Made by a program: the position numbers and the translations under genes. From assembly GCA_011389555.1 (NCBI GenBank), contig JAABUD010000069.1, forward strand, positions 1 through 55,787: DNA of 55,787 nucleotides, given 5' to 3'. The notes under the pieces are model-generated. The model made no database searches and was not told where the DNA came from. It saw only the letters and a program-made list of their open reading frames with translations. This DNA comes from Desulfotignum sp. Lineage in GTDB: Bacteria; Desulfobacterota; Desulfobacteria; Desulfobacterales; Desulfobacteraceae. Shown one piece after another: positions 1-55,787 of the stretch (its first letter is position 1; every line of letters begins with the position of its first letter).

Positions 1-324
1 TTCGAGGCCCAGGAGATCTTTGACCAGATTCCGCAGCCGGTAGAAGATGCCAAAAGACTGCTGTGCGAGCCCTTGAAAATCGACTGGACCTTCTACTGCT
101 ACAAGTGTGACGGCATGGCTTCCATGAAGACCTGCCCGCATACCAAGGACGACCGCGTGATCCTGTCCGGTACGAAACTGCGCCATGCCCTGTCCAACAA
201 TGAGGAAGTGGTGGACCATTTCGGCCGTGATGAAGTGTTGGTGTTGTTGAGAGAATACTATGCCGGGCTGAAAGACAAAGTGGAAGTCAAACTCCAGAGC
301 CATGCAGAAGGCAGCAAAATGTAA
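1..324 (+). CDS. sat: Sulfate adenylyltransferase (ATP sulfurylase), C-terminal part
   Basis: The frame is open from the first base, so the gene begins outside the window; 107 codons remain. ATP sulfurylase activates sulfate to adenosine 5'-phosphosulfate in the cytoplasm, the entry step of dissimilatory sulfate reduction. The visible end carries the family's C-terminal signature: a [14 protein letters not shown] stretch, then [11 protein letters not shown], the ILSGTK(L/V)R segment near the C terminus of Sat, followed by a short acidic helix. TAA lies at 322-324 and a terminator follows, so this is the last gene of its transcript. Identification rests on these C-terminal motifs alone; the catalytic HxGH region is not in view. 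Confidence 0.85.
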
Positions 325-364
325 TCTGACTTCAGATTCGGTTCTGATCCGACGTAGATAAAAA

Positions 365-408
365 AAAGGGTTTTGTGCAGGTGTTCAGCACAGAACCCTT
401 TTTGTTTT
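365..408. terminator. Rho-independent terminator after sat
   Basis: An A-rich left arm ending GGGTTTTGTGC (368-378) pairs with GCACAGAACCC (388-398) around a nine-base loop and is followed by a T-rich tract. A-rich sequence on the other side makes it potentially bidirectional, so it could also end the long minus-strand operon finishing at 473. Confidence 0.85.
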
Positions 409-472
409 TCCAGGCAGCCGTCGCCGGTGGAGGCGGGAAGGGCGGTGGAGGCAACCGCCCTGGCCGGACCAA

Positions 473-2764
473 CTAATCCAGGCTGTGTTCCGAACAGGGG
501 TTGGGGGAGTGTTCCGGATCATTGGACCGGTTGATAAACGCCTCGTTAAAGATGCCTACCAGTTTGACGGTCTGCTTGGCCATCATGACACAGTTGCCGG
601 AAATGGCATAAAACAGGATGCTCAACCGGGTTTTGGAGGAATCGTTTCGGATCCGTTCGATCTGATTGGCATTGAAATCATCCACCAGTTCCCGGAGAAG
701 GTGAAACTGGTCTACGATTTCCCGGCAGTCCACGATCTGTTTTTTGGCCAGAGCGGTTTCCACGGTGGAAAAGATCCGGAGCATCACCTGTTTGATCTCG
801 ATGAGTTCTTCCACCTGTACGGGCAGCAGCCCCGTGTGGCGGTTGGACACATGCATGGTGGACCGGATCACGGTATCCCGGTATCCATCAGACAGTTTCT
901 GAAGCCTTCGGATGATCTGGTAATAGTTATACGAGACCCGGTTGTCTGTTTTCTGAAGCAGGCGCAGCACCTTGAACACGTTGGCCACAATCACATTGGT
1001 GCTCAACTGGACCTTCTTGGTCCGCTTCCGCTCCTGGCGCAGGGTACCGATATCCTCGGTGAACAGGGCATCAAAGGTCCGGTCAAAGGATTCTCGGATG
1101 CCTTTGAGCTGCAATGCCAGATGATCGAACGTGTCCGATACGGCCACCTGAAAATCATCCACTTTTTCAAACTGGAAGATGTTCATCTCTAGTTTGTCTT
1201 TGGCCTGGTCATCATGCTTTTTCTTGTTTTTCCAGATCATGAACCCGGCAAACAGCATCAGCCCGGCAATCCCCCAGGCATTGAAAAAATACAGGATGTT
1301 GGCAAACACAAAGGCCACCATAAACGCGATAAATGCGGTCATGAACCAGCCACCCACCACGGCCAGTACGCCGGTGATGCGGAAGACCGCGCTTTCCCGG
1401 CCCCATGCCTGATCTGAAAAAGAGGATCCCATGGCCACCATGAACGTGACATAAGTGGTGGACAACGGCAGTTTCAGGGAAGTGGCAAACGAGACCACGG
1501 CACTGGCCACCATGAGATTCACCGAAGCCCGGATCAAATCGAAGGAGGGTTTTTCTCCGGCAGATCCCCCGTGATGGATCGGTGTCGGCGTGATCCGGGC
1601 CGCCACGGTCCGGCGCAGGGGCTCGGGAATCACAGTGCGCAGAGAACTGAAAATATGGTAGAACAGGGCCACGATTTTCCGGGACAGCCAGATGGATTCG
1701 AACCGTTCCGGTCCTTCATCCTGTTTTCCCAGGCTGATTTCCGTTTCGGTCACGGTCCGGGCTTTTTTGGAAATCCACAGGGTGACCACCATGATACTGC
1801 CGGCCAGAAGCAGCATGAATGTCTGGGTCTGGACCGCCTTGCTCAACGCCCCCATGGTGATATTCATGGGATCCGCGGATGCCAGAGCCGTGGTGAACGC
1901 CTTCAGGCCGGCCAGAGGCACGCCGATGAAGTTCACCAGGTCATTGGCGGCAAACGCCATGGCCAAAGCAAAGGTGCCCACCAGGACGATGGGTTTGAGA
2001 ATGTTGACCTTGAAAATGGATAACAGCAGTTGGAGTACGATCACGGAAACGGCCAATATGCCGGCCAGAATCGTCAAGGTATGGTGCTGGATCCAGGTCA
2101 GGGTGGGTTCCGTCATAAAAGTGGCCCCTTTGGCCCCTTTGATGAGGATAAAAAAGGTGATGGCGGTCATGGCCACGCCTCCCCATACCGCACCATAGCG
2201 CTTCAGCCGTTTCTGATAATCGAATGTGAAGATGAGCCGGGAGATGAACTGGACGATGGCGCCGGAAAAAAAGGAGACGACAATGGATAAAAGGATCCCG
2301 CCCACAATGGCCATGGCTTTGGCCGTGTTGATATAATCCCACAGCGCCATGGTACTGCCGGCGGTGGACAGCAGTTTGATGGTGGAGACGGCCACTGCCG
2401 CGCCCAGCAGCTCGAACACAATGGAGACCGTGGTGGAGGTGGGCAGTCCATAGGTGTTGAACAGATCCAGCAGTAGAATATCGGTGATCATGACGGCCAG
2501 AAAGATCACCAGCAGCTCGGGCATGGTAAAGAACTGGGGATGAAAGATTCCTTTTCTGGCCACTTCCATCATGCCGCCTGAAAACATGACCCCGGCCAGA
2601 ATTCCCAGGCTGGCCACAGACATGATGATCACAAAAGGCGCGGCTTTGGATCCGATGGACGAGTTTAAAAAATTGACAGCATCATTGCTTACCCCGATCA
2701 TGAGATCAAAAAATGCGAACAACAGTAAAATGCCGATAATGATATAACAAAGTTCAAGGCTCAT
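473..2764 (-). CDS. PiT-family inorganic phosphate transporter with C-terminal PhoU-like region
   Basis: 763 residues. The N-terminal two thirds contain many hydrophobic segments and two copies of the PiT signature: GVSNDAVNFLNSS near residue 24 and AANDLVNFIGVPLAG near residue 270. This is the inverted duplication typical of Pi:H+/Na+ symporters. From about residue 540 the protein becomes hydrophilic and helical, with heptad-like segments resembling a PhoU-type regulatory domain. Family members usually have about 330-500 residues, so the C-terminal regulatory extension is notable. Its ATG overlaps the rsmI stop codon (ATGA), so it is translationally coupled to the translation operon upstream. 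The phosphate role is assigned by family; arsenate or sulfate cannot be excluded. Confidence 0.85.
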   Translation of the reverse strand: MSLELCYIIIGILLLFAFFDLMIGVSNDAVNFLNSSIGSKAAPFVIIMSVASLGILAGVMFSGGMMEVARKGIFHPQFFTMPELLVIFLAVMITDILLLDLFNTYGLPTSTTVSIVFELLGAAVAVSTIKLLSTAGSTMALWDYINTAKAMAIVGGILLSIVVSFFSGAIVQFISRLIFTFDYQKRLKRYGAVWGGVAMTAITFFILIKGAKGATFMTEPTLTWIQHHTLTILAGILAVSVIVLQLLLSIFKVNILKPIVLVGTFALAMAFAANDLVNFIGVPLAGLKAFTTALASADPMNITMGALSKAVQTQTFMLLLAGSIMVVTLWISKKARTVTETEISLGKQDEGPERFESIWLSRKIVALFYHIFSSLRTVIPEPLRRTVAARITPTPIHHGGSAGEKPSFDLIRASVNLMVASAVVSFATSLKLPLSTTYVTFMVAMGSSFSDQAWGRESAVFRITGVLAVVGGWFMTAFIAFMVAFVFANILYFFNAWGIAGLMLFAGFMIWKNKKKHDDQAKDKLEMNIFQFEKVDDFQVAVSDTFDHLALQLKGIRESFDRTFDALFTEDIGTLRQERKRTKKVQLSTNVIVANVFKVLRLLQKTDNRVSYNYYQIIRRLQKLSDGYRDTVIRSTMHVSNRHTGLLPVQVEELIEIKQVMLRIFSTVETALAKKQIVDCREIVDQFHLLRELVDDFNANQIERIRNDSSKTRLSILFYAISGNCVMMAKQTVKLVGIFNEAFINRSNDPEHSPNPCSEHSLD

Positions 2765-3657
2765 GGGATTTGTCCTGATTCTGGTTTTTGAATGTCGGAT
2801 TTACATTTTATAATCGTGTCATACACCTGTTTTTTGGATACGTGAAAGAGATCTGCCATTTCTCTGGCCAGATCGGCCGTGGATTTCTGAGAAACAGCCA
2901 GCCGGTCCCGGATCAGGGATTCCAGATCTTCGGGCGAGATTTTTTCCGGTGTTTTTGCGCCGGCCACGTACAGGGTGCATTCGCCCTTGAGCGGTGTGTT
3001 CGGATCCAGGCGGGCAATAATCCAGGAAAGAGGACCCCGGACAAAGGTTTCATGCCGTTTGGTGATTTCCCGGGCCAGGCAGGCCGGCCGATCCCCCAGG
3101 ATGGCCATGAGCCGCTCTGCAAGGGATCGAACACGTTTCGGGGATTCATAAAATACCAGCGTGGCCGGTTGATTCGCCAACGCCTGGACCGCCTGTTTCT
3201 GATGGGTGGCTTTTCTGGGCAGAAAACCGGCAAACAGAAACCGGTCCGTGGGCAGACCGGCCACGCTGAGTCCGGCCACCACGGCACAGCATCCGGGAAT
3301 GGGGACCACAGGGATACCATGGGGCAATACCGCGGACACCAGGCGGTATCCCGGATCGGAAATGCCGGGTGTGCCGGCATCCGAGATCAGGGCGATGTCT
3401 TTTTTCTGTTTCAGCAGGGGAATGAGTTTTTCCGCAGCCCGGGCTTCATTGTGTTCATGACAGGAGATGACCGGTGTGGTGATGCTGTAATGGGATAGCA
3501 GTTTTCTGGAATGCCGGGTGTCTTCGGCAGCGATCAAGGTCGCTTCCTTTAAAATTCTGACGGCCCGAAACGTCATGTCCTCCAGATTTCCCAGAGGGGT
3601 GGCCACCACAAACAGGGTGCCGCCAGGATCCGGCGTGTTATCCAATTTGGAATGCAT
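2761..3657 (-). CDS. rsmI: 16S rRNA (cytidine(1402)-2'-O)-methyltransferase RsmI
   Basis: 298 residues, normal for the family. The tetrapyrrole-methylase fold is recognisable from GTLFVVATPLGNLEDMT near the N terminus, the SAM-binding SDAGTPGISDPGY loop near residue 95 and FYESPKRV near residue 170. The C terminus carries the short helical RsmI tail (ADLAREMADLFHVSKKQVYD). The enzyme methylates the ribose of C1402 in the ribosomal P site. Its ATG lies 20 bases inside the end of yraN, and its stop overlaps the phosphate-transporter start, so it is part of a tightly packed operon. Confidence 0.95.
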   Translation of the reverse strand: MHSKLDNTPDPGGTLFVVATPLGNLEDMTFRAVRILKEATLIAAEDTRHSRKLLSHYSITTPVISCHEHNEARAAEKLIPLLKQKKDIALISDAGTPGISDPGYRLVSAVLPHGIPVVPIPGCCAVVAGLSVAGLPTDRFLFAGFLPRKATHQKQAVQALANQPATLVFYESPKRVRSLAERLMAILGDRPACLAREITKRHETFVRGPLSWIIARLDPNTPLKGECTLYVAGAKTPEKISPEDLESLIRDRLAVSQKSTADLAREMADLFHVSKKQVYDTIIKCKSDIQKPESGQIP

Positions 3658-4006
3658 GGGGAATGTGGTTGATCCGGGTTTGATCGGGTTCGAAAAAAAT
3701 CTCCATCACATCGAATCGAATGTGACGACCGGCGGCCGGGGGGTGCGTTTGTAAAAAATGTTGGGCCGCCTGGATGATTTTGTGCTGCTTGGCGGCATGC
3801 ACCGCTTCTCTGGGCAATCCTTTTTTTACACTGGTGCGGGCTTTGACTTCCACAAACACCAGACAGTCCCGGGTGGCGGCAATGATATCGATTTCAGCAA
3901 ACCGGGTGGTATAATTGGTTTCCATAATGGTGTAGCCGGATTCGGTCAGGTGCCGGATCGCCTCCTGTTCTCCGGATCGGCCCAGTTGCCGGCGGTATCG
4001 GGTCAT
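3638..4006 (-). CDS. YraN/UPF0102 family endonuclease-like protein
   Basis: 122 residues starting at ATG 4006, which overlaps the rnhB stop by four bases (ATGA). The frame stays open far upstream, but that part is antisense to nothing useful and overlaps rnhB, so this start is chosen. The sequence shows the family core GRSGEQEAIRHL, GYTIMETNY, EIDIIA and LVFVEVKAR, i.e. the restriction-endonuclease-like D-(E/D)xK arrangement, then KQHKI and RFDVMEI. The exact biochemical role of UPF0102 is unsettled; position between rnhB and rsmI is conserved in many bacteria. Confidence 0.9.
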   Translation of the reverse strand: MTRYRRQLGRSGEQEAIRHLTESGYTIMETNYTTRFAEIDIIAATRDCLVFVEVKARTSVKKGLPREAVHAAKQHKIIQAAQHFLQTHPPAAGRHIRFDVMEIFFEPDQTRINHIPHAFQIG

Positions 4007-4596
4007 GTCTGCACGACTCCTTTGAACGTTCTCCGGTGAAACAAGCAGGGACCATGGCGTTGAAGGGCCTGTCTGTGTACTGCGGTGGGATATCCCTTGT
4101 GCCGGTTGAAATGGTACGCGGGAAAGGCCTGGTGCAGGGTGGCCATGATCCGGTCCCGGGTCACTTTGGCGATGATGGACGCGGCTGCTATGGAGATGCT
4201 TCTGCTGTCTCCCTTGATTACGGCCTGCTGGGAGATGTCCATGTCCAGGGGAAACTTGCCGTCCACCAGCAGAAAATCCGGGGCCGTGTCCAGATTGGCG
4301 ACCGCCCGCTTCATGGAAAGGAGTGCGGCGGCCAGGATATGGGTGGCATCGATTTCTTTGTGATCGCATAAGCCCACCCCCACAGCCACGGCATGGGTCA
4401 TGATGACCGGAAAAAAACCGCGGCGCTTTTTTTCCGACAATTGCTTGGAATCCGTGATCCCCGGACAGGAAAAATCCGGGGGAAGGATGACGGCCGCTGA
4501 CACGACAGGGCCGGCAAGGGGTCCCCTGCCGGCCTCGTCAATCCCTGCAATCCATCGAAACCCCTTTTGACGGACCGTCTGTTCGATCTGCCACAT
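4003..4596 (-). CDS. rnhB: Ribonuclease HII
   Basis: 197 residues from ATG 4596; a TTG at 4614 would add six residues and overlap the rplS stop. Neither start has a clear Shine-Dalgarno, consistent with translational coupling to rplS. RNase HII removes ribonucleotides from RNA-DNA hybrids. Conserved acidic active-site motifs are present: GIDEAGRGPLAGPVV at the N terminus (Asp and Glu), LLVDGK (Asp) and the later KGDSRS and IAAASIIAKVTRD segments. HRKGYPT-like HFNRHKGYPTAVHRQAL is the family's C-terminal block. Confidence 0.95.
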   Translation of the reverse strand: MWQIEQTVRQKGFRWIAGIDEAGRGPLAGPVVSAAVILPPDFSCPGITDSKQLSEKKRRGFFPVIMTHAVAVGVGLCDHKEIDATHILAAALLSMKRAVANLDTAPDFLLVDGKFPLDMDISQQAVIKGDSRSISIAAASIIAKVTRDRIMATLHQAFPAYHFNRHKGYPTAVHRQALQRHGPCLFHRRTFKGVVQT

Positions 4597-4606
4597 GGGA
4601 CCGGCA

Positions 4607-4957
4607 TCAGGCAAAACGTTTTTCTTTGATTCTGGCCGCTTTTCCCCGCAGATTGCGCAGGTAGTACAGTTTGGACCGGCGGACCCGCCCTTTGGTCACC
4701 ACTTCGATTTTATCAATGATCGGGGAATGCAGCGGAAAAATACGCTCCACGCCGATGCCGCTGGAAATCTTTCTCACGGTGAACCGGGCCCCGGCCAGCC
4801 CCTTGGTCTTTTTGATGACCACACCCTGAAACACCTGGATCCGTTCTTTGTCCCCTTCCCGGATCTTGACATGCACCTTGATGGTATCTCCTGAATCGAA
4901 TTTCGGAATATCCAGGCGCATCTGTTCTTTTTCCAGTTTTTCTATTACGTTGCTCAT
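4607..4957 (-). CDS. rplS: 50S ribosomal protein L19
   Basis: 116 residues, the usual length. Family motifs are [39 protein letters not shown] and [21 protein letters not shown] (each quoted in part). L19 sits at the 30S-50S interface. A clear Shine-Dalgarno (AGGAGG) precedes the ATG. It follows trmD and the TM1570-like methyltransferase, in the classic rpsP-rimM-trmD-rplS order with one inserted gene. Confidence 0.97.
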
Positions 4958-4991
4958 GTTTCCTCCTGGTTGCTGTCTGATATCTTGAGAA

Positions 4992-5546
4992 TCAGCCGTT
5001 CATCAGTCTGTCTAAGTAAATGGATGCCGCTGATCGGACCGACAGGTGGTTATACTCCCCCGGACCTGTAATCGGGTCCAGCTGCATGTCACATTGGTTT
5101 ATCAGTTCATCCGCCAATCCCCAGGCTGTCCCGAAAACCAGTAAACAGGGCGTGTCTGCCGTCTGTTCCTGTTTCAGGGCATGGGGTGAAATCGTTTTCC
5201 GGTTCATCCGGGCGCTGGTGGCAATGGTGACCACGGGCCGGTTCTGTTCCGCCTGGATCTGCTGGACAGCCGCTTCAAAGGTGTCTGCCACCTGAATCAG
5301 TTCCAGGGCCTGTCTCCGGCACGGGTTCACCCGGGATCCTTCCCCGAGGGTCCAGTGCCGGATCACTTCATGGGCCAGGTCTGCCTGGTCCTGAAAAGGG
5401 GTGATCACATAAACCCCCTTGACCCCGAAGGTCATGGACGCCCTGGCAATATCATGCAAATCGATGGTGGTCAAGGCGGATCCAATGGTTTTGCTCTGTT
5501 TGTTCACCACGGGATAATGGACCAGGGCAATATACAGGTTGTCCAT
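4992..5546 (-). CDS. Putative SPOUT-class RNA methyltransferase (TM1570-like)
   Basis: 184 residues. Starts [14 protein letters not shown] and ends with [21 protein letters not shown]; the (Y/F)NHLSVRSA end with LVFGTAWGL upstream resembles the knotted SAM-binding site of SPOUT methyltransferases. I assign it to the 'putative RNA methyltransferase' family typified by Thermotoga TM1570 (Pfam Methyltrn_RNA_4, from memory), which is often next to or fused with trmD. Here it lies directly downstream of trmD in the same operon. The target nucleotide is unknown. Confidence 0.8.
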
Positions 5547-5566
5547 AGATCAGTTTCCATGACAGA

Positions 5567-6322
5567 TTAATTGCGTGGAAGCAGTGCTTCCAGGTTTTTG
5601 TGCCATTGCGCCAGCAACTTTTTTTCCTCCGGGTCCGGTGGATGGTCCGTTAGAAGATCCGGCCGCCGGATAAATGTCCGGGCCAAAGAGGACCGGGCCC
5701 GCCATTTCCGGATCCGTCCATGGTCCCCGGACAAAAGCACGTCAGGCACCCGGTCTCCTGAAAATTCTTCCGGCCGGGTATACTGGGCGTGTTCCAGCCG
5801 GTGGTCCATGAAAGAATCCGATCGAAAAGACCCTTCTTTTCCCAGCACCCCGGGGATCAGCCGGGAGACGGTATCCATGATCACCATGCTGGCCAGTTCC
5901 CCGCCGGTCATGACATAATCTCCCACGGAAATTTCCTGGTCCACAAACCGGGTGATGATCCGTTCATCAATGCCTTCGTACCGGCCGCACAGAAAGATCA
6001 GATCCGTGTCACTGCCCGCCAGGTCCAGGGCCATCTGCTGATGGAACGGTTCCCCCTGCGGCGTCATGAGTATCACCCGGGCTTCCGGCCTGTCTTTTTT
6101 TGCCAGAGCCATGGCATCTGCCAGGGGTTCGGGTTTCATGATCATGCCGCATCCGCCGCCATATGGCCGGTCATCCACGGTGTGATGCCGGTCGGTGGCA
6201 AACTCCCGGATCTGGATGGTCCGACCGGTGATCAGGCCCTTTTGGATGGCCCGGCCGATCATGCCATGATCCAAAAACGCCTGCACCAGCTCCGGAAAAA
6301 GGGTGACCACCGTAAAGTCCAT
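5567..6322 (-). CDS. trmD: tRNA (guanine-N1)-methyltransferase
   Basis: 251 residues from ATG 6322; a GTG immediately upstream (6325) is an alternative. TrmD places m1G37 in tRNAs reading CNN and CGG codons, preventing frameshifting. The sequence shows DFTVVTLFPELV, the DDRPYGGGCGMIMKPEPL region, the deep-trefoil-knot SAM site LCGRYEGIDERI and VGDYVMTGGELA, plus a C-terminal helical domain. Fully conserved operon position between rimM and rplS. Confidence 0.97.
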   Translation of the reverse strand: MDFTVVTLFPELVQAFLDHGMIGRAIQKGLITGRTIQIREFATDRHHTVDDRPYGGGCGMIMKPEPLADAMALAKKDRPEARVILMTPQGEPFHQQMALDLAGSDTDLIFLCGRYEGIDERIITRFVDQEISVGDYVMTGGELASMVIMDTVSRLIPGVLGKEGSFRSDSFMDHRLEHAQYTRPEEFSGDRVPDVLLSGDHGRIRKWRARSSLARTFIRRPDLLTDHPPDPEEKKLLAQWHKNLEALLPRN

Positions 6323-6331
6323 CACAGGTGC

Positions 6332-6889
6332 TTATTCATATCCTTCCGGCAGCCGGGTGACCACCACGCCGTTCTCGATATCCACGCTCATGACAAATTG
6401 CCGGTGCATGGGAATCAGCATTTCCGTGCCGTTGTTTTTCACCACAAGGATATCATGGGCCCCGGTGGAAAAAAGGGTATCAATGGTTCCTATATCGCCC
6501 AGAACCTGATCCGTCACGGTCAGTCCATACAGATCTTCCCAGTACCAGGCGTTTTTTTCAGGCGCGGGCAGCCGGCTTCGCTGCACCCGCAACTGTTTGC
6601 CGATCAGTGCATCTGCCGTGTCCCGGTCTTCAACCCCTGACAACCGCATCAGCAGTCCTTTTTTATAGGGGACGCAACTTTTTACCACAAACGGTTGCGC
6701 ATCGGACGGGGTCTGTGATGAAACAAACACCCGGCTTCCCGGCGCAAAAAAATCCTGTGACTGCGCAAAGGATCGCACCTTGATATTGCCTTCCAGTCCA
6801 TGGGCCCCGGTGATCTGGCCCATGACCATCAGCGGGTGGGAACCGGTTTTCGAAGACGGTGTATCAGACACGGATTTGCCGTTATTCAA
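6332..6889 (-). CDS. rimM: 16S rRNA processing protein RimM
   Basis: RimM helps mature the 30S head around S19. The core begins at [16 protein letters not shown], the RimM N-terminal signature, and includes [19 protein letters not shown], the PRC-barrel start, and a [17 protein letters not shown] segment. The TTG at 6889 overlaps the khpA stop and gives 185 residues; in-frame GTG 6871 (179 residues) and ATG 6829 (165 residues) are alternatives, so the start is uncertain. Neighbours trmD and rpsP support the call. Confidence 0.92.
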
Positions 6890-7112
6890 TGATTTCCAGA
6901 ACCGTTCTTTTTTTCATCTTGGTGGAGGCCGCGCTTAAAATGGTTCTCATGGCCCGGGCGGATCTGCCCTGTTTGCCGATCACCTTTCCCAGATCCTCTT
7001 TGGCCACTTTGAGTTCCAGAACCGATGTCTGGTCTCCGATCACTTCCGAAACGTGGACCTGGTCGGGGTCATCCACCAGTGCTTTGGCAATGTATTCAAT
7101 CAGCTCTTTCAT
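6882..7112 (-). CDS. khpA: KH-domain RNA-binding protein KhpA
   Basis: 76 residues. ATG 7112 is chosen because AAGGAG precedes it at normal spacing; an upstream TTG lacks such a site. The protein is a single KH domain with the [17 protein letters not shown] helix-GxxG-helix. KhpA-type proteins bind RNA, often with KhpB, and act in RNA stability and cell-envelope control. Standard position between rpsP and rimM. Confidence 0.93.
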
Positions 7113-7173
7113 ACGTCCATCTCCTTGCTTCGACAATGGGGTGAGAATCCGGATGTGTCAAAAAAAAACGGGT

Positions 7174-7437
7174 TCAGGCCGTTGCCGCCGGTTCGGGCGC
7201 GGCCGCCTGTTTTTTCAGAATGCTCGTCACCGTGGTGGAAGGTTGGGCGCCCTGGTCCAGCCAGTACTGGATCCGATCCTGCTTGATCACGATATCAGCG
7301 GGTTCGGTCATGGGATTGTAAGTGCCCAGGGTTTCCAGAAACCGCCCGTCCCTGGGGGCTTCGATGTCTGCGGCCACGATTCTGTAAAACGGTTTCTTTT
7401 TGGTGCCTTTACGGGTCAATCTGATTCTAACGGACAT
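7174..7437 (-). CDS. rpsP: 30S ribosomal protein S16
   Basis: 87 residues. N-terminal [20 protein letters not shown] and following [14 protein letters not shown] are diagnostic of S16; the tail is rich in Ala/Pro. It lies 15 bases downstream of the ffh stop, so it is part of the same transcript. Confidence 0.97.
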
Positions 7438-7452
7438 AGGTTGTTTTTCTCC

Positions 7453-8778
7453 TTAAAACGGCAGCATGTTTTTCAATGACCGCATGCCGCCTTTATTGAA
7501 TTTCTTGATCATTTTCATGGACTGGGTGTAGCTTTTCAACAGCTTGTTGACATCCTGGACCGTGGTCCCGGAGCCAAAGGCGATCCGTTTTTTCCGGGAG
7601 GCCTTGATAATGGCGTATTTTTCTCTTTCTTCCGGGGTCATGGAATTGATGATGGCTTCGATTTTCACAAATTCCTTTTCATCGATATTCACCCCTTTGA
7701 GCTGTTTTTTGTTCATTCCCGGCATCATGCCTAAAATATCCTTTACAGACCCCATTTTCCGGACGGTGCTCATCTGGTTTCTGAAATCTTCCAGGGTAAA
7801 GGCGTTCTGCCGCAGTTTCTTTTCAAGGGCGTTGGCCTCTTTTTCATCCACGGCGTCCTGGGCCCGTTCGATAAAAGAAAGGGTGTCTCCCATGCCCAGT
7901 ATTTTGGAGGCCATCCGGTCCGGGTGAAACGGTTCCAGGCCGGTGAATTTTTCCCCCACACCGATAAATTTCAGCGGTTTGCCGGTCACTGCCTTGATGG
8001 ACAGGGCGGCCCCGCCTCGGGCATCTCCGTCCATTTTGGTCAGAACCACCCCGGTGAGCTCCAGGCGCTGGTCAAAGGATCCGGCAATATTCACGGCATC
8101 CTGACCCGTCATGGCATCCGCCACCAGAAGGATTTCCGATGGACTCACCCCTTTTTTCAGGGTTTCCAGTTCCGCCATCAGGGTGTCATCCATGTGCAGA
8201 CGTCCGGCCGTGTCATACACCAGGGTGTCGCATCCCTGTTCCCGGGCCGCCACCTGGGCATCCTGGCAGATCTTCAGGGGCTTCATGTCCGGGGTACTGT
8301 CAAACACGGGCAGGTCCAGCTGGGTCCCGATTTTTTTGAGCTGGTCAATGGCTGCGGGCCGGTACACATCCACGGGCACCAGGAACGGCTTTTTACCCTG
8401 CTTGCGAAGAAACAGGCCCAGTTTCCCGGCCGTGGTGGTTTTGCCCGATCCCTGGAGGCCCACCAGCATGATGGACCCATAAGACCCCCTGCCCAGATCC
8501 AGGGCCTGATGTTCCGATCCCATCATCCGGGTGAATTCGTCATACACGATCTTGATGACCTGCTGCCCCGGGGTCAGGCTGTCCATGACCTCCTGGCCCA
8601 GTGCCCGGGTCTTTATATCTGAAATGACATTTTTTGCAACCTTATAATTGACATCCGCTTCAAGAAGTGCCATCCTCACCTGTTTGAGACCCTCTTCAAT
8701 GTTCTTCTCATTCAGGGTGCCGTGGCCTTTCAGCTTCTTGAAGACCGAATCCAGCCTGTCGCTCAAATTTTCAAACAT
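7453..8778 (-). CDS. ffh: Signal recognition particle protein Ffh
   Basis: 441 residues, full length. Order: N helical bundle, G domain with GLQGSGKTTTAGKLG (P-loop), DVYRPAAIDQL, DTAGRLHMD and TKMDGDARGG, then the methionine-rich M domain from about residue 300 (MMPGMNKKQ). Ffh with 4.5S RNA targets nascent membrane proteins to FtsY. It heads the ten-gene translation operon and has a recognisable promoter just upstream. Confidence 0.98.
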   Translation of the reverse strand: MFENLSDRLDSVFKKLKGHGTLNEKNIEEGLKQVRMALLEADVNYKVAKNVISDIKTRALGQEVMDSLTPGQQVIKIVYDEFTRMMGSEHQALDLGRGSYGSIMLVGLQGSGKTTTAGKLGLFLRKQGKKPFLVPVDVYRPAAIDQLKKIGTQLDLPVFDSTPDMKPLKICQDAQVAAREQGCDTLVYDTAGRLHMDDTLMAELETLKKGVSPSEILLVADAMTGQDAVNIAGSFDQRLELTGVVLTKMDGDARGGAALSIKAVTGKPLKFIGVGEKFTGLEPFHPDRMASKILGMGDTLSFIERAQDAVDEKEANALEKKLRQNAFTLEDFRNQMSTVRKMGSVKDILGMMPGMNKKQLKGVNIDEKEFVKIEAIINSMTPEEREKYAIIKASRKKRIAFGSGTTVQDVNKLLKSYTQSMKMIKKFNKGGMRSLKNMLPF

Positions 8779-8815
8779 AAAATGACCTTCATCACAATAT
8801 CAAATCAAATCATTG

Positions 8816-8844
8816 AATTTAGTCCATAAACCGTGCTATGTCAA
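8816..8844 (-). promoter_or_regulatory. Sigma-70-type promoter for the ffh-rpsP-trmD-rplS operon
   Basis: On the minus strand TTGACA (8844-8839), a 17-base spacer and TAAATT (8821-8816) match a housekeeping promoter; transcription would begin near 8808, about 30 bases before the ffh ATG. The same bases argue against an upstream TTG start for rlmN on the other strand. Confidence 0.7.
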
Positions 8845-8878
8845 GGAAATAATCCTAGAAACAACCACAGGAATGAGA

Positions 8879-9937
8879 ATGGAAAACGTACTGAATTATA
8901 CCCGGGAGGATCTTTCCCGATGGCTGGAAGAAAATGGGGTCCGGCCGTTCCGATCCGGCCAGATTTTCAAGTGGCTGTACCTGAAGCTGGCCGATGATTT
9001 CGATCAGATGACCGATCTGGGAAAAGAACTTCGGGCCCTGCTGGCCGAACACTTTTATGTGGACGGCCTGACCCTGGCGGACCGGCAGGTGTCTTCGGAC
9101 ACCACGGAAAAATATCTGTTTTGCCTGGCGGACGGGGCGTATATCGAATCCGTGCTCATACCGGAAAAAGACCACTTTACCCTGTGTGTGTCCTCCCAGG
9201 TGGGATGTGCCATGAACTGCCGGTTCTGCCTGACGGCCAGGGGGGGATGGAAAAGAGATCTGTCCGCCGGAGAAATCATTGCCCAGATCCGGAGTGCGCG
9301 GACCTTTCTGGCACACCGGAACATGGACCCCTTGAAGCTGTCCAACATCGTGTTCATGGGCATGGGGGAGCCGCTGGCCAATTATGACAATGTGATCCAG
9401 GCCCTGGCCGTGATCACGGATACGGATTTCGGGTTGAAATTTTCCCCGAGACGGGTCACGGTGTCCACCTGCGGCCTGGTCCCCCGGATCCTGGATCTGG
9501 GGAACGCGTGTTCTGTGAATCTGGCTGTTTCCCTCAATGCCACGGATGATGACACCCGGTCCCGGCTGATGCCGGTGAACCAGACCTATCCCCTGACTCA
9601 GCTTCTGGCTGTTTGCAGACAATTTACCATGAAACCCCGAAACAAGATCACTTTTGAATATATTCTGATCAAAGGGGTCAACGATTCGCCCGCGCATGCC
9701 CGGCACCTGGCCCGGCTGCTGGCGCCGCTGCGGGCCAAGGTCAATCTCATCCCCTTCAACCCCCACCCGGGGACCCGGTTGAAAGCGCCGGATCCGGAGA
9801 CCGTCAAGGCGTTTCTCCAGATTCTGCTGGATAAAAACATGACCGCCATTGTCCGGAAAAGCAAGGGGGTAGATATCCTGGCCGCCTGTGGACAACTGAG
9901 AGCGCGGCAGAAAGAAGCCGGCATTGAAACCGGTTGA
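8879..9937 (+). CDS. rlmN: 23S rRNA (adenine(2503)-C2)/tRNA (adenine(37)-C2) methyltransferase RlmN
   Basis: 352 residues from ATG 8879, which has AGGA nine bases upstream; ATG 8873 is possible, and the frame extends to a TTG at 8813 that lies in the divergent promoter. A radical-SAM enzyme that methylates A2503. Visible: N-terminal RNA-binding helices (RPFRSGQIFKWLY), the radical-SAM cluster CRFCLTA within SQVGCAMNCRFC, the MGMGEPLANYDNV SAM motif, and the C-terminal catalytic region with HPGTRLKAP and a conserved Cys in ILAACGQL. Confidence 0.95.
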   Translation: MENVLNYTREDLSRWLEENGVRPFRSGQIFKWLYLKLADDFDQMTDLGKELRALLAEHFYVDGLTLADRQVSSDTTEKYLFCLADGAYIESVLIPEKDHFTLCVSSQVGCAMNCRFCLTARGGWKRDLSAGEIIAQIRSARTFLAHRNMDPLKLSNIVFMGMGEPLANYDNVIQALAVITDTDFGLKFSPRRVTVSTCGLVPRILDLGNACSVNLAVSLNATDDDTRSRLMPVNQTYPLTQLLAVCRQFTMKPRNKITFEYILIKGVNDSPAHARHLARLLAPLRAKVNLIPFNPHPGTRLKAPDPETVKAFLQILLDKNMTAIVRKSKGVDILAACGQLRARQKEAGIETG

Positions 9938-10015
9938 AAAATCCTTATATTCTCAGGATGGGTTGACATTTATGTGGAATCCCCAAAAAATAATTTATCA
10001 AACCCGTAAATATGA

Positions 10016-10513
10016 ATGGAAAAGATCATGACCGATATCAGTTTGGAAAACAAAACAATTCTGATTGTGGATGATGAACCGGATGTGCTGGATTCTCTGG
10101 AAGAGCTGCTGGACATGTGTACCGTTGTCCGGGCCCAGTCTTTTGAAGAGGCGGACCCGCTGTTGAAAGACCAGACATTTGATATTGCGATCCTGGATAT
10201 CATGGGCGTGGACGGATATCAGCTGCTGGAAACAGCCAACAAAAAGGGAATCGTGACCGTGATGCTCACCGCCCACGCCTTGAGTCCGGAGAATATCAAA
10301 AAATCCTATCTGGGCGGGGCCTGCTCCTATATTCCCAAAGAAGAGATGATCAATATCGAAACCTTTCTGCTGGATGTTCTCAAAGCCAGAAAGGAAGGAA
10401 AAAATCCCTGGACCAGCTGGTATTATCGTCTGGCGGCGTTTTGTGAAAGAAAGTTCGGCAAGGACTGGGACAAGGATGAAAAAGAATTCTGGGAAAAAAT
10501 GATCTATCACTGA
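10016..10513 (+). CDS. Response-regulator receiver protein, no DNA-binding domain
   Basis: 165 residues (ATG 10028 is an equally good start, with GGAAAAG upstream). A single receiver domain: ILIVDDEPDVLDSLEELL at the N terminus (acidic pair DDE), phosphoacceptor Asp in IAILDIMGVDGYQLL, conserved Thr in VMLTAHAL and Lys in YIPKEEM. After about residue 125 comes a short tryptophan/charged helix (WTSWYYRLAAFCERKFGKDW) in place of an output domain. It therefore probably acts by protein contact. A TTGACA lies at 9963-9968 upstream. No partner kinase is adjacent. Confidence 0.85.
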   Translation: MEKIMTDISLENKTILIVDDEPDVLDSLEELLDMCTVVRAQSFEEADPLLKDQTFDIAILDIMGVDGYQLLETANKKGIVTVMLTAHALSPENIKKSYLGGACSYIPKEEMINIETFLLDVLKARKEGKNPWTSWYYRLAAFCERKFGKDWDKDEKEFWEKMIYH

Positions 10514-10526
10514 TCATCATCATCTC

Positions 10527-11528
10527 TCAGATCATCAGGGATGACAGTTCCGACACGGTGGAAGGAACCACTGTGATTCGGGTATGACCGGGATGAATGC
10601 TTGCCCGGATCTGTGTGGGTTCCTTTTCCGGGGTTTTGGTATAGGCCGCTGTCATGGCAGCGGCTTTTGCAATTTCAGCGTTTCCGAACCCCCCGGTGAG
10701 AAGGGCGGTGGGACCCGGCAGCCACGCATGGTTGAGTTGCACATCCTCGGTGGGATCCTGCCAGGCCAGGATCTGTTCATTGTCTGTTTTGGATCGTCCG
10801 ATCACCAGTTTGCAGGTGTCGGTCAGGCGAAAATGGCGGCCGTATTTGAGCAGGTGAATGTGCCGGATCTCTTTGGTTTTCTGAACATCGAACAGATCTT
10901 TGAGCCGGGTGGAAAATCCCGGGTCTGTGAGCAGGCACCCGCCGGCCGGGGCCGGGTATTCGAAGATCCCCAGTTCCCGGGCCAGCGCGATCTGATGTTT
11001 CCGGGACCGGCCGTTAATGCCCAGAAGTTGTGTTCGGTCCACCAGGCCCTGGATTTCCATGGGCGTTTCCGGCAGGCACAGGGCACTTAAGGGCCGTAAT
11101 ATCAACCCTTTGAACCGGCTGTTTTTTTCCACGTATTGAAGGGCATTTTTGGTCTGGGATTTGGGCCGCTGGCCCACCACCTCGCCACTGAACAGAAAAT
11201 CAAATCCCATTTCCTGCATGAGATATCCGGCGGTTTCAAACATGAGTGCATGGCAGTCCATGCACGGATTCATATTTTTTCCAAACCCCGCCCTGGGGGC
11301 CTCCATCATTTTCAGATAAGGCCCGGTAATGTTTTTGGTGATCAAAGGGATGTCACAGATGGCGGACGCTTTTTGCGCTTTTTCCGATGAGAAAAACGGG
11401 GTTTCAAAACTGATCCAGGTCACATGGATGCCTTGATTTTTAAGTAGAACGCCGGACAGCATGCTGTCCAGCCCACCGGAACACAGCCCCAACGCCCGGA
11501 CAGGGCTTGTGCTTTTTCTGTCACTCAT
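10527..11528 (-). CDS. PP-loop ATP-pyrophosphatase, tRNA thiolation (MnmA/ThiI-like)
   Basis: 333 residues from ATG 11528. The frame extends to 11564, but that would run into the divergent nth start. The N-terminal LCSGGLDSMLSG is a PP-loop (SGGxDS) of N-type ATP pyrophosphatases; NPCMDCHALMF offers a CxxC pair and GEVVGQRPKSQ a conserved loop, as in tRNA 2-thiouridylases. The C-terminal half (LKYGRHFRLTDTCKLVIGRSKTDN, quoted in part) resembles the NFACT-R/DUF814-like RNA-binding region fused to such enzymes. Function as a tRNA sulfurtransferase is inferred; the substrate base is unknown. It converges on the receiver gene with only 13 bases between stops. Confidence 0.7.
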   Translation of the reverse strand: MSDRKSTSPVRALGLCSGGLDSMLSGVLLKNQGIHVTWISFETPFFSSEKAQKASAICDIPLITKNITGPYLKMMEAPRAGFGKNMNPCMDCHALMFETAGYLMQEMGFDFLFSGEVVGQRPKSQTKNALQYVEKNSRFKGLILRPLSALCLPETPMEIQGLVDRTQLLGINGRSRKHQIALARELGIFEYPAPAGGCLLTDPGFSTRLKDLFDVQKTKEIRHIHLLKYGRHFRLTDTCKLVIGRSKTDNEQILAWQDPTEDVQLNHAWLPGPTALLTGGFGNAEIAKAAAMTAAYTKTPEKEPTQIRASIHPGHTRITVVPSTVSELSSLMI

Positions 11529-11543
11529 ATATAAATATCTTTC

Positions 11544-12185
11544 ATGAAACACGTGGATATCCAATTTTTGCTCCGCACATTAAAAAACCGGTACCCGGAT
11601 GTCAAGACCCAACTGGTGCATCAGACCCCGTTTCAGCTGTTGACGGCCACCATTTTGTCGGCCCAGTGCACCGATCGTCAGGTCAACCAGGTGACCCGCC
11701 ATCTGTTTGCGCGGTTTCCGGATCCGGTATCCCTGGCGGCCGCCGATCTGAAAGACATCAAAAAGATCATCTATTCCACCGGCTTTTACAACAACAAGGC
11801 CAAAAATATCAAGGCCTGTGCCCGGGCCCTGCTGGACCGTCATGCCGGACAGGTGCCCGATGATCTGGCGCTTCTGGTGAAACTGCCCGGCGTGGGGCGA
11901 AAGACCGCCAATGTGGTGAGATCGGCGGCTTTCGGGCATCCGGCCATCGTGGTGGATACCCATGTGTTCAGAATTTCCCGTCGACTGGGCCTGTCTCAGT
12001 CCCGGGACCCGGTCAAGGTGGAATTCGATCTCATGGAAGCCATTCCGGAATCGGCCTGGAGCGATCTGTCTTTGCAGTTCATCTATTTCGGCAGAGACCT
12101 CTGTGATGCCAGAAAACCGGTATGCCGCATCTGCCCGTTGTTCGATATCTGCATTTTCCCCGGGAAAAAATCTGTCACCCCATGA
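11544..12185 (+). CDS. nth: Endonuclease III
   Basis: 213 residues, normal length. Base-excision repair glycosylase/AP lyase for oxidised pyrimidines. Features: LSAQCTDRQVN near residue 40, the helix-hairpin-helix LPGVGRKTANVV with the catalytic Lys, VVDTHVFRISRRLGL with the catalytic Asp, and the C-terminal cluster ligands in the pattern C-x6-C-x2-C-x5-C (DLCDARKPVCRICPLFDIC). No good Shine-Dalgarno is seen before the ATG; its start is 15 bases from the divergent gene's ATG. Confidence 0.96.
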   Translation: MKHVDIQFLLRTLKNRYPDVKTQLVHQTPFQLLTATILSAQCTDRQVNQVTRHLFARFPDPVSLAAADLKDIKKIIYSTGFYNNKAKNIKACARALLDRHAGQVPDDLALLVKLPGVGRKTANVVRSAAFGHPAIVVDTHVFRISRRLGLSQSRDPVKVEFDLMEAIPESAWSDLSLQFIYFGRDLCDARKPVCRICPLFDICIFPGKKSVTP

Positions 12186-12220
12186 CAATCCGCCTTTCCG
12201 GGCGGTGAAAAGGATATGAC

Positions 12221-13084
12221 ATGGATAATGTTTTTACCCCTGATTTCTGGATCCATGAATGGGAAAAGGCCAAGTCCGATGATACCTGTGCCGTGCACAA
12301 AGGGTTTGCCACACCGGAATACTGGGACAAGGCGGCAGCCACCTATAACCGGGGAAAGCAGGAAAGACAGAACCGGAAGGTGGAAAAAGCCCTGGCCCGG
12401 TTCCGGGAAGCCGGACTGCTGTCCGCAAACATGACGGTGCTGGACATCGGATGCGGCACCGGAGATCTGGCCCTGGGCCTGGCTGAAACCGGGGCACGGG
12501 TCACGGCCCTGGATTTTTCGGGTGCCATGCTGGACCGGTTCGCCCGGGTCATACCGGCACATCTCAGGGACCGGATTGAATTGCGCTGTGAAGACTGGCA
12601 TGAAGTGGATACAGCAAAAAGCGGGTGGGAAAACCGGTTCGATCTGGTCACCGGATTCATGGCACCGGCATTGTCGACACCTGCGTCTTTTTTTAAAATG
12701 ATGCGCTGCGGAAAAAAAGGGTTTGCCGTCCGGGGCTGGGCCGATAAAAAACCGGATCCCGTCATGGCGGCCCTGTGGGAAAAGATCATGGACCGCCCCC
12801 TGGATGACCGCCCGCAGTCGATCCTTTACAAGATCAACCTGCTGTTTGCCATGAAATATTTTCCCGATATCTGGTTTGACGAAATAAAATGGGATCCGTC
12901 CACCACCGTGGACCAGGAAATTCAGAACCAGGCGGCATTTTTTCAGAAGGTCGGTTCCCTGCCCGAATCCCAATTGATGCCGATCATTCAGACATATCTG
13001 AAACGTATCCAGAAAAACGGGCAGATCCGCCGAACTCAGCAGGGCCTGACCGCCACGGTGGTCTGGTCTGAAAACCGGTGGTGA
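12221..13084 (+). CDS. Class I SAM-dependent methyltransferase
   Basis: 287 residues. A Rossmann methyltransferase with motif I VLDIGCGTGDLALGLAE near residue 75, the acidic loop TALDFSGAML and an aromatic-rich C terminus. AAAGGA precedes the ATG. The substrate cannot be read from sequence; the N-terminal TPEYWDKAAATYNR segment is typical of small-molecule methyltransferases found in anaerobes. It follows nth at 35 bases and could be co-transcribed with it. Confidence 0.8.
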   Translation: MDNVFTPDFWIHEWEKAKSDDTCAVHKGFATPEYWDKAAATYNRGKQERQNRKVEKALARFREAGLLSANMTVLDIGCGTGDLALGLAETGARVTALDFSGAMLDRFARVIPAHLRDRIELRCEDWHEVDTAKSGWENRFDLVTGFMAPALSTPASFFKMMRCGKKGFAVRGWADKKPDPVMAALWEKIMDRPLDDRPQSILYKINLLFAMKYFPDIWFDEIKWDPSTTVDQEIQNQAAFFQKVGSLPESQLMPIIQTYLKRIQKNGQIRRTQQGLTATVVWSENRW

Positions 13085-13092
13085 TCCGCAAG

Positions 13093-13506
13093 TTACTCCG
13101 TGTCTTGACTCCGATAGGGACAGGCATCCAATGTGGCAATAAATGCCACGAATTTTTTGAAAGACTGACCGTCCATGGCATGTTCCATCCGGCAGGCGGT
13201 TTCATCGGCTCTTGTTTCATCCACCTCCAGTATCCTGAATAAAAAATCCTTGAGTACCGAATGGCGGTATTCAATCTTTTTTGCGATTTTCTTCCCTTCC
13301 GGGGTCAAAGTGACATATCCATAGGGTTCATAATTGATCAGTTTCCGGGCAGCCAGTTTCTTGAGCATGCCCGTGACCGATCCCCGCTTGACATTCAGTC
13401 TTTCGGCAATGTCCTTGGATCGGGCCACAGTGTTTTGCGTTTGCAGCGCCAGAATGGTTTCCAGGTAATCTTCGATATTTTCGGAAAGGGGAATGTTTTT
13501 TTTCAT
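13093..13506 (-). CDS. DtxR/MntR-family metal-dependent repressor
   Basis: 137 residues from ATG 13506, preceded by GGAGGA; an upstream ATG at 13518 is within that site. N-terminal winged helix (ENIEDYLETILAL, SKDIAERLNVKRGSVTGMLKKL), followed by the DtxR dimerisation/metal region (EYRHSVLKDFLFRILEVDE, ADETACRMEHAMD with Cys, Glu and His that would bind Fe(II)/Mn(II)). There is no SH3-like third domain. It is divergent from feoA-feoB, so it most likely represses ferrous-iron uptake under iron sufficiency. Confidence 0.9.
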   Translation of the reverse strand: MKKNIPLSENIEDYLETILALQTQNTVARSKDIAERLNVKRGSVTGMLKKLAARKLINYEPYGYVTLTPEGKKIAKKIEYRHSVLKDFLFRILEVDETRADETACRMEHAMDGQSFKKFVAFIATLDACPYRSQDTE

Positions 13507-13596
13507 GTCTTCCTCCATGTTGGGGTCCTGTTTTTTTTATATCGGATAGATATAGTAAGTCAATTGAAAAAATAATTCGTGATATCAAAAATGTTA

Positions 13597-13625
13597 TTGA
13601 CAAGACTCTTAGTTAGCTGTAGAAA
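13597..13625 (+). promoter_or_regulatory. Promoter of feoA-feoB
   Basis: TTGACA (13597-13602), a 17-base spacer and TAGAAA (13620-13625). The spacer contains CTTAGTTAGCT, which resembles half of a DtxR/IdeR box, so the neighbouring regulator could occlude RNA polymerase here. The operator part is inference. Confidence 0.6.
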
Positions 13626-13665
13626 ACTTATTCGTTTGTAAATGAAAACCAAAAGGAGAATGCAC

Positions 13666-13899
13666 ATGGGTCGTATTCCATTGAGACAGATGCAGGTGAA
13701 TCAGACCGGGACCATTGTCCGCGTCAGGGCCAAAGACGAACTGGGCCGGCGGATTCGGGACATGGGCCTGGTCCCGGGAAAGAATATACGGATTCAGGGC
13801 CGTGCCCCGCTGAATGATCCGGTGTCGCTCCGGATCATGGGAGGTACGTTAACCTTGAGAAACAATGAAGCCGATCATATTTTCGTGGAGGTCCATTGA
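13666..13899 (+). CDS. feoA: Ferrous iron transport protein A
   Basis: 77 residues from ATG 13666, seven bases after AGGAG; ATGs at 13642 and 13660 sit before or against this site. SH3-like FeoA domain: QMQVNQTGTIVRV, RRIRDMGLVPGKNIRI, DPVSLRIMGGTLTLRNNEA. FeoA binds or regulates FeoB in the cytoplasm. One base separates its stop from the feoB ATG. Confidence 0.92.
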   Translation: MGRIPLRQMQVNQTGTIVRVRAKDELGRRIRDMGLVPGKNIRIQGRAPLNDPVSLRIMGGTLTLRNNEADHIFVEVH

Positions 13900-13900
13900 T

Positions 13901-16015
13901 ATGGAGATGACCATTGCTCTGGCCGGAAACCCCAATTCCGGTAAAACCACCTTGTTCAATGCCCTGACCGGGGCAAGGCAGCATGTGGGCAACTATCCCG
14001 GGGTGACGGTTGAGAAAAAAGAGGGCCGGTGTGTATCCGGAACCGATGAATTCCATGTGGTGGATCTGCCGGGAACCTATTCACTGAGCGCCTATTCTCT
14101 GGAAGAGGTGGTTGCCAGAGATTTCATCGTCAATGAAAAACCGGCCATGATCGTCAACATCGTGGATGGATCCAACCTGGAAAGAAACCTGTACCTGACC
14201 CTCCAGTTCATGGAGATGGGGGCCCGCGTCTGCATTGCCTTGAACATGATGGATGTGGCCCAAAAACGGGGAATGAAGATCGATGTGGAGAAACTGTCGC
14301 AGCGGATGGGTTTGCCTGTGGTGCCCATGGTGGCCCGGACGGGAAAAGGCCGGGAACAGCTGCTCGAAACCGTGGCAGATCATGCCGGATCCCGGCCGGC
14401 GCCATTGAAAATCTCCTATGGCCGGGACATCGATGACACACTGGATGAGATGGAAGCCAGAATCCGTTCCGATGAATTTTTGACAGACCGGTACCCGTCC
14501 CGGTGGGTGGCATTGAAATACCTGGAAAACGACGTTCAGATTCTGGAAGCCGGAAAAGCACATCTTTCCGAAACCCATGACTGGCTGACGACCGTGGCGT
14601 TGACATTGTCCCGTCATCTGGAAGCCACACTGGACACCCACCCGGAAGGCATGATCGCGGACCAGCGGTACGGGTTTATCTCATCCATCCTCAAACAGGG
14701 TGTGATTTCTCACACCCTGGATCAGAACCGGCTGGCATGGTCCGACAAAATCGACAAAATCGTGACCCACCGGTTCCTGGGACCAATGATCATGATCGGG
14801 GTGCTCATGGGGTTGTATCAGTTCACCTTTACCTACAGCGAGGTGCCGGTGAACTGGTTCGAGAATTTTTTCGGGTGGCTGGGGGACCGGGTCGATACCC
14901 TGTTTGCCGACGGGCTGCTCAAGTCCCTGGTGATTTCCGGCATCATTGACGGGGTGGGCGGGGTCCTGGGGTTTGTGCCCCTGATTCTGTTCATGTTTCT
15001 GGGCATCTCGTTTCTGGAGGATTCCGGGTATCTGGCCCGCATGGCGTTCATGCTGGATCGGGTGTTTCGGATGTTCGGTCTGCACGGGGCATCGGTCATG
15101 GCCTTTATCGTTTCCGGCGGTATTGCCGGCGGTTGTGCCGTGCCGGGTGTCATGGCCACCCGGACCCTTAAATCCCCCCGGGAGCGCCTGGCCACCCTGC
15201 TCACCGTGCCCTTCATGAACTGCGGGGCCAAGCTGCCGGTGTATGCCCTGCTGGTGGCGGCATTTTTCACGGATCACCGGGCCCAGGTCATGCTGATCAT
15301 CACCCTGATCTCCTGGGTGGGCGCACTGCTGGTGGCAAAGCTGCTGAGATCCACAATCATCAAAGGGCCGGCCACCCCGTTTGTCATGGAACTGCCTCCC
15401 TACCGGTTGCCCACGTTCAAAGGCCTGGCCATTCATACCTGGGAACGCACCTGGCAGTATATCAGAAAAGCCGGCACCGTGATTCTGGGGATCTCCATTG
15501 TTTTATGGGCCATGATGACCTTTCCGCAACTGGATACCCAACCCGTGTCCAATGAAAATGCAGCGGAAATGCACACGCCTGCGGTGGAAACCATGGATCC
15601 GGGGGCGGCGGCCCTGCGCCATTCCATTGCCGGGCGCATGGGCATGGCCATGGAAAATGTCACCCGGTATGCCGGATTTGACTGGCAGACCAATATCGCA
15701 CTCCTGGGTGGATTTGCCGCCAAAGAAGTGGTGGTGTCCACCCTGGGAACGGCTTATTCTTTAGGAGAGGTGGACCCGGAAGACAGCACGTCTCTGGCAC
15801 AGCGGCTGAAAACAGCGGATGGATGGGGACCCATCACCGCCTTCAGCCTGATTTTGTTCACCATTTTTTATTCACCGTGTTTTGTGGCAGTGGTCTGCAT
15901 TGTCAAAGAATCCGGATCATGGAAATGGGGGGTGTTTTCCATGGCGTTCAATACACTGCTGGCTGTAAGCCTGTCTATTGTGTTTTACCAGACCGCCACC
16001 TGGATAATGTCATAA
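13901..16015 (+). CDS. feoB: Ferrous iron transport protein B
   Basis: 704 residues from ATG 13901 (GTGGAGG upstream). N-terminal G domain: ALAGNPNSGKTTLFNALTG (G1), NYPGVTVEK (G2), VDLPGTYSL (G3), NMMD (G4), then a helical GDI region and a membrane domain from about residue 280 with two Gate-like repeats (GVGGVLGFVPLI..., GGCAVPGVMATR, PFMNCGAKLPVY) and a late AAKEVVVSTLGT segment. It imports Fe(II) across the inner membrane. Confidence 0.97.
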   Translation: MEMTIALAGNPNSGKTTLFNALTGARQHVGNYPGVTVEKKEGRCVSGTDEFHVVDLPGTYSLSAYSLEEVVARDFIVNEKPAMIVNIVDGSNLERNLYLTLQFMEMGARVCIALNMMDVAQKRGMKIDVEKLSQRMGLPVVPMVARTGKGREQLLETVADHAGSRPAPLKISYGRDIDDTLDEMEARIRSDEFLTDRYPSRWVALKYLENDVQILEAGKAHLSETHDWLTTVALTLSRHLEATLDTHPEGMIADQRYGFISSILKQGVISHTLDQNRLAWSDKIDKIVTHRFLGPMIMIGVLMGLYQFTFTYSEVPVNWFENFFGWLGDRVDTLFADGLLKSLVISGIIDGVGGVLGFVPLILFMFLGISFLEDSGYLARMAFMLDRVFRMFGLHGASVMAFIVSGGIAGGCAVPGVMATRTLKSPRERLATLLTVPFMNCGAKLPVYALLVAAFFTDHRAQVMLIITLISWVGALLVAKLLRSTIIKGPATPFVMELPPYRLPTFKGLAIHTWERTWQYIRKAGTVILGISIVLWAMMTFPQLDTQPVSNENAAEMHTPAVETMDPGAAALRHSIAGRMGMAMENVTRYAGFDWQTNIALLGGFAAKEVVVSTLGTAYSLGEVDPEDSTSLAQRLKTADGWGPITAFSLILFTIFYSPCFVAVVCIVKESGSWKWGVFSMAFNTLLAVSLSIVFYQTATWIMS

Positions 16016-16026
16016 AAAGGGTGGTT

Positions 16027-17802
16027 TCAGGATTCTTCCACATAAGCACGGCGGCGTTTTCCGTCCTTCAGGTTCACCAGTCCCTGTTCGCAGATCCGTA
16101 AATAAGGGATGGCAGCCCCGGTCAGGGTGACCAGGGTCAGTAACGGGTCGGGAAACACCACTCCCAGCTTTGCAGCAGCTGTTTTGAGGGCCCGGATCTG
16201 CCGGGCCAGCTCAGGCACGGACGCATCTGACATGAGCCCCATCACGGGCAAAGGGATCTGGGCCAGACACGTTCCTTTGGCCCAGATCACCACCCCGCCC
16301 TGCAGCCGGTGAATGTGGTTGACCGCGTCTGCCATGTCCGCATCATGGGTCCCCACCGCCACGATGTCTGAACAGTCCCATGCCTGGCTCGAAGCAATGG
16401 CGCCATCTTTTAACCCGAATCCTTTGATAAAGCCGGTGAACATGTTTCCAGGCGCAATGGCCCGGTCAATGGCACTGATTTTGAGGATGTCCTGATCCTG
16501 ATCCGCCTGGATCCGTCCGTGGATCACGGGCAGAGGCATTTGGGTTTCCCGGGTCACCAGGTCCGTGACCATTTCCATGAGCCGTACCGGCACGATTTTT
16601 TTGCCTGGGGGGGCTGTGACGGCAAAGTCTTCGGGTGTCAGGGGCCGGGGCAGGCGAACGGAATGGCGGCAGGCATTGGAAAAACAATGTGTCCGGGGGG
16701 ACACCTGCATCTGTCCTTTGTCAAAGATAATTTTTCCATGACTGACCACCATTTCCGGGGTGATGGTACCCGGATCCGGAATGATCACCAGATCCGCGCT
16801 TCGGCCCGGCGCAATGCCGCCCACCCGGGAATCCAGTGAAAAATGTTCCGCCACGTTCAAGGTGGCCATCTGAACGGCTTCCATGGGAGAAAATCCTGAA
16901 TCAATGGCCTTTTGGACCACAAATGCCATGCCCTTGTTTTCCATGAGATCTTCGGGTCCCACCCCGTCGGTGACCAGGATGAGTCGTCTTGTATCCACGC
17001 CCGCATCCCTGATCCGGGCGATGGCCTCAAGATCCCTGCGGATGCTGCCTTCCCGGATCATGACGTACAATCCCAGCCGCAGGCGCTCCAGGACCTGGTC
17101 TGCGTTTATGGGTTCATGGCAGGAGGAGATGCCCGTGGCCAGGTAGGCTGCCAGTTTTTTTCCGCCGGCCCCGGCGGAATGTCCTTCCAGCACTTTTCCG
17201 GCCCTCAGGGTGTCTTCAAATACGGGCAGGATCTTCTCCGGTGTCTGAAACACCGCCTGCCAGTAAGATTCTCCCAGCCCCAGAATATCGTCCCGGTCCA
17301 GGAGTTTTTTTACGTCATCCCCGGCAATACCGCTGGCAGCCGTGCTGATGGACACCATGGCCGGGGCTGTGCCGAAAATCTTGATGGGCTGGTCTCTGAA
17401 TGAGGCCAGTATCTCAACCACGCCCTCATATCCCATGATGGGATAGGTTTCCATGGTTTCGGTGACAAGGGTGGTGGTGCCGTCTTTGACCGCATAGGGA
17501 ATGAATTGGCTGATTTCAAAAAAAGAGGCCAGATGGGTGTGCCCGTCAATCAGCCCGGGAATCAGGGTTTTGCCCTGTACATCGATCACCGTGGTGTTTG
17601 ATGCGATGGTGTGATCTGCATGGTCTCCCACAAACGCGATATACCCGTTTTTGATGCTCACGGACTGATTCTTTAAAAACTCTCCGGTGTAGACGTTCAA
17701 CAGCAATGCATGGCAGAGCACCAGATCCGCACCTGATTTTCCGGAAGCGACCCGGATGAGTTCATCCATGGTTCGGGCAGACAATGTGTGCGCGTTTTTC
17801 AT
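16027..17802 (-). CDS. ade: Adenine deaminase
   Basis: 591 residues, standard length. Converts adenine to hypoxanthine for purine salvage. Amidohydrolase motifs: LIPGLIDGHTHLASF (metal-binding HxH), VLEGHSAGAGGKKLAAY, SSCHEP and LVTDGVGPEDL (metal Asp). The C-terminal Ade domain has SQAWDCSDIVAVGTHDADM and GGVVIWAKG. Its ATG overlaps the stop of a truncated VapC-like remnant (ATGA). It converges on feoB with 11 bases between them and has no clear terminator. Confidence 0.95.
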   Translation of the reverse strand: MKNAHTLSARTMDELIRVASGKSGADLVLCHALLLNVYTGEFLKNQSVSIKNGYIAFVGDHADHTIASNTTVIDVQGKTLIPGLIDGHTHLASFFEISQFIPYAVKDGTTTLVTETMETYPIMGYEGVVEILASFRDQPIKIFGTAPAMVSISTAASGIAGDDVKKLLDRDDILGLGESYWQAVFQTPEKILPVFEDTLRAGKVLEGHSAGAGGKKLAAYLATGISSCHEPINADQVLERLRLGLYVMIREGSIRRDLEAIARIRDAGVDTRRLILVTDGVGPEDLMENKGMAFVVQKAIDSGFSPMEAVQMATLNVAEHFSLDSRVGGIAPGRSADLVIIPDPGTITPEMVVSHGKIIFDKGQMQVSPRTHCFSNACRHSVRLPRPLTPEDFAVTAPPGKKIVPVRLMEMVTDLVTRETQMPLPVIHGRIQADQDQDILKISAIDRAIAPGNMFTGFIKGFGLKDGAIASSQAWDCSDIVAVGTHDADMADAVNHIHRLQGGVVIWAKGTCLAQIPLPVMGLMSDASVPELARQIRALKTAAAKLGVVFPDPLLTLVTLTGAAIPYLRICEQGLVNLKDGKRRRAYVEES

Positions 17803-17867
17803 GGCAGCCCCTTTTTTCCCATCATGAATTTGACAAGTGCCTGGGTGTCGGTGACAAAATTATCCAT
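17799..17867 (-). pseudogene. Truncated VapC-type PIN toxin remnant
   Basis: A 22-codon frame reading MDNFVTDTQALVKFMMGKKG then LP and stop. This is the first PIN-domain strand (xxVTDTxALVxFxxGKK with the first catalytic Asp) of VapC toxins, which normally have about 130 residues. It overlaps the antitoxin-like frame upstream by eight bases, as in intact vapBC pairs, and ends inside the ade start codon. The remaining four fifths of the toxin are missing. Confidence 0.65.
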
Positions 17868-18097
17868 TCTCAAACTCCTGCTCAACATGCTTCCATGTGT
17901 TTTGCTTGAACTCCTTAAGGATGGAAAAGTCAATGTCCTGGTCTTTTAAAATGCCTTCGAGCGTAATAATGTTTTTGGTTCCCATTTTTTTTATGCCGGA
18001 TAAAATCTATATACTTCACAATATCACTCAGGTCCTGCTCTGAAAAATCGATCAGTTTATTGTAAATTTCATGTTTGGTTATGGCTGCCTTATTCAT
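17860..18097 (-). pseudogene. Frameshifted VapB-type antitoxin
   Basis: From ATG 18097 (preceded by GGAGG) the frame reads MNKAAITKHEIYNKLIDFSE... to IDFIRHKK, then hits a run of eight A residues (minus strand; 17992-17985). One A fewer would join it to a second frame MGTKNIITLEGILKDQDIDF... ending WKHVEQEFENG at 17860. The joined protein of about 78 residues looks like the small antitoxins paired with VapC. As written the first frame stops about 18 codons after the run. Either a decayed gene, or an error or slippage site in the homopolymer. Confidence 0.6.
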
Positions 18098-18342
18098 TTT
18101 AGCCTCCAATTGTTATTTTTATTTTTTGAATCACAAAATTTTTGAAAGTTTATTTTCAATAGTCGTAACACGTTTCCTTTGAATTGCTTGTCATATTATC
18201 TTTTATATTAACGGGTTATCCATGATTTATCCAGTAAAAAAAGCATCTGTCCGATGCTGCCGGAGAACTCCAGACGTTCAGCCCCGGGACCACCGGCTTG
18301 GGCCCAGACCCACAGAACCCACGGCAGGGTGACACGCCGGGC
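18098..18342. other. Gene-free AT-rich stretch upstream of the antitoxin remnant
   Basis: No credible gene in either strand. It is more AT-rich than its surroundings and holds a short palindrome, TTGAAA-N6-TTTCAA (18142-18159), about 45 bases upstream of the antitoxin start, where an antitoxin operator would be expected. Confidence 0.4.
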
Positions 18343-18873
18343 CTACATCCACAGGTATAAAAAGCACCCGATATACAGAACGGCAACGGACAGGGCGGTC
18401 ACCATCCGGACAAAGGACAGTTCAAGCGCGTGCTGGATCATTTTTGCCGTCACGGCCAGTCCGTAAAGACCGGTTATGCCACAAACAATGATGATGGCGG
18501 GACCAGGAGGGGACGGTGCCTGAAGTATGGCCAGAAACGGGGCCGCAGGCCACAGGGAAATGGCGGCGACACCGATGGTGAAATAGACGGCCAGAAATGG
18601 GGTATTGCCGCTCAGGGCTTTCAGGAACACCCAGATGAACAGGGCGGCCCCGGCATGCATGAGAAACGCCACGGGAATGCCGGCCAGGGTCAGCTTAAGC
18701 AATCCCGGACCCAGAAGCATATCCCGGCTGAGCCAGGCGGCGGTACCGCCGTAGATCAGTCCCAGCAGGGATACATGGCATATGCAGATCCAGGGCAGGT
18801 GATTCAGGGGGAGTTGCCGGACTCCGGAAGAATCCAGCCGGGCCAGCCGGAACATGGCAAAAGGGTAGTTCAT
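18343..18873 (-). CDS. Five-segment membrane protein, possibly Yip1 family
   Basis: 176 residues from ATG 18873 (AAAGGA upstream); longer versions overlap the symporter gene. Five hydrophobic segments follow a short cytoplasmic N terminus, with a GGTAAWLSRDMLLGPGLL loop and small-residue-rich helices, the pattern of Yip1-domain proteins. There is no enzymatic motif. It is the last gene of the acyl-CoA synthetase/symporter cluster, 65 bases after the symporter stop. Family assignment is tentative and the function unknown. Confidence 0.6.
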   Translation of the reverse strand: MNYPFAMFRLARLDSSGVRQLPLNHLPWICICHVSLLGLIYGGTAAWLSRDMLLGPGLLKLTLAGIPVAFLMHAGAALFIWVFLKALSGNTPFLAVYFTIGVAAISLWPAAPFLAILQAPSPPGPAIIIVCGITGLYGLAVTAKMIQHALELSFVRMVTALSVAVLYIGCFLYLWM

Positions 18874-18937
18874 AAAGGTCCTTTCTGGAGAAATACTGTC
18901 CGAACCCGTTCGGGCCCGGACAGCAGGGAAATGACAA

Positions 18938-20572
18938 TTACCAGGGTTGCAGGCCCCAGATAAATACGACAACGCAGAAGGCCGAAATGATCAAGGGCCA
19001 TGTGATCCCGTTGTACCGGGATTCATCATAATCAGGACCCCAGCCGTGAATCCGGTCGATCACCTGTTTGTCCGCCAGGGTGGGGGCGTATGCCTTCAGT
19101 GCGGGCATCCGGTTGAAGGCGATGGACAAAATGATGAACATGGCAAAGCTCAGCGGAATAGTCACCATGCCGCCGGACATGCCTAACGCCGCCACAAGGC
19201 CCGATCCGACGCAGATGGAGGGCAGCACATGAGGGGAGATCACGATAAAGATGATTCCGCAGACCATGGAGGAGACGATCAATGCCAGTTTGTTGGCTTC
19301 CTTCCACCAGACCCCCAGCAGGATGGCCGGGGTGGCCGTGGTGGCCAGCAGTCCGAAGGCCCACAGGATACTGGTCACCAGAAATCTCGGCGGATTGAAT
19401 GCCATGAGAACGGCCGCCAGACCCCCCAGTCCCAGGGCTGCGTATCCCCATTTCATCCGTTTGGCGGAATTCATGTCGGGTGCGATGATTCCCAGCAGAT
19501 CCGACCCCACCAGGCCGGCGATGGCCATGAGGTTGCCGCCGATGGTGGACAGCCCGGCGGCGATGGCCCCGCCCATGACAAAGGCGGCCACCAGGGTCGG
19601 GTTGTAGAACACGTTGAGAATCAGGATGGTCTGGTCTGCCTTCTCGATGATCCGTCCCGTGGTGGCGGTAAAGAAATTGCCCGCAAATCCTACTACATAG
19701 GTGCCGGAAAACAGCAGGCCCAGAAAGATGGCAAACCATACCACGGCCCATCGGGCATTTTTCACTGAGGAGGAGGTGAACACTTTCATGGCCAGATGAG
19801 GCAGGGCCACCGGTCCCAGGGTGAAAGCCGGGATCAGGGCAAAATACCACCGGAAATCGTATTTCATGTCAAAAAAGGTGGGAATGTTCTTGATCATGTC
19901 CGGCACCATGTCTCCGTAGGCCAGGGGTGGAAACCACCACCCGGAAGACCCCATGGCCTTCATGATGGCGCCCATGGGCACGATCATGGCGATGGTCATG
20001 ACGACCATCTGGAAAGCCGCGTTGTAGGTGGCGCCGTACATGCCGCCGATGGTGATGAATCCCACCGTGGCAAGACCCGCCACAATGATGGCGATGTTAT
20101 ACGGTACCCCGAACAGCAGCTCGAACGCCTGTCCTAAACCGACCATCTGGCCCAGGGCATACATGATCATGATCAGGATCATCCAGCACACGATCACGAC
20201 AGTGGAAGGTTTCCCATACCGCTGACGGATAAAAGAGGCGGGTGTGAACGCCTTCATCCGCCGCAGGCTGGTGCCGTACAGCAGGGTGAGCAGGGGAATG
20301 GAGATGGCCCATTGGATCCACAGGTACACAAATGGTACCTGAAGCCGGAGGATCAAAGCGATGACCCCCAGAAAAGTGGCCAGGCTCGCCCAGGTGGCGG
20401 CCATGCCCAGTCCGTTGGTCACGGGGCCGATGGAGAATCCGGCCGCATAAAAATCTTCGTCTGAAGCGGTTTTGCGGCTCGATAAAAAGCCGACTCCGTA
20501 AAAAATGGCAAACAGGATAATGACGACGACCAGTCCGATCCACACATTGCTTAACGCATATTCAGCAGGCAT
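18938..20572 (-). CDS. Sodium:solute symporter (SSS family, acetate permease ActP-like)
   Basis: 544 residues with about 13 hydrophobic segments. N-terminal FAIFYGVGFLSSRKTASDEDFYAAG, then GMAATWASLATFLG, IGGMYGATYNAAFQ and GLSTIGGNLMAIAGLVGSDL (Na+-site region) are typical of ActP/SLC5-like carboxylate symporters. AGGAGA precedes the ATG. With an AMP-forming acyl-CoA synthetase and a small membrane subunit upstream, it likely imports a short- or medium-chain carboxylate that the synthetase then activates. Confidence 0.88.
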   Translation of the reverse strand: MPAEYALSNVWIGLVVVIILFAIFYGVGFLSSRKTASDEDFYAAGFSIGPVTNGLGMAATWASLATFLGVIALILRLQVPFVYLWIQWAISIPLLTLLYGTSLRRMKAFTPASFIRQRYGKPSTVVIVCWMILIMIMYALGQMVGLGQAFELLFGVPYNIAIIVAGLATVGFITIGGMYGATYNAAFQMVVMTIAMIVPMGAIMKAMGSSGWWFPPLAYGDMVPDMIKNIPTFFDMKYDFRWYFALIPAFTLGPVALPHLAMKVFTSSSVKNARWAVVWFAIFLGLLFSGTYVVGFAGNFFTATTGRIIEKADQTILILNVFYNPTLVAAFVMGGAIAAGLSTIGGNLMAIAGLVGSDLLGIIAPDMNSAKRMKWGYAALGLGGLAAVLMAFNPPRFLVTSILWAFGLLATTATPAILLGVWWKEANKLALIVSSMVCGIIFIVISPHVLPSICVGSGLVAALGMSGGMVTIPLSFAMFIILSIAFNRMPALKAYAPTLADKQVIDRIHGWGPDYDESRYNGITWPLIISAFCVVVFIWGLQPW

Positions 20573-20584
20573 TGAATCATCTCC

Positions 20585-20878
20585 TTAGTTTTGGGTATTA
20601 TCGGTTTGGGTGTCGTTTTCCGGGGGAAGGGTCTTGACATACGCTTCCATTTCATCGTCAAACCTGTTGCACACCAGGGTCATCACAAGACAGACCAGGG
20701 CGATGCCGAACCATCCCAGGAGAATGGGAACGATGTACTGGATGGGAAACCCCCACAGGGTTCCCTGCTGCAGTCCTGGAAACAGCACGAAAATGGATGC
20801 GGAATGCCCGGTCAACAGCAGCAGTGCCGAGAATATCAGGGTGATGCGGATCTCTTTTTTATACAGTTTTTCTTTCAT
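20585..20878 (-). CDS. Small membrane subunit associated with the symporter
   Basis: 97 residues from ATG 20878, eight bases after GGGAGG. Two hydrophobic helices separated by FPGLQQGTLWGFPIQY, and an acidic tail. The arrangement (KEIRITLIF, two helices, then RFDDEMEAYV) is that of the DUF485/DUF4212-like proteins encoded just before SSS symporters. Twelve bases separate it from the symporter. A role in assembly or regulation of the symporter is inferred from context. Confidence 0.75.
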   Translation of the reverse strand: MKEKLYKKEIRITLIFSALLLLTGHSASIFVLFPGLQQGTLWGFPIQYIVPILLGWFGIALVCLVMTLVCNRFDDEMEAYVKTLPPENDTQTDNTQN

Positions 20879-20916
20879 GGATGGTGCCTCCCTTGTTGTG
20901 AAGTGACAGGATCGGT

Positions 20917-22542
20917 CTATCTTTTCCATTCAGCATCCCTGAGTTCGATGCGCCGGATTTTGCCGCTGATGGTTTTGGGCAGTTCATCCACAAATTCAAT
21001 TTTTCTCGGATACTTGTAAGGGGCCGTGGTTTTTTTCACATAGTCCTGGATCTCCTTGACCAGTGTGTCGCCGGGCTCATAATTCGGGGCCAGGATGACA
21101 AAGGCTTTCACCACTTCGCCCCGGGTGTCATCCGGGCTGGAGACCACAGCCGACTCGGCCACGGCCGGGTGTTCGATCAATGCGCTTTCCACTTCAAACG
21201 GACCGATGCGGTACCCCGAGGTGAGGATGACATCATCGGAGCGTCCCACAAACCAGAAATATCCGTCCTCATCCACATAGGCCCGGTCCCCGGTGAGATA
21301 CCAGCCCGGGATAAACGCCGAGGCGGTCCGGTCCGGTTCTTTCCAGTATTCCTTGAACAACCCGATGGGCCGTTCCGGCTCGATGCGCACTGCAATATCC
21401 CCTTCTTCATCAGGTCCCAGAATATTGCCCTGTTCATCGATGACATGCAGGTCGATACCCGGGGTGGGTTTGCCCATGGATCCGAACCGGGGTGGGATGC
21501 AGGGGAAATTTCCGGCCAGGATCACGGTTTCGGTCTGGCCGTATCCATCCCGGATGGTACAGTCCGTGGCTTTTTTCCACACCTCGATGATTTCCGGGTT
21601 CAACGGTTCGCCGGCACCCACGCAGTGGCGCAGGAAGGGGAACTTGTATTCGGACAGATCCTGGAGTACCAGCATCCGGTAGATGGTGGGGGCCCCGCAC
21701 ATGGTGGTGATGGGGTATTTTGCCAGCAGATCCAGAGTGACTTTTGGATCGAACCGGTCCGTATGATGGACAAACTGGGCCGCTCCCTGGTTCCAGGGAC
21801 CGAAATAACTGGACCAGGCCGCCTTGGCCCATCCGGTGTCCGATACGTTCCAGTGCATGTCGTCCGGTTTGAGATCCAGCCAGTATTTTCCGGTGACCAT
21901 GTGGCCGTATCCATAGGAATGCGCATGCAGGGCCATTTTGGGAAATCCGGTGGTGCCGGAGGTGAAATAGACCAGGCAGTTGTCATCCGCCCTGGTTTTG
22001 GCGGTTTCAAATTCGTCGGACGCCTGATCCATGGCCTCGTCCCAGAAAGTCCAGCCCGCTTGGGGTTCAGTAATGACGATTTTTGTCTTGACCGTGGGAC
22101 AGTTGGATGCGACCTGATCAAAAGTTCCGGCAATGGCCGGTGTGGTGATGACACATGCGGCTTCGGATTTGTTGGCCCGGTATTCCAGGTCCTTGGCCGT
22201 GAGCTGGGTGGTGCCCGGCGCGATCATGGCACCGCACCGGATGCAGGCGGTGAATGCGATCCACCATTCAATATTTCTGGGAAGGACCACGATGACCACA
22301 TCCCCCTGGCCGATGCCCCGGGATTTGAACACGTTGGCCAGCTGTTTGGAAGCGTTGCTCAGCTCATGAAATGTTTTTTTGATCTCGGTGCCATGGTCAT
22401 CCACCCAGAGCATGGCCAGCTTTTCCTTGTCCTGTGCCCATTTGTCAAACACATCTGAAGCGAAATTGTAATACTCGGGCACCTGCCATTTGAACTCTTT
22501 GTACTCTTTGTCATAGTCGGTCATGTTGGGTTGTACGGTCAT
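20917..22542 (-). CDS. AMP-forming acyl-CoA synthetase (medium-chain/ACSM-like)
   Basis: 541 residues. Adenylate-forming ligase with the P-loop YFTSGTTGFPKM, DGYGQTETV (A5), YLTGDRAYVDEDGYFWFVGR (A7/A8 hinge) and the catalytic Lys in PKTISGKIRR near the C terminus. It resembles ACSM medium-chain or benzoate/acetate-type ligases rather than long-chain FadD. It activates a carboxylate to its CoA thioester at the cost of ATP to AMP. First gene of the transport/activation operon; AAGGAAG precedes its ATG. The exact acid cannot be decided. Confidence 0.88.
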   Translation of the reverse strand: MTVQPNMTDYDKEYKEFKWQVPEYYNFASDVFDKWAQDKEKLAMLWVDDHGTEIKKTFHELSNASKQLANVFKSRGIGQGDVVIVVLPRNIEWWIAFTACIRCGAMIAPGTTQLTAKDLEYRANKSEAACVITTPAIAGTFDQVASNCPTVKTKIVITEPQAGWTFWDEAMDQASDEFETAKTRADDNCLVYFTSGTTGFPKMALHAHSYGYGHMVTGKYWLDLKPDDMHWNVSDTGWAKAAWSSYFGPWNQGAAQFVHHTDRFDPKVTLDLLAKYPITTMCGAPTIYRMLVLQDLSEYKFPFLRHCVGAGEPLNPEIIEVWKKATDCTIRDGYGQTETVILAGNFPCIPPRFGSMGKPTPGIDLHVIDEQGNILGPDEEGDIAVRIEPERPIGLFKEYWKEPDRTASAFIPGWYLTGDRAYVDEDGYFWFVGRSDDVILTSGYRIGPFEVESALIEHPAVAESAVVSSPDDTRGEVVKAFVILAPNYEPGDTLVKEIQDYVKKTTAPYKYPRKIEFVDELPKTISGKIRRIELRDAEWKR

Positions 22543-22596
22543 AAGCGTTGCCTTCCTTTAAGATATGGGTTGTCGGGTGAGATGTTCGCCTCGATG

Positions 22597-22643
22597 TCAT
22601 ATAAAAAAAGAAAATCGATACTGCAATCGGTGGAAAACCGATT
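22597..22643 (-). promoter_or_regulatory. Promoter and palindromic operator of the acyl-CoA synthetase operon
   Basis: On the minus strand TTGCAG (22626-22621), a 17-base spacer and TATATG (22603-22598) form a sigma-70-like promoter. A perfect palindrome AATCGGT-N5-ACCGATT (22625-22643) abuts the -35 element, a position favoured by activators. The NarL-type regulator encoded immediately upstream is the obvious candidate to bind it. Confidence 0.55.
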
Positions 22644-22731
22644 TTCGCTGTAGGTGAATTCAGCCGGGTTTGTAGGAAAAAAACCTAGAAAAAAGCAGGG
22701 CCGTGAGATGACAGGGGCGTTGAAAAGCCGA

Positions 22732-23403
22732 TTATTCCGGGATTGTGGTAATCTGGCCGGTCTTTTCAAAATGCACTGCGCACCGCACCAGTTCACTGGC
22801 ATGTTTCAGATTGAGTTTGGTTTTGATTCTTTCCCGGTAGGTGCCGATGGTTTTGATGCTTACAAACAGGCGCACGGCAATTTCTCTTGAGGAAAACCCT
22901 TTGCCGATCAGTTTGAACACCTGCATTTCCCGGTCCGTGAGCCGGTCGGCAGGGGATTTTTTCCGCAGATTTGCCGATCCCGATATATTGGAAAGGATAT
23001 GTTCCTTGAGCGTATCATTCAGATAGACTTTGCCTGAAAGCACATGGTGAATGGCCGCCACCACCGATTCCATGGCCTCCTGCTTCATGATGTATCCTTT
23101 TGCCCCGGCATGCAGGGCCCGCTGGGCATACAGGTATTCGTCGTGCATGGACAGCACCAGCACCGGAATGTGCGGGTGGTGTTTTTTCACGTGCCGCACC
23201 AGGTCGATCCCGTCGGAATTGTTCAACGAAATATCCGCAATGATGAGGTCCGGCCGGACCGATCCGATCTCCTGGATGGCGGAATCCACATCCTTGGATT
23301 CACCGGATGCGGTCAAATCTTCTTCCTGGTTGATCAGTTCGGCCAGGCCGAGCCGGAAGATGGGGTGGTCTTCCACCAGCAGAATTTTCTTTTTTGTGTT
23401 CAT
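22732..23403 (-). CDS. NarL/FixJ-family response regulator
   Basis: 223 residues. Receiver domain at the N terminus (ILLVEDHPIFRLGL, phosphoacceptor in IIADISLNNSDGIDL, Lys in YIMKQEAM), linker, and LuxR-type helix-turn-helix (LTDREMQVFKLIGKGFSSREIAVRL, VSIKTIGTYRERIKTKL). Its ATG overlaps the MscS-channel stop (ATGA), so the two are translationally coupled. The kinase gene upstream on the same strand is its likely partner, and the acyl-CoA synthetase operon downstream its likely target. Confidence 0.93.
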   Translation of the reverse strand: MNTKKKILLVEDHPIFRLGLAELINQEEDLTASGESKDVDSAIQEIGSVRPDLIIADISLNNSDGIDLVRHVKKHHPHIPVLVLSMHDEYLYAQRALHAGAKGYIMKQEAMESVVAAIHHVLSGKVYLNDTLKEHILSNISGSANLRKKSPADRLTDREMQVFKLIGKGFSSREIAVRLFVSIKTIGTYRERIKTKLNLKHASELVRCAVHFEKTGQITTIPE

Positions 23404-25739
23404 CGCTGGATGTCAGCTTCCGGATGATCTTCGCTGAGATCTGATTCGATGGCCCGGGAAGGTTCGGGTACCGGTTGAGACCCTTTGAGCAGCCGCATGG
23501 GCGGGGCCGCCCCCTGTTTGTCCTCACCAAACCAGAGGGTCTGGTGAGGGAATGGAATCTCGATGCCGCGCTCGTCAAAAACACGTTTCATTCTTTCCAG
23601 AAACGCCCTTCGAATCGCAAAATGGCGCATGGGTCTGGTTTTCAGTCTGACCCGGACTTCTACTGCGGAATCCCCCAGATTATTAAGGCCGAACAGTTCC
23701 AGTTCCCCGATAATATCCGGCCCCCAGGTGTCATCCTGCTGCAGCTCTGTTGCCACATCCTGCAGGGCCTGGACCACCTCGCCGTAATCTTCCCTGTAAG
23801 CGACGCCCGCGTCCACCAGAGCGTAACCGTAGTCGCGGTTGCTGTTTTTCACGGTGGTGACCTCCCCGAAAGGTATCACAAATACCGCTCCGGTCAGGTC
23901 ACGCAGGGTCAGGGTCCGGATGGTGAGGTGTTCAACGGTTCCTGCATATCCGCCTGCCTCGACCCAGTCACCCACTGAAATGGAATCCTCCATCAGGATA
24001 AAGGCGCCCGTGATTACATCCCGGACCAGGGTCTGGGCACCAAAGCCCACAGCCAGGCCGACGACCCCGGCACCGGCCAGCAGAGGGGCGATATTGATGC
24101 CTATATGGGACAAGACGCTCATGCCTGCCACCAGGACCAGAGCAATCCGGATAACGTTGTTAATTAAAGGCAGCAGGGTCAGTATTCTTTTGTTGGCCGT
24201 CCGTCCGGTGACGCCTTCCCGTTCCCGGGTCATGTAGGCTTCTATTTTCAAACTCACCAGTTCCCAGAACAGAAAAGTGCCGCCGATAATCAGTGTAATC
24301 ACCAGCAGCTTGGAAATGACAGTGCCGCCCTGGGGCGACAATATCCAGCTGAAGGTGCCGATTCCCCAGGCCTGCAGGATCGAAAAGGCGGCAATGATGT
24401 ACAGGACCCCTTTGACAGTGTGCCTGAGCAAAGGCAGATACCGGTTGGCTCTGGCTTCCAGGTTCGGATAATTCTTTTTCAATTCATCACTGATTTTGAA
24501 CAGTTGATCCAGGCTTTGCTGACTGATGCGGAAAAGAAAGGCGGTCAGGACAACCACCATGATGGTCAGGATCAGTGCCCTGGCCACAAAATAAACCCCG
24601 CCCTCGATTTCCAGGGCCCAGGTTCCGAATATGCCCAGGGTGAACAATAGGGCAGCGATGTGCCAGAAATCGGCAAACCGGCGGCGTAAAGCAGGGACAG
24701 TCCGGGCCTCTTGGCAATGAACATCAGTGATGTCCGATTCTGTCTGCGGGTCAGGTGCTTCTGTCTGTTGATCCCCCCCGCGCAGCCATTCCGCCACATT
24801 CGTGCGATTTTGCAGCACAAGAATGATGACCATCAGGGCGATGATCAGCCCCAGCATTTTCAAAAGCAAAAAGTGAAGACTGGCGGGAGTTCCGAGAATC
24901 AATACCGCTTCAATGAAAAAGTAGCCGTACACTGAAATCCGGACCCCTCTTCTGACCCAGATATACAGATACTGCACGGACTCGCTGTCCAGACGAAATA
25001 AACTGAGGGAAGGGACCCCGGGCATGAGTAACAGCCGGGTAAAGGCCAGAATCACCCGGACCAGGACATTGGCGTTTATCAGGGTCAAGGCCACCACCTG
25101 GGTGCCTGGACGCGGTTGAAGCAGGGGGAGCAGTCCATAGGCGGCAGCCGCAAAAGCGGCTATGGGAATCAATTCCAGCAAGGTATTGCCGAACATCAGA
25201 CAGATTCTGAGCCCCTTGCTGTATGTGTCCCGGTCTTCCAGAGACCTGCGGACCCTGGCCAGGAGCCGGAAAACCAGTAGCTGTACCAGAAACCCTGCCA
25301 GCAGGACCAGTATGACTTTGCCTCCTATTTCCCCCCAGTTTCCGAGGATTTCCGGATTCCGGGCCTGCCCGGCAATATCTTTGGCCAGATCGGGTACCTG
25401 GAGCATAATCTGCCCCACGTCTGCCAACACATGGTTGATGTGCTGCATGTAGTCGGACATTGCCATCAGCAGTTGTCCGGCAAAGCCTTTGGATTCAGCC
25501 CCTGCTTCTTCTGAAAATTTCTCGCTGGCCCGGAGAAGTATTCGCAGCTCCTGCTTGAGGGTTTCCAGCTGTTGCGGGTCTTCCAGATCCTGCAGTAATT
25601 TTTCAATACTGACCGTGGAAGGATCCGTGATTTCGGAAGGATTCCCCTGGGCGTCTGCCTTGAATGGGTGCAGGGTACCAACAAACAATACCAGGACGAA
25701 CCCGGCATAAAAGAGTGAGCGTATGAAAGCGTGCCGCAT
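23400..25739 (-). CDS. Large MscS-family mechanosensitive channel
   Basis: 779 residues. Signal peptide at the N terminus, a periplasmic helical region (to about residue 150), several transmembrane segments, and the MscS core at about 530-720: VGLAVGFGAQTLVRDVITGAFI (pore helix region, quoted in part), SVGDWVEAGGYAGTVEHLTIRTLTLRD (beta domain, partly). Size and layout resemble the YbiO/MscK-like large channels. AAGGAG precedes the ATG. It lies between a histidine kinase and its probable response regulator, an unusual place for a channel. Confidence 0.9.
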   Translation of the reverse strand: MRHAFIRSLFYAGFVLVLFVGTLHPFKADAQGNPSEITDPSTVSIEKLLQDLEDPQQLETLKQELRILLRASEKFSEEAGAESKGFAGQLLMAMSDYMQHINHVLADVGQIMLQVPDLAKDIAGQARNPEILGNWGEIGGKVILVLLAGFLVQLLVFRLLARVRRSLEDRDTYSKGLRICLMFGNTLLELIPIAAFAAAAYGLLPLLQPRPGTQVVALTLINANVLVRVILAFTRLLLMPGVPSLSLFRLDSESVQYLYIWVRRGVRISVYGYFFIEAVLILGTPASLHFLLLKMLGLIIALMVIILVLQNRTNVAEWLRGGDQQTEAPDPQTESDITDVHCQEARTVPALRRRFADFWHIAALLFTLGIFGTWALEIEGGVYFVARALILTIMVVVLTAFLFRISQQSLDQLFKISDELKKNYPNLEARANRYLPLLRHTVKGVLYIIAAFSILQAWGIGTFSWILSPQGGTVISKLLVITLIIGGTFLFWELVSLKIEAYMTREREGVTGRTANKRILTLLPLINNVIRIALVLVAGMSVLSHIGINIAPLLAGAGVVGLAVGFGAQTLVRDVITGAFILMEDSISVGDWVEAGGYAGTVEHLTIRTLTLRDLTGAVFVIPFGEVTTVKNSNRDYGYALVDAGVAYREDYGEVVQALQDVATELQQDDTWGPDIIGELELFGLNNLGDSAVEVRVRLKTRPMRHFAIRRAFLERMKRVFDERGIEIPFPHQTLWFGEDKQGAAPPMRLLKGSQPVPEPSRAIESDLSEDHPEADIQR

Positions 25740-25968
25740 GAATTCTCCTTGATAATTGAATACTGATTGGATCAGGACCGTAATTTTTTGGGTCGATCAA
25801 CATAATACGCCATACGTAAAAGTTGGCATATTCCCTTCTGCCGGATACCGGACCACCATGCATATCTGTATCAGGTTGAAACAAGTGGAGTCAATAAAGA
25901 AATCCATATTCGCTGTTGAAACCGGAATACCGCCGGAGCCACCGGTGGGGGTGCCCGGGAAAAACGGA

Positions 25969-28221
25969 TCAGGGGCTGTCCCGGGAAACGATCCTGCCGG
26001 GGGGTGGGCCGTCCGGGGGATGCAGCGCGCTGACCGGCAGTTTCAGTGTGACGCGGGTGCCGGTGTCGCTGGATTCGATGTCCAAAGATGCCCCCATGAG
26101 CTTGGCCCGGTAGTTCATGATGCGCAGACCCATGCCCCGAAAGTCTCTGGAAGGGTCGAACCCGGTGCCGTTGTCGGTGATGCGCAGGGAAAACCAGGTT
26201 TTCCGGGATGTCATTTCGATGGTGATGTGGTCGGCGCCGCCGTGACGGATAGCGTTCTGGACCGCTTCCTGGGCGATATGGTAGAGGTTGGTGTTCACCA
26301 TGTCGTTGCCGGGGGGGATCTTTTCATGGTAGAGCAGGGAACAGGTCACCTGGTGAACGGTTTTGGTATTGGCGGCCAGCTCCTGAAATGAGGACAACAG
26401 CCCGTGTTTGAAATAGACCGGACACAATCCACGGGCCAGCAGGCGGGTCTTTCGAATGGCTTCCTGGATCAGCCGGGTGATGTTTTCCACGGATTGGGCT
26501 GCATTGGGTGCGGTTTTTTCCACCCGGGTTTTCAATACCTTGCTCAACCCCTCCACGCCGATGAGATGGGGACACAGGTCATCATGAAGGTCGTTGCCGA
26601 TTTTCTGGCGTTCTTTTTCGCTGATCTCCATGATTGTTTTTTCCAGCTGTTTTACCTGGGATATGTCCCGGTGGGTGATCACCGTGCCCAATGGGTGGCC
26701 GTTCCTGTCCCGGTACACCGATCCACGCAGGGTGACGTCGATGAGCCGGCCGTCTCTGGCTTTCCGGGTGGTTTCGGTGCGGGGAAGCACCTGACCTTTC
26801 AGGATCTCCTGTATCCCTTCCATGGCCTGTTTCCACTGTTCTTCCGGCACGAAATGATCCATTTTCTTTTCCAGGCTCTCTTCCAGGGTGTAGCCGAATA
26901 CCCGGGTGAATGCCGGGTTGAAATAGAGGACATGTCCTTCCATGTCATAGACAATGATGGGGTCCGGGGCCGCCTCCATCACGGAACGGTATCGTTCCTC
27001 GCTTTCCTGCAGCGCTTCCTGGGCCTGTTTTCTTTCGGCGATCTGGGCCTTGAGGTCCCGGCTGTAAGCCTCCAGTTTTTCCATGAAAGAGTTGTAGTAA
27101 AATGAAATCTGCCCCACTTCATCCAGCGAGTGAGGGATCACCCTGCGGTTTGAAAATCCTCTGCCGGTGTCGATATCTTCATTCAGCCGCTCCATGAGGT
27201 TTTGCAGAGGTCCTGTGATGGTGGCACTCAGAAAGAAGGTGATGGGAATGAAAATCAGAAGAGAAATGATCCCCACCAGGATGATGAACTCTTTGATGGC
27301 AGTCAGGGGAGAAAAGAAATCATCCATTTGAATGACAGAGGTCACAACCCACTGGTATTCCGGAACCGGATTGAAAAAGATCTGTTTTTTTCCGGTATGA
27401 TCACCGAAACGGGTCTGCCGGGGAATGGACCGGGTGTCGCCTGTCTGCGTCAAAAACGGTTGAAAACCGGAATCCGCATATTCCGGAATGGAAGCGATAT
27501 GGGCACCTTTGAATTGTGGGTGGACAACAAAGGTACCGTCACTGTTCAGGACACTGGTATATCCGGTGCTGCCGAGCTTCTGGTCCAGGATGCTTTTCTC
27601 GAAATCTTGAACCTCCATGAGCGCTGTAAATTCCTCTCGGTAGGCAGAGACCGTGATCATCCAGTTCCAGGGGGCGAAATATTCCAGGTACAGCGCTTTG
27701 GGCCGGGGACCGGTATCGTCGGGGTTCTGCCAGTCATATTCGATATACCCTTTTTTTCTGGCCACCATCTCCCGGACAAAGGCATGGTCGGATATATCCA
27801 GGCCTTCCAGCTGTTTTTTGGGGTGTTTCACCACCCGGCCCGACCCGTCCAGAATACAGATATAGCCCTGGGTGCCGATTTTCCGGGCCAGCATCAGGTC
27901 GGCCGCCTGATTTCTCGCCTGTTCCGGTGTCAGTGTGCCCTTTTGTGCAAGCCGGTGCAGATGCCGTACCATATCCAGGTTGTTTTCCGCCGTGGCCCGC
28001 AGATAATTCCGAATGGAAACCGATGCCGCGGTTTTCACGTTGTTGACCATGGCGGATGTGGTATTGTGCAGCATGTTGTCCATGTTTTTTTCCACATGCT
28101 GCTTGACAATGGAATAGATGGTGAGGCTGGAAAGCCCCATGATCACGATAAACGTGGCCGAGTAGATGCACAGGATCCTGTACCGGATGGGCAGGTTGTT
28201 GAAATGATGCGGCAGCTTCAT
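25969..28221 (-). CDS. Membrane histidine kinase with tandem Cache, HAMP and PAS domains
   Basis: 750 residues. TM helix 14-36; extracytoplasmic region of about 250 residues with two Cache-like repeats (GTQGYICILDGSGRVVKHP and GSTGYTSVLNSDGTFVVHP); second TM near 290-312; HAMP; coiled linker; PAS with PAC (EERYRSVMEAAPDPIIVYD); HisKA_3 with the phosphorylated His in GNDLHDDLCPHLIG; and a HATPase domain (NAIRHGG, DNGTGFD, GMGLRIMNYRA). HisKA_3 kinases pair with NarL-type regulators, as found two genes downstream. Repeated Cache modules suggest sensing of a small carboxylate, in keeping with the downstream uptake operon. Confidence 0.92.
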   Translation of the reverse strand: MKLPHHFNNLPIRYRILCIYSATFIVIMGLSSLTIYSIVKQHVEKNMDNMLHNTTSAMVNNVKTAASVSIRNYLRATAENNLDMVRHLHRLAQKGTLTPEQARNQAADLMLARKIGTQGYICILDGSGRVVKHPKKQLEGLDISDHAFVREMVARKKGYIEYDWQNPDDTGPRPKALYLEYFAPWNWMITVSAYREEFTALMEVQDFEKSILDQKLGSTGYTSVLNSDGTFVVHPQFKGAHIASIPEYADSGFQPFLTQTGDTRSIPRQTRFGDHTGKKQIFFNPVPEYQWVVTSVIQMDDFFSPLTAIKEFIILVGIISLLIFIPITFFLSATITGPLQNLMERLNEDIDTGRGFSNRRVIPHSLDEVGQISFYYNSFMEKLEAYSRDLKAQIAERKQAQEALQESEERYRSVMEAAPDPIIVYDMEGHVLYFNPAFTRVFGYTLEESLEKKMDHFVPEEQWKQAMEGIQEILKGQVLPRTETTRKARDGRLIDVTLRGSVYRDRNGHPLGTVITHRDISQVKQLEKTIMEISEKERQKIGNDLHDDLCPHLIGVEGLSKVLKTRVEKTAPNAAQSVENITRLIQEAIRKTRLLARGLCPVYFKHGLLSSFQELAANTKTVHQVTCSLLYHEKIPPGNDMVNTNLYHIAQEAVQNAIRHGGADHITIEMTSRKTWFSLRITDNGTGFDPSRDFRGMGLRIMNYRAKLMGASLDIESSDTGTRVTLKLPVSALHPPDGPPPGRIVSRDSP

Positions 28222-28265
28222 GGTTTTTCCTTCAAGTGGAAGGTTACGGGTCTTGTGCCCTGTGT

Positions 28266-29459
28266 TTAAAATCCCGGGGGAAACAGGCGGGCGGTTTTCT
28301 TTTCCAGGCGGTTCTGCAGGGCCAGGTCCGCCACGTTCTGCCGGAGCATGTCCAGGACCTTGTCCATGGATTCATGGATTTCCATGGCCCGGGGATGTTC
28401 CTGAATCATGGCAAAAAATGCCTGCACCACGGCCGGGTCGAACAAGGTGCCCACCCCGTGTTTCAGTTCAAAGATGGCGCAAGGCAGGTCTTTGGGCGGC
28501 ATGCCGGGCCGGCCGGCGGTCATGGTTTCAAACACGTCGCACACGGCCAGGATCCGGGCGCCCAGGGGGATGCGTTCGCCTTTGATCCCGTCCGGGTATC
28601 CGGTGCCGTCGAACCGTTCATGGTGGTGCCGGATCATGGGGGCAATATCCTCAAAAAAGGTCAGCGGTACCAGGATTTCCGCCCCCAGCACCGGATGCTG
28701 CCGGATCTGGTCCATCTCTTTTGGGGTGAGGTGCCCCAGATGGTCCAGAACGGTATCCCGGGCACCGATTTTTCCGATATCATGGAGAATTCCGGCATGG
28801 AAGATGTTTTTGACCATGACGTCATCCAGGCCCATCTGCCGGGCCGTGAGCCGGGACAGCGTGGCCACCCGCCGGGAATGGCCATGGGTGACCCGGTCCC
28901 GGGCCTCGATGGCCAGCGCGAACCCTTCCACGATTTTCCGGTAGATGTCCAGAAGTTTTCGGTCATGGCCGAGGGCCTTTTCCAGGGCGATGGCTCCTTG
29001 TTCCCCTAAAGCGGTGACCAGTTCCAGCTCATGGGGATCCAGCATGCGGTTTTCCATGAAATAAACCGCCAGAAGCCCGGTGCAGGGGCCTGAAATATCG
29101 AAAAAAAGGCCGGTCACGGAATTGATTTTCCGCTTTCCCAGGCGCTCCAGATCCGGAATCCGGTCATCTTCTCTGGCGTTCGGGATCACCACACAGGTTT
29201 TTTTCTGGTCTCCAAACAGGGTCATCAGGGTGGGATAATCGGTCTGCATCAGGCTTCGGTAGTCGAATCCATGATAAATCTTTGTTTCAATGCATTTTTG
29301 TTCTGTGTTCAATATCCAGAAAATACTGCCTTTGGCGGAAAGAATCCGGGTGATATTCTCCACGATACAGGCCAGGATGTCTTGGGTATCGCTGTTGGCA
29401 TGGATTTTCTTGCTGATTTTTGCAAACAGGGTGAAAAACTGGTGAAAGTCCGGTGTCAT
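28266..29459 (-). CDS. GAF and HD-GYP domain cyclic-di-GMP phosphodiesterase
   Basis: 397 residues from ATG 29459, which has GGAG six bases upstream; the frame continues to 29510, into the end of the next gene. An N-terminal GAF domain (about 20-175) is followed by an HD-GYP domain: HGHSRRVATLSRL, HAGILHDIGKIG (HD), HPVLGAEIL, HHHERFDGTGYPDG (GYP motif intact). The intact metal and GYP residues predict hydrolysis of cyclic di-GMP to GMP. It lies 29 bases after the DUF294 gene and 44 before the histidine kinase, so all may be co-transcribed. Confidence 0.9.
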   Translation of the reverse strand: MTPDFHQFFTLFAKISKKIHANSDTQDILACIVENITRILSAKGSIFWILNTEQKCIETKIYHGFDYRSLMQTDYPTLMTLFGDQKKTCVVIPNAREDDRIPDLERLGKRKINSVTGLFFDISGPCTGLLAVYFMENRMLDPHELELVTALGEQGAIALEKALGHDRKLLDIYRKIVEGFALAIEARDRVTHGHSRRVATLSRLTARQMGLDDVMVKNIFHAGILHDIGKIGARDTVLDHLGHLTPKEMDQIRQHPVLGAEILVPLTFFEDIAPMIRHHHERFDGTGYPDGIKGERIPLGARILAVCDVFETMTAGRPGMPPKDLPCAIFELKHGVGTLFDPAVVQAFFAMIQEHPRAMEIHESMDKVLDMLRQNVADLALQNRLEKKTARLFPPGF

Positions 29460-29488
29460 AAGCCTCTCCGGCAGAATTGATATCTGAA

Positions 29489-30649
29489 TTAATTGAAAAA
29501 ATTCATCCATTTCATGCTGTAGGTCCGCTGAACCTGCTTCTGGAGATGGGTGACCGTATTCAGAACGGTTTTCAGTTGTTTTGTTTCCGTCCGGGACAAA
29601 GAGGACAGGTCCATGCAGTTCACCGGCAGGTCCGGGTGACGGTCCCGGTTCAGGTGGCTGGCGATTTTGAGCCGGTTCAGGTGATAAAACGCATCCAGGT
29701 ATTGCTCATATTCCGTGGTATCGATCATTTGCCGATCTTTGAGGCCGGCCAGGCGTGCCAGAGTGGACGGGGAAATAATGCCGTGATTCAACGCCAGAAT
29801 GCGGATACCGTTGATCAGGTGGGCCAGGCCCGCGGTTTTGATATTGAAACAGGCCCGGCAGCCCGGAACCCGGTGGGTCCGGATCCGGCCGAATATGGTT
29901 TTGGGGGAACTGAACAGCACATCGTCCCGGGTCAGGTAGTGATTGACGGCCGGGTTTTTCTGAAACAGTTCAAACACCCGGTCCAAAAGAGCCCGGGCCA
30001 TGGGGAAATCCCCGTAAACCGGTCTGAAATCCAGAAGGATTGTCAAAATCCTTATATCGGCCGGTGCCGCTGATCCGATCCACTGGTCCAGGGCCCGGCG
30101 CCAACGGGTCAAAGACCGCCGCCATTGCGGATTGGTGGCCATGACGTCGCCTTTGCACAGGGAAAATCCGAATCGGTCCAGGTCCGTGACCACCTGTCCG
30201 GCCAGGTCGGAAAAATAGGTGTCCCATGTTTTTTCTTCAGACCGGGGCGGGTCCGCATAGATCAGGGCATTGTCCTGGTCGGTCCGCACCACCTGTTCCT
30301 GCCGGGCATCACTGCCCATGGCGATCCAGCAGAACGGGCCGGGGACAGGCCGGTGGTCCCGGGTTTTGAACACCGTGACATGATGGGAGATGATCCGGGT
30401 GGTGAGGGCGTCGTGAATGACGGATACGGCCTTGAGAATGTCTGCCAGATCCGTGGGGCTGTGGAGCATGTGCCGAATCAATGTGTCCAGCCGGTCCTTG
30501 AACCGTTTCGGGTCCGGAACCCCCGGCGCTTCAGCCACCTGGTTCAAAAGCTGTTGAAAAGGGGGAGCCAGCTCCGGGGCCAGCAGCATATGCCCCCCGG
30601 TGTGATCTGTATTCAGGCTGCCGCAACATACACGCGGGTCAAAATTCAT
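29489..30649 (-). CDS. DUF294-type putative nucleotidyltransferase
   Basis: 386 residues. The nucleotidyltransferase core reads IAMGSDARQEQVVRTDQDNALIY around residue 110-130, the GSxAR...Q...TDQDNAL pattern of the DUF294/GlnD-like superfamily, followed by a helical C-terminal substrate-binding region. Most relatives carry cyclic-nucleotide-binding and CBS domains before this core; here only about 80 helical residues precede it. A regulatory nucleotidyl-transfer role is inferred. First gene of a cluster with the HD-GYP and kinase genes. Confidence 0.8.
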   Translation of the reverse strand: MNFDPRVCCGSLNTDHTGGHMLLAPELAPPFQQLLNQVAEAPGVPDPKRFKDRLDTLIRHMLHSPTDLADILKAVSVIHDALTTRIISHHVTVFKTRDHRPVPGPFCWIAMGSDARQEQVVRTDQDNALIYADPPRSEEKTWDTYFSDLAGQVVTDLDRFGFSLCKGDVMATNPQWRRSLTRWRRALDQWIGSAAPADIRILTILLDFRPVYGDFPMARALLDRVFELFQKNPAVNHYLTRDDVLFSSPKTIFGRIRTHRVPGCRACFNIKTAGLAHLINGIRILALNHGIISPSTLARLAGLKDRQMIDTTEYEQYLDAFYHLNRLKIASHLNRDRHPDLPVNCMDLSSLSRTETKQLKTVLNTVTHLQKQVQRTYSMKWMNFFN

Positions 30650-30679
30650 ATCTCTGGTTCCTTTTCTCGTGTCCGCCCG

Positions 30680-30708
30680 GTTGTAACACCGGTCTGAAAA
30701 AAGGTCAA
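30680..30708 (-). promoter_or_regulatory. Sigma-70-type promoter for the DUF294/HD-GYP genes
   Basis: On the minus strand TTGACC (30708-30703), a 17-base spacer and TACAAC (30685-30680), about 30 bases upstream of the DUF294 ATG. It lies past the end of the cytochrome operon, indicating that the two groups are transcribed separately. Confidence 0.5.
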
Positions 30709-30828
30709 CAAAGACATGGCCCGGGATCCCGATGAATTCATTATCTTCGTGGGCTAAAAAATCACATCGTGGATCCCCCGTTTTTTACGTTCCGGCTGGC
30801 GGTGCCGTGATATGCTGAACCATCCGTA

Positions 30829-31470
30829 TCAGCCTTTTCGGGTGGCCTTGGTCTCCCATTCCTCGATTTTTGAAGTGTCCCGGATCTCTTCCCAGCCGGT
30901 GATCATACCCTTGATATGGCTGAACAGGGAGTGACCGGTGGTGGTCATGTACAGGTGAATGATCAGAAAATTCACCAGCAGGAATGCGGCCAGGGTATGG
31001 ATGAATGCGATGGGGGCCAGGGAGACATCACCTAAGCTGTTGTACAGGTAGTACAGCAGGCCTGTGACCATCTGCACGGGCAAAAGCATGGCGGAAATGC
31101 CCAGATAGGCCAGGCGCTGCAGGGGATTGTGCTTGGCGCCCGGTGTTTTCTGCACCGGGTGTTCCTGGCCGTGGAAAATGCCCCAGGCATAGTACCGGGC
31201 CACATCGAACAGTTTCCGGGTGGTGGGGATATACTGCTTCCATTCGCCCGTGATGATCAGCCAGAAGGCGAAGAAGGCAAAGGAGCCCAGCCAGAACAGG
31301 CCGATGAAGTTGTGCAGATCCACGGCCGTGTCAAACCCCATGAGCGTATACAGTCCATGCACTTCAAAACCCGTGATCATCAAAAGGATGATCATCAATG
31401 CCTGAAACCAGTGCCAGAAGCGTTCGAACCGGGTATACAGATACACTTTTGTCAATGTGTTTTCGTTCAT
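30829..31470 (-). CDS. Membrane cytochrome b subunit (formate dehydrogenase gamma/b561-like)
   Basis: 213 residues with four transmembrane helices. Histidines at helix positions typical of b-haem ligands are present in ERFWHWFQALM, TAVDLHNFIGLFW, IAFIHTLAAF and FLIIHLYMTTTGHSL. Family members oxidise or reduce quinone on behalf of a periplasmic partner. GGAGG precedes the ATG, four bases after the octahaem cytochrome stop, so the two proteins very likely form a membrane quinone-linked complex. Last gene of the sigma-54 operon. Confidence 0.88.
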   Translation of the reverse strand: MNENTLTKVYLYTRFERFWHWFQALMIILLMITGFEVHGLYTLMGFDTAVDLHNFIGLFWLGSFAFFAFWLIITGEWKQYIPTTRKLFDVARYYAWGIFHGQEHPVQKTPGAKHNPLQRLAYLGISAMLLPVQMVTGLLYYLYNSLGDVSLAPIAFIHTLAAFLLVNFLIIHLYMTTTGHSLFSHIKGMITGWEEIRDTSKIEEWETKATRKG

Positions 31471-31474
31471 TGCG

Positions 31475-33100
31475 CTACTCCTCCCTGCCGTTACGGGTGA
31501 AAAACCGGCCCAGCCCGTGGAGCGTCACGCCGGCCAGGGCTCCCAGCACCGCAATCAAGCCGATGGTGTCCACAATGGCGAACTTGTCCCGGCCCGGCAT
31601 GTAGATACCGGTGATGCCGGCCAGCCGGGAGTTGTCCCGGGTGTGGCACTGGATGCAGTCCAGGGATTTTTCCGCCGGGGCCACCATATGGGTGATGGGA
31701 AAGGCATAGGTGGTTTCCACATAGTCAAATTCACCGGAATAGGGGACATCCAGGGTCTGGTTCCCCCGAATGATGGCATCGTTCATATCAAAGGTGGTCC
31801 AGTATCCGTTGGGGCCGGAGAGCAGCGGTGCCACCAGCTGTTTGTTGACCTTGTCATAGGGTTGTTTCCCCGAATGAATTTTGAAAGGATGGATCCGGGC
31901 GTTCGGGTCATCGGGAGATCCTAAGGGATGGCTGACTTCCACCACCTGCTGGGGATCGATCTCATCCTTGATGCCGATGTTTTCAAAAGACCCGTTGTAC
32001 CAGTAGTATTGGGGGGCCACATTTTTGGCCCATTTGAATTCCCCTTTGATGGATTTATAGGTGGGTTTGCCGAATTCCCCTTTTTCCACAAACGGTTTTC
32101 CGTCTTTGAGTTTACCGGCTTTTGTCCAGTCCCACCACATCATGGTGGGATTGACCCGGGCGTATTCCGGGATATGACAGCTCTGGCAGGCCACCTTGTC
32201 GGTGTGGTCGTTCATCTTGGTGTGGGCTTTGTGCGGGGCGGCACTGTGGCAGGATTCACAGGTGATTTTGGTGGCCATGTCGTCTTCGATCAGGCTTTTA
32301 CGTTCCGCCGCCGCCGGCCGGGTATACAGCCGCCCGGCAATGTGATGCTTCACCGTGGTGTGGCACCGTGTGCAGGCAAAATCCGCGCCCTCGGCAGCCA
32401 TGTGGACGTCCAGCATCCGGTTGGGTTTGGTCAGGGAGGTGTCCAGATCCCCGTGCTTGACCCCGTCACCACCGCCGCCTTTGAAATGACATTCACCGCA
32501 GTTGCTGCGCCGGGGCAGGGTGATATTCTGTACTGCCTGCTGGATACCTTTATGGAGGTCACTCACGATTTCCTGAATATCGGGATCATCATCCCCTGCA
32601 AATGCGGAGAGATCGGCAAACGTTTCCTTGAAGGGGAATTTTTTGGCACCATGGCAGGACAGGCAGTTAACCTCACCTTGCACCCCGTCCCAGCCGGCAT
32701 GGCAGCTCAGACAGCCCTTGTCTTCCATGGCATTGCCGGAAATACAGAAGTTGTTCACAGCATGCCCGGCCTTGCCGTTCATGATGCCTTGTTTTTCAGA
32801 CGGCACTTTCCAGGTCCAGTGAATGGTTTCCTTGAACTGCATGGATGCGTCCGTGTGACAGGTCAGACAGGCCTGGGTGATCTGGTCCCCGGACGTGAAT
32901 TTCTGGTTGAGCCGCTCGATTCTGGAATGATCCACCGTGGTCCAGTGTTTGTCTCCCCGGACCGCCTGTTTGGCCAGTTTCATCCCCAGTGCCTCGTCAT
33001 CCGTGGCCGCACCTGACGGCCCGGCCGCCAGAAGAAGACACAGCACCATCAGGCCGGCTGCGGCATGTCTGAAAAACCGTTTGCATCGTCTGAATTCCAT
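31475..33100 (-). CDS. Octahaem c-type cytochrome, tetrathionate reductase (OTR)-like
   Basis: 541 residues. N-terminal signal/anchor helix (about 11-31). Eight CxxCH motifs start at Cys 78, 130, 146, 201, 243, 281, 305 and 482, followed by a C-terminal TM helix (about 508-528) and a positively charged tail. Eight haems, the long haem-free stretch of about 170 residues before the last motif, and CISGNAMEDKGCLSCH resemble the octahaem tetrathionate reductase family; hydroxylamine/nitrite-type relatives are alternatives. Periplasmic, membrane-anchored. The substrate is not provable from sequence; the rhodaneses in the operon favour a sulfur compound. Confidence 0.85.
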   Translation of the reverse strand: MEFRRCKRFFRHAAAGLMVLCLLLAAGPSGAATDDEALGMKLAKQAVRGDKHWTTVDHSRIERLNQKFTSGDQITQACLTCHTDASMQFKETIHWTWKVPSEKQGIMNGKAGHAVNNFCISGNAMEDKGCLSCHAGWDGVQGEVNCLSCHGAKKFPFKETFADLSAFAGDDDPDIQEIVSDLHKGIQQAVQNITLPRRSNCGECHFKGGGGDGVKHGDLDTSLTKPNRMLDVHMAAEGADFACTRCHTTVKHHIAGRLYTRPAAAERKSLIEDDMATKITCESCHSAAPHKAHTKMNDHTDKVACQSCHIPEYARVNPTMMWWDWTKAGKLKDGKPFVEKGEFGKPTYKSIKGEFKWAKNVAPQYYWYNGSFENIGIKDEIDPQQVVEVSHPLGSPDDPNARIHPFKIHSGKQPYDKVNKQLVAPLLSGPNGYWTTFDMNDAIIRGNQTLDVPYSGEFDYVETTYAFPITHMVAPAEKSLDCIQCHTRDNSRLAGITGIYMPGRDKFAIVDTIGLIAVLGALAGVTLHGLGRFFTRNGREE

Positions 33101-33179
33101 AAAGAACGTCTCCGGAAAATTGTCGGCTCAACGCACCGGATATCTGTGACGGTTTCCGGCGCGTTGAGCGGTTTTCAGT

Positions 33180-33530
33180 TTACCCGCATGTGGCCGGGGA
33201 GGGTGAGTCTTTGGCAAACTCATAAAAATAGGCGTAGATGTCCAGAATATCCTGGTCATCCAGTGCATCCCACTGGGCCTGGCATCCAAATGCCTCGAAA
33301 TTGCGGGTTTCAAACACCTCTTTCCATTCGGCCCGGGTCATGTCGGCCGGGCTCACCGTGGGGGTGGGGGAGTCCACGCCTCCGTTCTCGTGACAGGCCT
33401 TGATCACCTTGCGGTAGGTGTATTTTCCCTTGCGGTGGTTGCCGTCCGGGCCGTCATCGGCAAACGCGGCAGAAACCGGTCCCAGGGTGAAAAGGGTGAG
33501 GGCGAAAACAATCATCATTTTCTGTAACAT
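33180..33530 (-). CDS. Small periplasmic cytochrome-like protein with altered haem motif
   Basis: 116 residues with a clear signal peptide (cleavage near AFA-DD, residue 24). The fold pattern KGKYTYRKV..KACHENGG ... LDDQDILDIYAYFYEFAKDSP is that of mono-haem cytochromes c found with such operons, but the expected CxxCH reads IKACH (residues 43-47): the first Cys is Ile, encoded by ATC. Cys 83 and 115 remain. Either haem is held by a single thioether, the protein has lost haem, or it was never a cytochrome. AGGAGA precedes the ATG. Confidence 0.65.
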   Translation of the reverse strand: MLQKMMIVFALTLFTLGPVSAAFADDGPDGNHRKGKYTYRKVIKACHENGGVDSPTPTVSPADMTRAEWKEVFETRNFEAFGCQAQWDALDDQDILDIYAYFYEFAKDSPSPATCG

Positions 33531-33595
33531 GGGTTATCTCCTTAGTGTCTTGTAGTCTATACCATTTACAAACGGTGATATTCAATAAAATAAAA

Positions 33596-34693
33596 TTATT
33601 TGGGGGCTTTGATGGTGTAAGTGTTGTCATCTTTGAAGCGGATCTGTGCTTCGACATAAAAGACATCTGTCAGCGCAGGTCTGACATCCTTGACCATGTA
33701 ATAGGCTTCCCCGCTTCTGGCTCCCGTGGAGCAGACAAACACCACGGGTTTGTCCGCCGGCAGGTCCGCAATTTTGTCTTCCAGATTTTCCACGGGTATG
33801 TTGACGGCGGTCTGGAAATGGCCCTTGGCAAATTCATCCGGATCCCGGGTATCCACCAGCATAATGGATGCCGGGTTATCGTTCAGGATGGTCTTGAACC
33901 GTTCCAGATCGATGGAACCTTCCACCTCTCCGGCTTTTACTGCCACGGTGTCGGCGGCTGCGCCGAACCGGCTTTTCCATTCCGGGTACCCCATGGCGAA
34001 CACGGACACGTCCTTGTACCCCATTGCCAGTGCTCTGGCTGCGCTTTTATGGCTCAGCCGGCAATGAAGCCCCCCGCAGTAAAAGATGACAGGGGTTTCC
34101 AGGCTCCGGGGCAGCTTGCCGGAAAAGTCGTCGAACCGGGAGTCCGGAATGCTGATGGCCGTGGGGATGTGGCCTTTGTCATACTTGGGTTTCTGGGGGC
34201 GGGAATCCACCACCAGGGTCTTGTTTTCCGCGATCTGGGCGGCCACATACTCGGCAGATACTGAGGCATATGCACCCGGCTGGGCCATCCATTCGGGAAA
34301 CCCTTTGGCAAACACCTTGACGTTGTTGTATCCCAGAGCTTCGGCTTTTTTGGCGGATTTATGGCTGAGTTTGCATGCCAGGCCCCCGCAGTAGAAGATG
34401 AGCAGGGCATTTTTGTCTTTGGGCAGCAGTTCGGTGTTCTGGTCAAATTTTGTGAACGGAATGCTCACGGCCCCGGGGATGTGTCCTTTGACATACTTGG
34501 GTTTGTAGGGGCGGGCGTCAATGATCATGACATTGTCCGGCATGGGTATCGACATATGTGCGATGACAAAATCCGCTTCCACAATATCGTGGTACATCCA
34601 GGGTTCTTCCGCCACCGCAGTGACGGCAGCGGACAGCAGTATCAGACCGGCGCCTAAAACAACCAGCATTTTTTTTACGGCATGTGAGTTCAT
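33596..34693 (-). CDS. Periplasmic protein with three rhodanese domains
   Basis: 365 residues. Signal peptide (about 1-28), then three rhodanese domains at about 35-140, 145-245 and 255-360. Each has the HIP/GHF entry motif and an active-site Cys: 102 in YCGGLACKLS, 206 in YCGGLHCRLS and 321 in VCSTGARSG. Domains 1 and 2 share an unusual CGGxxC loop with a second Cys (107, 211) and are close duplicates; domain 3 has the common CxxGxRS loop. Predicted to carry persulfide sulfur in the periplasm. First gene after a sigma-54 promoter; AGGAGA precedes its ATG. Confidence 0.93.
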   Translation of the reverse strand: MNSHAVKKMLVVLGAGLILLSAAVTAVAEEPWMYHDIVEADFVIAHMSIPMPDNVMIIDARPYKPKYVKGHIPGAVSIPFTKFDQNTELLPKDKNALLIFYCGGLACKLSHKSAKKAEALGYNNVKVFAKGFPEWMAQPGAYASVSAEYVAAQIAENKTLVVDSRPQKPKYDKGHIPTAISIPDSRFDDFSGKLPRSLETPVIFYCGGLHCRLSHKSAARALAMGYKDVSVFAMGYPEWKSRFGAAADTVAVKAGEVEGSIDLERFKTILNDNPASIMLVDTRDPDEFAKGHFQTAVNIPVENLEDKIADLPADKPVVFVCSTGARSGEAYYMVKDVRPALTDVFYVEAQIRFKDDNTYTIKAPK

Positions 34694-34741
34694 GGGTTCT
34701 CCTAAATTTTGGATTAAAAAAAGTGTGACCGGATTTATCGT

Positions 34742-34750
34742 TGTGCGGCA
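34742..34750. repeat. Isolated TGTGCGGCA half-site in the rhodanese leader
   Basis: An exact copy of the right arm of the dyad at 34870-34898, located between the sigma-54 promoter and the rhodanese ATG. It may be a secondary binding site for the same regulator. Confidence 0.4.
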
Positions 34751-34794
34751 CCTTTCTGTACCGGGTCCGCAGTATTATCTGTCAATGGATAATA

Positions 34795-34809
34795 GCAAGC
34801 CATGTGCCA
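34795..34809 (-). promoter_or_regulatory. Sigma-54 promoter of the rhodanese-cytochrome operon
   Basis: Minus strand TGGCAC-ATGGC-TTGC: GG and GC dinucleotides spaced by exactly ten bases, an essentially perfect -24/-12 element. Transcription would start near 34783, 90 bases before the rhodanese ATG. The divergently encoded sigma-54 activator is adjacent. Confidence 0.88.
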
Positions 34810-34869
34810 TGGCGGAATTGGTTGACAAAAAAAAAGGTATGTACCTTATATACCGGGTTTTTTGCAGCA

Positions 34870-34898
34870 TGTCGCACAAAAAAAAACAATGTGCGGCA
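34870..34898. promoter_or_regulatory. Putative enhancer dyad for the sigma-54 activator
   Basis: TGTCGCACA (34870-34878) and TGTGCGGCA (34890-34898) are inverted with eight of nine positions matching and centres 20 bases apart, on the same face of the helix. The site lies 60-90 bases upstream of the leftward -24 element, normal for bacterial enhancers, and just upstream of the regulator's own -35 box, which would allow autoregulation. Confidence 0.6.
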
Positions 34899-34910
34899 AA
34901 AACTAGGATG

Positions 34911-34939
34911 TTGCCAAATTGTTAATTCTGTATTAATAT
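34911..34939 (+). promoter_or_regulatory. Sigma-70-type promoter of the sigma-54 activator gene
   Basis: TTGCCA (34911-34916), a 17-base spacer and TAATAT (34934-34939), ending 31 bases before the ATG. Confidence 0.6.
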
Positions 34940-34970
34940 TGATGTAAACCAACGTTAACAGGAGACAGTC

Positions 34971-36386
34971 ATGGATATCGGAAACCATTGGCGGGAAATC
35001 ATCGATTCGGTCCAGGACGGGATCATCCTGGTGGATGACCAGGGGAATTTTGTGGCAGCCAACCATTCCGCCCAGCTGATGACCGGGTATTCCGAAGACC
35101 AGCTCATCGGAAGGTCCTGCCGGATACTCAACTGCACCGGGTGTGACATCAAAGGCATCGGTAAGGGCAAAGACTGGTGCCAGCTGTTTTCCCAGGGCCT
35201 GGTGAGAGACAAGAAATGCATGATCACAGACAGCCGGAAACAGACCATTCCCATTGTCAAGACCGCCACCGTGCTCTACAGTGACACCGGTGAAATCATC
35301 GGGGCCGTGGAGACCCTCAAGGATATTTCCGAAAACATCAGCTATAAAAACGAACTGGCTTCCATCAAGCGCATCTATCACATAGACGACGGCTTTCACG
35401 GCATCATCGGGCGAACCCCGGTGATGCAGAATCTGTTCGAGCATATTCAGGGGGTGGCGCCCCTGGACACGCCCGTGATCATTTCAGGGGAAAGCGGCAC
35501 GGGCAAGGAGATGGTGGCCAAGGCTCTGCACGAAACCGGAAACCGGTCAGACAAGCCGTTCATCAAGGTCAACTGTGCGGCGTTGAGCGAAACCATTCTG
35601 GAAAGCGAATTGTTCGGCCATGTCAAAGGGGCATACACCGGGGCGGCTTCCGACCGCATCGGCCGGTTCGAGGCGGCCAGCCAGGGCACGCTTTTTCTGG
35701 ATGAGATCGGAGATATTCCGCTGTCGGTCCAGGTCAAGCTGCTGCGGGTTTTAGAAGAGCAGATGATTCAGCGGGTGGGGGACAACCGGTCCATTCCCAT
35801 TGACGTGCGCATTATCACCGCCACCAACCGGGACCTGGAAGCGATGATCCGCAAAGGGGCGTTCCGAGAGGACCTGTTTTTCCGGATCAACGTGTTTCCG
35901 GTGGTCTGTCCACCGCTGCGGGAGCGAAAAGATGACATCACCCTGATTATCCAGCATTTTATCACGATCCTGGCAAAAAAAACGCAAAAAAACATCCTGG
36001 GATTCACCCCCCGGGCCATGCGCCGGATGGTCTCCTATCCCTGGCCGGGAAACATCCGGGAACTGCGCAACACGGTGGAATACGCGTTTGTCCTGGCAAA
36101 AGGGAAAAGCATCGGGGTGGAACATCTGCCCGGCAAGCTGGTGACCGGAGATCCCGGTGGGGATGAGGCATCTCCATCAAACGTACCAGAGCCGGTGCCG
36201 GCACCGATGACCGGAGAGATTCCGGTGAAACAGTCGGAAAAAGCCGCGTTGGTGGATGCCTTGCAGCGGGCGGACGGCAACCAGACCCGGGCCGCACAGA
36301 TGCTGGGTGTGTCCAGGGTAACGGTTTGGAAACGCATGAAAAAACATGGTATCACGTTGAAGCCCCTGGAAAAACAGGTTTTTTGA
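34971..36386 (+). CDS. PAS-domain sigma-54-dependent transcriptional activator
   Basis: 471 residues. N-terminal PAS domain (about 5-120) with five cysteines at 50, 55, 58, 70 and 83 (SCRILNCTGCD...DWC...KKC). Central AAA+ domain (about 140-370): GESGTGKE Walker A, ESELFGHVKGAYTGA with the sigma-54 contact loop, GTLFLDEIGD Walker B and the R-finger region (FREDLFFRINVF). The C-terminal Fis-type helix-turn-helix is TRAAQMLGVSRVTVWKRMKK. No receiver domain, so the signal is probably perceived directly by the Cys-rich PAS domain. It lies between two outward-facing sigma-54 promoters and presumably controls both. AGGAGA precedes the ATG. Confidence 0.95.
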   Translation: MDIGNHWREIIDSVQDGIILVDDQGNFVAANHSAQLMTGYSEDQLIGRSCRILNCTGCDIKGIGKGKDWCQLFSQGLVRDKKCMITDSRKQTIPIVKTATVLYSDTGEIIGAVETLKDISENISYKNELASIKRIYHIDDGFHGIIGRTPVMQNLFEHIQGVAPLDTPVIISGESGTGKEMVAKALHETGNRSDKPFIKVNCAALSETILESELFGHVKGAYTGAASDRIGRFEAASQGTLFLDEIGDIPLSVQVKLLRVLEEQMIQRVGDNRSIPIDVRIITATNRDLEAMIRKGAFREDLFFRINVFPVVCPPLRERKDDITLIIQHFITILAKKTQKNILGFTPRAMRRMVSYPWPGNIRELRNTVEYAFVLAKGKSIGVEHLPGKLVTGDPGGDEASPSNVPEPVPAPMTGEIPVKQSEKAALVDALQRADGNQTRAAQMLGVSRVTVWKRMKKHGITLKPLEKQVF

Positions 36387-36389
36387 GGT

Positions 36390-36405
36390 TGGCATCATGT
36401 TTGCA
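36390..36405 (+). promoter_or_regulatory. Sigma-54 promoter of the thioredoxin/Fe-S/cytochrome operon
   Basis: TGGCAT-CATGT-TTGCA, with GG and GC spaced by ten bases: a strong -24/-12 match, four bases after the activator's stop codon and about 40 bases before the next ATG. A half-site-like GGCCGCACA at 36290-36298 lies about 95 bases upstream, inside the activator's coding sequence. Confidence 0.82.
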
Positions 36406-36446
36406 ATGGTAAATCGACAAGCAACAAAACGAAAGGAAACAACTTG

Positions 36447-37007
36447 ATGAAAAAAGAACAAATACTGGTTGTCATTCTGGTTGTGTTCGGTCTGGCAGGG
36501 CTTTTCTCGTTTGTCAGCAGCCATTTGGGAAACCACCGGGCAGCAACGCCGGACAGTTCAGAAACAAAAAACGTAACGGGAACGGTAACGGCCTCTGTAA
36601 CGCCGGCCGAAATCCCCGGGACCGGCAGCGGCCGTATCGACTGGAGTGATTACACGCCCGGCCTGGCTCGGGCCAAAAATCAGGGGAAACATGTGTTTCT
36701 CTATTTTTACGCCCAGTGGTGCACCTATTGCACCAAGCTGAAGCAGACCACGTTTCTGGATAAAAAAGTTCAGGCCTACCTGGATGGGAATTTTATCAGT
36801 ATATCCGTAGACACGGATCAGAATCAGACCCTGTCCCAGTCCTGGCAGGTCACGGGACTGCCCACCCTGTGGTTTCTGACACCGGAGGGAGATCGGATCA
36901 GCAGTATTCCCGGGTATGTGGATGGATCTCAGTTCTTGAAGATCCTCCAGTATATTCGCACAAAAAGCTATCTCACCATGAGTTTCCAGGATTTTGTCAA
37001 ACTGTAA
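36447..37007 (+). CDS. Membrane-anchored thioredoxin-fold protein (CxxC)
   Basis: 186 residues from ATG 36447 with AAAGGAA upstream. An N-terminal helix (about 5-24) anchors it; a Ser/Thr-rich linker follows; then a thioredoxin fold (about 60-175) with FLYFYAQWCTYCTKLK (active site WCTYC) and the cis-Pro in VTGLPTLWFL. This is the DsbD-gamma/Thioredoxin_7 type. Predicted to be periplasmic and to keep thiols, persulfides or apocytochrome cysteines reduced. First gene after the rightward sigma-54 promoter. Confidence 0.88.
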   Translation: MKKEQILVVILVVFGLAGLFSFVSSHLGNHRAATPDSSETKNVTGTVTASVTPAEIPGTGSGRIDWSDYTPGLARAKNQGKHVFLYFYAQWCTYCTKLKQTTFLDKKVQAYLDGNFISISVDTDQNQTLSQSWQVTGLPTLWFLTPEGDRISSIPGYVDGSQFLKILQYIRTKSYLTMSFQDFVKL

Positions 37008-37040
37008 TTGTAACTGCAAACAAAAAAGAAAGAGGTTATC

Positions 37041-37991
37041 ATGCGTTCACCTGTATCACGACGGCAATTTTTGAAATCCACGGTTCTTGCGGCCGGCACT
37101 GCGGTGGCCGGGACCGGTCTGGCCGGGGCGGCCACCCATGCCGGTGAAGAACCCCTGGCCACGCTGATCGATATCAGCCGGTGCATCGGGTGTGAGGAAT
37201 GTGTCTATGCCTGTCAGGATGCCAATGCCCACAAATTTCCTGACCCGGAAAAACCGTTTCCCGGGATGTTTCCCGACCGGGTCCCGGTGGAGGACTGGTC
37301 GGACCGAAGAGATGTCACCGACCGGCTGACCCCCTACAACTGGCTGTATATTCAGTATGCCACCGGGGTCAAGGACGGCAAAGAGATTACTTTAACCATT
37401 CCCAGACGCTGTATGCACTGCCAGAATCCGCCTTGCGTCAAGCTGTGTCCATGGGGGGCGGCCAAACAGGAACCCAACGGGTTGTCCCGTATCGATTCCG
37501 GGACCTGTCTGGGCGGTTCCAAGTGCAAAGCGGTCTGCCCCTGGGACATTCCCCAGCGCCAGACCGGGGTGGGGCTGTACCTGGACATACTGCCCGCCTT
37601 TGCCGGTAACGGGGTGATGTACAAATGTGACCGGTGTTACCAGAAGCTTGAAAAAGGCGAACAACCCGCCTGCATCGAAGCCTGCCCGGAAGAGGTCCAG
37701 GTGATCGGCAAGCAATCGGAAATCATTGAACTGGCCCGGGAACGGGCCAAAGAAATGGATGGGTATGTCTATGGCATGGAAGAGAACGGCGGCACCCATA
37801 CCCTGTATGTGTCCCCCATTCCCTTTGATCAGCTCTCATATGACACCGGCAGGGGAAAACCCCACATGGATCCGGTCAAAGATACCATGGCAGACGGGTC
37901 CAACCTGGCCCTGGCCATGGTGATCGCCCCGGTGGCCGGTGCGGCTGCGGCAGTTACAAAATTTTACAAGTACATCAAAGAGGAGGCGTGA
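37041..37991 (+). CDS. Tat-exported Fe-S electron-transfer subunit (NrfC/HybA/DsrO-like)
   Basis: 316 residues. N-terminal Tat signal SRRQFLKS followed by a hydrophobic stretch to about residue 35. Cysteine groups CIGCEECVYAC, CMHCQNPPCVKLCP, CLGGSKCKAVCP and CDRC...CIEACP supply ligands for four [4Fe-4S] clusters, as in HybA, NrfC and PhsB. A hydrophobic helix at the C terminus (LAMVIAPVAGAAAAV) would anchor it to the membrane. It relays electrons between quinone and a periplasmic partner; no molybdopterin catalytic subunit is in this operon. The next gene begins at its stop codon. Confidence 0.9.
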   Translation: MRSPVSRRQFLKSTVLAAGTAVAGTGLAGAATHAGEEPLATLIDISRCIGCEECVYACQDANAHKFPDPEKPFPGMFPDRVPVEDWSDRRDVTDRLTPYNWLYIQYATGVKDGKEITLTIPRRCMHCQNPPCVKLCPWGAAKQEPNGLSRIDSGTCLGGSKCKAVCPWDIPQRQTGVGLYLDILPAFAGNGVMYKCDRCYQKLEKGEQPACIEACPEEVQVIGKQSEIIELARERAKEMDGYVYGMEENGGTHTLYVSPIPFDQLSYDTGRGKPHMDPVKDTMADGSNLALAMVIAPVAGAAAAVTKFYKYIKEEA

Positions 37992-38467
37992 TGACAGATG
38001 ATTTCAGAGGGCGGCGCCTGGTATACGGCCTGGTTTTATTTTTCATTACCCTGTCCGGGTTTGCCCAGATGCCTGTTTTTGCCCGCTACTATATTTCAGA
38101 TATTCCGGGACTGGGATGGCTGGCGCAGTTTTATGTGACCCATGTCATTCACTATATCATGGCGTCCCTGCTTCTGGCATTGGGGGCCTATGCCGGGATG
38201 GATGCCTTTCTGGGCCGCAAACTGAGCCCTGCCCGGCAGAATCCTGTCAACAAAGGCCGGCTGACCCGTACCGGATGGGTGAAGCTCATCAGCCTGGCCG
38301 GGTTGATTGTCACCGGGGGGGTCATGGTGGTGAAAAACCTGTCCGGGGTCTATTTTTCCCACAACCTGATCATCCTTCTGGACCTGCTGCACCTGCTGTT
38401 GTGCATGGTTCTGCTGGGGGCCACCCTGTATGCCGGAATCCGCAAAAGACCCTGGATCGTTTTGTAG
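37991..38467 (+). CDS. Small cytochrome b-like membrane subunit
   Basis: 158 residues with four hydrophobic helices. Candidate haem ligands: HVIHYIMAS in helix 2, FSHNLII and LDLLHLLLCM in helices 3-4. This is the size and pattern of minimal b-type quinone-reacting subunits. ATG 37991 shares its A with the TGA of the Fe-S gene, and AGGAGG precedes it. With the Fe-S protein it would form a two-part quinone:periplasm electron conduit. Not assignable to a named family by eye. Confidence 0.75.
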   Translation: MTDDFRGRRLVYGLVLFFITLSGFAQMPVFARYYISDIPGLGWLAQFYVTHVIHYIMASLLLALGAYAGMDAFLGRKLSPARQNPVNKGRLTRTGWVKLISLAGLIVTGGVMVVKNLSGVYFSHNLIILLDLLHLLLCMVLLGATLYAGIRKRPWIVL

Positions 38468-38484
38468 CAGGTGTCCGGCAGCGG

Positions 38485-41400
38485 TTATTCGATTTTTTTG
38501 ATGATGGCCGCCACCACCTGTTCCGCGGTTTCCCCGAACAGGGTTTCCACGGGTACCAGGTTGAGAAACTTGTCATCCCACAGGATGTTCTCACTTTCCA
38601 GGATCCAGTCCTTGAGCCGGGTGTATTTGCCGCCCAGGGCCTTGATTTTCTTCAGCAGGGTGACGGATTCCGAGGATTTGAACTCCACGTTCAAAGACAG
38701 GATATATTCAATGATGCTGGACGTGCTCGACGCCGCGGACAGGACGGGAATCACCAGGATGCTTTTTTTGTCCTTCCGGCCCTTGCCGATATAGACATTG
38801 CCTTCCCGGACAATGATATTCTTGGTGCCTTTGAGCTGGGGATCGGTTTCCACCCGGGAGGTTTCATTGACCAGTGTGCCGGTTTTTTCCAGAACCGTGA
38901 TCCGGGTTTCCGGGGTGACCTCCCCCAGCAGATTGAGCCCGGTGATCTGATACAGGAGCCCGCCGTTGACTTGAGCGATGACTTCCTGGAGATGCTTGAT
39001 CACCAGCACGTTTTTGTTGGTGATCTGGGAGATCAGAATATCATGGCGGGCCAGCTCGTCAAACAACAGCCCCTGGAAGGTTTCCCTGATCCGGCTGGTG
39101 CCCACGGTCACGGTTTTGGCCTGATGCTTGATGGCATCCACGGGCCGGGCCATGTTGTTGATGGCCAGGTTCACATTTTTGAAAAAGGTATCCAGCATAT
39201 TGGCCGGCGTTCCTTTGGTCAGAAAATCGATTTCAAAGTCCGACACCGGCAGCCGGCCGGATAAGTATTTGAGCAACAGCGTGATATTGGTGGCGTTGTC
39301 CATTCCCATGGCGGCAGGAAATCCGTTTTCCCGCCGTTTTTTTGTGAAAAGATTGTAGAATTCGGCAATGTGTTCCCTGAATTTTTTTTCCAGCAGCACC
39401 TCATATTCATTATGACCCTGGGCAATGTATTCATCTAAAATTTCCTGGACCCGGGTCCGGCACCGGTACATGAACCGGGACCCCTCGTTGATGGCAAGCG
39501 CAGCGTAATATCCCCACAGATGGCCCACCAGGGTGTTGAGGACCGGCGCATACGGCTCATGGATTTCCGGGACCTTGAACACGTCCGCCGCATACAGGTC
39601 GAACCGGTCTTCGCTGCTGGTGGTTATGACCACCGGTGCTGCCTTGTGGGCATGGAAAATGGCGGTATCCTTGACAATGTCTGCCAGGACACTTTCCCGG
39701 GTGCCTGCTGCACAGACAAGGATCAAAGGCTCGGAAGACAGGTCGATATGTTTTTTGTCTTCCACGTAATCCGAGGAAATGGTCTTGTAGCAAAGTTCAG
39801 ACAATTTGATGCGGATCTCGTCGGCAGCGGTTTTGTTGGCGCCGGATCCCACGGTGGCCCAGTAGTTTTTGGAGATGGCCAGTCGATGGGCCGAGGCCCG
39901 GATCATATCCTGCATGCCCAGCACAGTGCGCATTTTGTCGGGAATGGCCTGGAGCTCCTGAATTTCCCGGGTGATATATTCCGCGGATCGGGCCCCGGTG
40001 ATTCCGGCCATGTACAACCCCAGCACCGCGCCTGCGGTAAGCTGGGCGTAAAACGCTTTGGTGGAGGCCACCGACATTTCGATGTCCCGGCCGGAACTGG
40101 TGTAAAACACCCCGTCCACCTTGAAGGTGAGATCGGAATCCCGGCGGTTGACAATGGCCAGGGTCCTGGCTCCGGCCGCCCGGATCATATCCACGGTCCG
40201 GTTGGTATCTGTGGTGGTGCCGGACTGGCTGATGGCCACCACCAGGGTGTTGGACATGGCCGTGGCGGAATCATCATTTTCATTCATGCAGAAACCGGAC
40301 AGTTCAGATGATTTCAAGGCCCGGATATCGCATGCAAATTCTCCCAGATAGGTGTTGAGCAGATCGGCACATCCCCGGGCCGCCACACCGGCGGTGCCCT
40401 GTCCGATGAAAAAAATTTTTTTCAGTTTTCCCGTGGCCAGATCCGTTTGAACAAACCGGGGCAAGACAGATTCCGGCAGCCGGATTTCCAGAAACCCGGT
40501 TTCCGGGTTTTTTGTAAATGTGTTTTCCAGTGTTTTTTCCACGGAAACCGGGGCTTCATTGATCTCTTTTAAAAAATAGTGGGCAAATCCCTGGCGGTCG
40601 ATGTCCCTGGCCGTGATCTGACTGGTCCGTACATCCTTGCGGGTGATATCAAGGGGCTGTCCGTCATAGGAAAAGGAATGAATCCCTTCCAGGCCGCCGG
40701 GGGATTTCTGGTCCAGGATCACCATCTGACCGGTTTCCCCCCCGTTGAGCTTGATGTATTCAACGGTTTCCTCCACCACCCCGTACAGCTCGGATGCGGC
40801 CATGTAGTGATCCGGGGCAATGCCCACGAAAATGGCCTGTCCACTGCCTTTCTGGGCCAGAAACAGTCTGCCCGGGGCCAGGTCGGTATGCATGGAAATG
40901 GCATGGGACCCGTCAAAATCATTGACCGCCCGCCGGAACGCGTCTTCAATGGACGCGCCCTGTTTCAGGTAATGCTGGATCTGCAGCGGAATCAGTTTGG
41001 TGTCCGTATTGATCCGGGGGTGAATTTTGTCATACAATGCTTCGTATTCGGTTTTGAGTTCCAGATAATTGTCAATATCCCCGTTGAGGCAGACATGAAT
41101 GATCCCGGTCGTGTCAATTTCCCTGTCCGCCGGGGTGTTGTCCACCGGATGGCAGTTGGCTTCCGTGATGTCTCCCACCGATGCCCATCGGGTATGGGCA
41201 CTCACCGAAAGGGTGTCAAAATTGAAACCGGCCAGGGCCTGAAGAACCAGGTCATTTCGAACCTGGGTTCGGATAAAGGCGATATTGTCCCCGAGCGCGC
41301 CGATTTCAGCGGCAAATTTATACACAAACGAAATCGCCACCCGGCCGCCGGGGTTGCCGGACATCGAATCATGGATGTTGATGCAGTTGTTGGCCAGTAT

Positions 41401-42186
41401 GGCTTGATTGGTCCGTTGTTTGAACAGATCGGTCAGTCCGGCTTCGGACAGGTGGGTTTTGAACCGGTCGAATTCAGATGATTTCAGGGTGAACAGCACG
41501 GAAATGCCTGCGGAGTCGCGACCCCGGACCTCCAGCCGGTCCATGCTGTTGAGCACGGCATTGATGCGCTGGAAGATCTTCAGGTTGTCGGAATGGTTTT
41601 TTTTGAAAAGATCCGGCGGTATCAGATCGGCAATGGCGGAAATATTTCCCAGCACTTCTTTTTCCAGACACCAGTGGATGTCTTTGAGTTTTTCCAGGCA
41701 CGGGGAGATGATCTCCACGGTCCGGGGCGGCAGGGTTGCTTTTTCCCGGGTGAACCGGTCTTCCCACCGGGTGATGAGTTCAGACAGGGTGCGGGTTTTT
41801 CCGGACAGAGCCGTTCTCTGTGCGGAGTCAAAGAACAGGGTGTTGAACACGGTTTCCTGTTTCAGGTTCCGGGCCGACTCCCAGAACCGGGTCAACCCGT
41901 CATCTGTGGGACAGTACCGGTCCGGATCGGAAAAAAGGGATTCTACATTCGCATCTGGTATCAGGGCTCCCAGCTGGTCGATCCTGTTTTGCAGGGGGTC
42001 TGTTTTTTCAGTTGCCGGGGCCTTGAAAGCCACCAGGGCGCAGATGCCGCAACACAGACGGTTGGGCATGCAGGGAAACAAAACAAGGGTGTTTTCACGG
42101 ACCTGGTCCAGTGATTTTCCCACTTGGATATGGCTGACAAACCGGACAAAAATCTGTTTGAGAACAACAATTATCCAAAGCAGCAT
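38485..42186 (-). CDS. Very large GlmS-like protein: Ntn glutaminase and two SIS domains
   Basis: 1233 residues, twice the usual 610 of GlmS. The glutaminase signature CCGICALVAF occurs at residues 45-54, then a helical insertion of about 170 residues, the rest of the glutaminase-like domain (AHTRWASVGDITEANCHPVDN, CLNGDIDNY), SIS 1 (FFIGQGTAGVAARG, AISQSGTTTDTNRTV), SIS 2 (ATVGSGANKTAADE) and about 300 C-terminal residues of unknown function. The ATG at 42186 has a good Shine-Dalgarno (GGAGG), so 44-45 residues precede the presumed N-terminal Cys nucleophile. Internal ATG 42069 leaves six residues but has no such site. Probably an aminosugar-forming enzyme of unknown substrate. Confidence 0.8.
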   Translation of the reverse strand: MLLWIIVVLKQIFVRFVSHIQVGKSLDQVRENTLVLFPCMPNRLCCGICALVAFKAPATEKTDPLQNRIDQLGALIPDANVESLFSDPDRYCPTDDGLTRFWESARNLKQETVFNTLFFDSAQRTALSGKTRTLSELITRWEDRFTREKATLPPRTVEIISPCLEKLKDIHWCLEKEVLGNISAIADLIPPDLFKKNHSDNLKIFQRINAVLNSMDRLEVRGRDSAGISVLFTLKSSEFDRFKTHLSEAGLTDLFKQRTNQAILANNCINIHDSMSGNPGGRVAISFVYKFAAEIGALGDNIAFIRTQVRNDLVLQALAGFNFDTLSVSAHTRWASVGDITEANCHPVDNTPADREIDTTGIIHVCLNGDIDNYLELKTEYEALYDKIHPRINTDTKLIPLQIQHYLKQGASIEDAFRRAVNDFDGSHAISMHTDLAPGRLFLAQKGSGQAIFVGIAPDHYMAASELYGVVEETVEYIKLNGGETGQMVILDQKSPGGLEGIHSFSYDGQPLDITRKDVRTSQITARDIDRQGFAHYFLKEINEAPVSVEKTLENTFTKNPETGFLEIRLPESVLPRFVQTDLATGKLKKIFFIGQGTAGVAARGCADLLNTYLGEFACDIRALKSSELSGFCMNENDDSATAMSNTLVVAISQSGTTTDTNRTVDMIRAAGARTLAIVNRRDSDLTFKVDGVFYTSSGRDIEMSVASTKAFYAQLTAGAVLGLYMAGITGARSAEYITREIQELQAIPDKMRTVLGMQDMIRASAHRLAISKNYWATVGSGANKTAADEIRIKLSELCYKTISSDYVEDKKHIDLSSEPLILVCAAGTRESVLADIVKDTAIFHAHKAAPVVITTSSEDRFDLYAADVFKVPEIHEPYAPVLNTLVGHLWGYYAALAINEGSRFMYRCRTRVQEILDEYIAQGHNEYEVLLEKKFREHIAEFYNLFTKKRRENGFPAAMGMDNATNITLLLKYLSGRLPVSDFEIDFLTKGTPANMLDTFFKNVNLAINNMARPVDAIKHQAKTVTVGTSRIRETFQGLLFDELARHDILISQITNKNVLVIKHLQEVIAQVNGGLLYQITGLNLLGEVTPETRITVLEKTGTLVNETSRVETDPQLKGTKNIIVREGNVYIGKGRKDKKSILVIPVLSAASSTSSIIEYILSLNVEFKSSESVTLLKKIKALGGKYTRLKDWILESENILWDDKFLNLVPVETLFGETAEQVVAAIIKKIE

Positions 42187-42245
42187 GAAAACCTCCGTGA
42201 TGTGATTGAAGTTGACTCCATTTCAAGAGTGCCCGAGCAAACCCG

Positions 42246-43625
42246 TCAGTCGGATGCCGCAGGGGTTGAAAAATACTGTTTTATGATGGATCGGGCATGG
42301 GCCGCGGCTCGTGTTCCGATATATGCGCCATGCCCCACCATGACGGAAAACGTGATGGCCCGGGAGCCTTTTTTTTCTCTGGCAAACCCGGTGAACCAGT
42401 CATATTTGATGGTATGTTCCCGATTGGACAACGACCCGGTTTTTCCGCCGATGGCCAGTCCGGCCAGCACTTTGTCCCGGGAAAAAGACCCGAACGATTT
42501 TCTGGCAGTGCCATGGGTGATGGTTTTTTCCATCAGACCCATCAAAGCAGCAGCGGATTCGGGTGTCATGGCGGTGACATCCCGGGTCGGGGTATGCCGG
42601 TAAATGGAATTCCCGTCCACATCCATGACATGACGGATCACTGCCGGCAAAACCGTTTGTCCTTTATTGAGCAAAGGCGTAATCATCATGGCCCCGAACA
42701 GCGGAGAGATCCGGGTGTCCCGGTTGAATCCGCACCCGAGTTCCGCCAGGTGAAAATCATTTTCTTCCATGTGAAACCGGCCGGTGTCAAACACCAGGTC
42801 CGCATCCGGCACCTGATTGAATCCAAAAGCCCGGGCATAAGCGGACAAAGTGTCCCGGCCCAGGTATGTCTGTCCCAGCTTGCCGAACACCGGGTTGATG
42901 GATTCGGCAAACGCTTTTTCAAGAGAGACCGTGACCGTGTATTTGTTTTTCACTTCCCTGAGCTGTCGTTTGTACAACGTGTATTTGTTGCCGTTGAAAT
43001 ACAGCGGGGTGTCCGGGGTGTACTTGAGCGCATCCAGGGCAGCCGCGGCCGTGACAATCTTGAAAATGCTGGCTGCCGGATACACGGCCCGGGTGCAGGG
43101 ATTGGCGTCCTTGTCTTCCAGATCAAATCCGGCCATGGCCAGAATATGCCCCTGATGCCCGTCCATGACCACCATGGCGATCTGCCTGGGTTTGCCCCGG
43201 GTCAAGGTTTTCAGATGATCCAGGGTGGCGGTGAGAAATCCGGTCAGATTTTCATCCAGGTAGGTCACCACCTGCACAATACCCCGGGGGGTTTCCACTG
43301 GAAAAACGTTCCGGGCCGCATTCACCAGGTCCTCATCCCGGATCATTTCCCTGACCTGTGCCCGGGTCAGGGAAGCCGGGGGTTTCAATGTGGGCCTGGA
43401 AACCTGTAGGGCGGTTTGTTCCATGTCATTGGAACCGGACAAGAAAACAGTGAAAACACCCCAGCCTCCGGCAACAGCCCCGGCAATCAGGCAGAAGACC
43501 AGAAATGGATTGCGCCATTTTCGGAAAAAGGATTTTTTTCTTCGGGCAAGCAGGTATGAGGCCTGTTGCCTGCGCCAGGAATGGTCTTTTACAAGGGAAT
43601 TTCGCTTCAGAGTGCCTTTCAACAT
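42246..43625 (-). CDS. Penicillin-binding transpeptidase, single domain
   Basis: 459 residues. Cytoplasmic basic N terminus, TM helix 40-62, a short linker, then a transpeptidase domain with all three motifs: SIFK (186-189, catalytic Ser), SIN (242-244) and KTG (395-397, in GGKTGSLSN). It lacks the glycosyltransferase domain of class A and the large dimerisation domain of class B PBPs, resembling short PBP/FtsI-like or class D-like enzymes. It probably cross-links peptidoglycan in the periplasm. It is nine bases after metG. Confidence 0.88.
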   Translation of the reverse strand: MLKGTLKRNSLVKDHSWRRQQASYLLARRKKSFFRKWRNPFLVFCLIAGAVAGGWGVFTVFLSGSNDMEQTALQVSRPTLKPPASLTRAQVREMIRDEDLVNAARNVFPVETPRGIVQVVTYLDENLTGFLTATLDHLKTLTRGKPRQIAMVVMDGHQGHILAMAGFDLEDKDANPCTRAVYPAASIFKIVTAAAALDALKYTPDTPLYFNGNKYTLYKRQLREVKNKYTVTVSLEKAFAESINPVFGKLGQTYLGRDTLSAYARAFGFNQVPDADLVFDTGRFHMEENDFHLAELGCGFNRDTRISPLFGAMMITPLLNKGQTVLPAVIRHVMDVDGNSIYRHTPTRDVTAMTPESAAALMGLMEKTITHGTARKSFGSFSRDKVLAGLAIGGKTGSLSNREHTIKYDWFTGFAREKKGSRAITFSVMVGHGAYIGTRAAAHARSIIKQYFSTPAASD

Positions 43626-43634
43626 AACTGTGTT

Positions 43635-45194
43635 TCACCGTGCTGTTTGTTTGGGGACATCCACCCGGGGAAACAGGCTGTCTGGTTTTTCAAGACAGGC
43701 CCCGGCAGACATCTGTCCCCATTTACCGATCTTTTCCAGAGGGAAAAAACCGGTTTCCGGCAGAACCATGCACAATCCCCGGAGCATTTTTGTGCTGGTT
43801 TCCGGCATCACGGGATAGATCAGACAGGCCACAGTGCGCAATCCTTCCAGCAGATTTCCGATCACGGCTTCCAGTCGAAGGCGTTCATCCGGTTCCTTGG
43901 CCAGACGCCAGGGTTCATGGGTATCGATGTATTTGTTCATGCGGGAAATGAACCCCCAGATTGCTTCCACCCCTTTGTGAAACTCATAGGCGGTCATGGC
44001 GTCTTTGAAGTGTTGAATGACCATTTGCGCGTCTGTTTCCAGGGATAGATCGGCAAAACCCGTCCCATTGGGATCCGGGACCCGGCCCTTGAAATATTTC
44101 AGGTTCATGGACAACACCCGGGAAAACAGGTTGCCCAGGTCATTGGCCAGATCCGAGTTGATCCGCGACACCAGTACATCTTCGGTAAAATTGGCATCCA
44201 GCCCGAATACCATCTCCCGCATCAGAAAATACCGGAACGCATCCACCCCGTACTGGTCGGTGACGGCAACCGGATCCGTGACATTGCCGATGGATTTGGA
44301 CATCTTGCTGCCGGACACGTTCCAGAATCCATGGACATTCAACCCGTTGTAAATGTCGATGCCTGCCGCCTTGAGCATGATGGGCCAGTAGATGCCGTGG
44401 GGTTTGATGATGTCCTTGGCCACAAAATGCCGGGCCGAGGGCCAGAATTTCTGGAACAACGGTCCGTCCGGATACCCCAAAGCGGAAATGTAGTTGGTCA
44501 ACGCGTCAAACCACACATACGTGACAAAATTGTCGTCAAAGGGCAGGGTGATGCCCCAGGTGAGCCGGGATTTGGGCCGGGAAATGCACAGGTCTTCCAG
44601 CGGTTCTTTTAAAAAGGAGAGAATTTCGGTTTCATACTGCTTCGGGTGGATGAATCCGGGATGGGTGTGGATGTGGTCGATCAGCCAGTCCTGGTACTGG
44701 CTCATTTTGAAAAAATAATTGGATTCCTTGATGGCAGAAGGTGCCACCCCGTGGTCCGGACATTTGCCGTCCACCAGTTCCCGTTCCTGGTAGAATCGTT
44801 CACACCCGAAACAGTACAACCCTTCATAGCTGGAAAAATAGATGTCCCCCCGGTCATGGATCCGGGTCAGCAGCATCTCCACCACCCGGACATGGTCCGG
44901 ATCGGTGGTGCGGATGAACCGATCGGTTTCTACATTGAGCCGGGGCCACAGATCCTGGAACAGGCGGCTGATTTTATCCACATATTCCCGGGGACTCTGC
45001 TGCTCCTTGTCCGCGGCCTGAACAATCTTGTCTCCATGTTCATCCGTGCCGGTGAGAAAATAGGTGTCGTATCCGTCCATCTGCGTGAACCGGGTGGCCA
45101 CATCCGCGGCAATGGTGGTATAGGCATGACCCAGATGGGGTTTGGCATTGACGTAATATATGGGGGTGGAAAAAAACTGTGCAGGTGTTTCCAT
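43635..45194 (-). CDS. metG: Methionyl-tRNA synthetase
   Basis: 519 residues from ATG 45194 (AGGA six bases upstream); an in-frame ATG at 45227 lacks one. FFSTPIYYVNAKPHLGHAYTT contains the HIGH motif (HLGH, quoted in full motif), zinc-knuckle Cys in CFGCERFYQ and GKCPDHG, and KMSKSIGN. Anticodon-binding helical domain in the last 150 residues. The C-terminal EMAP/Trbp111 tRNA-binding domain is absent, as in the shorter bacterial forms. Confidence 0.96.
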   Translation of the reverse strand: METPAQFFSTPIYYVNAKPHLGHAYTTIAADVATRFTQMDGYDTYFLTGTDEHGDKIVQAADKEQQSPREYVDKISRLFQDLWPRLNVETDRFIRTTDPDHVRVVEMLLTRIHDRGDIYFSSYEGLYCFGCERFYQERELVDGKCPDHGVAPSAIKESNYFFKMSQYQDWLIDHIHTHPGFIHPKQYETEILSFLKEPLEDLCISRPKSRLTWGITLPFDDNFVTYVWFDALTNYISALGYPDGPLFQKFWPSARHFVAKDIIKPHGIYWPIMLKAAGIDIYNGLNVHGFWNVSGSKMSKSIGNVTDPVAVTDQYGVDAFRYFLMREMVFGLDANFTEDVLVSRINSDLANDLGNLFSRVLSMNLKYFKGRVPDPNGTGFADLSLETDAQMVIQHFKDAMTAYEFHKGVEAIWGFISRMNKYIDTHEPWRLAKEPDERLRLEAVIGNLLEGLRTVACLIYPVMPETSTKMLRGLCMVLPETGFFPLEKIGKWGQMSAGACLEKPDSLFPRVDVPKQTAR

Positions 45195-45241
45195 GGCAGA
45201 TCCTGTGTGGTTGCTGCCCTGCCGCATGAGGTCAGGGCGGG

Positions 45242-46036
45242 TTAATCGGTTGGAACGATGTCAGACAGTGCGGCTTCGATTTCCGTGCGGTCTTCCATTC
45301 TGACGGTGACCGTCTGTTTGAGAATGTTCTGGCGGATGACTTTTCCTTTGCCCATGGTCAAGGTCAGGGTTTTTCCCATCCGGGGCATGGTTTTTTTCAG
45401 ATGCTGGTAGGTCTGGTTTTCAAATGTCAGACAGCACATGAGCCGGCCGCACACCCCGGATATTTTGGTGGGGTTCAGGGACAATCCCTGTTCTTTGGCC
45501 ATTTTGATGGAAATGGGTTCAAAATTGTGCATGAACGAGGAACAGCAGAATTCCCGCCCGCATTTCCCGATCCCCCCGCAGTGCTTGGACAGGTTCCGGA
45601 TTCCCACCTGGCGCATCTCGATACGCAGCGAGTATTCCTTGACCAGCAGTTTGATCAGCTGCCGGAAATCCACCCGGCCGTCCGCAGTGTAGAAAAAAGT
45701 GAGCTTGTTTCTGTCAAACGTGCTTTCGACAGAGAACAGGTTCATCTGCAGGTCGAGTTCTTTGATGCACTGATGACAGAATGCGTGGGCTTCGGTTTCC
45801 AGGGCCATGAGTTCCTGGCGCCGGACAAAATCATTCCGGGTGGCGACGCGGATGACCTGTTTGAGGGGTCTGTTCCCGGCATCGGTTTTTTCGGGGGGTT
45901 TTACCACCGTACCGAATCCCAGTCCCTGTTCGGTCTCGACAATCACCCGGTCATCCATTTCAAGGACAAGGTCCTGGCTGTCAAAATCATAAATTTTGCC
46001 GGCGGGTTTGAAACGAACGCCTGTCACTCGGGTCAT
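45242..46036 (-). CDS. ricT: PSP1-domain protein RicT
   Basis: 264 residues. PSP1 domain features: RFKPAGKIYDFDS, VETEQGLGFGTVV, FYTADGRVDFRQLIKLL, RQVGIRNLSKHCGGIGKCGREFCCSSF and GRLMCCLTFENQTY. The clustered cysteines bind an Fe-S cluster in the B. subtilis RicAFT complex, which affects RNA processing. Neighbouring holB and metG are its usual companions in many bacteria. Confidence 0.88.
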   Translation of the reverse strand: MTRVTGVRFKPAGKIYDFDSQDLVLEMDDRVIVETEQGLGFGTVVKPPEKTDAGNRPLKQVIRVATRNDFVRRQELMALETEAHAFCHQCIKELDLQMNLFSVESTFDRNKLTFFYTADGRVDFRQLIKLLVKEYSLRIEMRQVGIRNLSKHCGGIGKCGREFCCSSFMHNFEPISIKMAKEQGLSLNPTKISGVCGRLMCCLTFENQTYQHLKKTMPRMGKTLTLTMGKGKVIRQNILKQTVTVRMEDRTEIEAALSDIVPTD

Positions 46037-46048
46037 GGGGGTTTTCCT

Positions 46049-47086
46049 TTATATGTGTATCAGTTTCAAAAAGAAACGGTCCAGGGTCATGCGGATGGCG
46101 CTGTTGGATGCCAGCCGTTTTTCAGTTTCATGCAGCTCGTCCATCCAGAAAAGAGCGTCTTTGTCACGGATGTCCGAAGCCAGTTTTTGGAATCGGTCTG
46201 CGCAGTCACGGTTCAGGATTTTTTCCGGCGCATGCCGGCAAATGCACAAATCCCTGAAAAACGTTCTCATGACGGCCAGGCCGGGCATCACCCGGTCCGG
46301 GTCCTGACATAAAAATCCGGACAGGCCCAGCGCGGTGTGTATTTTTCGGGATGCGGATCCGGAAATCAGGTAACACAGCTGCTGGATCAGCCAGGGCCGG
46401 GTGGTGTGCCAGTCTATGTCTGAGGTTTTGCCGGTTTTGGGGTCTTTTGACAAATTGCCATCTGCCGGATGGACCAGAGTTGCCGCCAGGTTCTGGTCCG
46501 TGCCGGCGGTGGCGGCGGCAATGCCGGCCCATTGTCCTTCAATGGGGTATTGTTCGCACAGATGGGCTGCCAGTGCCGGTCCGGACAGAGGGGGGAACCG
46601 CAATGACCGGCACCGGGAGAGGATGGTGGGCAGCAGTGCGGACCGGTCCCGGGCCATGAGAATGAAAAAAGTGTCTTCAGGGGGCTCTTCCAGCTCCTTG
46701 AGCAACCCGTTCTGGGCCTGGTTGTTCATCAGATCGGCATCCGTGATCAGCACCATGCGGTAGGCTGCTTCATGGGGCCGGGCCCCTGTTTGTGCGATGA
46801 TCTGCCGGATCTGGGAGATGGTGATGGCTTTCCGGGGATCCGCCGGTGTCACAACAATCATGTCCGGGTGCTGGCTGGCATCGATTTTTTTGCAGGACCG
46901 GCAGATATTGCAGGAAGATCCGTTTCTTGCCGTACAGTTGACGGCTTTGGCAAACCGGAAGGCCGCCTGTTGCCTGCCTGAACCGGGATTGCCCGCAAAC
47001 AGAAGTGCATTGGGGATGTTCCGGGTCTCGATGATCCGGCCGAGCTCTGACAGGGCCGTGGAAAAATCGTTGTTATGAACGGACAT
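46049..47086 (-). CDS. holB: DNA polymerase III delta' subunit
   Basis: 345 residues from ATG 47086. Clamp-loader subunit. AAA+ fold with GNPGSGRQQAA in place of a Walker A (Lys replaced by Arg, in line with the non-hydrolysing delta' role), a zinc module NGSSCNICRSCKKI, LLKELEEPPEDTFFIL and the SRC motif (TILSRCRSL). A weak ribosome site precedes the ATG. It lies 20 bases after the HU/IHF gene. Confidence 0.9.
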   Translation of the reverse strand: MSVHNNDFSTALSELGRIIETRNIPNALLFAGNPGSGRQQAAFRFAKAVNCTARNGSSCNICRSCKKIDASQHPDMIVVTPADPRKAITISQIRQIIAQTGARPHEAAYRMVLITDADLMNNQAQNGLLKELEEPPEDTFFILMARDRSALLPTILSRCRSLRFPPLSGPALAAHLCEQYPIEGQWAGIAAATAGTDQNLAATLVHPADGNLSKDPKTGKTSDIDWHTTRPWLIQQLCYLISGSASRKIHTALGLSGFLCQDPDRVMPGLAVMRTFFRDLCICRHAPEKILNRDCADRFQKLASDIRDKDALFWMDELHETEKRLASNSAIRMTLDRFFLKLIHI

Positions 47087-47106
47087 AAGATTTCTGACGC
47101 ATGCGG

Positions 47107-47382
47107 CTAATAATCCACCCGTTCCTTGAGTTCCTTGCCGCATTTGAAAAACGGGAGTCGTTTGGGGGGAATCTCGACTTTGTCACCGGTTTTGGGATTC
47201 CGGCCCATATAGCTTTTGTATTCTTTGATATGAAAACTGCAAAATCCCCTGATTTCAACCCGTTCTCCTTTGATAAACGCATCGGAGAGCGCGTCGAAAA
47301 ATATTTTCACCACTTCCGCTGCATCGGTTTTGGTCAGTGTGGTCCGGTCCTTTAACGCGGAAATCAATTCAAGCTTGTTCAT
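47107..47382 (-). CDS. HU/IHF-family DNA-bending protein
   Basis: 91 residues from ATG 47382 with AGAGGA upstream; the frame runs further but without a start signal. MNKLELISALKDRTTLTKTDAAEV, the RVEIRGFCSFHIKEYKSYMGRNPKTG beta arm (partly quoted) with the Pro intercalating tip, and a C-terminal helix. It resembles IHF-beta more than HU (GRNPKTGDKVEIPPKRLPFFKCGKEL, partial). IHF would be needed for looping at sigma-54 promoters like those elsewhere in this window. Confidence 0.9.
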   Translation of the reverse strand: MNKLELISALKDRTTLTKTDAAEVVKIFFDALSDAFIKGERVEIRGFCSFHIKEYKSYMGRNPKTGDKVEIPPKRLPFFKCGKELKERVDY

Positions 47383-47454
47383 ACGTCCTCTGTAATGGTT
47401 ATGAAGTGTAACATCTGTTGTTGAATATGTAAAAAAAATCAAAAAGTCAAGGAG

Positions 47455-47979
47455 TTATGACAGGTGTTCCGGTATTTTTTCCACTTTGTTTTCATCGATT
47501 TCCACGCCGGCATACTGGCCTAACAATGGAATTTTTATAATGATTCTGGATTTGCCCCGGTACTGGATAAATTCACCTTTTGCCCCGGCCATGGGACCTT
47601 CCATCACCATGACCGGATCACCCTGGGTCAGCCGGGAACAGGCCCCGGTGACAACATCGCATTCAGATGCCGTTAACAGCTGGAGAGAATGGATCTGGGT
47701 TTCCGGCACCGGGATGGGACCCTGGTGGTTTCCCAGAAACCGGACCGCGCCCAGGGTTTTCAGGGCAACGAGTTGACAGGCGGGGTCGGTGCGTGATTTG
47801 ACAAACAGGTACCCGGGAAACAACGGGACTTCGATGATTGTTTTCCGGTCTTTGCGGCGGGTCAGTTTCTTGATTTTGGGTAAAAACGCGTCCAGTTTCT
47901 TCTGGGCGATCTGATCATAGACCACCTGTTCGAAATTGCTCCGTGTCAACAGAGCAAACCAGTGAAATGCATGAGTCAT
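47455..47979 (-). CDS. NusG-family transcription antitermination factor (RfaH/UpxY-like paralogue)
   Basis: 174 residues. NGN domain (HWFALLTRSNFEQVVYDQI, FPGYLFVKSRTD) and a C-terminal KOW motif (QGDPVMVMEGPMAGAKGEFI). It differs from housekeeping NusG, which normally sits beside secE and rplK, and belongs to the specialised operon-specific paralogues that let RNA polymerase read long surface-polysaccharide operons. Its ATG overlaps the lptD stop (ATGA). Confidence 0.85.
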   Translation of the reverse strand: MTHAFHWFALLTRSNFEQVVYDQIAQKKLDAFLPKIKKLTRRKDRKTIIEVPLFPGYLFVKSRTDPACQLVALKTLGAVRFLGNHQGPIPVPETQIHSLQLLTASECDVVTGACSRLTQGDPVMVMEGPMAGAKGEFIQYRGKSRIIIKIPLLGQYAGVEIDENKVEKIPEHLS

Positions 47980-50258
47980 TGTAAACCGAATTCTCCAATT
48001 CCTTTCAAATGGATCATAAAAGCGATGCGCGTATCCGTATCCGATTTCTGAAGCCCCAGATCCATTGCCCAGCAGGCACTGTTCAAGCGGACCCCTGTGC
48101 GGGTTTCAATGGTCGTGTCACGGTCCAGATCTTTTTCAAAAGAATGATATGCCGCCACTGACCGGGTAACCCGGAAATCGATGCGGGTGTACCAGGATTC
48201 CCGGGTATCCTGGGTATACCGGTATGCCGTGGTGAGCGAATCTCCCCGGGGAGTGGTCACCGTGGTGTTCAGGTTCAGGGTGCTGAAATGACGGGTATAG
48301 GGAGACCAGGCCAGTTCGGTGTTCAGGGACAGAAAAGAAAACGGATACATCCGGGCATCCATGCGAATGTCCGACCAGGGCCGGTTCTGTGCCGCTGCAC
48401 CGTCCCGTTCATCTTTAATGCTGTAGTCCTGATATAATTTGATCCACCCCAGTTCCCGGTAATTATTCCGGATGACGTCATCCGATCCAGTGACTGATTT
48501 TCTGGCAATGAACCGGTTGGTGAGTGACCATGTGAGTTTGTTGACTTCTTCGATATCATCCAGAGAATCGAAATATGGAAGGTCCTCCTGATCCTCGTGG
48601 GGCTGAAAATGATAACGGATTCCCGGAGTTATCTGGTGCATAATTTTATCGGAAAACCCGGTATTGGCCGTGAAAACCCGGCTCAGACGGGTGGACAGGT
48701 CCCCGCCGAGTTCATAGAGCCCCCGGAATCGGAACGGATCATCTTCTCCGTTGATGTCGGTGTAACTGTCTGTATGATAGGCAGTGCCCCGCAGCCCTAT
48801 GAAGGGTTCAAAAGAAAACGCCCTGGCTAGTCGGGTGGGATAAAAAAAACGATGATTCATATCCATCCGCTGGCCGGAGACTTTGGCGTTTTTTCTTTGC
48901 TTGAAGGCGGTATCGATGGTGTCCTGACGAAAAAAAGACCGGAATTCCGAATCCAGTTTGTAATAGATGCCTGTCGTGCCGATATCCAGACGGGAACTGT
49001 CGAATTCAACGCTGGGAAGCGTCTGAAGGGTCGTATCGTCCATGTCGGTACGCCGGGCCGTGACATTGTCGTACCACAGCGTCTGGAAGTTCAATGCAAA
49101 ATTGTTCCAGGTTCTGTAGAGGGTCAAGCTGTTTTTTCGAACGGTGTCATCATATTCATCCAGGTCCCGGCCGAAGTCATCATCAAATATCCGGTTGCTG
49201 GCGTGGTAACCAGAGGGGCCATCTCGAAATTCCAGCAGAAAATCCGGATCCGACACCACGTCCACATCCAGCCGGGCGGAAAATCCGTGGGCCAATGTCT
49301 GGTCGCTTTTTGCCCGCAGCCAGTACCGATCCGTATGGGTGCGCTGCGGGGTGCTTTCGAACCGATAGTCCCGGGTGGCGGATGTGCCGTCATCGATTTT
49401 GTCATCCGACAGAAAATTCACCTGCCAGATGCCTTTGGAGCCCTCATCTGTCACATACCGGTATTCCGCCCCCAGTTTGACCCCCCGGTCCGACAGATAT
49501 CCGGTGTAAAACGTGGCATCCCTGTCAGGAGAGATGGCCCAGAAAAACGGCTGTTCATAGACAAATCCCAGGCGGTCGGATGTGGAAATTTCCGGCATGA
49601 GCAGTCCGGACTGGCGCCGGGTTTTGACCGGAAATGCCAGAAACGGCGAATACAGGGCCGGCATGTTTTTTGCCCAGAAAACCGTGTCTTTGGCAAACCC
49701 GTATCCCTCGATGGTGACCTTGATATTCTTGCCCGTGATTTTCCAGTCCGGGGTATCCCCGTCACACGAGGTGATGGATCCTTTTTCGGCATCATAGGTG
49801 AATTTTCCGGTTTTGCGGATCTGTTCCCCGTGAAAATACAGATGGTTCTCCTGGATAAAAACCGTGCCTTTGTCGATCAGTCCGGTTTCGGTGGCAAGGT
49901 TCACCTGCATGGCATTGCCGGAGATCACGTCCCCGCCGGAGATCATTCTTACATTTCCTCTGGCCACCACTTCTTTGGTGGTGTTGGAAAATTCCACATA
50001 ATCCGCTTCCAGCCGGGTTTTTCCGCCGGTGATCACCACCTGTGTCTGTGCGGTATACACATCGGTGTGCCGGTCATACGCAACCGTGTCGGCGGACAGG
50101 TTCCAGGCAACCGCTTCCGGGTCTTCCATCGGGCTTTCAGCCGATACACTGCCGGCCAAGAGCACCAGACAACAGCACAAAATTCGGATCACAGGTAAAA
50201 CAAGACCTCGCACCGGTTCAGACCTTTGTCGATTTTCAAACTGGAATACACTGCCCAT
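47976..50258 (-). CDS. lptD: LPS-assembly outer-membrane protein LptD
   Basis: 760 residues from ATG 50258. Signal peptide (LPVIRILCCCLVLLAGSVSA), an N-terminal beta-jellyroll OstA domain (about 50-180; AQTQVVITGGKTRLEADYVEF in part, VVARGNVRMI), and a long C-terminal beta-barrel of alternating residues (from about 215), with many Tyr/Trp/Arg and the WDxD-like repeats of LptD. It inserts lipopolysaccharide into the outer leaflet, showing that this is an LPS-bearing cell. Confidence 0.93.
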   Translation of the reverse strand: MGSVFQFENRQRSEPVRGLVLPVIRILCCCLVLLAGSVSAESPMEDPEAVAWNLSADTVAYDRHTDVYTAQTQVVITGGKTRLEADYVEFSNTTKEVVARGNVRMISGGDVISGNAMQVNLATETGLIDKGTVFIQENHLYFHGEQIRKTGKFTYDAEKGSITSCDGDTPDWKITGKNIKVTIEGYGFAKDTVFWAKNMPALYSPFLAFPVKTRRQSGLLMPEISTSDRLGFVYEQPFFWAISPDRDATFYTGYLSDRGVKLGAEYRYVTDEGSKGIWQVNFLSDDKIDDGTSATRDYRFESTPQRTHTDRYWLRAKSDQTLAHGFSARLDVDVVSDPDFLLEFRDGPSGYHASNRIFDDDFGRDLDEYDDTVRKNSLTLYRTWNNFALNFQTLWYDNVTARRTDMDDTTLQTLPSVEFDSSRLDIGTTGIYYKLDSEFRSFFRQDTIDTAFKQRKNAKVSGQRMDMNHRFFYPTRLARAFSFEPFIGLRGTAYHTDSYTDINGEDDPFRFRGLYELGGDLSTRLSRVFTANTGFSDKIMHQITPGIRYHFQPHEDQEDLPYFDSLDDIEEVNKLTWSLTNRFIARKSVTGSDDVIRNNYRELGWIKLYQDYSIKDERDGAAAQNRPWSDIRMDARMYPFSFLSLNTELAWSPYTRHFSTLNLNTTVTTPRGDSLTTAYRYTQDTRESWYTRIDFRVTRSVAAYHSFEKDLDRDTTIETRTGVRLNSACWAMDLGLQKSDTDTRIAFMIHLKGIGEFGLQ

Positions 50259-50299
50259 GAAACACCCGGTAACCAATTGCGCTGCGGTTAAAATTACTG

Positions 50300-50329
50300 T
50301 ATAAAGCCATCTTATGTTGTAAAAGTCAA
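50300..50329 (-). promoter_or_regulatory. Sigma-70-type promoter of lptD
   Basis: Minus strand TTGACT (50329-50324), an 18-base spacer and TTTATA (50305-50300), about 40 bases upstream of the lptD ATG in the 105-base divergent space shared with the cysteine synthase fusion. Confidence 0.5.
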
Positions 50330-50363
50330 GCCGGAATCCGGTTGCGGTTTGGAAAGGACCCCC

Positions 50364-52670
50364 ATGACAGTTTCAATTTTAGATGCCGTCGGCAACACCC
50401 CGGTGGTGGAAATTCAGCGGATGAATCCGAATCCGGGTGTGCGGATGTTTGCCAAACTCGAGTACATGAACCCGGGCGGGTCCATCAAGGACCGGGCCGC
50501 TTTGTACATGATTCAGGCAGGGGAAGCATCCGGCCGGCTCACAAAAGACAAAACCGTGATCGAAGCCACTTCGGGCAACACCGGCATCGGTCTGGCCATG
50601 GTCTGCGCCGTCAAAGGATACCGGCTGGCCCTGACCATGGCGGAGAACGCCAGTGAAGAGCGCAAGCGGATTCTCAAAGCCCGGGGGGCCAAAATCATTC
50701 TGACGCCCCGGCACTTAGGATCGGACGGTGCCATCGAGGAAGCCTATCGCCTGGCCCGGGAGAATCCGGAAAAATATTTCATTACCGACCAGTACAACAA
50801 TCCGGCCAACTGGCAGGCCCACTACCACACCACCGGCCCGGAAATCATGGCCGGGGTTCCGGAAAAACCGGCCAGTGTGGTGGCGACCGTGGGCACATCC
50901 GGCACGTTGATGGGCCTGTCCCGGTATTTCAGGGAGCACAGTCCCGGCACCCGCATTGTGTGTGCGGAACCGTTTCTGGGCCACGGCATCCAGGGGCTCA
51001 AGAACATGAAGGAATCCTATACCCCTGAAATTTATGATAAAACAAAGCTGGATCAGATTCTGAACATCGATGATGCCCTTGCCTTTGACACGGCCCGGCA
51101 ACTGGCGGTCAAAGAAGGGCTGTTTGTGGGCATGAGTTCCGGTGCAGCCATGGCCGCGGCCATCCAGGAGGCGCAAACCCTTGAAAAAGGGGTATTGGTG
51201 GTGATTTTTCCGGATTCCGGGGAGCGGTATCTGTCCACGTCCCTTTTTTCGGTACAGCAGAAAGTACGCCTGCATCTGTTCGATACCCGAAGCGGGAAAA
51301 AACAGCCGTTCAAATCGGTGAAACCGGATACCGTCTCCATTTACACCTGCGGTCCCACTGTGTATCAGCGCCTGAATCCCGGCAGTTTCAGGCGGTATGT
51401 GTTCACCGACCTGCTGGTGCGGTATTTTGCGTTTCACAACATCGATGTCAACCATGTGATCAATATCACGGATTACGATGACCGCACCATTGACGGGGCT
51501 GTCCGGGCCGGCCAGGACCTGGAGGCGTTTACGCGCCCGTATATCCAGGTGTTTCATCAGGACCTGCAGCGGTTGAAAATCCGGCCGGCCCAGGCGTTTC
51601 CCCGGGTGTCGGCACATTTTGCCGACATGGCGGATCTGACCCGGAAGCTGCTGGACAAAGGATATGCTTATGAAAAACTGCATTCCGTGTATTTTGATAT
51701 CTCAAAAGTGGCGGAATACGGACATCTGTCCAAGATGGATATCCAGAAAATCCGGGTGGGCGCCACCGTGGACCTGGATGAATATGAAAAACTCAATCCC
51801 CGGGATTTCACCCTGTTCAAGCGGGTCCGGTTGTCGGAGCTGCGCCGGGGCATCGGTGTGAAAACCGAATGGGGACAGGTCCGGCCGTCGCTGCACCTGC
51901 AATGTGCCACCTTGTCCATGCTGTTTCTAGGGGTGCCTTTTGACATGCATACCGGCAGCCGGGAACTGGTGTTTCCCCATCATGAAAATGAACGGGCCAT
52001 TGCCCGGGCCGTTAAAGACCGGGAACTGGCCAATGTGTGGCTGCATTGTGATCCCGTGCAGTATGACGGATCTTTGGGCGCGGCATCCATCCATGACCTG
52101 ACCCTGGATACGCTGGCGGAACAAGGATGGGATGACGGAACCATCCGGTTCTGGCTGTTGTCCGGGCATTACCGCCGGGGCCTGATGCTGTCTGAACAGT
52201 CCCTGGCCGATGCCCGGGCCACCCGGAACCGCATCAACCGGTGTATTGCTTTACTGGAGCGGATCCGGTCCGACGGGGTCGCTGCGGCGGAGTCGCCCCG
52301 TGGGGAGATCGATCAGCTGATGTATGATATCCGCCAGGGCATTTTGACGGCCCTGGCCGATGATTTGAAAGTTTCCGGAGCCCTGGCCGCCCTGCTGGGC
52401 GGAATCAAAACAATCAACACCCGGATCAGTCAGCACAAAATTGATGGCCGGGACGCGGACCGCATCCTGACCGGATTGCAGGAAATGGACCGGATTTTTC
52501 AGGTGTGTGAATTCAATCAGGAACCCATCTGTTCGGAGCCGGTGAAAGACCTGCTCCGGCAACGGCGGGCGGCCCGGGAAAAAAAAGACTGGGCCACGGC
52601 GGATCAACTCAGGGATCAGCTGGTTGCCATGGGGATTTCCGTTCATGACCAGAAAGTGGAGGTAAACTGA
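50364..52670 (+). CDS. Cysteine synthase fused to a degenerate cysteinyl-tRNA synthetase-like domain
   Basis: 768 residues from ATG 50364 (AAAGGA upstream). Residues 1-300 are an O-acetylserine sulfhydrylase (CysK/CysM) with PLP-Lys 42 (GGSIKDRAA), SGNTG 70-74 and VGTSG 176-180. Residues 305-768 align with CysRS: CGPTVY (329-334), HYR-containing GHYRRGL, C514 and HHENE (539-543) keep zinc ligands. But the HIGH site reads NPGS (338-341), and where KMSKSLG should be the sequence is YDGSLG (567-572), i.e. KMSK is deleted. Aminoacylation activity is therefore doubtful. A cysteine-handling enzyme other than a tRNA synthetase is suggested; no intact cysS is visible in the window. Confidence 0.9.
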   Translation: MTVSILDAVGNTPVVEIQRMNPNPGVRMFAKLEYMNPGGSIKDRAALYMIQAGEASGRLTKDKTVIEATSGNTGIGLAMVCAVKGYRLALTMAENASEERKRILKARGAKIILTPRHLGSDGAIEEAYRLARENPEKYFITDQYNNPANWQAHYHTTGPEIMAGVPEKPASVVATVGTSGTLMGLSRYFREHSPGTRIVCAEPFLGHGIQGLKNMKESYTPEIYDKTKLDQILNIDDALAFDTARQLAVKEGLFVGMSSGAAMAAAIQEAQTLEKGVLVVIFPDSGERYLSTSLFSVQQKVRLHLFDTRSGKKQPFKSVKPDTVSIYTCGPTVYQRLNPGSFRRYVFTDLLVRYFAFHNIDVNHVINITDYDDRTIDGAVRAGQDLEAFTRPYIQVFHQDLQRLKIRPAQAFPRVSAHFADMADLTRKLLDKGYAYEKLHSVYFDISKVAEYGHLSKMDIQKIRVGATVDLDEYEKLNPRDFTLFKRVRLSELRRGIGVKTEWGQVRPSLHLQCATLSMLFLGVPFDMHTGSRELVFPHHENERAIARAVKDRELANVWLHCDPVQYDGSLGAASIHDLTLDTLAEQGWDDGTIRFWLLSGHYRRGLMLSEQSLADARATRNRINRCIALLERIRSDGVAAAESPRGEIDQLMYDIRQGILTALADDLKVSGALAALLGGIKTINTRISQHKIDGRDADRILTGLQEMDRIFQVCEFNQEPICSEPVKDLLRQRRAAREKKDWATADQLRDQLVAMGISVHDQKVEVN

Positions 52671-53629
52671 TGGCGGTGTTGTTTTTCCCTTTTTCCCATG
52701 TCAATGAAACCCAGCGGACTACGCTGACCGCTTTTTTCCCGCAGTTTGTGTTTCTGCCGCTGGCCCCGGATCTGAACCAGGATCCGCAGATGGTGCCGCT
52801 GGTGAAAAACCGGACCGCGGTTCCGGTGTTTTCTTCAGACACCCGCCTGGCTCAAGTGTCGTCACAGGTCTCTGCCTGGATGAACTGGGCGTCGCTGCAC
52901 CAGGGAAATGAACAGAATCTGAAAACCCTGATCCGGGAAAATCCCTATACGACGGATCATCCGGGACCGGCCGCCATCGGGTCGGAGCTGCGGGCCCGAA
53001 TGGCCGGGACACCGGAAAATGGCCGGGAAAATTTGAAACTGGCGGATCCGCTGCTGTTTTCACTCATCGCCAAACGCACGGATGCCGGAAACGAAGCCAC
53101 TGACCAGGCCATGGCCGGGCTGGAAAAAAAGCGGGCGTGTCTGTTCTCTGAACTGCGGGGGGATCCGGATCGGTTGGCACCCAAACACAATACCTTTCCG
53201 GGGCCGGATCCGGGAGCGGTCATGACCCGGGAACGGATCCGGGCCTGGGCCGCCTGCGCCCGGGAAGCCGGGCTGTTTTCCGAACCCGCTTTCCGGATAT
53301 TTGTGACCACCAGTGGTGCCGTGTTTGACCGGGTTGCGGCAAATGGAAACCGGGTTATATATGCCCTTGACATTGATGCCATAAAGGTGCATGAAGGTGG
53401 ATGTGTCCATCAGCCGGACTGGCACAGGCGGGTATCGACCCTGCTGGATTCCCTGGCCGCCGGACCGGTGGACGGGATACAGGCCCGGAACACCCTGGCC
53501 GCCATGGATGATTCCTGCGCCCTGACCGGCCGCATTCAGGCCCGGATGGTGGAAGGCCCGGACCTGGAAAGAAAGCTGAATCTGCCCGGCACCCGGTTGC
53601 TGATATGCCGGGTGACATTAAAACCATAA
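52670..53629 (+). CDS. Uncharacterised protein translationally coupled to the cysteine synthase fusion
   Basis: 319 residues, unrecognised. Its ATG overlaps the preceding TGA by one base. The N terminus (VLFFPFSHVNETQRTTLTAFFPQFVFLPL) is hydrophobic but reads as beta-strands rather than a signal peptide. The middle is helical and charged, with FSLIAKRTDAGNEATDQAM and a Pro/Asp-rich segment; the last third contains FRIFVTTSGAVFDRV and LDIDAIKVHEGG. No transmembrane helix, cysteine cluster or nucleotide loop. The coupling suggests a partner for the enzyme before it. Function unknown. Confidence 0.75.
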   Translation: MAVLFFPFSHVNETQRTTLTAFFPQFVFLPLAPDLNQDPQMVPLVKNRTAVPVFSSDTRLAQVSSQVSAWMNWASLHQGNEQNLKTLIRENPYTTDHPGPAAIGSELRARMAGTPENGRENLKLADPLLFSLIAKRTDAGNEATDQAMAGLEKKRACLFSELRGDPDRLAPKHNTFPGPDPGAVMTRERIRAWAACAREAGLFSEPAFRIFVTTSGAVFDRVAANGNRVIYALDIDAIKVHEGGCVHQPDWHRRVSTLLDSLAAGPVDGIQARNTLAAMDDSCALTGRIQARMVEGPDLERKLNLPGTRLLICRVTLKP

Positions 53630-53634
53630 AAAGC

Positions 53635-53662
53635 TTGATTTTAGGAAAGGACATGTTATAAA
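53635..53662 (+). promoter_or_regulatory. Promoter of the ferredoxin gene
   Basis: TTGATT (53635-53640), a 16-base spacer and TATAAA (53657-53662), followed by a leader of about 90 AT-rich bases. A strong Shine-Dalgarno AGGAGG (53747-53752) precedes the ATG. The combination suggests a highly expressed single-gene transcript. Confidence 0.65.
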
Positions 53663-53760
53663 AGCGTTTTTTAAATCAGTTACAAGAAAAATTGATGGTG
53701 AAAAATGGTTTGATAATTGCAGATGCAATGTTTTTAATTTAATTTTAGGAGGCTGTAAAA

Positions 53761-53949
53761 ATGGCTTTTAATCCGATTGTCGATGAATCCAAATGCGTTG
53801 GTTGTGAAGAATGTGTAGACGTATGCCCGGTGGAAGTGTTTGAAATGCAGAATGAAAAATCCGTGCCGGTCAATGCGGAAGAATGCATGGGCTGCGAAAG
53901 CTGTGTGGAAGTCTGTGAAGAAGACGCCATCGTAGTAGAGGAAGATTAG
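53761..53949 (+). CDS. 2[4Fe-4S] ferredoxin
   Basis: 62 residues, acidic. Two cluster motifs: CVGCEECVDVCPVEVF (residues 12-27) and CMGCESCVEVC (40-50); the last Cys of the second cluster is followed by EEDAI instead of the usual Pro. Such small ferredoxins carry low-potential electrons in anaerobes, for instance to hydrogenases, oxidoreductases or Rnf. Flanked by its own promoter and a strong terminator. Confidence 0.97.
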   Translation: MAFNPIVDESKCVGCEECVDVCPVEVFEMQNEKSVPVNAEECMGCESCVEVCEEDAIVVEED

Positions 53950-53993
53950 TCCACAGATTCGATCACCCCTGTGTCAACACAAGGGTTGTATGG

Positions 53994-54044
53994 ATGCCGG
54001 ATGTGCCTGTGAATGTGTTTCAAGGCATATCCGGCATTTTTTTT
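53994..54044 (+). terminator. Rho-independent terminator of the ferredoxin gene
   Basis: ATGCCGGATGTGCCT (53994-54008) pairs with AGGCATATCCGGCAT (54023-54037) at 14 of 15 positions plus one wobble pair, and is followed by eight T residues. Confidence 0.92.
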
Positions 54045-54055
54045 CAGGGAATGCG

Positions 54056-54817
54056 TCAGAATCTCAGTGACAGGCAGCTGAGCCCTCCGTCCAGCTTCTG
54101 AAATTCAGACACATCCACAGCCAGGGTGTCATGGCCATGGGATTCAATCAGGGATCGGGTTTTTTCAAATCCGGCCGGAACCAGCACCCGGTCATTGATC
54201 CACACGCTGTTGGCGGCATACGCTTCGGAATCATCCACCGGAAGAATCGTGAAATCAGAAAATTCCGGTTGGGAGATAAACTCCCCCCAGGCCAGCAGAC
54301 AATTGTTTTCCAGATACGACACCCCGGTTTTCAAATGAAGCACCGAGGTCAGTGCAATGGCGGACACGGTGTATCCATAAGGAGCCAGAAGCTGTTCCAG
54401 CTGTTGAATCCCGGCGGTATTGGTCCGGCCGGACAGCCCCACATAAAAATGCTTGTCAACCTGCATCACATCTCCGGCGTCCAGGGTGCCCGGTGAGGTG
54501 ATTTCCATGACAGGGCGGTCGAAGTGCTGCATGGCCCGGGTCACGGCCCGGGTTTCCCCCTGCCGGGACGGGTGTCCGGGACGGGTGATCACCACGCATT
54601 TTTTGGTGACCAGGCAGGTGTCTTCGATAAATGTGGAATCCGGAAACGCGTCATCGGGTTCCAGCACTGTCACGGACAGACCGCAGCGTGTCAATGCGTC
54701 AATGTAGTGCGCATGCTGCCGGCATGCACGCGCAAAATCCGGTGTGCCCAGGTCGGTGTGGCGGATGCCGTGGACCAGGTTCGGGCAGGGGGATTTGACC
54801 ATGGCAGAGGTGAACAT
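54056..54817 (-). CDS. ddaH: Dimethylarginine dimethylaminohydrolase (amidinotransferase fold)
   Basis: 253 residues. Guanidino-modifying enzyme fold with PDSTFIEDTCLV, GTLDAGDVMQ, a catalytic His in TSVLHLKTGVSYLEN and the nucleophilic Cys 248 in LDGGLSCLSLRF at the C terminus. That combination fits DDAH, which hydrolyses methylarginine or arginine to citrulline and an amine; a related arginine deiminase role is possible. AAAAGGAG precedes the ATG. Confidence 0.85.
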   Translation of the reverse strand: MFTSAMVKSPCPNLVHGIRHTDLGTPDFARACRQHAHYIDALTRCGLSVTVLEPDDAFPDSTFIEDTCLVTKKCVVITRPGHPSRQGETRAVTRAMQHFDRPVMEITSPGTLDAGDVMQVDKHFYVGLSGRTNTAGIQQLEQLLAPYGYTVSAIALTSVLHLKTGVSYLENNCLLAWGEFISQPEFSDFTILPVDDSEAYAANSVWINDRVLVPAGFEKTRSLIESHGHDTLAVDVSEFQKLDGGLSCLSLRF

Positions 54818-54831
54818 GTGTGAATCTCCTT

Positions 54832-55713
54832 TTATGCGGAAGTCTGAGCCGGCCGGGTGGTCAGATAGACACCGGACAGAACCAGGATCGCACCCACGGC
54901 CAGGGCCGGGGTCACGGGTTCGTTTAAAATGATAAATGACAGCACCACGGCGCTGACAGGAACAAAATTGATAAAAACCCCGGCCCGGGTGGGGCCGATT
55001 TTCTGAATGCCTTGATAATACCAGAAAAATCCCAGCACCGTGCCGAAAAAACCCAGGTAGAAAAAACCGGCCCAGTGCTGCAGGGTATACCCGGGCAGGG
55101 CCTGGAACAGTCCGTCATACACGGCCGGAAAAAACAGCATCACCGTCCCGGCCACAGAGGAGTAACAGACAGCGGCCACCGGTGACAGGGCCGTCATCAT
55201 GGGTTTGGCCAGTAGGGAATAGGAGACCCACGACACCACACATCCTAAAATGGCCAGCTCGCCGGCACCGATGCCGGTCTGGAACAAAATCCACGGATGT
55301 CCGTTGGAAATAATGGTCATGGCCCCGCTCACCGACAGAACCAGCCCGAGAATTTTGCCCGGTGTCAGCGATTCTTTGAACAAAAGGGCTGAAAACACAC
55401 TGATGAAGATCGGGTTGGTGGCGATGATCAAAGAGGCCCGGTTGGCGTTGATATAGTTCAGCCCGGTGAAGAAAAACAGGTTATAGGCAAAAATTCCGGT
55501 CAGGCCGGACAGCACAATCCAGATGATGTGAGATGCCTGGATTCGGGGCAGTCGGCCTTCCATGCGCCGGGTCAGCAGCAGCAGGAAAATCGATGCAATG
55601 GTAAACCGCAGAAAAGCGGCACATGAAGGGGAGACCTGTCCAGCCAGCTGTTTGCCGGCAATAAAGGTCCCGCCCCAGAAAAAAGCGGTTAAAAACAGTT
55701 TGACAAAGGTCAC
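54832..55713 (-). CDS. DMT-superfamily transporter (EamA)
   Basis: 293 residues with ten hydrophobic helices, two EamA repeats: FFWGGTFIAGKQLAG ... FTGLNYINANRASLI in the first half, FFYLGFFGTVLGFFWYYQGIQKIGPTRAG in the second (partly quoted). Starts with GTG at 55713, preceded by AAAGGA. Exporters of this kind move amino acids or metabolites outward. It is 14 bases upstream of the ddaH start, so it may export or import the substrate or product of that enzyme. No partner beyond 55713 is visible; the final 74 bases hold no gene. Confidence 0.92.
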   Translation of the reverse strand: MTFVKLFLTAFFWGGTFIAGKQLAGQVSPSCAAFLRFTIASIFLLLLTRRMEGRLPRIQASHIIWIVLSGLTGIFAYNLFFFTGLNYINANRASLIIATNPIFISVFSALLFKESLTPGKILGLVLSVSGAMTIISNGHPWILFQTGIGAGELAILGCVVSWVSYSLLAKPMMTALSPVAAVCYSSVAGTVMLFFPAVYDGLFQALPGYTLQHWAGFFYLGFFGTVLGFFWYYQGIQKIGPTRAGVFINFVPVSAVVLSFIILNEPVTPALAVGAILVLSGVYLTTRPAQTSA

Positions 55714-55787
55714 TGATTATCCTTTATTGATCGGGTATTAAAATTAAATTGTGTAGTTGTACAGCCTTCCGGCGAAAAGTCAACCCT

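Follow-up and report, generated by a model that had tools for sequence, protein, structure and literature searches.

Why should a CysRS-like domain that has lost its HIGH and KMSKS motifs be carried on the same polypeptide as a cysteine synthase? The question is raised by a gene in a 55,787-nucleotide stretch of Desulfotignum DNA (hereafter the window), which runs on the forward strand at 50364..52670 (ATG at 50364, stop TGA at 52668-52670). Its single open reading frame encodes 768 residues with the Pfam domains PALP (5-284), tRNA-synt_1e (316-618) and CysS_C, the anticodon domain (723-764), which bears out the one-protein cysteine synthase–CysRS fusion proposed in an earlier, sequence-only reading of this DNA. 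Since the fusion is full-length in 80 of the best 82 loci, the remaining two ending at a contig end, a pseudogene, a chance product or an assembly artefact is ruled out. A conserved stretch at residues 463-496 (GATVDLDEYEK...DFTLFKRVRLSELRRG; 51750..51851, forward strand), made up of invariant and fusion-specific alignment columns, is a candidate interface between the two halves; within it, residues 464-477 of the modelled window protein have a pLDDT below 50. The predicted structure of the fusion has a pTM of 0.67, and the relative orientation of its halves in the model is uncertain.

The N-terminal half (residues 1-295; 50364..51248, forward strand) scores 349 bits against the cut-off of 344 of TIGR01136, the cysKM subfamily model, and contains both the PLP lysine and the phosphate loop. 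K42, TSGNTG (69-74), GT.GT (177-181) and S258/S259, which we take from the CysK/CysM literature to form the PLP site, are invariant in 59 of 59 aligned fusions, in agreement with the earlier description of an intact PLP cysteine synthase. Likeness to CysK/CysM (2bhs, E. coli CysM; 3dwg, M. tuberculosis CysM) extends over the entire N-terminal half and its PLP site, whereas the window protein falls below the cut-offs of both the cysK and the cysM equivalog models and bears the CysRS-like half in addition. In an alignment with M. tuberculosis CysM, Lys213 of the fusion takes the place of an Arg that presumably binds the phosphate of O-phosphoserine. An ordinary cysE–cysK pair is also present in the same genome, which weighs against the regulatory reading proposed below.

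The CysRS-like half (residues 303-764; 51270..52655, forward strand) is matched by Foldseek to 8qhp (TMt 0.91) and 1u0b (TMt 0.82), and shares with CysS (E. coli 1li5 and 1u0b; 8qhp) its fold, CGPT, C209, HHENE and an anticodon domain with G34 contacts. It differs from CysS in lacking HIGH and KMSKS, in its attached synthase, in the presence of a true CysS in the same genome and in its TIGR00435 score of 306 bits, under the cut-off of 340 that several relatives exceed. The degenerate HIGH site reads NPGS (51375..51386, forward strand, beginning at N338), exactly as the sequence-only reading had placed and spelled it, and most relatives have [HND][LIP]Gx there. We compared 173 distinct fusion domains, a set weighted towards Desulfobacterales with 74 of the 173 from the best 82 loci: the second His of HIGH (E. 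coli H40) is retained in 13 and gone in 160, and H37 and H40 stand together in two; the window protein lacks the HIGH of a functional CysRS. The KMSKS position (52062..52079, forward strand) reads YDGSLG; the motif is indeed gone from the window protein, but it has been replaced or has degenerated, and the clean deletion first supposed is not what the alignment gives. Nineteen of the 173 retain KMS[KR], with D229 also present in all 19 listed, and some of these members may therefore still bind ATP. None of the 173 combines H37 and H40 with K266 and K/R269, and the loss of the motif pair is thus shared by homologues. It is on the HIGH and KMSK losses together that the argument for lost charging rests, and the CysRS-like half probably does not charge tRNA.

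A recent loss in a single genome is ruled out, the fusion being old and widespread in its phylum: it occurs in about 149 of the 395 Desulfobacterota genomes sampled, a count made at a cut-off of 1e-68 and corrected for three single CysRS (G360, G131, G398) and one missed fusion (G158). Its carriers include many sulfate reducers and related bacteria, among them Desulfobacter vibrioformis DSM 8776 (locus L099). The genome-contig scan for relatives took in the best 80 of 573 matches. The true cysS whose existence elsewhere in the genome had been flagged as a check was found on another contig (G000:C97, L001; 1006-2478, minus strand), where it encodes 490 aa with intact HIGH and KMSKS. Of 42 further genomes with the fusion that were checked, 40 likewise encode a separate CysRS; no separate cysS was found in G016 and G019, whose assemblies are fragmented (380 and 610 contigs). 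The idea that the fusion is the sole CysRS of G028 was rejected, as cysS there spans both ends of the single contig.

The anticodon-binding domain (CysS_C; 52530..52655, forward strand; PF23493, E 4.1e-12) has fared quite differently from the catalytic motifs. G34 of tRNA-Cys is reported to be contacted directly by Arg427, Asp436 and Trp432, and through water by Arg423 (PMC12684709). The window protein has the equivalents R734, R738, W743 and D747, and across the fusion domains R423 is kept in 173/173, R427 in 171/173, an aromatic residue at 432 in 173/173 and D436 in 173/173; a random-draw test of how these residues rank within the domain gives p=0.0004. A conservation profile was built from positions invariant in 19 true CysRS, each scored as kept if present in at least 95% of 100 fusion representatives. 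Kept positions number 4 of 22 in 1-60 (the HIGH side), 3 of 20 in 61-120, 14 of 26 in 121-200, 9 of 30 in 201-245 (Zn), 1 of 15 in 246-290 (KMSKS) and 3 of 13 in 291-402, against 8 of 9 in the anticodon domain (403-461). This profile speaks against a domain that has merely abandoned tRNA, since conservation is highest at the residues that read the anticodon; the earlier statement that the protein no longer charges tRNA is probable. Conserved Arg and Asp residues may, however, serve the structure of so small a domain and not tRNA reading, and W458, near the C-terminus of true CysRS, is lost in fusions; together with the losses outside the anticodon domain, this means that tRNA binding may be altered. 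CysRS paralogues with other work include MshC, which is without an anticodon domain; the match between its PDB chains (413-414 aa) and the window domain stops at residue 330. Another is CysRS*, from the same bacterial order, Desulfobacterales, which differs from the fusion in being without the anticodon domain and in being an active charging enzyme that charges SelC* (PMC9437257). Published work on E. coli CysRS (PMC9976931) also counts in favour of the reading proposed below. Judged from these sequence patterns, it is likely that the fusion actually binds tRNA-Cys.

Our best reading, to which we give a probability of roughly 45%, makes the second half a pseudo-CysRS, still able to bind tRNA-Cys and in control of the synthase to which it is fused. 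The observations from which it starts are the fusion itself, the catalytic-motif loss, the kept anticodon-contact residues, the conserved PLP site and the separate true CysRS. The N-terminal half would be a working CysK/CysM-type PLP enzyme making cysteine, and the C-terminal half a CysRS descendant that has lost its ATP-activation motifs (a full HIGH is missing from almost every member and KMSKS from the majority), retaining a domain that would read the GCA anticodon of tRNA-Cys and, in most members, the Zn/cysteine pocket. With tRNA-Cys bound by the pseudo-CysRS half, the synthase would be switched up or down by whether the tRNA 3' end carries cysteine, or else by free cysteine occupying the former pocket, and cysteine output would follow how far tRNA-Cys is charged. 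As the anticodon-reading residues are kept despite the lost loading machinery, cysteine synthesis may follow the state of tRNA-Cys; that tRNA-Cys regulates the synthase in this way has, in our judgement, a chance a little below even. Channelling, persulfidating, sensing or ligating cysteine had been listed as possible tasks of the domain, and sensing comes closest, although the ligand would more likely be tRNA-Cys, with or without cysteine.

A free-cysteine sensor of the HisZ kind would read the same architecture differently: the Zn pocket would bind cysteine and feedback-inhibit the synthase, and the anticodon domain would be a structural leftover. In the E. coli CysRS numbering of the Zn ligands, C28 corresponds to C329 in CGPT (51348..51350; kept in 158/173), C209 to C514 (51903..51905; 164/173), and H234 and E238 to H539 and E543 in FPHHENE (HHENE at 51978..51992; 173/173 and 138/173), all on the forward strand. 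The full CysRS Zn site is present in the window and in 131 of 173 fusion domains, and a pure cysteine sensor therefore also fits. HisZ, a paralogue of HisRS that does not adenylate and through which histidine synthesis is inhibited, lends the idea a precedent by analogy, and the synthase may be a sensible control point in sulfide-rich cells. The zinc and cysteine side had been said to remain, and CGPT, C514 and FPHHENE do, but the position of E. coli W205, which is W in 124/173 and L in 49/173, is Leu510 in the window; the cysteine side is therefore not untouched. C28 or C209 is missing in 16 of the 173 and E238 in 35, and all 16 members without C28 or C209 retain R427, an aromatic at 432, D436 and D451. 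The Zn/cysteine site is, on this alignment, usual in the family and lost in some lineages, so that the second domain may plausibly bind cysteine, as earlier proposed, in the majority of members, though not in every one. Such a sensor would leave the best conservation of the G34 contacts unexplained, and we regard it as unlikely. Those contacts, together with an intact synthase on the same chain, would be accommodated by a docking role in which the domain binds tRNA-Cys, perhaps also CysRS, and new cysteine is delivered beside the charging machinery; however, a small diffusible amino acid should need no charging-dead domain for its delivery, and cysS lies on another contig here and far from the fusion in those single-contig genomes whose coordinates were compared, which makes channelling distinctly unlikely.

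The gene that follows the fusion bears on a further possibility. This partner gene (319 aa; 52670..53629, forward strand) has a start that overlaps the fusion stop (TGATG); a homologue lies downstream of the fusion in 67 of the best 82 loci, and in L163 the partner sits upstream. The window partner protein has no Pfam or NCBIfam match, and its model (pLDDT 85) has no PDB match at E<=0.001. The fusion might act, possibly with this partner, as a Cys-tRNA-consuming transferase that builds another molecule in the manner of a cyclodipeptide synthase, an enzyme that has a class-I synthetase fold without HIGH and uses aminoacyl-tRNA as its substrate (PMC2922099). The strong co-occurrence of the fusion with a partner of no known fold across sampled genomes and fusion-specific positions such as T43R, M186R and Y283G are consistent with this; against it, a catalytic nucleophile was not found, 62 of 148 fusion genomes have no partner match and a fused cysteine synthase would be of no direct help, all of which renders a transferase very unlikely. 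That the domain is a second, unusual CysRS still charging tRNA-Cys, at least in the KMS[KR] members with D229, is very doubtful too. The kept anticodon domain would suit it, and the loss of KMSK alone is no proof of lost charging, because E. coli CysRS carrying K266A, K269A or both is reported to have retained protein-synthesis potential in a cell-free assay (Akaike et al. 2017, PMC5660078). What tells against it is the second HIGH His gone in all but 13 members, the true CysRS found in nearly all genomes checked and the occurrence of K266 with K/R269, which is scattered on the fusion tree with at least seven changes forced by well supported branches. The same paper reports that persulfide formation by E. 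coli CysRS requires neither ATP nor tRNA and that a CARS2 Zn-cysteine mutant is still active, both of which would favour a cysteine persulfide synthase of that type; it also reports that mutating K73, K76, K266 or K269 markedly lowers persulfide activity (PMC5660078). The KIIK position of the window protein (51483..51494, forward strand) reads RTID, with K73 replaced by R374 and K76 by D377, and all four lysines are missing; across 100 fusion representatives retention is 57% for K73, 7% for K76, 52% for K266 and 3% for K269, and persulfidation is accordingly disfavoured to the point of being most improbable. Ligation of the MshC type, or by another ATP-dependent cysteine ligase, fares no better. 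MshC is a CysRS paralogue of the same fold (3c8z, TMt 0.85), but the fusion has lost the ATP motifs and scores 165 bits with the MshC model TIGR03447 against a cut-off of 485. MshC, the mycothiol cysteine ligase, is ATP-dependent, and its chains do not match the anticodon part, the best kept part of the fusion, which is the reverse case; a ligase is hence exceedingly improbable.

A pseudo-CysRS that reads tRNA-Cys and governs its own synthase would have working parallels. HisZ, which has a class II fold and is a separate subunit, is likewise a synthetase copy without adenylation tied to the enzyme making its own amino acid, whereas in the fusion the CysRS-like half is on the synthase chain; the lack of complete adenylation motifs and the link to the domain's own amino-acid pathway make the two analogous, not homologous. 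The pseudo-HisRS of GCN2 works in a like manner: joined to an enzyme, this inactive synthetase is considered a reader of tRNA charging. GCN2, however, is a eukaryotic kinase with a class II domain and another output. Tentatively, the fusion may be a bacterial metabolic enzyme gated directly by tRNA: a widespread synthase whose charging-dead CysRS reads tRNA-Cys aminoacylation, a bacterial counterpart of GCN2, assisted in many lineages by a new-fold partner. If so, cysteine synthesis would be tied to translation by a direct protein–tRNA switch, in bacteria that often live with high sulfide. The family offers a natural experiment in which synthetase chemistry was lost repeatedly and the tRNA-reading surface kept, and the use of a dead synthetase is directly testable. 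Naming by model score alone could label some fusions CysRS, and mislead, because some relatives pass the CysRS cut-off, yet none of the 173 has the complete motif pair.

The wider neighbourhood varies. Neither the window nor any of the 49 loci scanned has a tRNA-Cys gene close to the fusion, a point against the proposed tRNA sensor. Outside the order, 20 distant contexts inspected by eye share no single neighbour, although some genes recur within groups of related genomes. Genes named by eye as GroEL-like and epimerase-like recur beside the fusion in L158, L159 and L161, and a ketopantoate-reductase-like gene, also named by eye, recurs beside it in L172, L173 and L176.

The fusion is read from a single frame (ATG 50364 to TGA 52668-52670, plus strand; 768 aa), in which Pfam places a PALP domain (residues 5-284), a CysRS catalytic domain (316-618) and a CysRS C-terminal anticodon domain (723-764). 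NPGS stands at the expected HIGH site (51375-51386) and YDGSLG at the expected KMSKS site (52062-52079), which bears out the loss of both motifs noted in the sequence-only reading. The first half passes an NCBIfam cysteine synthase subfamily model (349 versus a cut-off of 344 bits), and the fusion falls under the NCBIfam cut-offs of the cysM, cysK, CysS and MshC equivalog models. Its structure model (pLDDT 85, pTM 0.67) matches CysRS 8qhp (TMt 0.91) and 1u0b (TMt 0.82), MshC (TMt 0.85) and CysM 2bhs (TMt 0.88). Residues 463-496 of the window protein are strongly conserved in fusions; residues 464-477 nevertheless have pLDDT <50 in the model. Near-invariant, fusion-specific positions include T43R, D141S, M186R and Y283G, along with insertions of Tyr after 173 and Gly after 193.

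Loss of HIGH and KMSK is shared by most of the homologues. From 203 fusion frames, 201 of which include the synthase half while two lie at contig ends, we drew 173 distinct CysRS-like domains and compared them with 19 true CysRS. H40 (E. coli CysRS numbering) is retained in 13/173, H37 and H40 together in 2/173 and KMS[KR] in 19/173; none of the 173 combines H37 and H40 with K266 and K/R269. A tree was built from 100 fusion representatives, all below 70% identity, together with 20 true CysRS (E. coli added to the 19); a 99% branch separates the true CysRS from the rest. K266 with K/R269 is scattered over 20 of the 100 representatives, requiring 11 changes, at least 7 of them forced by well supported branches. 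The fusion is thus old, and its active site has been eroded repeatedly. The K266A, K269A and double mutants of E. coli CysRS keep protein-synthesis potential in a cell-free assay (Akaike et al., accessible text of PMC5660078), so the argument against charging rests on HIGH and KMSK jointly.

The window genome does encode a true CysS, as the sequence-only reading had supposed: a 490-aa protein with HIGH and KMSKS on a different contig, 33% identical to the CysRS-like half. A CysS model search found a separate CysS in 40/42 fusion genomes, that of G028 running across both ends of its single contig, and none in G016 and G019, both fragmented assemblies. Contig C59 of the window genome carries an ordinary cysteine synthase adjoined by a cysE-like gene (161 bits, under the cut-off of the cysE model), and the fusion is thus an additional cysteine synthase. 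One locus, L230 (G081:C297), holds an extra, very diverged CysRS-like protein on a long tree branch, with Asn at the position of the second HIGH His and the anticodon domain still present.

The CysRS zinc ligands, which we take to be C28, C209, H234 and E238, are retained in 158, 164, 173 and 138 of the 173 domains, respectively, and all four in 131. In the anticodon domain, R423, D436, R439 and D451 are kept in 173/173 and R427 in 171/173, and position 432 is always aromatic (W 131, F 35, Y 7). Arg427, Asp436 and Trp432 contact G34 according to the accessible text of a 2025 paper (PMC12684709), which cites Hauenstein et al. 2004 for this and describes, from 1u0b, a network of water molecules involving Asp436 and Arg423. 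We then took the positions invariant in true CysRS (E. coli and 18 of the 19, leaving aside the strongly diverged L230) and scored a position as retained when at least 95% of the 100 representatives have it. On this count the anticodon domain (403-461) retains 8/9, followed by 121-200 (14/26), 201-245 (9/30), 291-402 (3/13), 1-60 (4/22), 61-120 (3/20) and 246-290 (1/15). Inside the anticodon domain, the four G34-linked residues rank high (p=0.0004, from 200,000 random draws that do not model sequence relatedness). All 16 members without C28 or C209 keep R427, D436, D451 and an aromatic residue at 432. This argues that selection protects the reading of tRNA more strongly than adenylation or the binding of cysteine.

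We envision a pseudo-synthetase role for the CysRS-like half, which would bind tRNA-Cys and regulate the fused synthase up or down; the zinc pocket, kept in most members, could allow it to distinguish Cys-tRNA from uncharged tRNA. The pseudo-synthetase of GCN2 can read tRNA, and the same is proposed here. HisZ, a synthetase copy that does not adenylate, can control how its amino acid is made, according to the accessible part of a review (PMC9437257); the fusion would be alike in tying such a copy to the amino acid's own synthesis. Persulfidation and ligation of cysteine had also been offered as roles. Mutation of K73, K76, K266 and K269 markedly lowers CysRS persulfide synthesis (PMC5660078, accessible text), and since all four lysines are gone from the window protein, this activity is disfavoured. 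MshC-like ligation likewise loses ground, the protein scoring under the MshC equivalog cut-off. A literature search of freely accessible papers, without their supplements, gave no description of the fusion in its listings; it does not appear in the accessible parts of PMC2922099 or PMC5424206, and the CysRS paralogue table of PMC9437257, as accessible, lists MshC and CysRS*.

Within the family, 84/86 genomes match, whether by a fusion or by a single CysRS. In a phylum sample of 395 genomes, 151 matched at a cut-off of 1e-68; three of these hold a single CysRS and one missed genome (G158) has the fusion, giving 149/395, part of them judged from frame length (at least 629 aa). At least 573 relatives were found among the 84,980 species genomes scanned. 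The best 80 of the 573, kept for comparison, are named as Desulfobacterales or genera within it, as Desulfarculaceae, as Deltaproteobacteria or as unplaced Proteobacteria, and include the cultured Desulfobacter vibrioformis, Desulfocicer vacuolatum, Desulfonema magnum and Desulfamplus magnetovallimortis. Together with two IMG/VR contigs they make 82 loci, of which 80 have a full-length fusion and 2 are interrupted by a contig end. The closest named relative among the matches listed, Desulfotignum sp. (L075), is 87% identical over the CysRS-like part and 90% over the whole protein.

G058 and G050 carry second, more diverged copies (L233 and L234; 41% and 40% identity to the window domain) beside the standard fusion. 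The fusion frames of genus g3 (G005, G007, G008, G009, G011) are 817-880 aa long, and their broken or over-long CysRS-like match suggests lineage-specific insertions. In the single-contig genome G099, the CysRS-like half runs through two separate frames of 704 and 211 aa (C1:2737672-2739059), a frameshift or sequencing error. The two IMG/VR viral contigs with the fusion (L155, L156; 41% identical) are possibly bacterial DNA inside a viral collection; such an origin is considered for L155 because it clusters with family f59 genomes in the tree.

Directly after the fusion, a 319-aa partner gene (52670-53629, plus strand) starts inside the fusion stop codon. A partner homologue lies downstream in 67/82 loci, within 360 bases in 66/67, overlapping the fusion by a four-base ATGA in 27/67 and by TGATG in 3/67; 7 of the remaining 15 loci have no room for it. 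It lies directly upstream in locus L163 (4230-5297; hhalign probability 99.3) and, by coordinates, close upstream in G140, G176, G205, G233 and G354. None of the members tried matches Pfam or NCBIfam over cut-off, and comparing the structure model (pLDDT 85, pTM 0.82) with the PDB gave nothing at E<=0.001; the predicted fold is apparently new. The partner profile matches 93/395 phylum genomes, 86 of them belonging to the initial list of 148 fusion genomes (Fisher p=1.8e-37, a value that ignores shared ancestry), or 87/149 fusion genomes once G158 is added. A single CysRS was found in five of the other six (G271, G280, G325, G346, G469) and CysRS fragments only in G151. Since 62/148 fusion genomes have no partner match, the fusion can work without it; the partner family could merit its own study. 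Near the partner, on the minus strand, an amidinotransferase/ADI-like protein (PF02274, PF19420) adjoins an EamA transporter (54056-54817 and 54832-55713).
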